Shown here: one piece after another, positions 1 through 64,000 of the stretch
Layout of the letters: each line of letters starts with the position of its first letter
How positions within the stretch are numbered: position 1 is the first letter of the stretch
Source: Galaxea fascicularis
Taxonomy: Eukaryota; Cnidaria; Anthozoa; Scleractinia; Euphylliidae
Assembly (NCBI GenBank): GCA_948470475.1
Contig: OX419346.1
Location: forward strand, 981,151 to 1,045,150
Reading direction: 5' to 3'
DNA: 64,000 nt
Notes under the pieces: model-generated
Database searches by the model: none
What the model was told of the DNA's origin: nothing
What the model saw: the letters and a program-made list of their open reading frames with translations, nothing else
Made by a program: the position numbers and the translations under genes

Positions 1-146
1 CATCTAATATTAAAATAATATATGTATAATTATATATATCCACCATCATTATGTACACCATTTACATAATTATGTAAATTATACATGTAAAATCAGTTGG
101 ATAAGAGTGTATACAATGTACATTGTAATTACCTTGTTTTGAACAG

Positions 147-2340
147 GACAGGAACACATTTAGAAGGATATTATTGAAGGCAGCTGCCAAAAAGGTGAGC
201 GTAAAAAGTCAAAGCCATGATTCGTTGTGTGTACTTTGCATACAGCATATTTGCAGTGATTGTATCTCTCAGATTCTTGAAAGAGCTCTTTGCTGTTAAG
301 GGTAACTTGTAATAATAATAATAATAATAATATTATGATTATTATCATTATTATTATTACATTGCATCTTCATACGCTGTAAGTAATTAATGTGCTGAAG
401 GCAATCTTTCACTGTTTTCTCTTTAGAGAAAAGTTCATGAAGCATTGCTGGAAAATGTGCCCATGTTAAAGGAGATTACGGTAGGTTTGTACATATTGAT
501 GCAAAAAAAGATGAAGCTACAGCTGTTAAAAGCTAACACTCAGCTGACCAACTCCCAGCTGACTTGTTAGTTCAGTTGGTAGAGCACTGGACCAGTATTG
601 CAAAGGTCATGGGTTCAACTCCTGCACAAGCCTGTGAATATTTTCTGGCCTCATTTTTACTACTGCTCAAAACTGTGATGATTGCATGTATCTTCATTAT
701 ATTTACTTCCCAGTTCAAATAATAATTATTATATGTTGTCATATTATATTCATTCTTGTCACTTTGGTGTTTCCATGTTTAGACAAGATGAGAATTCATT
801 CATTTTACATCCTACAGGAATATGAACGGATGAATTTAGCAGATGCATTACAGTCAAAGAAATTCAAAGATGGAGAGTGTGTACTACAACAGGTAGCGTG
901 ATTTCACAATACATAACTGGCAGCATTAGAATAAATTACAGTATTTCCCAGAAAGATACCTACTACAAGTGGACACTCAAAGCTTGTTCAGGCATCTCTG
1001 AAGACGTACATGCCTACTGTAGTTCAGCAGCTTGCTATTACAGGTGGCAATTTTGGGTTGGTCAGCTACAGTTGTACCACGCACTTAAAAACTACTGAAA
1101 GAAAATAGGATACTTCCCTTCTGGAGTTGGCTCTTCCAAGCTTTAGGCCAAGCCCCAAGTATATAGTATTGTTGCTAGACACACCTAAAATGTGCATGAA
1201 ACTTGTCAGCCAGTGAGAGGCATGTCTGATCTTTATGGGTGCAGGTGCGATCATAATTATGCCTTACCCACCTAACTGTAACTAAGTTAAGTGGTGTATT
1301 GTCTACCATTATTTTAACAGCTGAGTTTAAATCTGCAATATTGTGACCTGTAGGGAGATGAAGCAGACTGTATGTACTTTGTGGAGAGTGGAGTGGCATC
1401 AATCAGGATACGAAATCAGGTAAACTTAATTACAGTTATAATAATAGTTTTTCCTAGTTTGCAGTGATAGTACATGTATGTCTCTTCAGACAAATTATGT
1501 TTTCTGTCTCCTTCGTCCAATATAGAAAGTTGATAAAATGGTTTGTTGTTTTTTCCTTTGGCAATTGTCCATGGACTTGCTCCCAGAACTGTACATCAAC
1601 ATTAGATCGCTCCATGACACTTTAACTCAAATTAAGAGACAAAATTTACTCTTGGACACTTGTTTTACTATGCCTTCCACAGCCCTGTACATGCCATGCA
1701 TGAACATGTATGACATTAATTTTCATGTCCATGCATATGTAATCATACTTGAATGTCTTCGGTTAGGATGACCCAACAGAGGAAGTTGAGTTGACACAGT
1801 GCACCAAGGGAGGATACTTTGGTGAACTTGCTCTTGTCACACACAAACCACGGGCTGCGTCTGTGTATGCAGTTGGAGAACTTGTTTGTGCAGGTAAAGT
1901 AAAGCGAAGGCTTTTGGTGAGAAATTGAAAGTTGTGTTGTAAAGGAGTATGTTTCCTGCAATAATTAATTAATTATTATTTCTTGAAGGTTTACACTCAT
2001 GACCCAAGGACAGTTTTTCTTCATGTTGTGTGTCTGGCAATTTTTTCCCACTCTCACTGTGTTGTTCCAGCATTGACACATTCAGCTGTAATGTTTTGCA
2101 ATTGCATGACCTTGCTGTTATGCTGTGGACTCTAGAATTGTAAATCATGCTTTTAAGAATTTGTGATTTTAATTTGGCCATATTCATCTAACCAAAGCTT
2201 TCGTTTTCTTGTTTTTAGTTCTTGATGTTCATGCCTTTGAGCGTCTTCTTGGTCCTTGCATGGATATCATGAAAAGAAACATAGATGGTTATGAAGAACA
2301 ACTGAAGAAACTGGGTATCGGTCATGCAGAACTCCGATAA
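147..2340 (+). CDS. PRKAR2: cAMP-dependent protein kinase type II regulatory subunit, 3' part (5' exons outside window)
   Basis: Regulatory subunit that holds PKA catalytic subunits inactive until cAMP binds. Six exons with GT/AG borders join in frame: 147-194, 427-480, 818-892, 1354-1419, 1767-1893 and 2219-2340 (stop TAA). The first visible exon reads [16 protein letters not shown], at the start of the first cAMP-binding domain. Later exons give [23 protein letters not shown] and the phosphate-binding cassette [15 protein letters not shown], whose Glu and Arg contact the cyclic phosphate. The last exon, [20 protein letters not shown], resembles RII rather than RI C-termini. The docking/dimerisation domain and inhibitor segment lie upstream of the window. 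AATAAA signals follow at about 2544 and 2643. Family assignment is firm; RII over RI rests on recalled C-terminal resemblance. Confidence 0.93.
561..634 (+). repeat. tRNA-derived SINE fragment or tRNA pseudogene
   Basis: A box A-like stretch (TTAGTTCAGTTGGTAGAGC) and a box B-like GGGTTCAACTC sit at tRNA spacing. A 7-base acceptor stem with one mismatch can be drawn. It lies in a PKA-RII intron. The arms are degraded, so it is a tRNA-derived repeat rather than a working tRNA. Confidence 0.6.
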
Positions 2341-3144
2341 AATTCACCCATACTACGACTTAATTTAAAGCCGTTTCTAGATGGCCTATTTTTAGACAAA
2401 TAGTGTTTTATCATTACCCCAGTTAGGCTTTGACAGCAACTCGTTTTGGAGTTAACCATTGATGAAAAAATGCTTCCACATTTAGTTGTTCTACTGTTGT
2501 TATTTATTTTATAAAGAAAGTCAACTTAAACGTTTGTGTTGAGAAATAAATTGGATAATAACTTATTGTTTAATTATTAACTTTGCTACATGAGAGAATG
2601 CATTGAAAATTGTTTATCGCAATTCTAGCAACTTCATCTGTAAATAAAACATATTTATTAAAACTGATGTTTCTTTTCTGTCATGAAGAGAACTTTGTGG
2701 TATTGATCAGTCGTGACAGGCCACTTGGTAATGGTAATCAGAAGGAACCTCAAACACTTTGAATTTTGTTTGTTTATTTCTACGTAAATTTTTTTAATCA
2801 ACAACATGTTATGCATTTTTACAGATATTGCAAAAGATAATTACATAGCTTTACAGAATTTTGCATGTGTGGAAAGGTATGCCCTTAAATTCTTTAGACT
2901 GATGAATCATACACGTTTTTGGATACTACAGTTTTAACATGCCACAAAACTGTCTTGATTTGGAATTTGCTTATATTTCAAAACACTACCATGGACGACA
3001 AGAGGTCCCGCTCATATTCAGAATGCAACCTGATACTTCCACTAGTGACCCATTATAATATTATAAACACCAAGATCCTTTAAAAGCAAAAATAATACTG
3101 AACAAAGAATCTTCAAGAATCGTCTTAGACAATGGAGGAACTGA

Positions 3145-3228
3145 ATGTCGATTGCTATAAACATCGGGTGGAGTTTCCCACTGGTGTGGGTTTACAAACT
3201 TCACCGTCATCACTGACAGAAAAGACAG
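3145..3228 (-). promoter_or_regulatory. SECIS element candidate in TGR 3'UTR
   Basis: On the minus strand ATGA (3210-3207) is followed 13 bases later by AAA (3193-3191) and closed by CGAT (3166-3163), the layout of the eukaryotic SECIS quartet and apical A residues. The intervening helix pairs GGTG-A-AGTTT with AAACT-CCACC. Above AAA a second small stem, CCCAC/GTGGG, gives a type II form. The helix below the quartet looks weak by eye. The element sits about 120 bases downstream of an in-frame UGA placed exactly where thioredoxin reductases carry selenocysteine. Confidence 0.8.
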
Positions 3229-3265
3229 TCACTACTATAACACAGGCATTCAGTGTACTGGTGTA

Positions 3266-3333
3266 ACCCTGCTGTTGCCCTTAGAATAGGAGATGTGGTC
3301 TCTTTACACTCTAAGGAATGACAACAGCAGGGT
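3266..3333 (-). promoter_or_regulatory. Strong hairpin directly after the TGR stop codon (SRE-like)
   Basis: ACCCTGCTGTTG (3333-3322 on the minus strand) pairs perfectly with CAACAGCAGGGT (3277-3266). Inside it CCTTAGA (3316-3310) pairs with TCTAAGG (3285-3279). The 12+7 bp stem begins six bases after the Sec UGA (3342-3340), immediately after Gly and the TAG stop. Selenocysteine redefinition elements of other selenoprotein mRNAs are hairpins at this distance from UGA; the role here is inference. Confidence 0.65.
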
Positions 3334-12544
<9,211 letters not shown>

Positions 12545-14642
12545 TTTGCTCGGCGTTTCGGGCGATGGCGTCCGCGCCCGCTTCAGGGTTGAAACTGCGA
12601 AGCCAATGATGAAAAAAGAAGCAACAGAATCGTGTGAAAACTCAACCTGTACGTTCCATGACAGAGAAGGAACTAAATTGTGACCTTCGGAAGTGGTAGT
12701 TTTATGTAACAACACTTGAAAGGAATTCTTTGAAATTGTTAACGTTTGGTCACGTGCTAAGGGCGAGTTTTCGTTTGCATGTGAATAATCAATGATAAAA
12801 TAACAAATGGCACTTGAATAATAGCTTTAAGGTCGATGATTGTGGAGGCGTACCTTTTTGTTGAGAAATAATCGGATTTATGAAATTACCAGGCTGAACG
12901 AGCACGATGGCGGATCGTTCCAGGACATGTGACCGTCACCAAGTGATGCGTGACGTGATGTAACGCGCGAAGCTTAACGCGCGCGCGCGCGGGAAATCTA
13001 CCTCATTTGTTTCTGATCGATTTCTTGCTATCCACATTAGAAATGCTTGGAAAATCGTTGGCATATCGATTATTACAGTTTAAAAGGAATCAAACAATTT
13101 TATAAAGTCATGTCCTCGACATTCTTCCTCTTTCAGTGGACGTCATGTAAGTACCCTTGAAAATCTATTGAACTATTAGGCGGAAAAACTTCCTGTTTGT
13201 GACTGTTAATTTCCTGCTTCAGTTGTGACGTTAATACACAGAGGGAATGACGCAGTAAAGCGATTTGTCAATCGAGAAACTTCATTTCAAAGAACGGGGT
13301 CACAATACGATAGCGGTACCTCTGATCGTGTTCAAATATCAAACCTTCGGTCTGTTTTATCTTATATGTGATATAAACAGTGCCCTAAACAGAATACTAT
13401 CAATTCCGCAACGTACAAAGAAATTTTCAGGGTAAACGATGAATTGGCTTGTTTCGTGGCAGTAGTGGCAATTAAGCTTAATTTATACTACACCCAAATT
13501 CTACAAACAAATGTATGCATTTACCTTTTCCTTCCTCGTTATTATCCATCTGAGTTGAACGCCTTCGAATTAAGAATTAAATTATTCTGAAAATAAATAA
13601 GACAAACTAATCTGTTCTGTTTTCCATCCGCTTTATATATCCTTAGTTTAGTTTCCGATGAAAACGAAGAGTCACGCTGAACGAGCATCACGTACACATG
13701 TTGATGTTTCGCAATAACGCAATCGAGCATGATAGAGCGATATTTAGAGAGCCATTCTGGTTCCTTCCTTTTCGGAATAATTATAGAAAATAACGGTGAA
13801 CAGCGAGGGGTTTGCGGAACTATAAGGTTTACTCGTTTAATAGGAAAGACAAAAGAAAAAAGAAAGAAAGAGAGAAAGAAAAGGTCTTGATCATCAAAAT
13901 CCTTTCAATATTTTTTTATTAAATAACCATTAAATATATAAATAAATGAATAAAACGCTCATACAAGCGCACCTCTAGTGGCCAGTCAACTTGCTTATTA
14001 CATCATTTTAGCATAGATCAGAATGTTTTATTGACACTCCAATTCTTCTTGATGGTTTTACAGAGGCACCATGTTTTAATAAATCTGCATTTTTAATGTT
14101 TTATGATAATTTAAAATGAAATAGACATTGACAGATTTTTCATAACTGTAAGGGGAAGGGTGGGTGGGGGGATGCTCGTTAGGAATCTTGAATTAAACCC
14201 CTAAAGAGACCGATCTGGGCGTGGCCCAAGCTTTTTTGACTCCTAAAAGAGACCATGTTAAAGCAAAGACAAATGAAAAATACAGTGACTTTTTAATTGA
14301 TGGCCAAGACATTATCATCTAATACTTTCACCCATAAGTAGTTTTCAAAAGCATCATCATAAATCTTCAGTTTATCATTAATATTTGTTCATTTGCGTGC
14401 AACCCTAAACGAGACCTTCATGGCTGAAAATAATGGAATTTTGCCTAGAACACCCTAAGTGAGACCAAAATCCAAAACTTACACCCCTAAGCGAGACAAC
14501 GAGCATCCCTGTCCCTTTCATATGTGAGTGCTCCTCCTGAGATAATAATAATAATTTATTTGCTTTCTGCAGGGTGAAAAACCTGGTAAATAAAGTTCTT
14601 TTTATAGAAAAATATTATTTTTAATTAGCTACACATTCTGTG
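12545..14642. other. Intergenic region between TGR and the C12orf56-like gene
   Basis: Presumed TGR promoter and 5'UTR adjoin 12544-12990, which is richer in CpG and holds a (CG)n run at about 12980. A purine-rich AGAAAG tract lies at 13850-13885, and a MITE (listed) near 14160-14515. Short ORFs here, such as the minus-strand one at 13542-13730, have no recognisable domain and I do not count them as genes. Confidence 0.5.
14160..14515. mobile_element. MITE with inverted ends and internal CCTAA-GAGACC motifs
   Basis: GGGGATGCTCGTT near 14168 is matched in inverse by AACGAGCATCCCTG near 14498. Inside, a degenerate 15-base motif of the type ACCCCTAAGCGAGAC occurs at least five times. No ORF. 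Target duplication not resolved. Confidence 0.55.
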
Positions 14643-16665
14643 TTATCTAAACAATGGCTGCTGGGCCACTGCCTTTTGTAACACATAATTTGACACTTTC
14701 TCCAGAAGTTCTATTGTTGGACTAGTAAGTGGAAATTTGGAAGGAAGTTTCTTCTGCACAACTGGCTTTCTTATGTAATACCTGCAAAGACAATTAAACA
14801 ACTTTACCATTACCATAAGAGGGAAATTTAAAATGCTTAAGTTGACAAAGTTTTTATAGTTTCCCAAGTCCTGCTTCAGAGCCAGGAGTTTTTACTGTGC
14901 AATATTAAATTTGATGTTGTGGCAAAGTCTTCTTCTCTGAACAACTAAGCAGTGCTGGAAACAACTGTCAGTCATCCGACATTGTCCAACCAAATTTTGA
15001 AAATTTCCCGCCAATTTCACATTATAAGACATGATGTCTGAACATGATGTCCATGCAAATTTAAGTATACTTTTCAAAATTCTGTATTGAATTATTATGT
15101 TATACACTAATGTTCCATTAAATTGGTAAAATGTCCAACCAAAAGGAAGATTTGAAAGAAGAAAAATTATTTCCAGCACTGATTAGTACTAATAATAATT
15201 AGAACAATTCTAAAGATAATTTACAAGCTCTAAGTGAAATGCCGTGCCATGCCTAATTTCATCCAGGACATTTTCTTGAAAAACTTGCTCTACTGTGAAA
15301 ACACATGGCTAGAAAGAAGAGGCTAGGAAACACTGAACTCAGAAAATGAATTATAAACCACTCACAGGTATAAACACAATTCTTGTGTTCTATTTCATGC
15401 ATGATTAAGTCTTTGTAAGGTCAAACTTGAGCAAAGTGAAATTCTGTTTATCTTCTGTTTGTTTTATCGCAGAAAATAGTCAAAGGCATGTTCCTCCTTC
15501 TCTGCTTATCTTTCATCAATCTTTTGCAGTATAATCTTGATGAGTTAAAACTGTTTTTCATTTGGCCATTAATTCTCCGGATAGTAATTTTGATTGGAAA
15601 TTGGTTTTATGCATTAGTCAGTATATAAGAAATTTAGAAGTCTTAACAGAAATCAGAAGAGTGAAGGATCAAGCAAAGGAGTGAAATCAACCTCACTTCT
15701 ACAACTCGGAAATGCAATAGCCATTCCATTTTTAGAGTTAAAAATCATTACTTCCTTTTTTATTACCTAAATTCTTCAGCATATCCCACTCTTATGTGAT
15801 TTGCTACAACCACGCTGTATTCCAGGAAGTTCTTCAGTACATACAGCTGACGGTAAAGCAGCACTGCATTGGCTGAAGACAGATACTTATCACTTGATGA
15901 TACTAATGAAGTTACTCTACCCATGACTCGCTCAACAAAAGGTTTCTGAAAATGAAACAAAGAGAATTAAAGCAACATGTACACCTTGTAAGCTACTAAC
16001 TGTCATTTCGCCCTGGGATCAATGTGAATATTCTCTTCAATCTTTTCAATCTATAGTACAAAATGTTACAATAGCAATGCACTGGAACCCCATCCCAACC
16101 CTACAAAAACATTGTATGAGGGAGGAACGGGGAATGTAGGCAAAGCCATAACTGTGTGCTAAATAGGAACTTGAAAGAAGTTGGGAATTCAAGAAACTAA
16201 AACCCTTAGGCAGAAGGCTGTAGAATTGTTCCAAAAAAATAATACACTGTCCTTTTCTGCAGATTCAATTATTAATAATATTATTATTATTATCAGCTAC
16301 TAACTCTCATTTCACCCTTAAAGCCCTGGGATCAATGTGAATATTCTCTTCACTGAAATCGAGATGTGTCTTATTGAATAAGTTGTGGGAAGTGATCATT
16401 TTTAATTTTTTCTTTTGTCAAATAATCAGGGCATTTCATCTCAGGTGATCATTTTGTATATTCTCAAGACATACATGCTTAATCTAGCACTAACAATGCA
16501 AGGAGAAATGACATCCTGGTCATTGTTAGGGATTTAAAGGTTAACTCTGGATGCGCCCGTATAATTTATTGTTTCAAGCCGTTTTTATATTCCCACCCAA
16601 ATTCTCTCCAACAATAAGCCACTGGCCTCATCCTTAAAAACATGCTTTGACCAACATTTCGTATC

Positions 16666-16699
<34 letters not shown>

Positions 16700-16916
16700 T
16701 GATTTTTTCAGGCTTCTTCTTTCCAGTTGCTTAAATTGGAAAAAATGTACTGCGATGATCACTCTTCACTTGCATCTACAACCGCAGTACAAATATGAAT
16801 TATTTCATATACACTTCACATCACTTCACTGTGCGGGAAAGTATGAACTCAATAAATTGACCTCGCTCCCAATGTGTGGCTTCATAGCTCAGTTGGTAGA
16901 GCATCGCACCGGTATC

Positions 16917-16950
<34 letters not shown>

Positions 16951-19900
16951 TGATTTTTTCAGGCTTCTTCTTTCCAGTTGCTTAAATTGGAAAAAATGTA
17001 CTGCGATGATCACTCTTCACTTGCATCTACAACCGCAGTACAAATATGAATTATTTCATATACACTTCACATCATTTCAAAATGTGGAAGTCACCATCAG
17101 AATCAACAGGACTTCCACACAGGTTGTCAAAATGTTAGCTAATAATATTATTTTTTCTTATTTGTTATTTTATTTATATTTCAATAAGGACAACAATGTC
17201 ATCGCAAACAGCCTCTCTACACTACACGCATGACTACACTCATGCACCCTGATGATCATATTTCACCTAGTTAGGATTATAAATAATATTAATATAAAAC
17301 TCACTGTGTGCTCTTGAGCTTCAAGGATCTTCATAAGCCAAAAAATATTTAGAACATTGCCCTCCACTGAAAAGTAGTTAGCCTAGAAAGAATGCCAAAA
17401 CAAAAATGAAAGCTCTACAAGTAAAGCTGACACTGGTATTCTTGCCAATAATTTCAGCAAAGTATTAGTTTCCTTACCTGGTGGACCACGCAAATCAGTT
17501 CAAACAGAAGAGCCGTTGCACTGTCTAGAACTTCAGTCAACAATTTGTTGGTCTGAAAACAAAGACCAACATGAGATAAAAAAATTAAATATATAATACA
17601 GCAAGTTATGAAATTAATGTTTAATATGTTGTAGGTAAAAATTTTATTCAGGTAAAAATCTTTCAATCTCGGTAGCATCTCAATTCCTTTGTCTCCAGTA
17701 ACCATTATACTATTTAATAACTAGAGGCCGTATTGGCCTTCACTCGGGCTTTTCGAGTGGCAAATGGATGTTGTGGATGATTTCCGCACAGCCTAATACA
17801 GTATATAAAATTATACATGTATTTTGTGACTCAAACTCGATTCGTTAAAGTATTGGGCTGCCTGACACTGAGTGTCAACGTCGAATCGAGGCTCTCCTTC
17901 TTTTCCTCCCTTGTTGTCGAGAAAGGCAACGATGACAAGAAAGGAAAAGAGAGAGAGCCTGGGTTCGAGGTTGTGTGAGTGTGTGCCCGCGGAAATAAAC
18001 ACAACAGGACCGTGGGAACGAGGCTCGCCGGAATCAGTCTGTACACAGTTATGTAGCCTTGGAAGCGCGCATTTTGAAAGGTTTTGATGCAGCCATCCTC
18101 AGGAGTAAGTATATAAGTTTTGACCGAGGAAACTTGAACTTGGAATTGAATGCTGAATATCTTTCAGAGTGATAGCTAATTTAGCTTTTTTCAAGTAATG
18201 GAAACTTTGATGGTCGTGATCATGGACATTGTTGTGAGCGCTAGCAATTCCGGCATAGCCCAGCACACACAGATACTTTTTTGTACATGTTTTGAATTGT
18301 TTTGTCAGATGATAGTCAAGCTTAATAATAAAGTGTGACTGTTTAGAGGTTATCTACCTTGAATAACAGATAAACAATGTGGTCTTATGGTCACCATAAG
18401 AGTTATTTATTATAGTTCGATTGCAGTTGTGCTGGCATGTAGTAAGCTTATTCATGTTAACATTGTGGTCTGCTATTAAATGATAATTACATAGTTTTGT
18501 TCCCATAGCATTCTGGCTACCATTGTGCTCTAGTTTCCAGAAGATGATAGTTCTGTAGCTACAGGTGCTGTCACATATTAAGTATTCAAGCTAACATTAT
18601 GGACTTAAGTCATCAGCAGGGACTGATACTGTAGTGCTATGTGAGCACTGTCATATAGTATTCAGGTTAACACTGTGGTCTGCTATAGGATGATAGTTCT
18701 AGTTATGCTGCCATAGCATTCAGGCTACCATTGTGCTCTAGTTGCCATGGATAGGATGACAATTTCACTGTAGTTGAACTGTCATACAGTGTATAGTATC
18801 CAGTCTAACATTGTGGTCTGCTATACAGTGATAGTTCTAGTTGTGCTGCCGTAGCATTCTTGCTACCATTGTGCTCTAGCTGCCATAAGATGACAGTTCC
18901 ATTGTAGTTGTGCAGTATGTCATACAGTATTTTGTATTTAGGCTAACATTGTGGTCTGCTCTAAGATCATAGTTCTAGTTGTGCTGCCATAGTATTTAGG
19001 CTACCATTGTGGTCCAGTCACCATTAAGACATGAGTGCTACTGTAGTTGCAAGGACTGCCATATGGTTTCAGGTTGATATTGCAGTCTGCTCAGTACAAG
19101 ATGATAGTTGTTATTGTGCTGCCATTCAGACTGCTATTCACAGTGGTCTGCCATAAGATGGTCAATAATTCCACTATAGTTGATCTGCCATAGCATTCAA
19201 GCTAGAATTTTTGTTCTTGGCCTGTTATAAGATGCCTGTTGTAGTTGTACTATAACTACTGCCATATAGTATTCAACTGATTACCATTACATAATTGTAA
19301 TTGTTTGCCAGTGATGTACAAGCAGATATTCTTGTTATGAAGTGATGATTAGGATGTTGTCCATGTTTATGTACATTTTCTTGGAGCTGTGTTGTCCTTG
19401 TGTAGTATAACAGCCTGAAAGTTCAAAATGAGAGTAGTATGTCAGCAAAATGATAATAGCAGTAAGACAAAGGGATTTGCTTTTTCAGCATTTTTTTTTA
19501 TCGAAGTGTTGGGGGTCATTGATCAAGGAAACATAGCAAAGCAAAAGGATCCAAAGTGTTTGTGAAAGACAAATTGAAAGTTCAAATCATTACTAAACTA
19601 AGAAGAATGTTGTGGACACTAACTTTTTCTTGTAATATTACATTGTAATTTCAGTTGACTGCGACTAATCACGGACGCCATGAACCGTATTGTCTAATGC
19701 AAATAAAATCTCTGAATGCTAAATCCTTGGTTGATCTTTACCTTAAAGTAGCCCCTTCATCCACAGGAGCGAATCACAATGTACAGTATTTTAATTTTAT
19801 TTGGTATTTGTAAACCTTACCTGATAATGTTGGCAGCAGCATTTTTGCACCTTTGAACAAGGTGCAGGGGCACTCTAAGGTGCCCAGTGGTGAATATTTG

Positions 19901-22900
19901 GGTATAATAATTATTATTGTTATAATACAGATTTTGAGTTGATTCGGCAAATTACAGATTTTCATTTCTTTTCGCAAATTACAGTAATCCTGATACGGCT
20001 GATACATGGCTAAAATAGTGAGAATTGAATATGGGAAAAGTCAAATTGGTCAAAGTTACTTATCTGTGATGATAACTTGAACAGCATCATGGTCACTGTA
20101 GTAAACAGGAATTACAGAGTGTTCAACTCCATGGCATGATCTCACATAAACATGGTCTAGTAAACTTCCAGAAGAAATAAACGTAGGACTTTGTATCACT
20201 TGTGTATAGTTGAAAGAATTCATCATTGCTTTGAGTGGCTTAACTTCGTCATCATTAAAGTAGTTTATATTGAAATCACCAAGGATTATATCAATTTCAT
20301 TAATAGTTATAATATTTCTAAGACCTTCTACATATTGTAAAATATTGGAACAATGCTTTCTATATAATAGAAGAAGTGTTGCACTGAATTTATTTGTATG
20401 ATTAAGAATATCAAACTTAGTTGCATTTATTCCTGGGAAATACTCAGATTCCTTTATTTCAATGTTATTTCTAATGCAAAGGGCTAAACTGGAAAATCGG
20501 TCGTAAATGTGGTCGTGCCTGTACAATGTAAATGGTTGTAAATTAATTTTAATGTCATTGTCATTGCTTTGGGGCAGAAGCTGTGTCTCTGTTAGAGCTA
20601 TTGCATCACTGCTATTAATATTTGAATCAAACTTGATATCAATGCTGTGTTTCTTGAGAGATCTAATATTAAGAAGAGTTACAGTCATCAGTTTTTGTTT
20701 GTTTATTGAGAATCGAGTTGAATTACAGGTAGCTTCAATGTTTCTTAGTCTATCATATTCTTCACATACTTTTGGATTTGTTCTTACATGTCTATGTTCA
20801 ATTTGGCCAAGTACATGAATCCCTTGTAAGGTTCTAGATCGACTTATTGCAACATATACTTGCCCATAGTTGAAGTACCTTTGTTTCAATAGATCAAAGC
20901 TTATGACAACTTTGTCTAGTGTAAGTCCTTGTACTTTGTGTACAGTGCAAGCATATGCCAGTGTTACAGGAAACTGCATTCTTTGTATTTCCGGTGATGA
21001 TGGTTTACCAGGTCTTACCTTAATTCTTGCCAAGATAGGTTCAATTGGTACTAGTCTGTTTTGTTTTGCAAACTGGTTTTTGCGTTTGTCAATTAAGGCA
21101 TTTCCAGCTGAAGAGTCATCAAACTTGATATAAATTATGGATGGTTTGTGTGTGATTTGATTGACCTCTATTTTGGCAATAGTACCCATTTGACCATTAA
21201 TAAGCCTATCTGCTATGTCAATATTAGTGGTGAGCATGACTCTGGCTGTTTCCTTTACAAGGATTTCAAAATCCAGTCCACCAGTTTCTGATCTTCCTCT
21301 AGTCAGTACCCTATCAATATCTTGTTTTGAGACATTGGAGGGATATTGATCTGTTGCTTTAAGTTGATGTAGAGGTTTAGGTATTTCCTGTAATTTTGCA
21401 TTGTTATGTTGAGTAACAGGACTGTTCTCAGCCCATATATGCAGAACATCTGTTGGGTAGTTATCATCTGATGCACTGATTGACCTGGACTGGATACACT
21501 GAATATCTTCATCAGTCTGTGATCCAATTCTGAATCTGTTTAATAGTTCTGTGAATGGCTGGTCATCTTTTTGTCTCATTATTTGTATGAGCTCAATAAT
21601 CTTAAACACATGCCAAGGATGATAGAGGTTGAATGCATCATTCTTGAAGTCTTCAAAAACAGATTTCCTACGTATTGGTGGTAGTTGGCACAAATCACCT
21701 ACAGCAATTATACTTAGACCAGCAAATAACTGGGAGTTAGAAGTTGCAAATATTTCTTTTAATCTTTGGTGAATATGAAGAAGAGTAGTATTAGATACCA
21801 TAGAAATCTCATCTATTATTATCAGCTTGAGCTCTGATAATGATAGTCTCATCTGAGTTCGTTTCTGATCTGACATAGCAGGTACTGTATCACCTGTATC
21901 TTTGGGTATTGCTAAAGCAGTATTTATAGTTGTACCATCAATGTTAATAGCAGCTACTCCAGTAGGTGCTAGTAGTAAGACAGTAGGCTTCTCAGGATTT
22001 GTAGTACCATATCGAAAGGTTTTCACTACAGTATGATACATTGTTTTGATCAAATGACTTTTTCCTGCACCAGCACCTCCAGTAATAAATAGGTGAATTG
22101 GCTCAACTTCCTCTGAAGTCAGGCTGTTCAAGTTTTTCTGTTTAATTCTACACCACGATAGGACTATGTTGTATGCTTGACGTTGCTTTTCATTTAAAGA
22201 TCGAACACATTCTCTCAGTTGGTCATCGCATATTTCAGCTGGTTGATGGTGCACTGTTATTCCAGTTGGGCCTCTGTTTTCATTAGTTTGTGAGCCTTCT
22301 GTGAGATGTGATGGCAACTGTTCATTGAATGACTCTTCTGGTATTGATTCATCCTGAGTCTCTGATTGTAAGTCTGCATTTTCCTGGTCACCACTGGAAT
22401 CATATGAGTGAATTACATTGCCTTGGTTGTTTCTTAACCATTCTAATGCTTCTGTTACTGCTTCTGCATAAGGTTCAAACTTTTCTCTGTTCTGTTCTAC
22501 TGTAGCTTGAACATCAGGTTCATAGAATTTAGATGCATATGTTTTATCACTACCAAGAAGACATGCTTCATCTCTCCATGGATAATACAACATTAATAAA
22601 TGATGGAAATATTGTTCAGGTTCCTTTCTTTTATTCGGTCTGTGATACCTTATTACTGCTTTAATTTTTCTTCGTTTCATTTTCTCATGAGTGTTAACGA
22701 GTCTTATCTCATTTGGTAGTGTTTGAGTATCCATGCAATGTTGAGCTTCAATTGTATTGTCTGTCAGAATTTCTGGTTGAGCATCAACAGTTTCAGCATT
22801 GTCTTTTCTATAGTCCTTGTGATAGTAAGCAGCAAACTCAGCTAAACACAGGTTTTCCACAGCAGCGATAAAAACTGGTCTAATACTGTATCGTTCTATG

Positions 22901-25900
22901 ATGTTAGATTTGAAGATATCAGTGCTGTCATCATCAAGCTCATCAAGTTCTTGTTGTGTTTTTGCAACTCTCACTCTTTTGTCTGGTAAGTCTGTACTAA
23001 TGAACACTGTCGCTGGGAAAATCTTCCTTAACCAAAGTTCAGGCATACATCTGTACACACATTCTTGTGAACTAACTTCACGGGTGGACAGGAATGCAGC
23101 ACCTATTTTTCTCAAGCTATCTCTGACATTCATGTTAGCAGCTTTAGCTTCTTTTGCAGCATTCATAATTGCCTGTGAGCACTCAGTTTCATCCTTTGTA
23201 AAATATGAGCATACATATGTAATGCACTTATAATGGTCAAACACAGGTTGCAAGTCCACGTTTGCTTCAAATCCCTTTATTCCAGCAATAAAATAGTTAT
23301 TGATGAAGCAGCTATCAACAGGTCTTTTGAGGTGCAGCTCATAGTTAGAGTCTGGTGAAATTGACAGAGCTGAGTAATATGCTTCCTTAGTAATGCCTAC
23401 TGAATTGAATATGTCATCTTCAGACAGTGAAGCATCATAGCTGGACTTGCTTGGATTTAAAATGTCATCGATTTTTTGTTTTACTAAAGTTAGGATTTCT
23501 TTACGCGTGTTCAGCAGGTTAGTTTTTAATGTTTCACCTAGTTCATCATTAAGTGGTTCCGCTACTATTGTTGTCTTACTAAAAAACTGACCAAAATTGA
23601 ATCTGCATTTAATGTTTTTATACTTTCTACAGGATCTAGAATGACTATGTTTTTGATATGTTTTCACTAAATTGTGTAATTCAGCATCATCTTCCTCTTT
23701 TGGTAGGTAGGCTTGTACATGTTGATCTATATAGTCAATGTAGGCTTGTTTGTTGTCATGAGTTAACTTGGGACAGTCTGATGTCCAGATTAGTGCATGT
23801 AGATGAGGAGAACCTCTCATCTGAAATTCAATGCGAAGTGCATAATATACTATTTTACCAATTGGCTTTGCATTCGAGAGTAAAACCTCAGTGAAAAATG
23901 TTTCTACTCTGTATTGGAAGTGCTTGGCAACTACAACAGGGTTTAGATTAAGCATTTCACATCTCTTGTCATAAGACAATGCCTCAACTTCTTCATTGGT
24001 CATGTTCATTCCTTGGGTTCTAGCAATGATTTGAAACAGTTCTGGCCATCTAAGGTCAGCACATGATAATGTCATGAACCATGTTGGTATTCCTAATTGT
24101 TTCACCATAGCAACCACTTCATACATAAACTTCTGCCAATAAGGTGGAGTGCCTGGAATTTGTCTTAAGAATAAATAAGCTTGGTCTTGACAAATAAGAT
24201 TTTGCAAGCTTTGTGCATTAGATCGTAGTTGAGCAGCATTGACAGAATGTCCATGGACTTTTTTGAGGGCAATATTGATGCTATCTGAAACTTTTTTCTG
24301 CTCTATTATAAACTGTGCAAAGAAAAGATACTCTGGGTTTGTTGCAAATCTTCCACTGTGATGTAAGAGTCGTGCATTAAAGTATTTTACTGGTGATAAT
24401 TTAACATCACGTTCAGCTGTGTACCCGAATTGTCCCTTGGAAAACAGTACTGGAAATGCTAGTTCCTCACTTTGTTTATCAGTCATAAATGAAAGAGGGT
24501 GTTTGTTTTCTCCAGGTGCAATATTGTAAACTTCATTACCTAATGACTGATTATTTACTGTAACAGGATAATTAGGCATGATGGACTGCAGACATGTCTC
24601 AATAGCTGGGGCACGATATTCATTTAAGGGATCTTCATTTTCTTCGTCATTGGTTTGCAATGTAGGGTTTTCTTTGTCAACTGTCGTTGAATCTTCATGA
24701 TCTATGGTGTGTTTTTTATTAAAATAATTTGTGCCATGAGCATTGTTTTGCATTGTACCTTTGTTCTCTTCACTCACTATTGTTGCAGAATCTGGATTGT
24801 CAATAACTTGACCTTCTGTAGAATCTGTGGATGTACTTTGTAGGACAGTGAGAGTTCTATCAATATTATCAATATTGATTTCTATGTCGTTGTACAGAGC
24901 ATTATTTGTCTTAAGCCATTGGAGAGCTTGTAATATAAAGTGAGGCCTCACTGCTTGAAAGTACACATGTCCTCGGAATTGTAGTTTTCTTTTCAGTTTC
25001 AACAAAATGATGCCTGATCGCTCAGGGGGACGAGGCAAAATGCTGCATGTCTGATCACATTCTACAGGCACATTACATATTGCACCTTTAATTTTTCTTT
25101 GTTGCCCTTTTGGCATAACAACAATCTTTTCAAATACAATTCTTTGGGCTATTAATATTTGCTCTAGTTTATTCAGTAAACTAAGTTCAACTGGTATTTC
25201 ATCAACATACATATTGTTTACTACAGCTTGGCAGGGGACTCTACCTTGCATGACTTTTGAGTGACATGTCTTGCATATGTACTGTTTGCCATCAAATGAT
25301 GTTTGAATGCTGAAAGTCTGTTGGTCTGAGTATTTAGTGCTAGAGAACTTTACAACTGATTTCTTATACAGTAATCTGTTACATACACAACACACATAAC
25401 ATGGACCTTCTCTTATTTTGTTTTTAAACTGTCCAATGCAAAACTCTACAGTGGTTTCTTTAGTGTTTTTCTGTCTTCTCTTGTCAAGCATTTTCTGTTT
25501 AGCATTTGGTTCTAGTGAATTGTATTTTTCTTTCCTATTTTTTAGCAGTTCTAGTTTTTTTGAAGTCCCCATTGTGTTGTAATTTTGCACACGTTTATTA
25601 AGTAGCTCTTTCTTTTTTGCAACATCCATTGTGTTGTAAGTTTGTGCAAGTTTGTTAAGTCGCTCTTTCTTTTTTGTAACATCCATTGTGTTGTAAGTTT
25701 GTGCAAGTTTGTTAAGTAGCTCTTTCTTTTTTGTAACATCCATTGTGTTGTAAGTTTGTGCAAGTTTGTTAAGTAGCTCTTTCTTTTTTGTAACATCCAT
25801 TGTGTTGTAAGTTTGTGCAAGTTTGTTAAGTCTCTCTTTCTTTTTTGTAACATCCATTGTGTTGTAAGTTTGTGCAAGTTTGTTAAGTAGCTCTTTCTTT

Positions 25901-28900
25901 TTTGTAACATCCATTGTGTTGTAAGTTTGTGCAAGTTTGTTAAGTCGCTCTTTCTTTTTTGTAACATCCATTGTGTTGTAAGTTTGTGCAAGTTTGTTAA
26001 GTCGCTCTTTCTTTTTTGTAACATCCATTGTGTTGTAAGTTTGTGCAAGTTTGTTAAGTAGTTCTTTCTTTTTTGTAACCTCCATTGTGTTGTAAGTTTG
26101 GGCAAGTTTGTTCAGTAGCTGTTTCTTCTTTGTTTTATCCATGTTTTTGTAATTTTCAACTCGTTTGTTAAGTCGCTGTTTCTTTTCTAGAGGATCCATT
26201 GTTGTGGACATTTCTGCATAACGTGTTTTCTTCTCTTCTAATCTCTTTTTCTTGGTAGCAGGCTCCATACTGTCATATGTGTTGTGATGTTGAAATCGTT
26301 ATAGTTTGTACTTTGTACCGAGTCACGTGACTTGGAGTAAAGGCACTTGAGTTCTTGAATGAATGGCGTCGTTTTGATCTTTTACGCTCGCCGATAAATA
26401 ACACAACATGGTGTTAGAAGTGGTTGTTTGAGTCCCTTGACGAGAAGAATAGCTGGATAGCCGAGGCCCTCAGAGGAAAATACAGGAGAGTTCTTCGAGG
26501 TCACTCGAGCGAAGCTAAATATTGACAAAAGAGAAATTGTTCGCCGCGACAGCAGAAGAAACCCGGGAAGTAAGCGTACTACTGTTCTGGAGAAATCATG
26601 GCTAACAAGATTACTGCACCCGAAATGTTCGATTTCAAAAAGCCAGACGAGTGGGAGAAATGGATTCGTCGGTTTGGTCGATATCGGATGGCGTGTGATC
26701 TACACAAAAAAAGCGAAGAAATCCAAGTAAACACATTGCTATACGCGATGGGCGATGCCGCCGACGATGTTATGACTACATTTGTGTTTGGCGATGAGGG
26801 AGACCGGCTAAAATACGACAAAGTAAAGGAAAAGTTCGACCAGTATTTCCTGGTTAGGAGAAATGTCATTTACGAGCGAGCGAAATTCAACCAGCGAACC
26901 CAGGCTGACGAAACTGCCGAGGAATTCATCACGTCGCTTCATTGCTTGGCCGAGCATTGCAATTTTGGCGCCCTGAAAGAAGAGATGATTCGGGATCGTA
27001 TTGTGGTGGGAGTTAAAGATGCTACACTAAGTGAAAAGATGCAGTTGGAATCGACTTTGACTCTTGAAAAAGCTGTGAAAATGGCCAGGGAAAGCGAGTC
27101 AGTCAAGAAACAACAAGAAGTCATTAGGAGTGGTCAGCGGTCGACATCCACCGAAATCGATGAGATTGGAGCCAAATTCAGAGCAAAGTTACAGAAGTTT
27201 CCACCAAAGAAAAGTGGAGGTGTCGTTGGTGCTAGAGATAAGTCAAACCCCAGTAGCTGTTTACGATGTGGATTATCTGCAAATCACTCCAGAGGAAATT
27301 GCCCTGCACTTAATTCTGTTTGTCATAAATGTTCCAAGAAAGGTCATTATGCCCGAGTTTGCATGTCCCCACAGGTTGAAGAAGTTGTAACCGAGGATCA
27401 GTTTTCTGAAGATCCAGACACCAGTGTGTTTCTTGGAGAGATCAGTGGTGACAGCATGCGTGCACATCCGTGGAAAGCTGAAATCCTGGTAAATGGTGTC
27501 CCAGTTAGTTTCAAGCTTGACAGTGGGGCTGATGTTTCTGTCATATCAGAAAAGACTTTTGGTCTTTTGTCAATTCAGGAAAAGCTCCTTCCACCCGATA
27601 AGAAATTGTATGGCCCATGCAAAGTACCACTGTTCTGCAAAGGTAAATTTACAGCATCCCTTACGCATAACCTGCAATGCTGTGCTGACGAAATTTATGT
27701 GGTCCCTGGCCTTGAGCAGTCCTTGTTGGGAAGAAGTGCGTGTAGCCGGCTCGGGACAATTGCTAGAATTTTTGGTGTTGACTCAAAGGACAGCAACTAT
27801 GAGAAGAGATTCCCCAGCTTGTTTCGGGGGTTAGGATGCATGGATGGTGTTTACGAGATCAAGCTGGATGAATCAGTCACTCCATTTAATCTGTGTACCC
27901 CAAGGCGTATTCCTATTCCTTTACTACCTCAAGTGAAGGAGGAGCTCGAGCGAATGGAGCAAATGGGAGTGATAGAACAGGTCGATCAACCTACCCAGTG
28001 GTGTTCTCCGATTGTTGTTGTACCCAAAAGGAATGGCAGTGTCAGAATTTGTGGTGACTTTGTCCAGTTAAATAAGGCTGTTCAGAGAGAGGTCCACCAA
28101 ATGCCAACAACTGAACAAACTCTAGCCAAACTGTCTGGTGCAAAGATTATGTCTAAGCTGGATGCAAATAGTGGATTTTGGCAGAGGAAGTTAAGTGAGA
28201 ATTCAAAGCTGCTTACCACTTTTATCACACCATGGGGAAGGTACTGTTTCACAAGACTACCCTTCGGTATTTCTTCAGCACCCGAGCACTTCCAGAAAGC
28301 GATGCAGAGGATCCTAGAAGGTTTCGATGGGGTGGAGTGTCAAGTTGATGACATCTTAGTATTTGGAGAGACCCAAGAGCAGCATGATAAGAGGTTGATT
28401 GCAGTACTGGAGCGGTTAGCAGATGCTAATGTTACCCTTAACCTGGAGAAGTGCAAGTTCTCAACAGATAAAGTGGAATTTCTGGGGCACGTGATCGGCA
28501 AAGATGGAGTGCAAATCGACCCCGCTAAGGTGGAAGCTGTCGCACAGATGGGGGAACCAACTGACATTGTACAATTAAGGCGGTTCCTGGGCATGGTCAA
28601 TCAAGTAGGGAAGTACATCCCTAACCTGGCGGACATGACAAAGCCACTGAGGGACCTTCTGAGTAAGAACAATGCATGGCTCTGGACTGAGGCTCAGCAG
28701 AAAGCATTCAATGCCGTAAAGAAGGCCCTAGTCTCTGCGCCAACACTAGCCCTTTATGATCCAGCCAAAGAGACAAGGGTATCATCGGATGCTTCCTCGT
28801 TTGGTCTTGGAGCGGTTCTCACCCAAGCCCAAGAGGATGGCGGTTGGAAACCCGTTGCATTCATATCCAGGGCATTGACGCCAACAGAACAGAGGTACGC

Positions 28901-31900
28901 CCAAGTTGAGAAGGAAGCCCTAGCTGTGACATGGGCATGCGAAAGGTTATCGGACTACCTCATCGGTAAGCCATTTCATATTGAAACTGACCACAAACCA
29001 TTAGTTCCTCTCCTGGGGTCAAAGAACTTAAATGAGATGCCACCAAGAATTCAGCGTCTACGAATGAGGCTGCTCAGATTCCAGTATTCCATCTCACACG
29101 TTCCAGGCAAGAGTTTGACAACAGCAGATGCCCTCTCAAGAGCTCCGATAAACCAAGAGCAGCAGTCAGGCTTACAAGAAGAAGAAATAGCCCTGTATGC
29201 GCACAGTGTTTTGAGTGAAATTCCAGCCAGCGACAGACGTCTGGAAGAGATAAGGGAACGCCAAGAGGAGGATGAAGTGTGCCGACAACTTACAGTCTAC
29301 TGCCAACTTGGCTGGCCAGAAAAAGATAGAGTTCCGGAGGCACTAAAAGGGTACTGGAGTGAGAGAGGAGAAATTACCTTAGTTCGTGGATTACTTCTGA
29401 AGGCTTCCAGAGTCATCATACCGTCCTGCATGAGGATAGAGATTCTTGATCGCTTGCATGAAGGCCATCAGGGCATCACAAAATGTCGCAGCCGTGCCAA
29501 GATGTCTGTGTGGTGGCCAGGCCTTAGTAGGCAGATTGAGGATATGGTTCAGGGATGCCGCAAATGTGCAGAACACCGATCTTTCCGAGCAGAACCCCTT
29601 ATTCCCTCAGTGGTTCCAAACAGGCCATGGCAGATCATCGGAACAGATTTGCTTCAGCTAAAGGGCCGCACCTATTTGCTTGTCGTGGATTACTTCAGCC
29701 GATACATTGAGGTGGCCTTGCTTTCATCATCCCAGACTTCGCAAGATGTCATTCAGGCACTGAAATCTATGTTTGCGAGACATGGAGTTCCAGACTCTGT
29801 CAGATCTGACAATGGTCCTCAGTATAGTTCAGCTGAATTCATCAAATTTGCAAAGGAATGGGGATTTGCAAGTGTGACAAGCAGTCCAAAGTACCCCCAA
29901 TCAAATGGGATGGCTGAACGTGCGGTGCAGACCGCAAAGAATGTCCTGAAGAAGGAGGATGATCCTGCTAAGGCGTTGCTTGCCTATCGCTCAACACCAT
30001 TAGAGAATGGTTACAGTCCAGCTGAGCTTCTGTTTGGTCGAAAGATAAGATCCAGAGTTCCACTTGCTGCGGTGGAGCTGAAACCCGGTTGGCCTGATTT
30101 GTCTATAGTCCGAGGTAAAGAGGAAGTTCGAAAGCAAGAGCAAAAGGCTTACTTTGATTCTCATCATGGTGCAAGAGATCAAAAGAAGATTCCTATGGGA
30201 ACCGAGGTTTGGATTCGAGACATGAAAGTTCCAGCGACTGTGACTCAAGAGGCAGAGACACCTCGTTCATACATTGTTAGCAGCCCCAGAGGAACTATCA
30301 GACGGAACCGGAAGGACCTTACTCCGCTGTACCCTAGCAGTCCTGATTTGAGCAAGCAAGGTCCTAGCAGTCCTGATTCGAGCAAGCAAATTCCAGAGGC
30401 GATCAAGTTGGATGTTCCGGCAGCTGCTTGTGCAGCTGGTGCAACCACAACTAGATCTGGGCGAGTAGTCAGTGCTCCCAGAAGATTGGACTTGTGACTG
30501 TGCAGGATAAATTTATGAACTGAACAGTCCGATCTCTAAGTTTACACAGTTTATGTTATAAGTTAGATCAAACTTTATTACCTTCATGTTTAGTAGTTTT
30601 GGCTACTCCCTGTAGTTTTTAAGGGGGAGATGTTGTGATGTTGAAATCGTTATAGTTTGTACTTTGTACCGAGTCACGTGACTTGGAGTAAAGGCACTTG
30701 AGTTCTTGAATGAATGGCGTCGTTTTGATCTTTTACGCTCGCCGATAAATAACACAACAATATGTTTCAATCTACATTTCTGCATGAGCTTCTTCCTTTC
30801 ACATTTGTCAACACCACATGTGCAAGACAAAAATTGTATTTTATAATGTACATGTTCAGATTTAAACTTATTTTGTGCTATATTGGCAATTGCTTCAACA
30901 AGTGAAGAAATACCGGTGATGCCTTTATTTTGTTGGATTGCAGGTTCACAAGTGTCATCATATGTCAACAAAGAGAACGTATACTTTGCTCTGGCTGTTT
31001 GTCGAAAAATACATGTAATACAGTAACTTGAAAGCCATAATAAAAACCCTGTGTTTTTACAGTAATTGCCTAAAATCAAGGTTTCTAGTTTGCTCTTGGT
31101 CTCTTGTGAATTAAATGATAACATCCCATGACTTTGAGTATTGAGAACCACTGAGATCTCTGCTCCACAAACTTGAACACTGCCACATAAATCACCACAG
31201 GTTTGATGTCTGTCAATTTCCATGTCACAGTCAAACTTATCTCCATACTTAGCAATAAAAGCTAAAGTGCTGGCATTCCAATAACTTGCAGGTTTGATGA
31301 GTGAGTAACATATTGCATATAACCCGAGAGCACAAGATTGTTTACAGGAAGAATTTGTTACTTCACTGTCATTGCTTAAAGGTTCATTTATGCCATATTT
31401 GAAAACTTGCACTCCTCTGAGTTCATAAACTTCACCATTTGCATGTACTCCTTGGAAATACTGTACTAAGTTTTGAATGGATGGTACTTCTAATAGCACA
31501 CAGGTACCCTGAGGATGGCTTTTACCATATGCATCTCTAGCATGTGAATCAAATATTTTAAACTTCCCTGTATCAGTACAATAAATGCCAACAGTAATAA
31601 ATCCTACTGTTAAAATGAATGACCTATAATTTTCTGACAGCAGTGATTCAAAGGCTCTATCCATGGGCATGCAATACTGATATCCCTCTATAATGGCATC
31701 ATTTTCTGCATTGCCAGTGTAACTTTCACTGAACTTTAACTGATAATTTTCCTCCAGCATTGAAATCATTGACGGTAGTTCTGTAAGCATTAAATATGAC
31801 TGTCCTGTTGACTGTGATAAAATAGAGTATAATTCATTTCCCATATTCATGATTTGTACCAGATCATTACAACTGTTTATTCCTTTGATATTGTTGTAAA

Positions 31901-33502
31901 CCAAAGCACACAAGCTCATGGCAACACATTGCTGTCCAGCATTTGCACCAAACACTGTCACATCACCTTGACTATATGGTGCTTTCATTGTTAGGGCGGG
32001 ATCAACATGATGTATAGGAGGCCCAGGATTTGTTTCTATGTCATTACGTAGTTTAAACATAGCACAGCACCCTGTGTGATTACCATTCTTGTACACGCTC
32101 ATGAGCCCACTGCACGTGTATAACAGTTGATGCTTCTTCAAATTTACCTGTTTTCGTCTACCGGTATATCTTTTGAAGCAAGGCAAAGGTGTTTGACGTA
32201 ATTTTCGTCGAACAGAAGCTGGCTTCTTCCTCACTCTTTGTACAAACCTTCCATCTACTGTTGGCCTCTTTGTAGTTCGAGTTCTTCTTAGCCTAGATTT
32301 GATGTAACGATGAAGTTTCGACGACAACGGAGTTTGCTTGAGAACTCTTTCCCACACGAACAATCTTAGCTTTCTGCTTTTCTGTGACAGACTTTTTAGC
32401 TTTTTCACTGGTATCCTACTGGGCTCGCGATCACAACGTCTTGATGGCACATGGCATTCACGGTTGTCGTTAAAACTCACAAACTTAGCATAACGAGATC
32501 TGAATTCCTTTCTATATTTTATTTTCACTAAGGCATCATGTTGATCATGTACAGATAACTGCAATGCTTTCTCAAATACCTCGCATTTTTCAAGTACATC
32601 CGACATTTGTGTTGATAAAACTGATAACACGCGAAGGTACAAGATTACACATAAAACTAACACACTACACAGACTTGATACAGCTGATAATCCACAATCT
32701 AAAGTATACAAAAGAAATGAAATACTGGTGACAATAGCCATTAAAGTAAAAACGTTACTTGCATCTTCGCTTCGATGCGTGGGTTCTTCATCACCCAACA
32801 TGGCCGCTTTCCTGTTGCTGTTGTTACTACTGCTGTTCATCTTTGTACCTCTAATCTCATCATCAACGGGTATCTTGTATTCGCCAGCACCTAAACTGTT
32901 CGTGTCAAAGTTTCCACCCAAGTTCGTCAAGGAACATTTGTCATTGGTAGTCAAAGTTTGTGCACTTTTTGTACTCATTGATAACTCATTCAGCTCATTT
33001 GATCTCATAATACTTCTGACATTTGCTTCGAGTTCGCGGAACGACCCGTTTCGAAATGTACGCTCACCATCATCATTTAGTGTGGGTCTACCGCGAACGG
33101 CGTGTGCGTTTGTAAGTGGTTTGAGCATATTGGATACGACACCGTTTGCCATAACTTTAGACATGTCAAGTTTTTCCTTTGAAAATCCGTCGAGGAATCC
33201 ACAATTGTTTCGAGCCTTGCTTTTCAATACACAAGACAAGCGTAAACAAAACGTAAACAGGTTTTTACCGGGTTTGACAGGTTCATCGTTAGCGCCTGCG
33301 CAAATACGCCGGAAATGAGGTTTGTGGAAAACAACGAAGAAAAAAAAAAAAAAAAAAAAAAAAACGAAGAACGGACGACAGATTTAGACTCGGGCCTTCC
33401 ACAGGAAGCCCGAGTAATTAGGGTTAATTTTTACCTTACAACATGTACATTAAAACACAAAATAAAGGATTATATACGTATACATGTACGTCTTGGTCAT
33501 CG

Positions 33503-33557
<55 letters not shown>

Positions 33558-36500
33558 GTCATTATCAACATGACCAACGACACCACCATTTCTGTAACTA
33601 CCATCATCATCATCATAAATACCAGTGTGATCTCTGAATCTCTCAATCAGTCAGTCAGTCAGTCAGTCAGTCAGCCAGTCAGTCAGTCAATCAGTCAGTC
33701 AGTCAATCAATCAATCAATCAATCACTCAATCAATCAATCAGCATCACCATGTCAATAGAACAAGCACATCCAACCTCTTTGCCATAAAATACTTCTGAC
33801 ATCAACATCACACTGAATACAACAAGCCAGATTTATCATCAGCACCAAGATCCATTGACAGACACTGTTTGCAATGTTATTACCCCGGTACCGAAACAAG
33901 GTTGAAAATAGCAATCATAATCCCTGCCAGTACTTCCATTGATTTAGTTACCTCGTCATCCCCAGCACCAACAGTGAACATGTTTCTATCAGCTCCAGAC
34001 AAAAGGAGCTGTGCTGCAGGGGAGATATTTGGCAATCCAGCTGGGTGTGCTGTGGTTAACGGATGAATGATGAGTGTCTTCAACAGATCTCTGATTGGAC
34101 GACCCCTACAAATCAAGAGTGAAAAAATGGGAATGGAACAATTTATTTTTAAATAAATATATATAACAAGAGTCTTCTAACTTCAAGAACTTACTTGTTA
34201 TCTTTGATGACTGTCAAACGAGTTGAAAGGATATCTGTCTCTCGGAAGAGGCATACAAATGCTTGTAACAGCACAACTACATAGCTGACGACAAATCACA
34301 GAACAAAAATAAATATAAACAGGTGGGAATTTTTTTACCTTGAATTAGGTAGTATAGTGGGTTGTTTAATTATGGACTGTTTCTTGCCACTGCTTTACAG
34401 AGTTAGGATTAGGAGGGGGAAATTGGCATGAACAAGGTGCAGAACTTTACAGAGAGGAATCATCTAGAATGCGGTCTGAACTTACTCCAACTCATCTTCT
34501 CTGTTGGCTCCTTTCTTCCGAGAAGAACGTCTTGGAGACTGGGGCATATATCTCTGAAGTTGACCCACCATGAACAGGAAGAGATCTGGGGACTACAAAA
34601 AGAAATAAATGAGCAGTCCTGAGAACAAGAAGAGACACTTTTAATTAATGCAGACAAAGAAATATTATTACCTTCCAGAAATACTTTTTGAGATTGAAGC
34701 TTTTTTCTGCTGCCGTCAGAAGCTCCTGAATAAAAACAAACGTCTTCTCCATGATGTGAGAATGCAGAATATCTGTTTTGAGTTGATTAAACAGGTGCAG
34801 CAGCTGTGAACTGGAAACATAAAACAACTTTCATAAAATAAAGGCCTGATAATAAAAATTGCTCAGCTATCCATACAGAAACTAGTGGGAAACTTGCTTT
34901 TAAGAGTTTAAGGTTTCTGTGTTGTAACTTATAAGACCATAAACTCCTTTTCAGGTTATTTCTACTGTACTTTCTTTTCATTCTATAATGAAAGTACTCA
35001 CTTATCAACCTTGGAAGTGGGGCTTGTAGGTGACATGCTTGATGATGAACTTCTTCTGCCAGAATGAAGAGTAGATTTCTGTTAAGAAAACAAAACAAAA
35101 AAAAACCTTAAAACAAAGACAAAACCAAACAAAAAGACAAGATTAGTCAAGTAACAGGCTTTGGAGAAGCTGGGTCCTTAAGGAAAGTGGAAAAAAATGG
35201 AGAAACTCAAAATGGAGAAATTCCAGTTAAATAATTTGCAGTTATCTTCAATCCAGGTTGTCACTAGGATTTTAAGTACCAGCATGGATGAATTGGTTGA
35301 AGTACATTGGCTACAGATCTTTCAATTTACAACCACACAGATGTGGTTTCCTACATTCTGGGGCAAAAGTAGCCGGAATAAAGGGGCCGACTGACAGTCT
35401 GCGGAAATCCACCGACTACTGGAACCAGAGATTGCTAAGATCCAAGCAGCAACAGGCAGGACTTACAATACAAGACAAGAAGAGTGATTTTGTCCAAGTG
35501 ACACACCTCTCTTGTAACTCACCAAAATGCAGTTGTTCCAAGTGCTTCTAAGTTGCATAAACATCAGTGAATTTTCCGTCAAAATATATAAATGGAGTTC
35601 TGTTATTTCAAATTTTGGGAATGTAGAGCCATTGCTTTCACTATCTGAATCATCTATCTCTCCAACACTCTCAGGTGATTCATAACTATCACTACGGTAA
35701 TGATTTCCTTCATAAGGTGAGGATGCTCTGGGAGATGGTGCCCTATAGTGACAAGAAAAGTCAGCAGACTGTTGCCGTTGGAAAGTATGTGATGAATGTT
35801 GATAAGTCAGCTCAAGTTCTGTACTGCTGGAGCTGGAGTCCAAGTCAAGAAGATCATTGGTTTGTCTTTGCTGTCGTGGTGTTGTTGGTCTTTTTCTCCG
35901 TCCATGATCCACACTTCCTGCTCTGAATCTACGATTTGAATTAGATTTTGTGACCTGATCTTCGTGTCCTGGTGGCGGAGGTGGAAGAGGACGACAACCA
36001 TTGGTTGATGCAACGTTTGCCTTAACATTACCAGTTGAGCCTAAATACCGTCTTGCACCACTGTGTTTTATGTTTCGTAGGTCAGGATCTGATGCACTCA
36101 AGTGGAGTTTATTTGTTTGTGCTGAAAGATACCCTGCAATACAAGGCTGGCTCTCAACACCAGCCATTGAGCCTTTGGGCTTAAGAATAGTAGATTTGTC
36201 ATTGCCTTGTTTTGAAGTCTCAAGTCTTAAAACTGGAGATGTACTAAGAATTGATGCTTGAAGAACAAGCCTAGAAGATGAGCTACTCTGATTGAAGGGA
36301 ACAGTCACTGACTGATTCGAGGGTGTTGCCTTACAGGTCTTCTTATACTGCAGCAAAATATGTTGGTTCTTTGTTTTCAAGTCCCCTCCAAGAAATTCAG
36401 CAACATCATGAATCTGAAAAATTAACAATCAAGATGACCAGTTGATAATCATGCAAAGTGTAAGTCCACAGTCCTATCCATAACAACTTATTTTCTAAAT

Positions 36501-38440
36501 TTTGGAGGTCTTCAGGCCCGTTTCAAATGCCGGGCTAAAGTCTTGCCGAACTAAATTCAATTTGGCTCGACTGTAGCACGACATTGACACGACTTGGTTT
36601 CAAACGTCGAGCTTAATTAAGTCGAGTTAAAAGCTGTTGCTGTAAACATGCGCCAAACCATAACAAACCAGTTTTGCTGACTTTTAAAATGTATTTTAAT
36701 TTATGAAATCAGTTTGGCATGGCAATAGCATGCCGTTTGAAACCATGTCGTGCCAAAGTTGGGTAGCACGACAGACCTTGCCGTGCGACACGGCAGAGTC
36801 GAACTTAATTCTTAAAGGGTTTCAAACGCCGTGCTACAGCCGTGCCAAAGTCGAACTTAAATAACGAATTTAGTTCGGCACGACTTTAGCACGGCATTTG
36901 AAACGGGCCTCGTTGTCATTGCACATGTTTTAAAATGTGTTTTCAAGATTTCCACTCTCTATACTCTTGCATTTTTTATATTTTTATTTTTAGAAGAAAC
37001 AGCTCGGATCGAAACAAAAGTACAACTCACATCTTTAAGAGGAGACTAACTTGACTACAGACCTAGTGTTGTTGACAAGGGATTTTTACGGATTGTATTT
37101 GAAAAAACACTCTTTTTTTCAGTGTTTTTGCCACTATATTGGTGAAACGTGCGCAGGTGAACATGAGAACTTTATTTAAGAAATAGAAAACATGTACCAG
37201 GTTTCTATCATGTTATAGAAGTGAAAGTCGAAGTTTGGGAGAATGAAAAATGCTGTGGGAACACCAGCCGCAGGCAAGTGTTTCTACCTGACCCCTTTAA
37301 ACCTTAAGATCAAAATTTAAATTCTCATTTGATCCTCCTACACATTCCTATAAAAGAAGTAGGGAGAAATAATTTGTTTAAAAAGTGTGAAGGAAATTCA
37401 TCTAGTGTGATCCTATAAAGCACTGATACTACAAGGGGAAATTTAATGCTGATTGCTCTCAGGGTTCAAAAGATAAAAAGTCACTTGAATGGGGAGCAGG
37501 GTATTCTCCTACACAGCCGTTCTTTGTCTCGTCACGCAACGCTTCTCCCTTGTGGGGAGGAGCGTTGCGTGACGAGACAAAGAACGGCTGCGTAGGGCAG
37601 CATATTCTCGATCATTCTAATACATTATTATCATGCTACAGGTGTTTTATTTTCATCATTTCCCGGGGGACCGCGACATAAACACGGGCTATTTGTATTC
37701 CATCAATGAATAACAGACTTTGTTAGCATAGCCTCAAGATCGATCATTAAACTTTCAAAAGGAAATAACCTGGTTACAGATGTAACATAAATATACCGCA
37801 GCTTTTAGCTACCAAAAGCAACTTGAAGTCAAACAACATATTCGAAGAAATATAATTAACAGCTCTCGACACTTAGCTTCAAGAACAAAACCAACGGTAT
37901 CTCTAGGGTATTGTTGAATAAACGCGAATTCCACGCCTAATTAGTCGATTTCTATACAAATGGCTTTATTCTGAGAGATAATAAAAGATTTTGACTGGTG
38001 AGATGCGAACATACAGACATGCAGTGTGCAGTTTACGAAGGAAAACATCACACTTGTCTGTATGGTAGGTTAATTTAAGTATATCTGCCGGGTAAATACC
38101 AGAGGTGTCAGATCAGACCGATATTTGATCGGTATCGAGAACTCTAAACAAATAACGCGGAAGGTTTGCAACAAAAACTCACCAATTCGACCGAGGTAAC
38201 GCAAGCCAAATCCACTTTGATCTTTATATCTTTAGCAGCTCTCGGCGGATTCTCGGTGATGTAGAGCATTTCATCGCCAAGGATCGCAAACTGGAAGGTC
38301 CTGTTAAAGCCATCTGCTACTAAAACACAAGGTTCTATCACACGCACTCCTTCATAGCGTTCTTGAGGCAAAGTTCGCTTCAAAAAGCTGTAAACTTTCT
38401 GGTGCTTTTGAACTCCGTCTTCAAAACTGGAAACTGCCAT
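14643..38440 (-). CDS. C12orf56: C12orf56-like conserved protein of unknown function
   Basis: Eleven exons (minus): 38440-38183, 36413-35523, 35078-35002, 34810-34672, 34592-34486, 34284-34195, 34105-33952, 17552-17478, 17382-17305, 15945-15767 and 14781-14643 (stop TAA). They total 2187 bases (728 residues) and phases agree. The N-terminus (EPCVLVADGFNRTFQF, LYITENPP) and C-terminus (SSANAVLLYRQLYVLKNF, LTSPTIELLEKV) resemble human C12orf56. Exon 2 is a long low-complexity insert rich in Ser and Pro with a poly-Pro run near residue 230. It ends in a conserved ELHLYILTEN block before WNN. No enzyme motif is visible. The function of the family is, to my knowledge, undescribed. Exons 7 and 8 are separated by a 16.4-kb intron that hosts the Helentron and gypsy elements, in which both splice borders remain intact. 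Confidence 0.88.
15990..16545. repeat. Duplicated repeat fragments in an intron
   Basis: GGGATCAATGTGAATATTCT with TCTTCA occurs at about 16015 and again at about 16328, each preceded by GCTACTAACT. The second copy continues to TTAGGGATTTAAAGGTTAA near 16540, the border style of the dispersed MITE family of this window. Confidence 0.5.
16661..17080 (+). repeat. Tandem pair of a tRNA-headed SINE, 250-bp period
   Basis: The block from GTATCGCGGAGGTCACGG at 16661 is repeated from 16911, including the T-rich Pol III-type stop and a tail ending near TTCATATACACTTCACATCA. The first copy lacks the 5' half of its tRNA head. The tandem layout suggests unequal exchange or insertion of one copy in another. 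It lies in an intron of the C12orf56-like gene. Confidence 0.8.
16878..16949 (+). pseudogene. tRNA-Thr(GGU)-like head of a SINE
   Basis: 72 bases fold as a cloverleaf: perfect acceptor GGCTTCA/TGAAGCC, perfect D stem GCTC/GAGC and perfect T stem ACGGG/CCCGT. By position the anticodon is GGT. However, position 33 is C instead of the near-universal U, and the last anticodon-stem pair is A-C. With the SINE tail attached, this is more likely a tRNA-derived repeat head than a working tRNA. Confidence 0.7.
17727..17763. other. Paired short hairpins, candidate Helentron 3' border
   Basis: AGGCC-GTATT-GGCCT and CACTCG-GGCTTTT-CGAGTG lie side by side about 175 bases from the host exon. The ACTCGGGC within them recurs in the hairpin at 33388-33416 at the other side of the Helentron. 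Assignment as a terminus is inference. Confidence 0.3.
18360..19290. repeat. Degenerate tandem array, about 70-bp monomer in 138-bp dimers
   Basis: The phrase CTAACATTGTGGTCTGCTAT recurs at about 18457, 18667, 18805 and 18943. It alternates with GCTACCATTGTGCTCTAGT, so two monomer types interleave. Each is joined by variants of AAGATGATAGTTCTAGTTGTG. Copies decay toward both ends. The array lies between the host exon and the 3' end of the Helentron ORF2, so it may belong to the transposon. Confidence 0.8.
19846..19885 (-). other. Two consecutive stem-loops downstream of Helentron ORF2
   Basis: TGCACCTT-TGAAC-AAGGTGCA (19846-19866) and GGGCAC-TCTAAG-GTGCCC (19868-19885) are both perfect and one base apart, about 170 bases 3' of the ORF2 stop. 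They could be a terminator or a transposon terminal hairpin. Confidence 0.5.
20056..26268 (-). CDS. Helentron ORF2: Rep, PIF1-like helicase and endonuclease
   Basis: 2070 residues, uninterrupted. Residues about 10-250 are basic 19-residue tandem repeats (LNKLAQTYNTMDVTKKKER type). A Cys-rich motif CYVCCVC follows near 288, with a CKTC downstream. The HUH Rep domain has the two-histidine motif PHLHALIW near residue 821 and a Tyr-containing segment YVCSYFTK. The SF1 helicase has Walker A GGAGAGKS near 1397, Walker B IIIDEIS near 1480, GDLCQLPP, and the late motif HKVQG. A C-terminal endonuclease/exonuclease/phosphatase-type domain begins near 1860, with LTETQ, LGDFNIN near 1995 and SDHDAV near 2057. 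Rep would nick and rejoin single strands while the helicase unwinds. The ATG at 26268 lies just past the gypsy 5' target duplication. Confidence 0.92.
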   Translation of the reverse strand: MEPATKKKRLEEKKTRYAEMSTTMDPLEKKQRLNKRVENYKNMDKTKKKQLLNKLAQTYNTMEVTKKKELLNKLAQTYNTMDVTKKKERLNKLAQTYNTMDVTKKKERLNKLAQTYNTMDVTKKKELLNKLAQTYNTMDVTKKKERLNKLAQTYNTMDVTKKKELLNKLAQTYNTMDVTKKKELLNKLAQTYNTMDVTKKKERLNKLAQTYNTMDVAKKKELLNKRVQNYNTMGTSKKLELLKNRKEKYNSLEPNAKQKMLDKRRQKNTKETTVEFCIGQFKNKIREGPCYVCCVCNRLLYKKSVVKFSSTKYSDQQTFSIQTSFDGKQYICKTCHSKVMQGRVPCQAVVNNMYVDEIPVELSLLNKLEQILIAQRIVFEKIVVMPKGQQRKIKGAICNVPVECDQTCSILPRPPERSGIILLKLKRKLQFRGHVYFQAVRPHFILQALQWLKTNNALYNDIEINIDNIDRTLTVLQSTSTDSTEGQVIDNPDSATIVSEENKGTMQNNAHGTNYFNKKHTIDHEDSTTVDKENPTLQTNDEENEDPLNEYRAPAIETCLQSIMPNYPVTVNNQSLGNEVYNIAPGENKHPLSFMTDKQSEELAFPVLFSKGQFGYTAERDVKLSPVKYFNARLLHHSGRFATNPEYLFFAQFIIEQKKVSDSINIALKKVHGHSVNAAQLRSNAQSLQNLICQDQAYLFLRQIPGTPPYWQKFMYEVVAMVKQLGIPTWFMTLSCADLRWPELFQIIARTQGMNMTNEEVEALSYDKRCEMLNLNPVVVAKHFQYRVETFFTEVLLSNAKPIGKIVYYALRIEFQMRGSPHLHALIWTSDCPKLTHDNKQAYIDYIDQHVQAYLPKEEDDAELHNLVKTYQKHSHSRSCRKYKNIKCRFNFGQFFSKTTIVAEPLNDELGETLKTNLLNTRKEILTLVKQKIDDILNPSKSSYDASLSEDDIFNSVGITKEAYYSALSISPDSNYELHLKRPVDSCFINNYFIAGIKGFEANVDLQPVFDHYKCITYVCSYFTKDETECSQAIMNAAKEAKAANMNVRDSLRKIGAAFLSTREVSSQECVYRCMPELWLRKIFPATVFISTDLPDKRVRVAKTQQELDELDDDSTDIFKSNIIERYSIRPVFIAAVENLCLAEFAAYYHKDYRKDNAETVDAQPEILTDNTIEAQHCMDTQTLPNEIRLVNTHEKMKRRKIKAVIRYHRPNKRKEPEQYFHHLLMLYYPWRDEACLLGSDKTYASKFYEPDVQATVEQNREKFEPYAEAVTEALEWLRNNQGNVIHSYDSSGDQENADLQSETQDESIPEESFNEQLPSHLTEGSQTNENRGPTGITVHHQPAEICDDQLRECVRSLNEKQRQAYNIVLSWCRIKQKNLNSLTSEEVEPIHLFITGGAGAGKSHLIKTMYHTVVKTFRYGTTNPEKPTVLLLAPTGVAAINIDGTTINTALAIPKDTGDTVPAMSDQKRTQMRLSLSELKLIIIDEISMVSNTTLLHIHQRLKEIFATSNSQLFAGLSIIAVGDLCQLPPIRRKSVFEDFKNDAFNLYHPWHVFKIIELIQIMRQKDDQPFTELLNRFRIGSQTDEDIQCIQSRSISASDDNYPTDVLHIWAENSPVTQHNNAKLQEIPKPLHQLKATDQYPSNVSKQDIDRVLTRGRSETGGLDFEILVKETARVMLTTNIDIADRLINGQMGTIAKIEVNQITHKPSIIYIKFDDSSAGNALIDKRKNQFAKQNRLVPIEPILARIKVRPGKPSSPEIQRMQFPVTLAYACTVHKVQGLTLDKVVISFDLLKQRYFNYGQVYVAISRSRTLQGIHVLGQIEHRHVRTNPKVCEEYDRLRNIEATCNSTRFSINKQKLMTVTLLNIRSLKKHSIDIKFDSNINSSDAIALTETQLLPQSNDNDIKINLQPFTLYRHDHIYDRFSSLALCIRNNIEIKESEYFPGINATKFDILNHTNKFSATLLLLYRKHCSNILQYVEGLRNIITINEIDIILGDFNINYFNDDEVKPLKAMMNSFNYTQVIQSPTFISSGSLLDHVYVRSCHGVEHSVIPVYYSDHDAVQVIITDK
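25515..26245 (-). repeat. 57-bp coding minisatellite at the ORF2 N-terminus
   Basis: About twelve in-frame 57-bp units, each giving 19 residues. The central eight or so are almost identical at the DNA level and the outer ones diverge. This suggests recent homogenisation in the middle. The basic, lysine-rich repeats could bind nucleic acid, but this is inference. Confidence 0.85.
26280..26408 (+). repeat. 5' LTR of the gypsy element
   Basis: 129 bases, TG...CA ends, no difference found from the 3' LTR on reading base by base. Contains GTCACGTGAC, a palindrome with a CACGTG E-box core. Short for a gypsy LTR. Confidence 0.95.
26409..26425 (+). other. Candidate tRNA primer-binding site
   Basis: TGGTGTTAGAAGTGG begins directly after the LTR and starts with TGG, the complement of a tRNA CCA end. 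I cannot name the tRNA with certainty. Confidence 0.6.
26598..30497 (+). CDS. Gag-Pol polyprotein of the Ty3/gypsy element
   Basis: 1299 residues in one frame, with no frameshift between gag and pol. Gag occupies about 1-200. Two zinc knuckles follow near 215-255 (CLRC...C, then CHKCSKKGHYARVC). The aspartic protease has LDSGAD near 307. Reverse transcriptase has RLPFGISSAPEHF and the catalytic VDDILVFG near 583. RNase H has SSDASSFGLGAVL near 730. Integrase has an HHCC zinc finger (HEGHQG...CRKC) near 953 and the DDE residues in GTDLLQL, RSDNGPQYSS and NGMAERAV. The order PR-RT-RH-IN is Ty3/gypsy. All catalytic residues that I can see are present, so the protein looks functional. Termination is TGA at 30495-30497. 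Confidence 0.95.
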   Translation: MANKITAPEMFDFKKPDEWEKWIRRFGRYRMACDLHKKSEEIQVNTLLYAMGDAADDVMTTFVFGDEGDRLKYDKVKEKFDQYFLVRRNVIYERAKFNQRTQADETAEEFITSLHCLAEHCNFGALKEEMIRDRIVVGVKDATLSEKMQLESTLTLEKAVKMARESESVKKQQEVIRSGQRSTSTEIDEIGAKFRAKLQKFPPKKSGGVVGARDKSNPSSCLRCGLSANHSRGNCPALNSVCHKCSKKGHYARVCMSPQVEEVVTEDQFSEDPDTSVFLGEISGDSMRAHPWKAEILVNGVPVSFKLDSGADVSVISEKTFGLLSIQEKLLPPDKKLYGPCKVPLFCKGKFTASLTHNLQCCADEIYVVPGLEQSLLGRSACSRLGTIARIFGVDSKDSNYEKRFPSLFRGLGCMDGVYEIKLDESVTPFNLCTPRRIPIPLLPQVKEELERMEQMGVIEQVDQPTQWCSPIVVVPKRNGSVRICGDFVQLNKAVQREVHQMPTTEQTLAKLSGAKIMSKLDANSGFWQRKLSENSKLLTTFITPWGRYCFTRLPFGISSAPEHFQKAMQRILEGFDGVECQVDDILVFGETQEQHDKRLIAVLERLADANVTLNLEKCKFSTDKVEFLGHVIGKDGVQIDPAKVEAVAQMGEPTDIVQLRRFLGMVNQVGKYIPNLADMTKPLRDLLSKNNAWLWTEAQQKAFNAVKKALVSAPTLALYDPAKETRVSSDASSFGLGAVLTQAQEDGGWKPVAFISRALTPTEQRYAQVEKEALAVTWACERLSDYLIGKPFHIETDHKPLVPLLGSKNLNEMPPRIQRLRMRLLRFQYSISHVPGKSLTTADALSRAPINQEQQSGLQEEEIALYAHSVLSEIPASDRRLEEIRERQEEDEVCRQLTVYCQLGWPEKDRVPEALKGYWSERGEITLVRGLLLKASRVIIPSCMRIEILDRLHEGHQGITKCRSRAKMSVWWPGLSRQIEDMVQGCRKCAEHRSFRAEPLIPSVVPNRPWQIIGTDLLQLKGRTYLLVVDYFSRYIEVALLSSSQTSQDVIQALKSMFARHGVPDSVRSDNGPQYSSAEFIKFAKEWGFASVTSSPKYPQSNGMAERAVQTAKNVLKKEDDPAKALLAYRSTPLENGYSPAELLFGRKIRSRVPLAAVELKPGWPDLSIVRGKEEVRKQEQKAYFDSHHGARDQKKIPMGTEVWIRDMKVPATVTQEAETPRSYIVSSPRGTIRRNRKDLTPLYPSSPDLSKQGPSSPDSSKQIPEAIKLDVPAAACAAGATTTRSGRVVSAPRRLDL
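30621..30630 (+). other. Polypurine tract
   Basis: AAGGGGGAGA lies directly upstream of the 3' LTR, the expected primer for plus-strand DNA synthesis. Confidence 0.85.
30631..30759 (+). repeat. 3' LTR of the gypsy element
   Basis: 129 bases; reads the same as the 5' LTR. Followed by the second ATATG. Confidence 0.95.
30765..33164 (-). CDS. Helentron ORF1 with 2A-like motif and OTU-like protease motifs
   Basis: About 800 residues from an ATG at 33164; the frame is also open upstream to about 33239 without an ATG. Residues about 135-185 hold hydrophobic, probably membrane-spanning segments (VFTLMAIVTSISFLLYTLDC and after). A strongly basic region follows. Then comes NDIETNPGP (DIETNPGP at 32042-32019), the D-x-E-x-N-P-G-P hallmark of 2A ribosome-skipping peptides. 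After it come GQQCVAMSL (likely catalytic Cys) and FKIFDSHARDAYG (likely catalytic His), the arrangement of OTU-like cysteine proteases coded by Helentrons. A Cys-rich tail (CTCGVDKC) closes it. Past 30765 the frame runs into the gypsy LTR and its end there is artificial. Roles are inferred from motifs alone. Confidence 0.85.
33338..33364 (+). repeat. Poly-A tract
   Basis: A run of about 27 A residues between the Helentron ORF1 start and the host exon. It could be the tail of a small retroposed sequence or a border of the Helentron. Confidence 0.6.
33388..33416. other. Hairpin, candidate Helentron 5' border
   Basis: ACTCGGGC-CTTCC-ACA-GGAA-GCCCGAGT folds as a near-perfect stem. The octamer ACTCGGGC is shared with the hairpin near 17740, on the far side of the transposon. 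A terminal role is inference. Confidence 0.35.
33495..33745 (+). repeat. (ATC)n and (CAGT/CAAT)n microsatellites
   Basis: A (TCA)n run covers about 33500-33556, and an imperfect CAGT/CAAT tetranucleotide run covers about 33643-33740. The poly-His and Ser-Gln-rich ORFs drawn across them are by-products of the repeats. Confidence 0.9.
36514..36910. mobile_element. 397-bp MITE with 45-bp terminal inverted repeats
   Basis: Left end AGGCCCGTTTCAAATGCCG and onward is matched in inverse by the right end over about 45 bases with two mismatches. Inner sub-repeats (TTTCAAACG, TTTGAAACC, GCACGAC) give further folding. No ORF. The target duplication is unclear. It lies in intron 1 of the C12orf56-like gene. 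Confidence 0.85.
37298..37485. repeat. Dispersed MITE-like repeat, intron 1 member
   Basis: CACATTCCTATA, AGTAGGGAGAAAT, GTGTGATCCT and TACAAGGGGAAATTTAATGC match blocks in the same order at 53390-53520 and 62410-62560. It starts near CCTTTAAACC. Confidence 0.75.
37508..37596. repeat. Near-perfect long palindrome
   Basis: CAGCCGTTCTTTGTCTCGTC and ten further bases (37514-37543) are perfectly reverse-repeated at 37561-37590. Five more pairs inside the loop and five outside, after one mismatch, extend it. A transcript would fold as one hairpin of about 40 bp. It lies in intron 1 of the C12orf56-like gene. Confidence 0.9.
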
Positions 38441-39884
38441 CAAGAAAACTCACAAGACACCAAAATTAGCGGAGAATTTTACCATATTTATCACCTCCCA
38501 TACACTCGCCATAACGATATGTCACGCGCGCGCTGTTTCAATTGTGTTCATTTTGGCGAGTACGTCATTTGAGTTGACCAATGAGGAGACGAGGAAAAGT
38601 TGACAGCTCGCGAGCAGCAGAAGGTCCTTCACGCAACGACAGATAATCGACAAATTTTGGTCATTTACGCGGAAAAGTCACGATTACAATTGATCTTCCC
38701 TCTTTTCCACAAAAAAATAAGAATAACAGACAACAAGATGAAAAACAAATTACATATTTCCCTGGCGCATACACTTGAAATTATAACTTACAAATATTCG
38801 TCGATGCCGCCTTTCATGTCAACAGCTCATTTATTTAACAGCTGCCGTCATTGTTTTTGTTTTATGCCGTATATTGCATCAACACCTTGCGCTAATAGCG
38901 TTTTATGACCACCAAAAAATGTAACATCACATTAAAATTATTGGCGGGCTGTCAAATTGGGATAATGTGTTCCCAACGACAAGATAAGGGTATAATAACA
39001 GTGTGACAAGTACTTCTTTTCACGGGAAGAAATGGAGAACACCGTTTTGGCTCAAGTTTAAAATCGCCAGTTCCCGACAACCTCGAAAAATAAATTAAAC
39101 AGAGGACGCGAAACCCCTGAAATTTAAGTATAATTTTGTTTAAAAACTTCCCAACACGCTCTTTCTTATAAGAACGGTTTTTGTAATAAAGTTGAGGCGG
39201 AGATTAATCAAAATTTTTAAGCGCATGCGTAGAACATGCCCAGGCTGGTCATGAGAGTCACTGGTCAGCTAAGACGTTCAGACTTAGGGGAGTTGGCGCC
39301 CTTTCTAACGTTTTTGGCTGAATAGTAAGTGGCATTGTGAGTGTTTACCCTCCCAAAAAACATGAAATGGGCAGTCAGTGTATGTTCTTCATCTGCTTTA
39401 TGCCTCACACTTAATTTCAAGTAAGACCCCCAGTATGCGCAAGTCTGCGCATGACTGGATCGCACCAAGAATAACGAAAGAATCGCGGCCTCTGGGGACA
39501 AGAATGAAGTCACACACGCGATAAGTACCAACTACGGAAAATCTCAGTACAGGGCCGAGTTTTCGAGGAAAGCCCCACACAAGGAGTCAGGTTCACAATG
39601 TTCTCCTGCTTTAAGATATCTTCTAAGTATTGCTTTCTCACAATAGCTCATTGCTTTGTTATGCTAGAAAACAGCACTTAGGATACATCTTAACTTAGGA
39701 GGGCCTCGTGAATTTGGCTCCAGGACAGAAAGACGGGAAAATAAATGACTCAGGCAACAAAATGCGGCACTGGGTACCAAAAATCTTTTATTTACAACAG
39801 AGTAAAAAAATTATCGTGCAAGACGATAAAGTACAGTCAGCTGTAAGTACGTCAAAGGTTTTCCTGGAGTGAAAGGAATGGGTC
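38441..39884. other. Intergenic region between the C12orf56-like and FAM50 genes
   Basis: Presumed promoter of the C12orf56-like gene directly above 38440 (with a CGCGCGC patch at about 38525) and the 3'UTR of FAM50 below 39885. Nothing else recognisable; short ORFs here show no domain. Confidence 0.5.
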
Positions 39885-42800
39885 TCATTTCTTCTCCTGT
39901 GCATCAGAGATCTGCATAATAATCCATAAACAGATCACGTTCAGACATTTCTGTACCATTTCCTGATGTGCTGGCTTCTCTGTATATCTTACCCTCACTC
40001 TACCTTTACTCTACCTGGCTCCACTTTTCCATTTCTGGAGTCAAAAGTGATGACGAACATTTATCCGTTTCCATACTAACAAAGACGCGGCGGCTTTAAA
40101 GGGGCACTGTCACGCTATTGTACCATAACTTTAAAAAGCTTAAAACTGCCAATGCATCAAGAAACCTTTAAATAATGGTCTAGATTTGCTGCCAAAGACT
40201 GTAGCACTGCGTTGACACTATAAAAGATGCCATCAAAGATGACGAGGATGGAAATGGATTGAAATTTCAAAAAACAATTTCACCCTATGCATTGTAAAAT
40301 CACCAACAAAATTGTTATGGTTAGCTCTCCCTACTAAAATTACATTGGAATTCATCTTGTTGATTCTGCAGGAGCATGTTTTTTGGCACAATAACAAGCA
40401 AACGGCGGTAATTTTGGAAGAATTGAACCAAAAATAACAAAAATCCCGGTGACAGTGCTCATTTAACCCGCAAGCTACCTGTTGTTTTGCGCTGTGTAAT
40501 CTTCGTATCCAGTTCAGTCGTATATTTTGCCAAAGTGATGTCGAAAGAAAAATTCTAATTATATTTTAAGACGTAGTAGACCCCCGAAGATCCTACAAAA
40601 CGCCTCAAATCAACTCAGTATGCTCACGTGAAGCAACGATTGTAGTAATTTGTAACCGGAGAAATGAAAACACTACAGAGTTTTACCTACATACCTCCTA
40701 CCTGGCTAGATTCGGTAGAGGGGAGTTGGGGGAGGGGGGGGTAGCCGAATAAATTCGGTAAGGGGGGGGAGGGGTAGGTAGGTACTCCAGTACTTACAGT
40801 ATATTTCTCCCACTTCTTTTCTGGATCGTAAGGTTCCCATCTGCTGGCAGGAAAAATGTGTTTATTCCTTTCATACCAAGTCCGAAGGACTACTTTGCCT
40901 GCATGTGACTGCAATAGAAAAGTAAAATAATTGATCTTCAAAATTTTCTAATTGCGGACATTCCTAGCCAGTGTGAACTTGAGCAACGCGCACGAGGTAC
41001 TGAAACGGTGGCATAGCGGGCTCGCATAAAAAAATTAAGTGTCAACTAACCTCATCTTTTTCTACTGAGGCATCAGATATCATTCTAACATCTTCATGGA
41101 CATCAAAACTGAACAGCGGGCCGCTCTTACCACGGGCCTTGTTAATGATGAAGTCATAGAACATGTAATGCTGCAAGACAAGAAACAAAAGTTTTATGAG
41201 GCAGACATAAAAGAAACTGCAAAAATACCTTGTGATCAAGATTATTTCTACCCGCTTTTTTTTTCCTTCTTTACATTTTGTTTAGTTTTTGAACAAACGC
41301 GTAGAGCATGATTCGCAGGCCGACACCAAGAACAAAACAGCAAGAATTGTCTTCCAGTCCAAAGTACTTCTAAATTCATAGAAATGTTCTTCTTACATGG
41401 GAGACTCCGAGCAGATGCATATAAGGTTCTTGTTTGTTTGAAGACTTTTTCTCTTAGCTTGTGTCTTTGACGAAGTCATTTGCTAACAAAATTTCAAAAA
41501 ACGTCTTTGGAAGTCTGGACCACAAGCGATCGCTTGCTTGTCAGTCAAAAAAGTGCGTGAAAATTCCGAAACCTGAAGCATTTTTCGCGCCAATTCTGCT
41601 CCTAGTAAAAACAACAACTGTACCAACTCCAAAAGGGTTCATAACAAAAACGTAGCAGTCTCATACGCAGCCATTGATTTGTACAGGAAATCGCACCACC
41701 TCGAGTACAATTCGTGATTAATAGGTACGAGTGATCTTGAAAGTTCTCAAAATTGTACGAGCCTTTAGGCGAGTGCAATTTGAGAACTTTCAAAATCACG
41801 AGTATCTATTAATGCCAAATTGTACGAGAAGGTCGTACGATTTTTTATTTATAGTACATTCAACAAAATTACGAACTTAAGCGCCGTTGTCATGGAAACT
41901 TAATAGGTACTCTTACGGAGTACTATTTGGGATTAATTGTACTGCTCTCGACCAATCAGAATTGATTAATTTTGTTGAGTGTACTATAATAAAATAAATC
42001 ACCTGTGGTATTATGAGATCCTCCTTCACATACATCAAATTTTCAGTAGTGATAGCTCTGAGGGAAACACAAAAAACAAGCAGAATTTTAGATTTTCTAC
42101 TTGAAGAAAAACTAAATTGAACAGAATCAAGAGATACAGCACCGACTTACCTGAATTCAGTGAAATCTTTTCTAAGTTGCTCTATACATTTTTGTAGAAA
42201 TTGTGAGATTGTGTTCCCTTTTTTCATCTGAAGATCAAAATTACATTAAGGTAACAAATTTGGCAAATGTAAGCTTGGAGCAAAGTTTGGAAATCGATTA
42301 TTTTGTGGACTGCAGTCCTGTTAATTATTTTATATAACTCTTTACCTTGACAGTTCGTCTGTGTCCTGATCCATCCCAATAGCTGTAGGTAATTTCTATA
42401 TCCTCATCTAGCAAAACACAAATTTGAAAACTCAGCCTCTTCATGAAAATAGCCCAGAACAGGAATGTTTGGCACTATAGTTTCACATTCGATGTCATGC
42501 AAATGGAAATACTTTACTCATTGGTCTTTATGGAAAAGGAAATTTTTATAATCAAATTATCCATATTTGCAAAAGATTAAGGGCCAAAATGGGTTAGCTC
42601 CCTGACCCAAAACTGTTGTACCAAACTCCTTGTAATATGAAAGTTATGTCACATGCCATGAATTCACTTGCATTCTGAACATGTAAGAGCAGCGCAGGTT
42701 GACTAAAGTTCAATAACTGATTAAAGGCCTAGTGGTGTTTACTATTTGATCAAACTGATAACTTTCTCAACAGAATTAGTGTCACTTTGAAAAATTCTCA

Positions 42801-45800
42801 ACAATGGCTTCATCTGAAATTATGTCATATATAGCCATAGATACATGTACACGTATAGATGTGACGTGACCATTCTTCGTGAAGGCCAGTTACGGCTAAC
42901 AGAAAGCACATAAAAATCTTTAAAACCAGATACATCTAGGAAGCACTTACTTTTAATTTTTTCCTGCTTTTCAACCCACTCTTGTCTGATCTTTTCTCTT
43001 TCTTGCCTTTCTATCTCCTGTCTCAAAATAACCATAATACCCATTAACTATAAACTCAATGTAATGCATTTACAAATGCAATTCTTTCCGGAATGATGTT
43101 GAAGTGCTGACTTCTGAGTGCAAGAGGAAAATTGTTAAAATGCCAGGTATTAAAAGCACTTTTCCATAGTGCTGCTAATTACACTGTAGTTCAAGGTGAT
43201 GCTGTTTGTGTGCAAAATCATAAAATATAATCATACTAATAACAACAAATAGGCAATAATGAATTATTAATCCTATCATACTGTAGCTATTTATGTTGTA
43301 CAAGGGGGTTCTAACATTTGAACATGTAGATCAGATCACTAAGTATGACCATTCAAATGAAAGCTACTGAGCAGTACATTCCTGTGGTGTTGTGTTTTAT
43401 GCTGTACAAGGTGGTTCTAACTTTTGAGTCTGTGGATGAAATTGTAAAATGTGACCATTCAAATGAAAGCTACTGAGCAACAATTTCCTGTGGTGTTGTG
43501 TTTTATGCTGTACTAGGTGGTTCTAACTTTTGAGTCTGTGGATGAAATTGTAAAATGTGACCATTCAAATGAAAGCTACTGAGCAGTACTGTCATGTGAT
43601 ACTATTTCTGTGTTTCTGGCAGCACATAATTATTATTTATTGGTTGTCACACAACAGAAGAATCATAACAACATCCATTCACATTTTTTCATACACTTGC
43701 TCATGATAATTACCTCTCTTTCTCTATCGGGCAAAAATGATGTGTCCACATTAGGATTTTTGCCCAATTTCTTCTTTTTTAATGGCATAACTGTTAAAAG
43801 ACAGAAATGAAATGGATCCATACTGATCATGTCCTTGTGTCATTAGTAATGAAGTACAAAATTAATGTCTAAGTGTTTAGCATTCCACCTGAACTTATGG
43901 CTTTCTTAGACACCTTGGTGGAATTATTCAGAATTTTTGGTGATCTTTGAATGGTGTAGCGTGAAGAGACTTTCAGAATTTGCTATGGGTATTGGTAATA
44001 CATGAGAGTTTCCAGCATAGCTGTAAAATATAAGAGGTAGTTTTCGTAATTAAATAACATTTTCATACATGTTGTACTGGGTCATAGACTGAACCAGTTC
44101 ATTTGTGAAACAAAATGAAACCGTCTTTATTATGCTCTAACGAAGGGCTAACGCTTGAAATGTTGGCTTTTAGAACCCCAGTATGGTGGTCAATTTAAAT
44201 TATCAACTCTGTTGATAAAACCAAATTTTTGTATACAACTCCCCCCACCGACACAGCACCACAGTTTATTTAGAAACTACTCCCTTCATTCATTTGTCTT
44301 TATTACTACTTGCTGAGTGATATCAATCAATAAGCTACTTAAAAAATATCAAAAAATTTGTAGCTTGATAGCAAGTCCCGAAGGACAAAAACAATGTAAA
44401 CAAATTGCAGCGAATGTAAACGGTTGTTTTTGTTCTTTGGGCCTTGCTATCTTGCTAAATTTTGATACTTTGAAAGTAGCCTATTGTGTTGCTTCTAATA
44501 GGTATGATTCTACAGACAGACATGCAGACAGGTGAAAGAAAAAATCAACTGAAGGATGTTTGATTTAACACTAAATTCTCAGAACTAATATTATGAGCAA
44601 TGTCTAGCAGGCAGTATGGTGAATTAATATTGAAATTGTGTTTCAGAGTACCAGCAATGGATTCCATAAGGTTACCTCTGCACCAGAATGCAAAGTTAAG
44701 AGACTGCTTAGCAATAGATTCCATTGTCAGTACATGCGTACACATGTGTACTCTGATGACGCATTGATGATGTCAAAGTGCAGTAAGAACATAGAAGTAT
44801 GTTACAAGCTGCAGGTGAGTAGCTTAACTGATTTTCTTATCAGAGTACACAAGTACTGACAAATCAATTGACTGGACTGACTGGAATCAATTTGTTTTGT
44901 ACATGTTGTTTTCACTTTCTGTGACTCAAAGCATCATTTGTGCACTTATACTTATAATAAAAAGAAAAACCCACAGCTGTACTTGTGTACAGAGGAGCCA
45001 TGTTATTTTTATTTTATATACTTCTTACTGAGTTCAAGGTCTGTACTGTAATTTACGGACTGAGTTTTTTCCAGTTCGCTTATTGCCCAAGTGCGAAGCA
45101 CACAGGTCATAAATCAGTGGGAAAAGACGTGCATCGTGCACGTGACATTTATCATCTCTGAGGTTAATCGGGCACACGGGAAAGGAATCTTTCAAATTTA
45201 GAGGGTCGTACAGTGGAACATGACCTGCAAAATTGACCAATCACAGCGCACAAGCTAACTGAGAGATATAACAATTAGTTTTATTGTTTTTAATAATTTG
45301 CTAAATACATTACCTGTTTCAGAGTCCTCATCATCCTCTTCTTCATCAAGATTGAAAGACAATGCAGAGGAAGGTTTGGCTTTAGCTTTCTTTTGCCTCT
45401 TTTTCTTGGACTCCCTTTACAAGATCAATTAAAAATTTAACTTTGATAACATTTCCACTTGTATCAACCCATTTTAATTGAATTAACACTTCTGTCAAGA
45501 CTCAAGGGTTGACAATCAGGAAATCTTATAGAAATTTAAATATCAAGGCTAGAACATCACTGCACTGAGTCCTTGAGTCCTGAGTGCACGACCTGTCAAC
45601 GGTTTTGTGGTGAGTTTTAGTTCCTAATTGCTAGATAGTGGCAAGAAAATGACTCGACTAGCTTGAAAACATGATTTTCGGCGAAAGTTCCAGTTGCCAA
45701 TGGGTTAAACAAAGTGCCAATTTTTTTGGACAAAATCTGCTTTTCAGCATAAAACAACCAAATCTGGCCATAAGATGCCTTATGGGGTGAAAATGATGCG

Positions 45801-46267
45801 CAAACACTATTTCCAGGTTTTTGGAATAATAAGAACCAAAACAGCTGTCATACAAGTGTTCTTCATATAACGTGCATTTGTTCTTTAACCCCAATAACCC
45901 CTAAGACTGATCAATGTTTATTTTCTCCTTGTACATGTAGTAACACTGCTCAATCAAACATAAAGGTTGTGAGAAAAAAAGGATGTGATCAACAAATAAC
46001 AAAGGTCTTGATTGTTGAACAAATTCTCCTCATCTTTACCACAGAAAATGTGTAGAGAATATACTTGCTGATATTAGGATTTTAAGATTTAAACAATATT
46101 GCTACTAACCCCTCTGAATCTTCAGATTTCAGCTGTGCAGCCAACTGCTTTTCATGCTCTCTGACCAAATCTTCACGCTTGGCTTTCATTTCATCCAAGG
46201 TCACCAGCCCTTGGAAACAAAATAATAAAATTGCTACAACATAACACTACCGATCGATTTTTTTAAC

Positions 46268-46300
<33 letters not shown>

Positions 46301-47022
46301 AATAATTGGTTATTAAAACAGCCATAAGCTTACCAATAGTACTTGATTTAAGCTGCTGTTCTACAACATCATAATGCGATGAAAACTTGTTGCTGATGTC
46401 AGCGATTTTGTGTTTCTACGTGGAGACAAAGGGAAAGGGAATTTGACAGAGTCGAAAACATAAAACAACGAGACAGTTTCCCCTGTAGGAGTAGTAAATT
46501 GGGCTAAAGTACAGAATACAAGGCCACTTATTTACATACCATTGAATAACAATAATGTCCATTGTCATATGCTTGGTTCTACAAAAGCCTCCGACACATG
46601 TAAATGAGGTGGACCAAAGTGGTCCTGTAATCCGTAAATTGATCAGACACTTGTTTGAGCTTACAAGTGCAGTTCATCAAGGTTTAAGCTGAAGCTTTAC
46701 GTACCCCATAAATGCTTTCATCGTGACAAATGCGAAAATATCAGTAGGAATATTATTCGTTAACTTCATAACGGAACCACATTTGTCAAGATCTAGGAAT
46801 TAAGGTTATCGAAGTTTATTAAGCTTATCATGTTTATTTCATGATCAATCTGAAAGTTTGGGGCATCATGGTTACCAGATAATAACCCTCCAACATCAAG
46901 TTAAAACTGACCTCAGATATCTTATTTTTGGCAGCTTCTATATCAGCTTTCATTTTCTCTCGTTTTTTCATCAGGGCCATTGCCCGAGCCCCTTCCTTCG
47001 CTGCCCCCTTGTATTCCGCCAT
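39885..47022 (-). CDS. FAM50A: FAM50/XAP5 family nuclear protein
   Basis: Twelve exons (minus): 47022-46912, 46415-46334, 46209-46110, 45414-45314, 43790-43714, 43017-42951, 42407-42346, 42227-42151, 42057-42003, 41170-41051, 40908-40798 and 39911-39885. They sum to 990 bases (329 residues), close to human FAM50A (339). The start [15 protein letters not shown], the acidic stretch, [49 protein letters not shown] and [17 protein letters not shown] follow the family order. XAP5 proteins are nuclear, and human FAM50A is linked to mRNA splicing. The N-terminal third is lysine-rich and probably coiled coil. The last exon is only 27 bases ([12 protein letters not shown]). I placed it from an AG acceptor and phase, so it is the least certain. 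Confidence 0.95.
40100..40462. mobile_element. 363-bp MITE with TTAA target duplications
   Basis: TTAA at 40096-40099 and 40463-40466 flank ends AGGGGCACTGTCACG and, inverted, ATGAGCACTGTCACCG. The TTAA duplication is typical of piggyBac and Kolobok-type elements. No ORF. It lies in the last FAM50 intron. Confidence 0.75.
40705..40790 (+). other. G-rich tract with quadruplex potential
   Basis: Runs of four to eight G (GAGGGGAGTTGGGGGAGG and a second cluster GGGGGGGGAGGGG) lie on the plus strand, ten bases below a FAM50 splice donor at 40798. The minus-strand transcript is C-rich here. Confidence 0.6.
41700..41828. repeat. Palindromic repeat
   Basis: TTGAAAGTTCTCAAAATTGTACGAGCC is reverse-repeated with few mismatches around a short TTTAG loop, and outer blocks CTCGAGTACAATT and AAATTGTACGAG pair as well. 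It lies in a FAM50 intron. Confidence 0.8.
41842..41996. mobile_element. Short MITE with 27-bp inverted ends
   Basis: TTATTTATAGTACATTCAAC followed by AAAATTA is matched in inverse by TAATTTTGTTGAGTGTACTA-TAATAAAATAA. It stops close to the splice donor at 42003. Confidence 0.7.
43309..43590. repeat. 106-bp tandem repeat, about 2.7 copies
   Basis: TTCTAAC recurs at 43309, 43415 and 43521, each followed by CCATTCAAATGAAAGCTACT and, in two copies, CCTGTGGTGTTGTGTTTTAT. The second and third copies are nearly identical. It lies in a FAM50 intron. Confidence 0.9.
44125..44260. repeat. Retroelement-like remnant
   Basis: Contains CGAAGGGCTAACGCTTGAAATG and TTATCAACTCTGTTGATAAAACC. The latter has a small ATCAAC/GTTGAT palindrome. 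I associate this style with the 3' tails of reverse-transcribing elements common in corals, but cannot confirm it here. Nothing codes. Confidence 0.35.
45888..46095. repeat. Dispersed MITE-like repeat, FAM50 intron member
   Basis: Same order of blocks as 4515-4732 (CACTGCTCAATCAAACAT, AAAGGTCTTGATTG, AACAAATTCTCCTCAT, TTACCACAGAAAATG). Starts in TTTAACCCCAATAACCCC. Confidence 0.75.
46269..46299 (+). repeat. (CAAT)n microsatellite
   Basis: About seven CAAT units in a FAM50 intron. Confidence 0.85.
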
Positions 47023-47374
47023 CTTGTCTTCTTGATTTTTCACGCTCGCACAGCTTCATGGGATTAGTGCCAGTTTCCACCCATTCGCAGGGTTTGCATT
47101 ATAACACAGGGAATCCAAGCTCTATAAAAACGAATCACATTTGATGGGAAAATAAACAACGATTTTCAATAAAAACTTCCCTGAGTGGTTCTTGGGCCGA
47201 CTTGAAGAGATCTGGTGGAATTTCTACGGTGGCCCATATCTGCAAACACAGCAAACAATTCTTCAAGCACAACAAAATATTCTTGAAACACAACACACAA
47301 ATTTCGGAACACAACTCAATGTTATCGAAACACGATACAATGTTATCCTATCCAAAACACATTACAATTTTCTC

Positions 47375-47505
47375 GCAACGCAACAAAATATTTGCGAAAC
47401 ACAACACAATATTTGTGAAACGCAACACAATATTTGCGAAACACAACACAGTGTTTCTAAAACACAACACAATATTTGCGAAACACAACAACGAATGAGT
47501 TGCCA
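47375..47505. repeat. 21-bp tandem repeats, left arm
   Basis: About six units of the AACACAACACAATATTTGCGA type in the left arm of the foldback element. Confidence 0.85.
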
Positions 47506-47922
47506 GTAATCGGATCCGTGTCTTATGCGCATAGGATTCTGGGATCGCCAGAGGGCAAACATTGCCAGTCGCTAAAGGAAAGCCGGAGTGTATGGCGAAA
47601 AGTTATTTCGACGTCCATATGAACGATTTTCGAGAGAGATCAACGCTTTTTCGCCGCTGTTTTATCAGAAATGGATTTGGGCAATGTTGATACGTGGAAA
47701 GTGTTAGTTTTTGTTTGAATAACCGTCAAATATAGGATAAAATCTACCGATAAACATTCTTGCTTGCGTAAGGTTTATTGTGAAATTGACCTCGCGTAAT
47801 GGTCACGAAATATTGCAAAGTTAGGTATAAATCGGGAGGAAATGACTAAATAAAGTCTTTTCAGTTTTATTTGTATGTGTACGGGCTGTTTTCTTATTAG
47901 TTATGTCTTCCACAAACAAATT

Positions 47923-48339
47923 ATGGCTTTTGGAAATTTACCTCCTCAAAGGAGAGAAGTGGTTGTCAGAGGTGATGGAAATCGTTTTTACCGAACTGTT
48001 GCTCTTTGGAGGGATGAAATAAGCGATAACAAACATGAGGAAATTCGTAGGTTAAACTCTAGTTTGATTGAGAAAAAACCACTACTCTTCTCTTCGAAAT
48101 CTGCGGAGGAACATGTCAAGAACAGCAAGATCACAGGAACTTGGGCAGAAACTGTGTATATATTTTCATCTGCACTACCACTATGCTTTCTCTTTCTTCA
48201 CTTTTTCTTATTGCTCTCTGTAGATCTGATCTTTGGAGCAAGTCTTTGGGGTTTACCCCACAATCGTACCCTCTCATGCACAAAGTTGGTGTACGTAGGG
48301 CATTCAAACGGTTCTATAACCTTGTACAAAATAATTTGA
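47923..48339 (+). pseudogene. Decayed OTU-domain protein inside the foldback element
   Basis: The ORF reads VVRGDGNRFYRTVALWRDE then HEEIRRLNSSLIEKK and SKITGTWAET. OTU deubiquitinase-like proteases have D-G-N-C at this place, with Cys as nucleophile. Here the codon is CGT (Arg), one base from TGT. After TWAET the sequence turns into a hydrophobic tract unlike the family and the expected C-terminal His region is out of frame. It is thus likely inactive. The transposon's transposase is absent, so this copy is non-autonomous. Confidence 0.7.
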
Positions 48340-48944
48340 ACAGACCATCGTACTCGTTTTAAATTGAATTGATCACGATTAATAGCTCTAGCCCACAAAA
48401 AACATCTTCATTATCCCTGGGCGAGTAGAATCTGTTTTGCTTTTCTGGGTACCTTCAATCGTTGTCACAACCCCAGACAGCACAATGATCACCACTGGGC
48501 ATATTTCCAATATTATTTGTATTAATGAGCTTAGAAATAAGCTAAACGTAGCCTGTACACACGCAAATACAACTGAAAAGGCTTTATAGAGTCATTTCCT
48601 CCCGATTTATACCTAATTTTGCAATACTTCGTGACCATTACGCGAGGTCAATTTCACAATAAACCTTACGCAAGCAAGAATGTTTATCGGTAGATTTTAT
48701 CCTATATTTGACGGTTATTCAAACAAAAACTAACACTTTCCACGTATCAACATTGCCCAAATCCATTTCTGATAAAACAGCGGCGAAAAAGCGTTGATCT
48801 CTCTCGAAAATCGTTCATATGGACGTCGAAATAACTTTTCGCCATACACTCCGGCTTTCCTTTAGCGACTGGCAATGTTTGCCCTCTGGCGATCCCAGAA
48901 TCCTATGCGCATAGGACACGGATCCGATTACTGGCAACTCATTC

Positions 48945-49145
48945 ATTGTGTTTCACAAATATTGTGTTGTGTTTCGGAAATACTGTGTTGTGTTTCGCAA
49001 ATATTGTGTTGTGTTTCACAAATACTATGTTGTGTTTCGCAAATATTGTGTTGTGTTTTAGAAACACTGTGTTGTGTTTCGCAAATATTGTGTTGCGTTT
49101 CACAAATATTGTGTTGTGTTTCGCAAATATTTTGTTGCGTTTCGA
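48945..49145. repeat. 21-bp tandem repeats, right arm
   Basis: About nine units, inverse of those at 47375-47505 (TTGTGTTGTGTTTCGCAAATA type). The different copy number in the two arms indicates slippage or exchange after the arms arose. Confidence 0.85.
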
Positions 49146-49299
49146 GAAAATTGTAATGTGTTTTGGATAGGATAACATTGTGTCGTGTTTCGATAACATT
49201 GAGTTGTGTTCCGAAATTTGTGTGTTGTGTTTTAAGAATATTTTGTTGTGCTTGAAGAATTGTTTGCTGTGTTTGCAGATATGGGCCACCGTAAATTTC

Positions 49300-49770
49300 A
49301 GTTCCAGCGGTTTCTCTCCCCATTCTATTTAGAGCACCGAACTGCTGTGTGTGATGTCGGGGGTTCAAGCCCCGGCCGGACCAACACTCAGGGTCTTTAA
49401 AAATAACTGAGGAGATAGTGCTACCTTTGTCATGACATCTGCAAATGGTTAGGCTTTCTAGTCTTCTCGGATAAGGACGATAAACCGGAGGTCCCGTCTC
49501 ACAGTACTGGTGTGGGACGTTAAAGAGATCATACACTGATCGGAAAGAGTAGGGGACGTAGTCCCCGGTGTGATGGTCTATAACTTTTTCTGTTCTGGGG
49601 GCACCTGTGTTGATCCTAATATTTATTCAAGATAAAATTGTAAACTGCATGGCTGCAATTTGCGCCTAAAGCAGTCAGGCAAAGTCCCCCAAAAAGTTTT
49701 GTAAAGCGCTTTGAGCCCTTTGGATAAAAGCGCTATATAAATCCTCAAAAAAACAAAACAAAACAAAACA
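49300..49770 (+). repeat. tRNA-headed SINE, duplication copy 1
   Basis: Head with GGGTTCAAGCCCCGGCCGGAC (box B-like). The body has GATAAACCGGAGGTCCCGTC and the tail TTTGGATAAAAGCGCTATATAA followed by an A/C-rich end. The matching copy is at 58740-59195. Confidence 0.7.
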
Positions 49771-50245
49771 AAAAAAACATCCCCAGGGCTTCCATCAAAA
49801 CCTAAAAGAAATCCCCGGACCAAAACTTGATCCCCCAAAAAATTATCCCGCGGCCGGGATAACTGGGCACTACCCCCTGAGCACTACCACGAATCTTCAA
49901 TTTAATTATTGTTTTGAATACCAAACCAGATCCCTAGTTAAATCAAACCACACACACAAAACAAAAAATACTTGCCAAATCCTTCGATCATTCCCATCAC
50001 TTAAAATCTCGAGTTCCTCCCCACCATCACCCCCTCCCCCACCTTCTTCTATGCCTGTCTCAGGACCTTTAGCTTATTCGTCTTATTTATAACCGGCAAA
50101 CAGAACAACGCGCTGTACTGTGAAAATGGTTCACGGTGCACGACCTCGTAAGTGAGGCGCAGCCCAGGCGTACTATGTGAGACGAGGGGTTATCTATGAA
50201 AGTTGCAGATATTGGTGGTGTTTTCCATAGATTTAGTCAAAATAA

Positions 50246-50663
50246 AGCAGCCTGTGTAGCTGGTAGTTGTGTGTATAATATTGCTTGCGGCTCATAGGAA
50301 CAACTATAATACAACTCCATCTTCTGAAATCATTTTCACGTGCAAATAACTCCCAAATCAGGAGGTTTAGTGCACAGGACAACTGCGGAAACCATAGAAT
50401 AAAGATTGCTCTTTTTCTATTTTGATTACATCTACAGCTTTCAATCCGTAAGTAACCCCAGGTCACACATGGTACACCTGGGCTACCTGTGGTCACAAGA
50501 AGTACCTCATTACTGAGCTCTTCTATTTTCCTGTTTACTCGGCCATTTGCTCAAAATACACCAATGGCGCCGAAAATAACTCAACGAAGCCATTAATTGA
50601 ACTTTGAAACTAGACTATAGGACTGGCCATGTTCTATTCACTAGCGTCTAGATCGAATTGTCA
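50246..50663. other. 418-bp block present only in duplication copy 1
   Basis: Copy 2 reads straight from AAAATAAA to TCACTTC (about 59665-59675), while copy 1 has this block between. No inverted ends or target duplication found, so either an insertion in copy 1 or a loss in copy 2. No coding content recognised. Confidence 0.7.
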
Positions 50664-51859
50664 CTTCAACAATGCAGCGACTAATAGAGACAAAACAAAT
50701 CAAACCGCGAAAAAGCTGTATGGAAAAGTACCATGTGGTTATTGAGCCCCACTAGAACAAATTTATTAATCTAAAGGCTAAAAGGAAAGAACAGGACAGC
50801 ATGTTAGGTGTTACGTTAAAAAGTGGAAAACACAAAACACAAAATGGTTCACTTTGAGATTCACTATCACCTGGGACACTGATGGAGTCGAAAACAATTT
50901 CAAAGTAGTAATAATTGTTTGTGATTTTTTTACATAAATCACTTTCCATGAGATCAACTATTTTTATGATTGGATAAACTAATAACTTGAATAATGCAAC
51001 GAGTAAACAAAACAAAAAGTGATGTTTGAGGCTCGTAGACCTATTTTTGTTTGAATCTAGAGGCTACAATGCTCAGTTTCCAGATGTCTTTCTAGAGAGT
51101 GGCCATTTTGAAAGAGGAAATGGGCCTGTCTGTGTTTCGTTGGCACTAGACATTTTACCTTTGAGTTGAAATAGCTTATTTGTGGCAGAAAGCCAAAGGT
51201 GTCTTCGTTTCCATGCAGCGCGGTTTCTGTGTATTTTGAAGCCAGCTGTTTCAACAACAATCTTAAGCCTTTACGACAGTTATTATCATAACTGATATTG
51301 GGTTATACAGGATTCAAAGCTAGTTTCGACAGCTGCAGATTTTTTGTTTTATTTATTTCTCATTGGACTTGGCAAAGTTAACATCAGAGGTATTTCTCCT
51401 TTCTCGTTTTTACCGAAATGACGGCAATATCACTGAGCCATTTGCTTCATCACATCACCTTCACAAAAATGAGCGGTTTGTTCCTTTTATCGGATTATTC
51501 TCACGGGTTTTTCCATGCAAATGGAAAGCGCTCCTAATTGCCTCAACAGCATTGTGTCCAAAAGCAGTAGTAATTTGTTAAATCTTAAGAATTATATCCC
51601 TTACCCTGCACTGGGTGAATCTTTATCTCTCAGTCTATCTTGCTTTAGGCTTGTTTCTTATATCATTCCATTTATTATACTGTTGTCTAGTGACTCTTTG
51701 TTCCCGAAGAACAACTCCTCAAAATTTTGGGTGGAGATATAAGGAGTATACCTCTTGGAACTCCTTCCTATCTTCAAACAAAATTTGTCAAATCTTGTTT
51801 TTTATTATTGGTTTTGGCCACTAACTGTGCATGATTGTGTGCTTTGTTCACCTTTCAGA

Positions 51860-54212
51860 ATGGCGTTTAAAGGAATTATAATCATCTTGTGCTTTTCAGT
51901 AGTTGTTACTCACCTGAGCAAACAAGTTCACGCCTCGGTAAGGACACCTTAATAAGTTATGGTGTAAATTTCAGTTACGCAAGTCACACCATTTTTTGTC
52001 ATCGAGCGCAACCGAGAGTCCTATCGAACTCCCGTGGACTTGTTTTATATTTCCTTTGAGCAAATACGTAACGCAGGCACAGGGTAAGACATTAGTCTGT
52101 TGAAACATCAAAAAGGCCACATAACAAGCTAAGGAATGATGCAATTGCTACAGATTATGGTGCTTGCATAAAAGTTCAGTTGTACCAATGGTACTGAACC
52201 AAAGTGAGTGTGAATATATGAGATTCATGTATTTGAACTGTGAATTATTTATCGAAACGCCAGGGTAGATTCCAATGAGAATGTCTTTATAGTGGTGAGT
52301 TTACTCTACCTAACCAGTTGGTAAAGCAAGCTATTAGTAGCTATATTCATTTTAACTGCTGTACACGCCTTCTCCTTGTGCCGGTGTTTAGTAGAGCTGT
52401 GTTCTGTGGTATTAAAAAGGTAAGATTTTGTTTCTATAGCCCCCGATACGTACAGTTTCATTGTATTCCTTTCTTCCTTTTTTATTTCTTTATACCCTAT
52501 ATATACCCTAGATATGTGGAGATGGAGAAGCTAAAGTTCGAATTGGCGAGAGCTTTATCATGCCTTATCCAGACTGTCAGTCTTGCACATGTGTGGACCA
52601 GCAATGGTTTTACTGTGGACGTCTATGTTCTCCTGACTATTTTCAATGCCAAGTTGGAACAAAACCAACGTTCAAAGAACAACAGGTTGACGGTTCTGGA
52701 GGGTGCACTTGCACACGTAAGAGTAGTAATTATTTAACAATCCGGCAGGGGCTGGGTTCACGAAATCCTACGTAAGATGTGTCATGAGATAAAAGTTACG
52801 ATCTAATGCTTGTCACTGATAAGACAGGCGTAACTTAGGCGTCTCCTAACTTGACTGTTCTAGAAAAATTGTCGATTAGCACCCACAAGCCAATCGAATT
52901 TTCTGACTAACTCCAGCATATGAATAATTAAAACTCCAAATTTGAATAATCGCACCCAGTTGATTAACTGTTATCAACAAACTGATATCCTAAGTTGTGG
53001 TGGCGAACGGTGACAAACCATGTACAAATCCACTTTAACTTGAACGTTTAATACACAAAAAGGCCATGAGAGCACGACTCACAGTGATGCCGCGATATTA
53101 CAACGGTAGAATTCTCAGAAAACACGGACAATTTGAACTAAAACTGACCTAAAAAAACCGAGGAAAAGTTGACAAAACTGAGGTTTTAACTCGGTGGCCT
53201 CGTGAACACCGTTCGAAGAGGCCACCCCTACGCATGCGTGAACCTAAATATGTCTCTACAGGGATCCCAGCAGTAACATAAGTTATTAGGAATCTGGCCC
53301 TAGGTCTTTCTCTTCCATTCGCAGCTTTAATCTGAGCACCCCTTAAATTTAAATTCTTATTTGTTACCCCCACACATTTCCTATAGAAGTAGTAGGGAGA
53401 AATTGTTAATATATCAAGCAAACTCATCTTGTGTGATCCTGTCCTTAATTCTCGTGACCACTCTGTTATATTCTAGGTTGATATTACAAGGAGAAATTTG
53501 ATGCTGATCATCCTTAGGGATTTAAGGGCTAACACTCTGGGGTTATCAATTGAAACATGTTTGTGAAAATGTGTGAAAATTTTTCATAAGTGCAGCTATT
53601 GAAAAAAAAGTTCGAATTTTCCAGATGAAAACGAATGGCTCTTTAGGAGAAGCTTCGGATTCACTGTCAAAATAATCAATAATTTCTCCCAGTAACTAAT
53701 AGGTTAAGCCATGATGCACATCGGCTTTAGCTTTAATATTCAGAGCTTTGGTGATCTGTAGTCCGAAAAACGTAGGTCCATCACATGGGGCCTACAAGAA
53801 ATGAGGAAAAAAAATTGAATTATTGGCATACGTTGATTCAGTCTCGTGGTTTTCATGCGCATACAGGTGATGTTTGCGCGACAGCACCATAGTCGTGTGA
53901 GGATTCAGTTTTGTAAGCAACATTACGGTTGGGAAAAAATTATTGCTGCATGCGGTCGTTTCCTCACTTACAGGAAAATGAGGCCCCGACCAAATCATGA
54001 TTGATTGAGCTTCTGCGCCTGATTGTCAAACAGATCGTTACAATACAAATCAAATGAAAACGAGATTTAATTAACACTCCATCAAAAATTCTTTGCAAAC
54101 CTTTGCATACAATCCCTGCTTCCATTGTAATTGAGCAAATTCGAAAGTAGAGAGTAATCTCATTTGGTCCTATTTTGTTCTTGCAGGCTTCGACAAGTGT
54201 GTACCGTTATGA
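51860..54212 (+). CDS. Secreted ten-cysteine VWC-like protein, paralogue 1
   Basis: Three exons: 51860-51937, 52512-52716 and 54187-54212 (stop TGA), 102 residues. Exon 1 (MAFKGIIIILCFSVVVTHLS...) is a signal peptide. An AG directly before AATGG suggests a 5'UTR intron ends there. Exon 2 is the mature domain, with VRIGESFIMPYPDCQSCTC, YCGRLCSP and GGCTC; exon 3 adds RFDKCVPL. The ten cysteines and the GE-F-x(n)-C-xx-C-x-C core resemble a von Willebrand type C domain, but the second half fits less well and an antistasin-like fold is possible. Function unknown; secreted, disulfide-rich. The paralogue is at 60874-63565, and its exon 2 is far more diverged than the introns. Exon limits are inferred, but the same borders hold in both copies. 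Confidence 0.82.
53330..53540. repeat. Dispersed MITE-like repeat within duplication copy 1
   Basis: Shares ordered blocks with 37298-37485 and its own duplicate at 62390-62590 (AGGGAGAAATTGTTA, TGTGTGATCCTGTC, TTACAAGGAGAAATTTGATG). Lies in intron 2 of the VWC-like gene. Confidence 0.8.
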
Positions 54213-54605
54213 AGACTTTCTTCTCAAATTCCAGACAGTCAGAGATCTTATCTCAATAAGCATTTGTTAATCTTGCAAAAGGTCTAAGATACAAGGTAGC
54301 TACCTAAGAGGGGTGCTACTTGAAATGAAATAAATGCGAGAAATATACCAAAAACGTGATGCATGTTTGAATCGTCTTTGTCCCGAAGCACGGCAACTTG
54401 CATTGCCGCGAAATGCACCCGCGACAAAAAAGAAAAAAAAGGAGAGAAAAAGAAATGAGCTCCAAGCCATAGCGAACCCTATACCACATATTTAGATTTG
54501 TACCATATGACAGAAAAGGCAGCCAATAAGAAGACAGAAAAGTCGCTTTGTATTAGTCAGTATTCCACCGCACCTCCCCATGGCGAACCGCATTGATTAC
54601 GTAGG

Positions 54606-55841
54606 GCTTTATATTTTCTGTGACATCACGGGAACGCTCGTCTTGAGCAGCATCGGATGAGTATGTTGGGAAAAATATGAAATGAATTCCACATCATTTG
54701 AGTGACTTCTTCGAACGTTTATTGGAAAAATAACCTCAATCATCGATTGAGTGTGGTTTACAAACGTTGAATAGATTACATCAGAATGTGACTACATTAA
54801 TAAAATAATCCCTTTTTAGTCCCCGGCGAAAGGTATACTTATTTTTACAGTCGATCTTTTGCCCTAGTGCTGCTCAAAATCGATTAGTTTTTGGGTCGCA
54901 AATGATAAAACTGAACGCGTATGTGATCCACCCTAGGGGAGTTAGTTATCTGAAACTGATGTACTACGGGAAAGTTAATCTGTAACGGTCTTACGTCATT
55001 CTGAGTTTTGAGTATAAAATTAAAACCACTGAGAAAAAATCATGTTCCTTTTCTATACCCTTAATGTATATATATTGATAAAACTTATGTGTACATACAT
55101 GGTTGATAATCTTAAGAGTTTAATTTATAGAAAATATCTACTGCTACAGAATGCATGGTATGCGAATAGATTCTACTTTCAGCGAAGTAAATGGCCGGCA
55201 GAAACAGTTTGAGCCATGACTTCGAAACTCTTGGTAAAAAGAATCCCCTATGAAGATAGGGTCAATTTGTTTTCGCCTGTAATAAACCAGGCAAAGACAG
55301 CTAGTAAGGATGTTACAATATCGATTCGACAATATTTGAGATCTTAGAAAGATATTCGACTCTTGCATAATGATAGCAATAAATTCGATGCAGCTTATTT
55401 TAGTAAAATAACGGTATTATGTTTATCGGTATCGATATCATGTTGAATTTCTCAATATCGGAGGCACTTATAGTCATTCCCAGGCACCCATCGTTACTAA
55501 CTCTCAAATTTTGTTTTTAAAAAATGTCTGTAAAAAAACAAACAAACAAACAAACAAAACCGGTTACATGAGATAAATATACTACAGATATGCTGAGTAC
55601 GAAAGGTCAAAACGATTAGCCATTGACTCAAATTATAACCAAGTTGCATATAGAGATGTTAAGGGCAGACAGTTTCGGCAACTGGATATCGATAAAATGT
55701 TTAAACGAACTACGTGACTTGAAATATGCTTAGTACCGCAGGAGGTCAAACACTGAGTTGTTAGCGTCATTCTTTGGTCGTGCTTTCAGACCAAGCCTGT
55801 CTCGGTCTATAATTGACTTACTGATTTTTGTCCGTCGCAGT
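54606..55841. other. Single-copy spacer between the duplication and the TauE-like ORF
   Basis: No gene or repeat recognised beyond a short (CAAA)n run at about 55535-55558. It is probably 3' flank of the TauE-like ORF. Confidence 0.4.
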
Positions 55842-56801
55842 CTACACTTGACTGATTGACTGCGTAGAAGCAAATCCAGCACTCATCCTCCCTAGATCGA
55901 TATCACCGGGTGGGTTGTTCAGCTTGTGATTCACGTCTCCATTAGCAATAGTTTCCGCTTCAATTTTCTTCTCATAAGCAGCGTTAATCTGCGTCTGTGG
56001 TAAGTTCTCCTTCTCCTCTTCAATCCCTTCCATTAATTTTTGCCCCGCGTACGCGATCAGTCCGAAAAACACGAATCCAAAAACTATGATTCCAACGGAC
56101 GCGCCTATCAGTGCTTTGGTTAGCGGTACGATGGCATAAGCGCTGATAAGGGCCACGGTGTCCAGTAAATAGATCAAACCTGCCAGGACCTGACGATGGA
56201 AGTGGCTTCCGACGACAGAGCCCAGGGGTGCCCCTAACACCACAATAGGGACACAAACTGCTAAGTAGTAATACGCCTCTGCTCTGACGGCTTGTTGTAT
56301 CACCTGACGCCAATAAAAACCCACTACGGTGTTTCCCGCCATAAGGACAACGGAGGTGGGTGTGGCTGTCTTTTCACTTACGCGGAAGAGGAGGGTCAGG
56401 ATACTGAAGCTGCAGACGTCCACGCCACTTCCGGCGATGGCAGAGAAGATTCCTCCAATGAAGCCAGTCAAGAGAAGAACGGCCATCTTCCAAAGCCTGA
56501 AGTCTGGAATGACTTGGTAAGTTGTACGCTTTTGGTAGCGGTTCAACAGGAACAGTGCGAATGCGAAAGCAAACCAAACACATACAAAGCCCATTTTCTT
56601 CTGAGGTGGAGTGAGGTTGGGATCAATGAGCTCCAGTCCGATCACCATACCAGGAGCCCATAAATAGGAGCCTCCATATGCACTGTATCCTTGAGTCAAC
56701 CTTTGCGCGTATCTTTCTATTTTTAGAACTCTCTTTTCTACAGAAGGCTCAATTTTACCGCGAACATCTGTTTCCGGTAAAGTCCGCACACAACCATCCA
56801 A
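55842..56801 (-). CDS. TauE/SafE-type sulfite/anion exporter, probably 5'-truncated
   Basis: 319 residues in one exon. About five hydrophobic helices can be drawn (FVCVWFAFAFALFLL, AVLLLTGFIGGIFSAIAG, YYLAVCVPIVVLGAPLG, LAGLIYLLDTVALISAYAIV, GIIVFGFVFFGLIAYAG). GGIFSAIAGSGVDV matches the second half-repeat glycine motif of TauE/SafE permeases, which move sulfite or organosulfonates across membranes. The C-terminal 70 residues are hydrophilic. The family normally has two similar halves of four helices; here the first is missing. The first roughly 50 residues instead read through a dispersed repeat (56652-56733). So this is either a final exon of a larger gene, a truncated copy, or a pseudogene with an open frame. 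Confidence 0.6.
   Translation of the reverse strand: MDGCVRTLPETDVRGKIEPSVEKRVLKIERYAQRLTQGYSAYGGSYLWAPGMVIGLELIDPNLTPPQKKMGFVCVWFAFAFALFLLNRYQKRTTYQVIPDFRLWKMAVLLLTGFIGGIFSAIAGSGVDVCSFSILTLLFRVSEKTATPTSVVLMAGNTVVGFYWRQVIQQAVRAEAYYYLAVCVPIVVLGAPLGSVVGSHFHRQVLAGLIYLLDTVALISAYAIVPLTKALIGASVGIIVFGFVFFGLIAYAGQKLMEGIEEEKENLPQTQINAAYEKKIEAETIANGDVNHKLNNPPGDIDLGRMSAGFASTQSISQV
56652..56733 (-). repeat. Dispersed repeat fused to the TauE-like ORF
   Basis: On the minus strand it carries AAAGATACGCGCAAAGGTTG and GGCTCCTATTTATGGGCTCC, both shared with 58447-58528 on the plus strand. A stretch between the two blocks differs. Confidence 0.8.
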
Positions 56802-58446
56802 AATAAAATGGCGGCGAAAGGCGGGGAGCGCGTTGTCGCGATCCTTCGCTTCTTTTTCCTTTCTGTTTAGTCCACAGGCTAATTTTTACAACCGAGAGAA
56901 CCTGGTTCGTATAGAATAAGGTTAATAGGTAACTTGTATGTAGTCGAGCCATGGAATGTAATAAAAATGCAGCGACGATTGTGCTTCTTCTGACTTCTGT
57001 GTTGTCTTTTCGTCTCGAATTTTTTTTATCGCGAAGGTTATGAAATCGATAGCCACGTCCTTTAGAATGAATCGTTGTTTCAAAGAGTCTGAAAATCGCA
57101 CAGCTTTAACTGGAAGGTCTTTGGATGTCCACGTTCGCGAAGAAAACAAGGTGAGCTTGAGTGAAAGCAGTGGTGAAATCAACAACCCTGTGATAGCGGC
57201 GGATGTGCTTCTGCGGACGGTGTAAAAGGTCTCTTGCCAAAGAAACTTCAGGACAAATTAAGTTCTACGAATTCTAAAGAGACTGACATTCTGGGAAAGT
57301 GGCATAGGGAACTTTCAGTAGCTGGATTTAGTGGTGAGATACTGAATCTCATCAGGAAGCATTCACTCTACACGAGATCGAGCCTCTCGCTCACTTCCCC
57401 GAACGTGTCCTTGTTCTTTACCCTTCAAATGTTTATTCTTATGCCGAACAAACCGGACTATTTCAGCCTGTTCGTTTGATTGTTCATGACGACGGAAAGT
57501 GGAGTTTGCAATGCCCCATCTACGAGCACATAATTTTAAAGTCGGGTTCGCTAGACACTCTAGAATCTTCATGCCTGGTACAAGTTGCCAAGTAAAATGG
57601 GGTTGGAGGGCCTATACGACTCCTGATCGCGTGTTTGCCGCTTCTATCTCGGCTCTAAAGACCGATTTAGCTTCTTGCTTGTTTTAAGTGGGGCAACACG
57701 GTGGTTTAGAGGATAGCATGATGGTGATAGTGATCGAAACACCCATGTGCTTAAATGTCGCATGTTATGTATTTTGATACCAAAGGTCATTTCTGGGTTT
57801 AAATTCTGCATTTATCGCCTGTTTGTTTCGACGCTTATTGTTTCTGTTTAGCGACTGTGGTCCTTTATATGCCATCTTAAGCATTTTGTCTAGCTTTGCT
57901 TTGGCTCGTTTCAGTGCGTTCAGTGACAGAACAGCCTCTCTCTTGTCACCAAGGATAGGAATTTTGAGCCGCGTAATATGATAATCTTTATCTTGCAGCC
58001 GGTTTGTACATTACCGGGCCCGGTTATTTGGTTTTGTAGCAAGACGTTGCGTTTCTTTTGCGACTATTCGTCTCTTTATCCTTTCTTTAGTGTTGTAGCT
58101 TCTTAGAGAGCTATGCAACACGTGAATTTGACCGCTAAAATCCGCTCTAATTACGGCTGTGTTTTTGTCATCGTTTCGCTCCGCTCCGTGACTGCGGTTA
58201 TAATATTTTCCCCCTTTTGTTTATGTCAGTGGTTTTGGCTGTGTTTGGGTACGCAGTTAAATGATAGGCAACAAAAACAGTTGTCGCAAAAATCCGAACT
58301 TTCACATAGTTCATCACTCGAAGAGTCTTCCTATCTGCCCTCCATTACTGTGACTTTTCGCCGAGATCACGTCATGTGAGGTAAACATGCCGCTTTATTC
58401 TGATTGGACATTCTAAACAGTGGGCGCGAATCTAGTCACCCGCAGT
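56802..58446. other. Region with no gene recognised
   Basis: Several short open frames occur (for example 57040-57225 + and 57499-57687 +). None shows a domain, signal peptide or matched splice set. Some could be remnants of a broken gene or retroelement. No inverted repeats noticed. Confidence 0.4.
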
Positions 58447-58528
58447 GTTCTAAAAATAAAAAGATACGCGCAAAGGTTGACTCAGAGGGCTTGTATGGGA
58501 GAGGGAGGCTCCTATTTATGGGCTCCTG
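58447..58528 (+). repeat. Dispersed repeat, plus-strand copy
   Basis: Partner of 56652-56733 in opposite orientation; ends with GGGCTCCTG, where the two copies part. Confidence 0.8.
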
Positions 58529-58739
58529 ACCATACCAATAAGACCTCCGATGGAACAGAAAATAATGGGATTAGTGCCAGTTTCCACCCATTCGCTGGGT
58601 TGCATTATGACACAGGCAACCCAAGCTCTACAAAAAACGAATCAGATTTGAAGGGAAAATGAACAACGATTTTCAATAAAAACTTCCCTGAGTGGTTCTT
58701 GGGCCGATTTGAAGAGGTCTGGTGGAGTTTCAGTTCCAA

Positions 58740-59195
58740 CTGTTTCTCTCCCCATTCTATTTAGAGCACCGGACTGCTATGTGGGAGGTCGTGGGTTCAA
58801 GCCCCGGCCGGACCAACACTCAGGGTATTTACATGAGGAAAATAACTGAGGAGAACGTGCTACCTTTGTAATGACATCTGCAAATGGTTACACTTTCTAG
58901 TCTTCTCGGGTAAGAACGATAAACCGGAGGTCCCGTCTCACAGCACTGGTGTGGGACGTTAAAGAACCCACACACTGAACGGAAAGAGTAGGGGACGTAG
59001 TCCCCGGTGTGATGGTCTATAACTTGTTTTGTTCTGGGGGCACCTGTTTTCAACCTTAATATTCATCCAAGATAAGATTGTAAACTGCGTGGCTGCAATT
59101 TGCGCCTAAAGCAGTTTCGTAAAGTCCCCCAAAAAGTGTGGTAAAGCGCTTTGAGCCCTTTGGATAAAAGCGCCATATAAATCCTCAAAAAAAAA
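58740..59195 (+). repeat. tRNA-headed SINE, duplication copy 2
   Basis: Same element as 49300-49770, with GGGTTCAAGCCCCGGCCGGAC and the tail GGATAAAAGCGCCATATAA, ending in an A run. Confidence 0.7.
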
Positions 59196-60873
59196 AAAAC
59201 ATCCCCAGAGCTTCCATCAAAACCTACAAAGAAATCCCCGGAACAAAACTTGATCCCCCCAAAAAATTATCCCGATCAGTGGGCACTATCCCCCCTGAGC
59301 ACTACCACGAATCTTCAATTTAATTATTGTTTTGAATACCAAACCAGATCTCTAGTTAAATCAAACCACACACACAAAAACAAAAAATACTTGCCAAATC
59401 CTTCGATCATTCCCATCACTTGAAATCTCGAGTTCCTCCCCACCATCACCCCTTTCCCCCAGCTTCTTCTATGCCAGTCTCAGGACCCGGCTTTAGCTTA
59501 TTCGTCTTATTTATAACCGGCAAACAGAACAACGTGCTGTACTGTGAAAATGGTTCACGGTGCACAACCTCGTAAGTGAGGCAGCCCAGGCGTACTATTT
59601 GAGACTAGGGGTTATCTACGAAAGTTGCAGATATTGGTGGTGTTTTCCATAGATTTAGTCAAAATAAAGTCACTTCTACAACGATGCAGCGACTAATAAA
59701 GACAAAAGAAATCAAACCGCGAAAAAGCTGTATGAAAAAGTGCCATGGGGTTATTGAGCCCCACTAGAACAAGTTTATTAATCTAAAGGATAAAAGGAAA
59801 GAACAGGACAGCATGTTAGGTGTTACGTTAAAAAGTGGAAGACACAAAACACAAAATGGTTCACTTTGAGATTCACTATCACCTGGGACACTGATGGAAT
59901 CGAAAACAATTTCAAAGTAGTAATGATTGATTGTGATTTTTTACATAAATCACTTTCCATGAGATCAACTATTTTTATGATTGGATAACCTAATAACTTG
60001 AATAATGCAACGAGTAAACAAAACAAAAACTGATGTTTGAGGTTCGTAGACCTATTTTTGTTTTAATCTAGAGGCTACAATGCTCAGTTTGCAGATGTCT
60101 TTCTAGAGAGTGGCCATTTTGAAAGAGAAAATGGGCCTGTATGTGTTTCGTTGGCACTAGACATTTTACCTTTGAGTTAAAATAGCTTATTTGTGGCAGA
60201 ATGCCAAAGGTGTCTTCGTTCCCATGCAGCGCGGTTTCTGTGTATTTTGACACCAACTGTTTCAACAACAATCTTAAGCCTTTACGACAGTTATTATCAT
60301 AACTGATATTGGGTTATACAGGATTCAAAGCTAGTTTCGACAGCTGCAGATTTTTTGTTTTATTTATTTCTCATTGGACTTGGCAAAGTTAACATCATAG
60401 GTATTTCTCCTTTCTCGTTTTTACCGAAATGACGGGAATATCACCGAACCATTTGCTTCATCACATCACCTTCACAAAAATGAGCGGTTTGTTCCTTTTA
60501 TCGGATAATTCTCACGGGTTTTTCCATGCAAATGGAAAGCGCTCCTAATTGCCTCAACAGCATTGTGTCCAAAAGCAGTAATAATTTGTTAAATCTTAAG
60601 AATTATATCCCTTACCCTGCACTGGGTGAATCTTTATCTCTCAGTCTATCTTGCGTTAGGCCTGTTTCTTATATCATTCCATTTATTATACTGTTGTCTA
60701 GCTAGTGACTCTTTGTTCCCGAAGAGCAACTCCTCAAAATTTTGGGTGGAGATATAAGGCGTATACCTCTTGGAAATTCTTCCTATCTTTATCAAAATTT
60801 GTCAAATCTTGTTTTTTATTATTGTTTTTGGCCGCTGGCTGTGCATGATTGTGTGCTTTGTTCACTTTTCAGA

Positions 60874-63565
60874 ATGGCATTTAAAGGAATTATAATCATC
60901 TTGTGCTTTTCAGTAGTTGTTACTCACCTGAGCAAACAAGTTCACGCCACGGTAAGGACACGTTAATGAGTTATGGTGTAAATTTCCGTTACGCAAGTCA
61001 CACCATTTTTTGTCAGCCAGCGCAACCGAGAGTTCTATCGAACTCCCGTGGGCTTTTTTTATATTTCCTTTTAACACTTGAGCAAATACGTAACGCAGGC
61101 ACAGGGTAAGACATTAGTCTGTCGAAACATTAAAAAGGCCACATAACAAGCTAAGGAATGATGCAATTGCTGTAGATTGTGGTGCTTGCATAAAAGTTCA
61201 GTTGTGCGAATGGTAACCAAAGTGAGCGTGAATAGATGAGAATCATATATTTGAACTGTGAATTATTTATCGAAACGCCAGGCTAGATTCCAAAGAGAAT
61301 GTCTTTATAGTGGTGAGTTTACTCTACCTAACCAGTTGGTAAAGCAAGCTATTCATTTTAACTGCTCTACTCGCCTTTTCCTTGTGTCAGTGTTTAGTAG
61401 AATTTGGCTGTGTTCTGTGGTATTAAAAAGGTACGATTTTCTTTCTATAGCCTCCAAGGCGTACAGTTTCATGGTATTCCTTTCTTCCTTTTTTATTTCT
61501 TTATACCCTATATATACCCTAGATATGTGAAACCGTTGCTGGAGAAGTTCAAGCTGGCGAACGCTTCATCATGCCTCATCCATACTGTGGGTCTTGCACA
61601 TGTGCGGGCCAGCAAATATTATCCTGTGTACCTCTATGTTCTCCTGAGTATTATCAATGCCCACTTGGAAAAAAACCATCGTTCAAAATACAACACTTTG
61701 AAGGTTCTGGAGGGTGCACTTGCAAACGTAAGAGTAGTAATTACTTAACAATCCGGCGGGGGCTGGGTTCACGAAATCTGACGTAAGATGTGTCTTGAGA
61801 TAAAACTTAACAGAAAAGTTACGATCTTCTTGAGATATTTCCTAAGCGCTATTCACAAATTAAGTCTAATGCCTATCACTGATAAGACAGGCGTAACTTA
61901 GGCGTCTCCTAACTTCACTGTTCTAGAGAAATTGTCGATTAGCACCCACAAGCCAATCGAATTTTCTTACTAACTCCCGCATATGAATAATTAAAACCCC
62001 AAATTTGAATAATCGCAGTCAGTTGATTAACTGTTATCAACAAACTGATATCCCAAGTTGTAGTGGCGAACGGTGACAAATTATGTACAAATCCATTATA
62101 ACTTTAACGTTTAATACACGAAAGGCCATAAGCGCGACTCACAGTGATGTCGCGATATTACAACAGTAGAATTCTCAGAAAACACGGACAATTTGAACTA
62201 AAACTGACCTAAAAAACTGAGGAAAACTTGACATAACTGAGGTTTTAACTCGGTGGCCTCGTGGACACCGTTCGAAGAGGCCACTTCCACGCATGCGCGA
62301 ACCTGGATCCCAGCAGTAACATAAGTTATTAGGAATCTGGCCCCAGGTCTCTCTCTTCCATCCGCAGCTTTAATCTGAGCACCCCTTAGATTTAAATTCT
62401 AATTTGTGACCTCTATACATTTCCTGTATAAGTACTAGAGAGAAATTGTTACTGGAACATATCAAGCAAACTCATCTTGTGTGATCCTGTCTTTAATTCT
62501 CGTGACCACTCTGTTATATTCTAGGTTGATATTACAAGGAGAAATTTGATGCTGATCATCCTTAGGGATTTAAGGGCTAACACTCTGGGGTTATCGATTG
62601 AAACATGTTTGAGATATGCATACTGTGTGAAAATGTTTCATAAGTGCAACTATTGAAAACAAGTTCGAATTTTCCAGATGAAAACGAAGGGCTCTTTAGG
62701 AGAAGCTTCGATTCACTGCTATAATAATCAATAATTTCTCCCAGTAACTAATAAGTTAAGCCATGATGTACATCGGCTTTAGCTTTAATATTCCGAGCTT
62801 TGGTGATCTGCAGTCCGAAAAACGTAGGTCCATCACATGGGGCCCACAAGAGTTGAGAAAAAAAAATTGAATTATTGGCATATGTTGATTCAGTCTTGTG
62901 GTTTTCATGCGCATGCAGGTGATATTTATGCGACAGCACCATAGTCGTGTTAGGATTCAGTTTTGTATGCGAGCTTCAATTTTATTAATTTATATTTTTG
63001 TCTCAACTCTTGTGAGCCCCCTGTGGGTCCATGTTTGAACAGTTTTCGATTTCGTGGTACTGAAAACGTAACAAAATGAAATCCGCGTTTAAGTGCTTAC
63101 TGGATGAAAAAAATTCTGCGTTTCTTTGGAACCACTTGTGTATTAATGCAAATCAGAGGTAAACATTTTGGTTTGCTAAACAGGTGAAAGCTTAAAGCAT
63201 TTGCCGATTCATCTGATGATGGGCTAGTGAACGTAAATCACAAGAAACGTAAGCAACATTACGGTTGGGAAAAAAAAATTATTGCTGCAGGTGGTCGTGG
63301 TCCCATGGTCGTTGCACCACTACCAGGAAAATGAGGCCCCGACCAAATCATGATTGGTTGAGCTCCTGCGCCTGATTGTCAAACAGATCGTTACCATACA
63401 AATCAAATGAAAACGAGATTTAATGAACACTCGCTCAAAAATTCTTTACAAACCTTTGGATGCAATCCCTGCTTCCACTGTAATTGAGCAAATTCGAAAG
63501 GAGAGAGTAATCTCATTTGGTCCTATTTTGTACTTGCAGGCTTCGACAAGTGTGTAGCGTCATGA
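60874..63565 (+). CDS. Secreted ten-cysteine VWC-like protein, paralogue 2
   Basis: Three exons: 60874-60951, 61523-61727 and 63540-63565 (stop TGA), 102 residues, exon lengths 78, 205 and 26 exactly as in paralogue 1. The signal peptide differs by one silent base and one replacement (last residue S to T). The mature exon reads AGERFIMPHPYCGSCTC, CVPLCSPEYYQC and GGCTC; exon 3 gives RFDKCVAS. All ten cysteines stay in register with paralogue 1, but about 30 of 68 exon-2 residues are replaced. An extra 284 bases in intron 2 do not touch the splice sites. Function unknown; defence peptide, venom-like or recognition roles would fit such a pattern, but none is shown. Confidence 0.82.
62390..62590. 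repeat. Dispersed MITE-like repeat within duplication copy 2
   Basis: Duplicate of 53330-53540, sharing TGTGTGATCCTGTC and TTACAAGGAGAAATTTGATG. Lies in intron 2 of the VWC-like gene. Confidence 0.8.
62968..63251. other. 284-bp insert found only in duplication copy 2
   Basis: Copy 1 reads straight through TTTTGTAAGCAACATT, while copy 2 has this block between TTTTGTA and AGCAACATT. A GTA at both joints may be a 3-bp duplication or chance. No ORF or inverted ends seen. Confidence 0.7.
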
Positions 63566-64000
63566 AGACTTTCTTCTCAAATTCCAGACAGTCAGAGATC
63601 TTATCTCAATAAGCATTTGTTAATCTTGCAAAAGGTCTAAGATACAAGGTAGCTACCTAAGAGGGGTGCTACTTGAAATGAAATAAATGCGAGAAATATA
63701 CCAAAAACGTGATGCATGTTTGAATCGTCTTTGTCCCGAAGCGCGGCAACTTGCATTGCCGCGAAATGCACCCGCGACAAAAAAGAAAAAAAAGGAGAGA
63801 AAAAGAAATGAGCTCCAAGCCAGAGGGAGCCCTATACCATATATATAGATTTGTACATTGTGACAGAAAAGGCAGCCAATAAGAAGGCAAAAAAGTCGCT
63901 TTATATTAGTCGCTATTCCACCGCACCTCCCCATGGCGCACAGCATTGATTACATAGGTGCGGTTCCCTGATACCCTTTACTAGGGCTAACGCCCAATGG

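Follow-up and report, generated by a model that had tools for sequence, protein, structure and literature searches.

The window, i.e., the whole 64,000-nucleotide stretch of Galaxea fascicularis DNA analyzed here, carries a three-exon gene in two direct copies (51860-54212 and 60874-63565), and the part encoding the mature product has evolved at three to four times the rate of the non-coding DNA around it. The reading that we favor, with fair though not strong confidence, is that the two genes are tandem paralogues encoding a stand-alone, secreted, ten-cysteine peptide of VWC/TILa-like type, the second exon of which was diversified by selection, and that the peptide is an effector directed at an outside partner. 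The coordinates of the gene parts and of the duplicated segment are listed in Table 1.

Table 1. Positions in the window of the two gene copies and of the segment that carries them.
Feature	Positions	Strand	Remarks
Duplicated segment, copy A	47058-54605	+	Self-comparison; holds an inserted element (47225-49293)
Copy A exon 1	51860-51937	+	Predicted signal peptide (MAFKGIIIILCFSVVVTHLSKQVHA) and one further residue; phase 0; donor GTAAGG
Copy A intron 1	51938-52511	+	5.9% divergence from copy B intron 1 (60952-61522)
Copy A exon 2	52512-52716	+	Mature domain with nine of the ten cysteines; starts in phase 0, ends in phase 1
Copy A intron 2	52717-54186	+	7.1% divergence from copy B intron 2 (61728-63539)
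Copy A exon 3, coding part	54187-54212	+	FDKCVPL and stop; source of the tenth cysteine
Duplicated segment, copy B	58565-63958	+	Self-comparison
Copy B exon 1	60874-60951	+	Predicted signal peptide plus one residue
Copy B exon 2	61523-61727	+	Mature domain; shares 38 of 68 residues with copy A
Copy B exon 3, coding part	63540-63565	+	FDKCVAS and stop

The predicted product is a secreted peptide of 76 residues with ten cysteines, spaced 19, 2, 1, 7, 3, 6, 18, 1 and 5, and its calculated pI is 4.8 in one copy vs 7.7 in the other. We infer the splicing of the exons, the secretion of the product and its disulfide bonds from the sequence; the signal peptide and its cleavage in exon 1 were judged by eye, not taken from a predictor. 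The frame of exon 3 in copy A is consistent with the phase-1 donor of exon 2, and an AATAAA motif was seen by eye approximately 120 bases 3' of its coding part. Between the two segment copies lies a unique stretch carrying a TauE gene, the best named relatives of which in the protein database are from stony corals. The duplicated segment also matches, at 76%, a 116-base non-coding stretch in the neighboring 80 kb (L011), which is taken as a repeat.

The divergence between the copies is concentrated in exon 2. As the earlier note had claimed from a hand alignment, exon 1 is nearly identical (2 of 78 bases differ) and exon 2, of equal length, has 42 of 205 bases changed (20.5%); the exon 2 alignment is gapless, and the coding part of exon 3 has 2 differences in the 25 bases compared. 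Introns 1 and 2 differ at 33 of 558 and 103 of 1447 bases, and the upstream and downstream flanks at 31 of 858 (3.6%) and 16 of 389 (4.1%), respectively, so that the measured range of 3.6-7.1% agrees with the approximately 4-8% claimed for the introns and the surrounding repeat. Over all aligned non-exon bases, 254 of 4524 differ (5.6%). Sliding 205-base windows off exon 2 (n = 4219) held 11.0 differences on average (sd 4.7) and at most 22, and the top window, starting at 52510, held 42, which places the divergence peak within two bases of exon 2; at both ends of this exon the divergence drops sharply. Codons 3-8 account for 11 of the 42 differences within 18 bases, which may represent two compensating 6-base indels as read from the two sequences. 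The changes outside these codons are mostly scattered and single, and at 31 in 187 bases (16.6%) their density is still above that of the non-exon bases (p 1.6e-7). Transitions and transversions stand at 15:27 in exon 2 vs 146:108 in the flanks (p 0.012), a shift that may reflect selection or another mutational source. Change in the mature exon thus exceeds that in non-coding DNA with the signal exon conserved, which is one of the marks of a rapidly diversifying secreted peptide.

The codon changes in exon 2 also followed the earlier description, with 30 of the 32 changed codons being replacements and 2 silent, and with all nine cysteines kept in both copies. Changes at codon positions 1, 2 and 3 number 12, 19 and 11, the second position being the commonest. 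None of the 27 bases in cysteine codons is changed, vs 42 of 178 elsewhere (p 0.0017), and 42 random changes kept the nine cysteines and introduced no stop in a fraction of only 0.0007 of 10,000 trials. The purely synonymous changed codons (2, against a mean of 5.7 expected) are not significantly fewer than expected (p 0.058). The non-synonymous rate of exon 2 is higher than the rate in the flanks (p 6e-12), so that relaxed constraint alone would be insufficient, provided that the flanks are a fair clock.

With time fixed to the flanks, codon maximum likelihood gave an omega of 5.6 for exon 2 (CI about 4.1-7.4; p 7e-15), and with time fixed to the introns one of 4.6 (about 3.3-6.1). Leaving out codons 3-8, the estimates were 4.6 and 3.8, respectively, and 6.2 with free time (p 0.012). 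For exon 2 alone, counting gave a dN/dS of 1.76 (at or below 1 in 126 of 2000 bootstraps) and free-time likelihood an omega of 2.2, which is not significant (p 0.10). The earlier note had named a dN/dS of 1 or less together with introns as diverged as exon 2 as the outcome that would speak against it; both estimates lie above 1, and the divergence of the introns is one third of that of exon 2. Its proposal of diversifying selection therefore stands as to the excess of coding over intron change and the conservation of signal exon and cysteines, but a dN/dS above 1 is not significant when exon 2 is taken by itself. The omega of exon 1 was 0.32, not significantly below 1 (p 0.16). All these divergence statistics rest on two copies from one genome.

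Selection is likely the cause of the exon 2 divergence, insofar as the flanks can be trusted as a clock, and its main rival is gene conversion of the flanks. The duplication would then be older than the flanks suggest, conversion having homogenized the introns and flanks and the differences in exon 2 having escaped it or been protected through the loss of converted exons; the flank clock would be too short and the true omega about 1.6-2.2. We regard this as a minority possibility. It is favored by the synonymous divergence of exon 2 (0.15), which is higher than the divergence of the flanks (p 0.038) and is not predicted by selection on amino acids by itself, by the free-time omega of 2.2 (p 0.10), and by the fall of omega to 1.58 (p 0.017) when the neutral divergence is set at 0.2. 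On the other hand, the differences end near both borders of exon 2, which conversion tracts are not expected to respect, none of the 205-base windows off this exon holds more than 22 differences, and a neutral divergence of 0.16, approximately the dS of exon 2, still gives an omega of 1.98 (p 0.0005, with kappa fixed to the flank value).

An exchange in which exon 2 of one copy was wholly or partly replaced through recombination with a diverged paralogue seems improbable. The packing of differences in codons 3-8 and the altered transition to transversion ratio would fit it, and exon-confined switching is known from snake toxins (PMC2711939, in excerpt), but no donor was found, one DNA and one protein query of the genome having given no third close copy, and the remaining differences are mostly scattered. 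It is very improbable that one copy is a decaying pseudogene, since both frames are open, the splice sites and all ten cysteines are kept, retention of the frame and the exon 2 cysteines by chance has a p of 0.0007, and exon 2 changes faster than the flanks. A false duplication, in which the assembly would have placed both haplotypes of a single locus side by side, might be suspected from similar copies 9 kb apart but is highly unlikely, since the left borders (47058 and 58565) break into unrelated sequence on both sides, the TauE-bearing stretch is unique, the flanks diverge by 5.6% and both copies lie within a 22 Mb contig; for the right border, which lies 42 bases short of the end of the window, little sequence was available to judge by.

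The family assignment of the peptide draws on three domains encoded elsewhere in the genome, on contig C7 (C7_1, C7_2 and C7_3), that have the same cysteine layout. Against a profile built from two of them, C7_1 and C7_2, the peptide reached an hhalign probability of 95%, a score that 0 of 200 cysteine-kept shuffles attained, and these two domains look distantly homologous to it. In Pfam, C7_1 and C7_2 match TILa (1e-5 and 1.8e-4), C7_1 matches VWC2L (0.004) and C7_3 matches VWC (0.014), all below the gathering scores; the C7_1/C7_2 profile gave a probability of 20% against VWC. Through these weak matches, the peptide looks like a stand-alone VWC/TILa-type domain. The peptide itself had no Pfam match, even with the cutoff at E 10, and its hhalign probability against five VWC sequences was 1.2%, with 4 of 100 cysteine-kept and 1 of 100 full shuffles scoring as high. 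The VWC-like character proposed earlier is supported indirectly through the related domains, the peptide's own match to VWC being poor. The VWC/TILa-type domains (PF00093, PF12714, PF23333) have ten cysteines in the same order as the peptide, and the C-x2-C-x-C core of the collagen IIA VWC is common to both. However, VWC (PF00093) ends in CC-x2-C and the peptide in C-x-C-x5-C, and these domains are modules of large proteins whereas the peptide stands alone.

As far as these sequence comparisons reach, no named family matched the peptide convincingly. NCBIfam gave no match, the PDB gave ten unconvincing ones for copy A (best E 0.15, mostly antibodies) and none for the peptide's profile, and an IMG/VR scan gave 28 pattern matches, 0 of which were confirmed. 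In the protein database, which includes named stony coral proteins, no candidate shared enough words with copy A, and both copies together yielded three candidates, all with E above 1; because this matching relies on shared short words, and annotations may miss small multi-exon genes, it supports a restricted family only weakly. The structures predicted for exon 2 had a mean pLDDT of 46.5 with the two-sequence alignment and 38.4 with copy B alone, values too low to justify a fold search. A description of the family was not found among the matches listed for open-licence PMC titles and abstract beginnings. The expectation of further copies beyond the window did not hold: one 541-base DNA query and one exon 2 protein query gave only two close copies in the 416.6-Mb genome, not a larger cluster, and no further copy was found in 30 kb upstream or 45 kb downstream of the window. 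A genome match on contig C13 (E 1.79) falls within a large frame where no such cysteine pattern was found, and was taken as chance.

Under the favored reading of selection on a secreted effector, a tandem duplication would have copied 5.4 kb or more, after which exon 2 would have changed under diversifying selection that altered the loops between cysteines and the surface charge but spared the cysteines themselves, the splice sites and the signal exon. The signal exon would direct the peptides out of the cell, where five disulfides would form the fold, and the peptides would bind or act on a variable outside partner, i.e., prey or a competitor, a microbe, or the cells of another individual; as this partner itself varies, each copy could track a different target. 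An effector of defense or venom type is the most likely role that we infer, followed by gamete or self recognition. That the pair represents an undescribed stand-alone VWC/TILa-type family in a stony coral, under active diversifying selection in one lineage through an arms race or gamete/self recognition, is a tentative proposal to which we assign a low probability; if true, it would contrast with the reported rule that purifying selection governs most cnidarian venom genes. Expression in nematocytes or mucus cells would make the pair an exception to this rule worth testing, and expression in gametes would make it a candidate coral recognition protein. The pair is a self-controlled example, in which a single duplication is timed by the introns that it carries, of a mature exon outrunning its non-coding surroundings.

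Similar patterns are known from other systems, described here from excerpts of the cited papers. Beta-microseminoprotein (MSMB, PSP94), like our peptide a small secreted protein with ten cysteines (counted), is duplicated in callitrichine monkeys, with translated exons more dissimilar than introns and mostly replacement changes (PMC2746217), but its gene has four exons rather than three and its cysteine layout is different. Homology was rejected (hhalign probability 1.3%, with 24 of 100 cysteine-kept shuffles as high, and none found beyond the cysteines). PSP94-like genes of the sea cucumber Apostichopus japonicus form a species-restricted tandem of 11 copies encoding small cysteine-rich proteins in the regenerating intestine (PMC5638244); their cysteine topology has been likened to PSP94. 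The SCRiPs, known from stony corals and from sea anemones, are likewise small, secreted and cysteine-rich, and a subset in Acroporidae is under diversifying selection (PMC10892658). They have a framework of eight (PMC10892658) or 8-10 cysteines (PMC6627431), with three adjacent ones near the C terminus; the peptide, with ten cysteines, none adjacent, and without this triplet, does not fit the SCRiP framework. In the accelerated segment switch in exons (ASSET) of snake venom genes, the signal exon and introns are conserved and the mature exons radically changed (PMC2711939), but those genes belong to another phylum, other folds and multigene families, whereas ours are two copies. Faster change of the mature part is shared with venom, antimicrobial and reproductive proteins, and the pair is a probable coral instance of fast-diversifying secreted peptides.

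The divergence between gene copies A and B is concentrated in exon 2, in agreement with the earlier note. It amounts to 42/205 bases, against 2/78 in the near-identical exon 1, 33/558 aligned bases in intron 1 and 103/1447 in intron 2; the claim that coding change exceeds intron change thus holds. Exon 3 differs at 2/25 bases, and the upstream and downstream sequences at 31/858 and 16/389 aligned bases, respectively. A 205-base scan placed the divergence peak (42 differences) at 52510, 2 bases off the exon 2 start, with a maximum of 22 among the 4219 windows not touching exon 2, and the border is sharp at both ends of the exon. Both copies have introns with GT-AG borders and predicted mature peptides of 76 residues with 10 cysteines at the same positions (signal peptide and cleavage site assigned by eye), with a calculated pI of 4.77 (A) and 7.65 (B). 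The three-exon model is supported because an even cysteine count needs exon 3 to be joined.

Features of the two copies, their surroundings and the C7 domains (on another contig of the same genome)
Feature	Position	Strand	Description
Exon 1, each copy			78 bases; signal peptide + one residue
Exon 2, each copy			205 bases; phase 0 to 1
Exon 3 coding end, each copy			26 bases
Copy A	51860-54212	plus	Cys spacing 19,2,1,7,3,6,18,1,5
Copy B	60874-63565	plus	Cys spacing as copy A
Copy B intron 2 stretch	62971-63248		~280 bases unique to B versus A
TauE-type transporter ORF	55842-56801	minus	between A and B; Pfam TauE 2e-9
TauE ORF 5' stretch and inverted copy	56651-56732, 58444-58528		85% identical
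Inserted element	47225-49293		~2.07 kb; copy A flank only
Open frame, 2070 aa	20056-26268	minus	Helitron_like_N, PIF1 helicase, DUF6570
Open frame, 1299 aa	26598-30497	plus	reverse transcriptase, RNase H, integrase
Open frame, 878 aa	30603-33239	minus	Herpes_teg_N, 1.7e-7
Three domains, common 10-Cys layout	contig C7, L020 and L024	minus (L020)	span ~48 kb
First C7 domain			Cys spacing 19,3,1,7,3,4,18,1,4
Second C7 domain			Cys spacing 17,3,1,7,3,8,17,1,4
Third C7 domain			Cys spacing 17,3,1,10,3,7,17,1,4

By counting, exon 2 has a dN of 0.267 and a dS of 0.152, with dN ≤ dS in 126/2000 bootstraps. The flanks changed less than its non-synonymous sites (p = 6e-12), and its synonymous change was also somewhat above that of the flanks (6/43.7 sites, p = 0.038). 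Maximum likelihood gave an omega of 5.6 with time fixed to the flanks (p = 7e-15), 4.6 with time fixed to the introns (p = 2e-12), and 2.2 with free time (p = 0.10; 2.6 without Cys codons, p = 0.056). With codons 3-8 dropped, where indels may hide, omega was 4.6 under flank time and 6.2 (p = 0.012) when time was free. Under assumed neutral divergences of 0.16 and 0.2, omega was still 1.98 (p = 0.0005) and 1.58 (p = 0.017). The exon 1 omega (0.32) did not fall significantly below 1 (p = 0.16). Diversifying selection on exon 2, as proposed earlier, is therefore likely when judged against non-coding change, a reading that depends on the flank clock and is not significant for the whole exon with free time.

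The retention of all exon 2 cysteines was confirmed, with 0/27 Cys-codon bases changed versus 42/178 at other exon 2 bases (p = 0.0017). When 42 changes were placed at random 10,000 times, the sequence stayed free of stops in 12.6% of trials, all nine cysteines were retained in 0.3%, and both were true in 0.07%.

The candidate peptide had no convincing match to named families. A genome search with copy A exon 2 (E ≤ 10) gave three matches: copies A and B, and a place on contig C7 (E 0.017) with two domains <1 kb apart. The first of these, used as query, gave five matches, its own position among them; the others were copy A (E 0.0075; copy B was absent), the second domain (E 0.11), the third (E 0.48, ~46 kb off) and one on contig C13 (E 1.8), taken as chance. 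The A+B profile matched that of the first two C7 domains with a score of 43.3 (probability 95%), reached by 0/200 Cys-kept shuffles (maximum 30.8). We conclude that the C7 domains are a predicted second locus of this family; for the third, the Cys layout and its E 0.48 match hint at kinship. The first C7 domain lies within one phase 1-1 exon (by eye), unlike the window genes, whose last cysteine sits on exon 3. The VWC-like affinity suggested in the earlier note gains some support by way of the C7 domains. The candidate does not qualify as a VWC domain in the strict sense, as it lacks both the CC-x2-C end and a profile match. The C7 domains match TILa (first, 1e-5; second, 1.8e-4), VWC2L (first, 0.004) and VWC (third, 0.014), all below gathering scores; the first two, combined in a profile, match VWC with a probability of 20%. 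A VWC/TILa kinship of the candidate would be indirect because its support comes via these domains.

The expectation of more copies was not borne out: a DNA query of 541 bases, covering exon 1 and the larger part of intron 1, gave two long matches, it and the exon 2 search returned only A and B as close copies, and none turned up in the 30 kb preceding and the 45 kb following the window. The window lies at 981151-1045150 of a 22-Mb contig (C12; genome 416.6 Mb, 170 contigs). Seven further matches of the DNA query, 40-49 bases long, all fell within a single section of intron 1 and probably mark a dispersed repeat.

The top species-labelled relatives of the TauE ORF are stony coral proteins, led by one of Desmophyllum pertusum with 78% identity and followed by those of Pocillopora, Oculina and Stylophora, which makes a stony coral the likely source; nearer database matches have 96%, 91% and lower identity. 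The inverted copy of the ORF's 5' stretch sits directly to the left of duplicated segment B and is perhaps a trace of the rearrangement. The inserted element carries 266-base terminal inverted repeats (98.9% alike) and is flanked on both sides by AATTTC (by eye), likely a target duplication; copy B has the empty site near 58728. One frame of the repeat at its ends reads ETQHNIC. By their domains, the 2070-aa frame is a predicted Helitron-type element and the adjoining 1299-aa frame a predicted retrotransposon. The 878-aa frame may encode a protease-like domain from a mobile element.

Two copies with a conserved signal exon and disulfide frame and altered loops and charge point to peptides that would act on a variable outside partner. 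No description of the family was found among the literature matches listed. The kind of finding is already known, since the same divergence pattern is reported for marmoset MSMB, whose introns are more conserved than its translated nucleotides (PMC2746217), and for snake toxins (PMC2711939).
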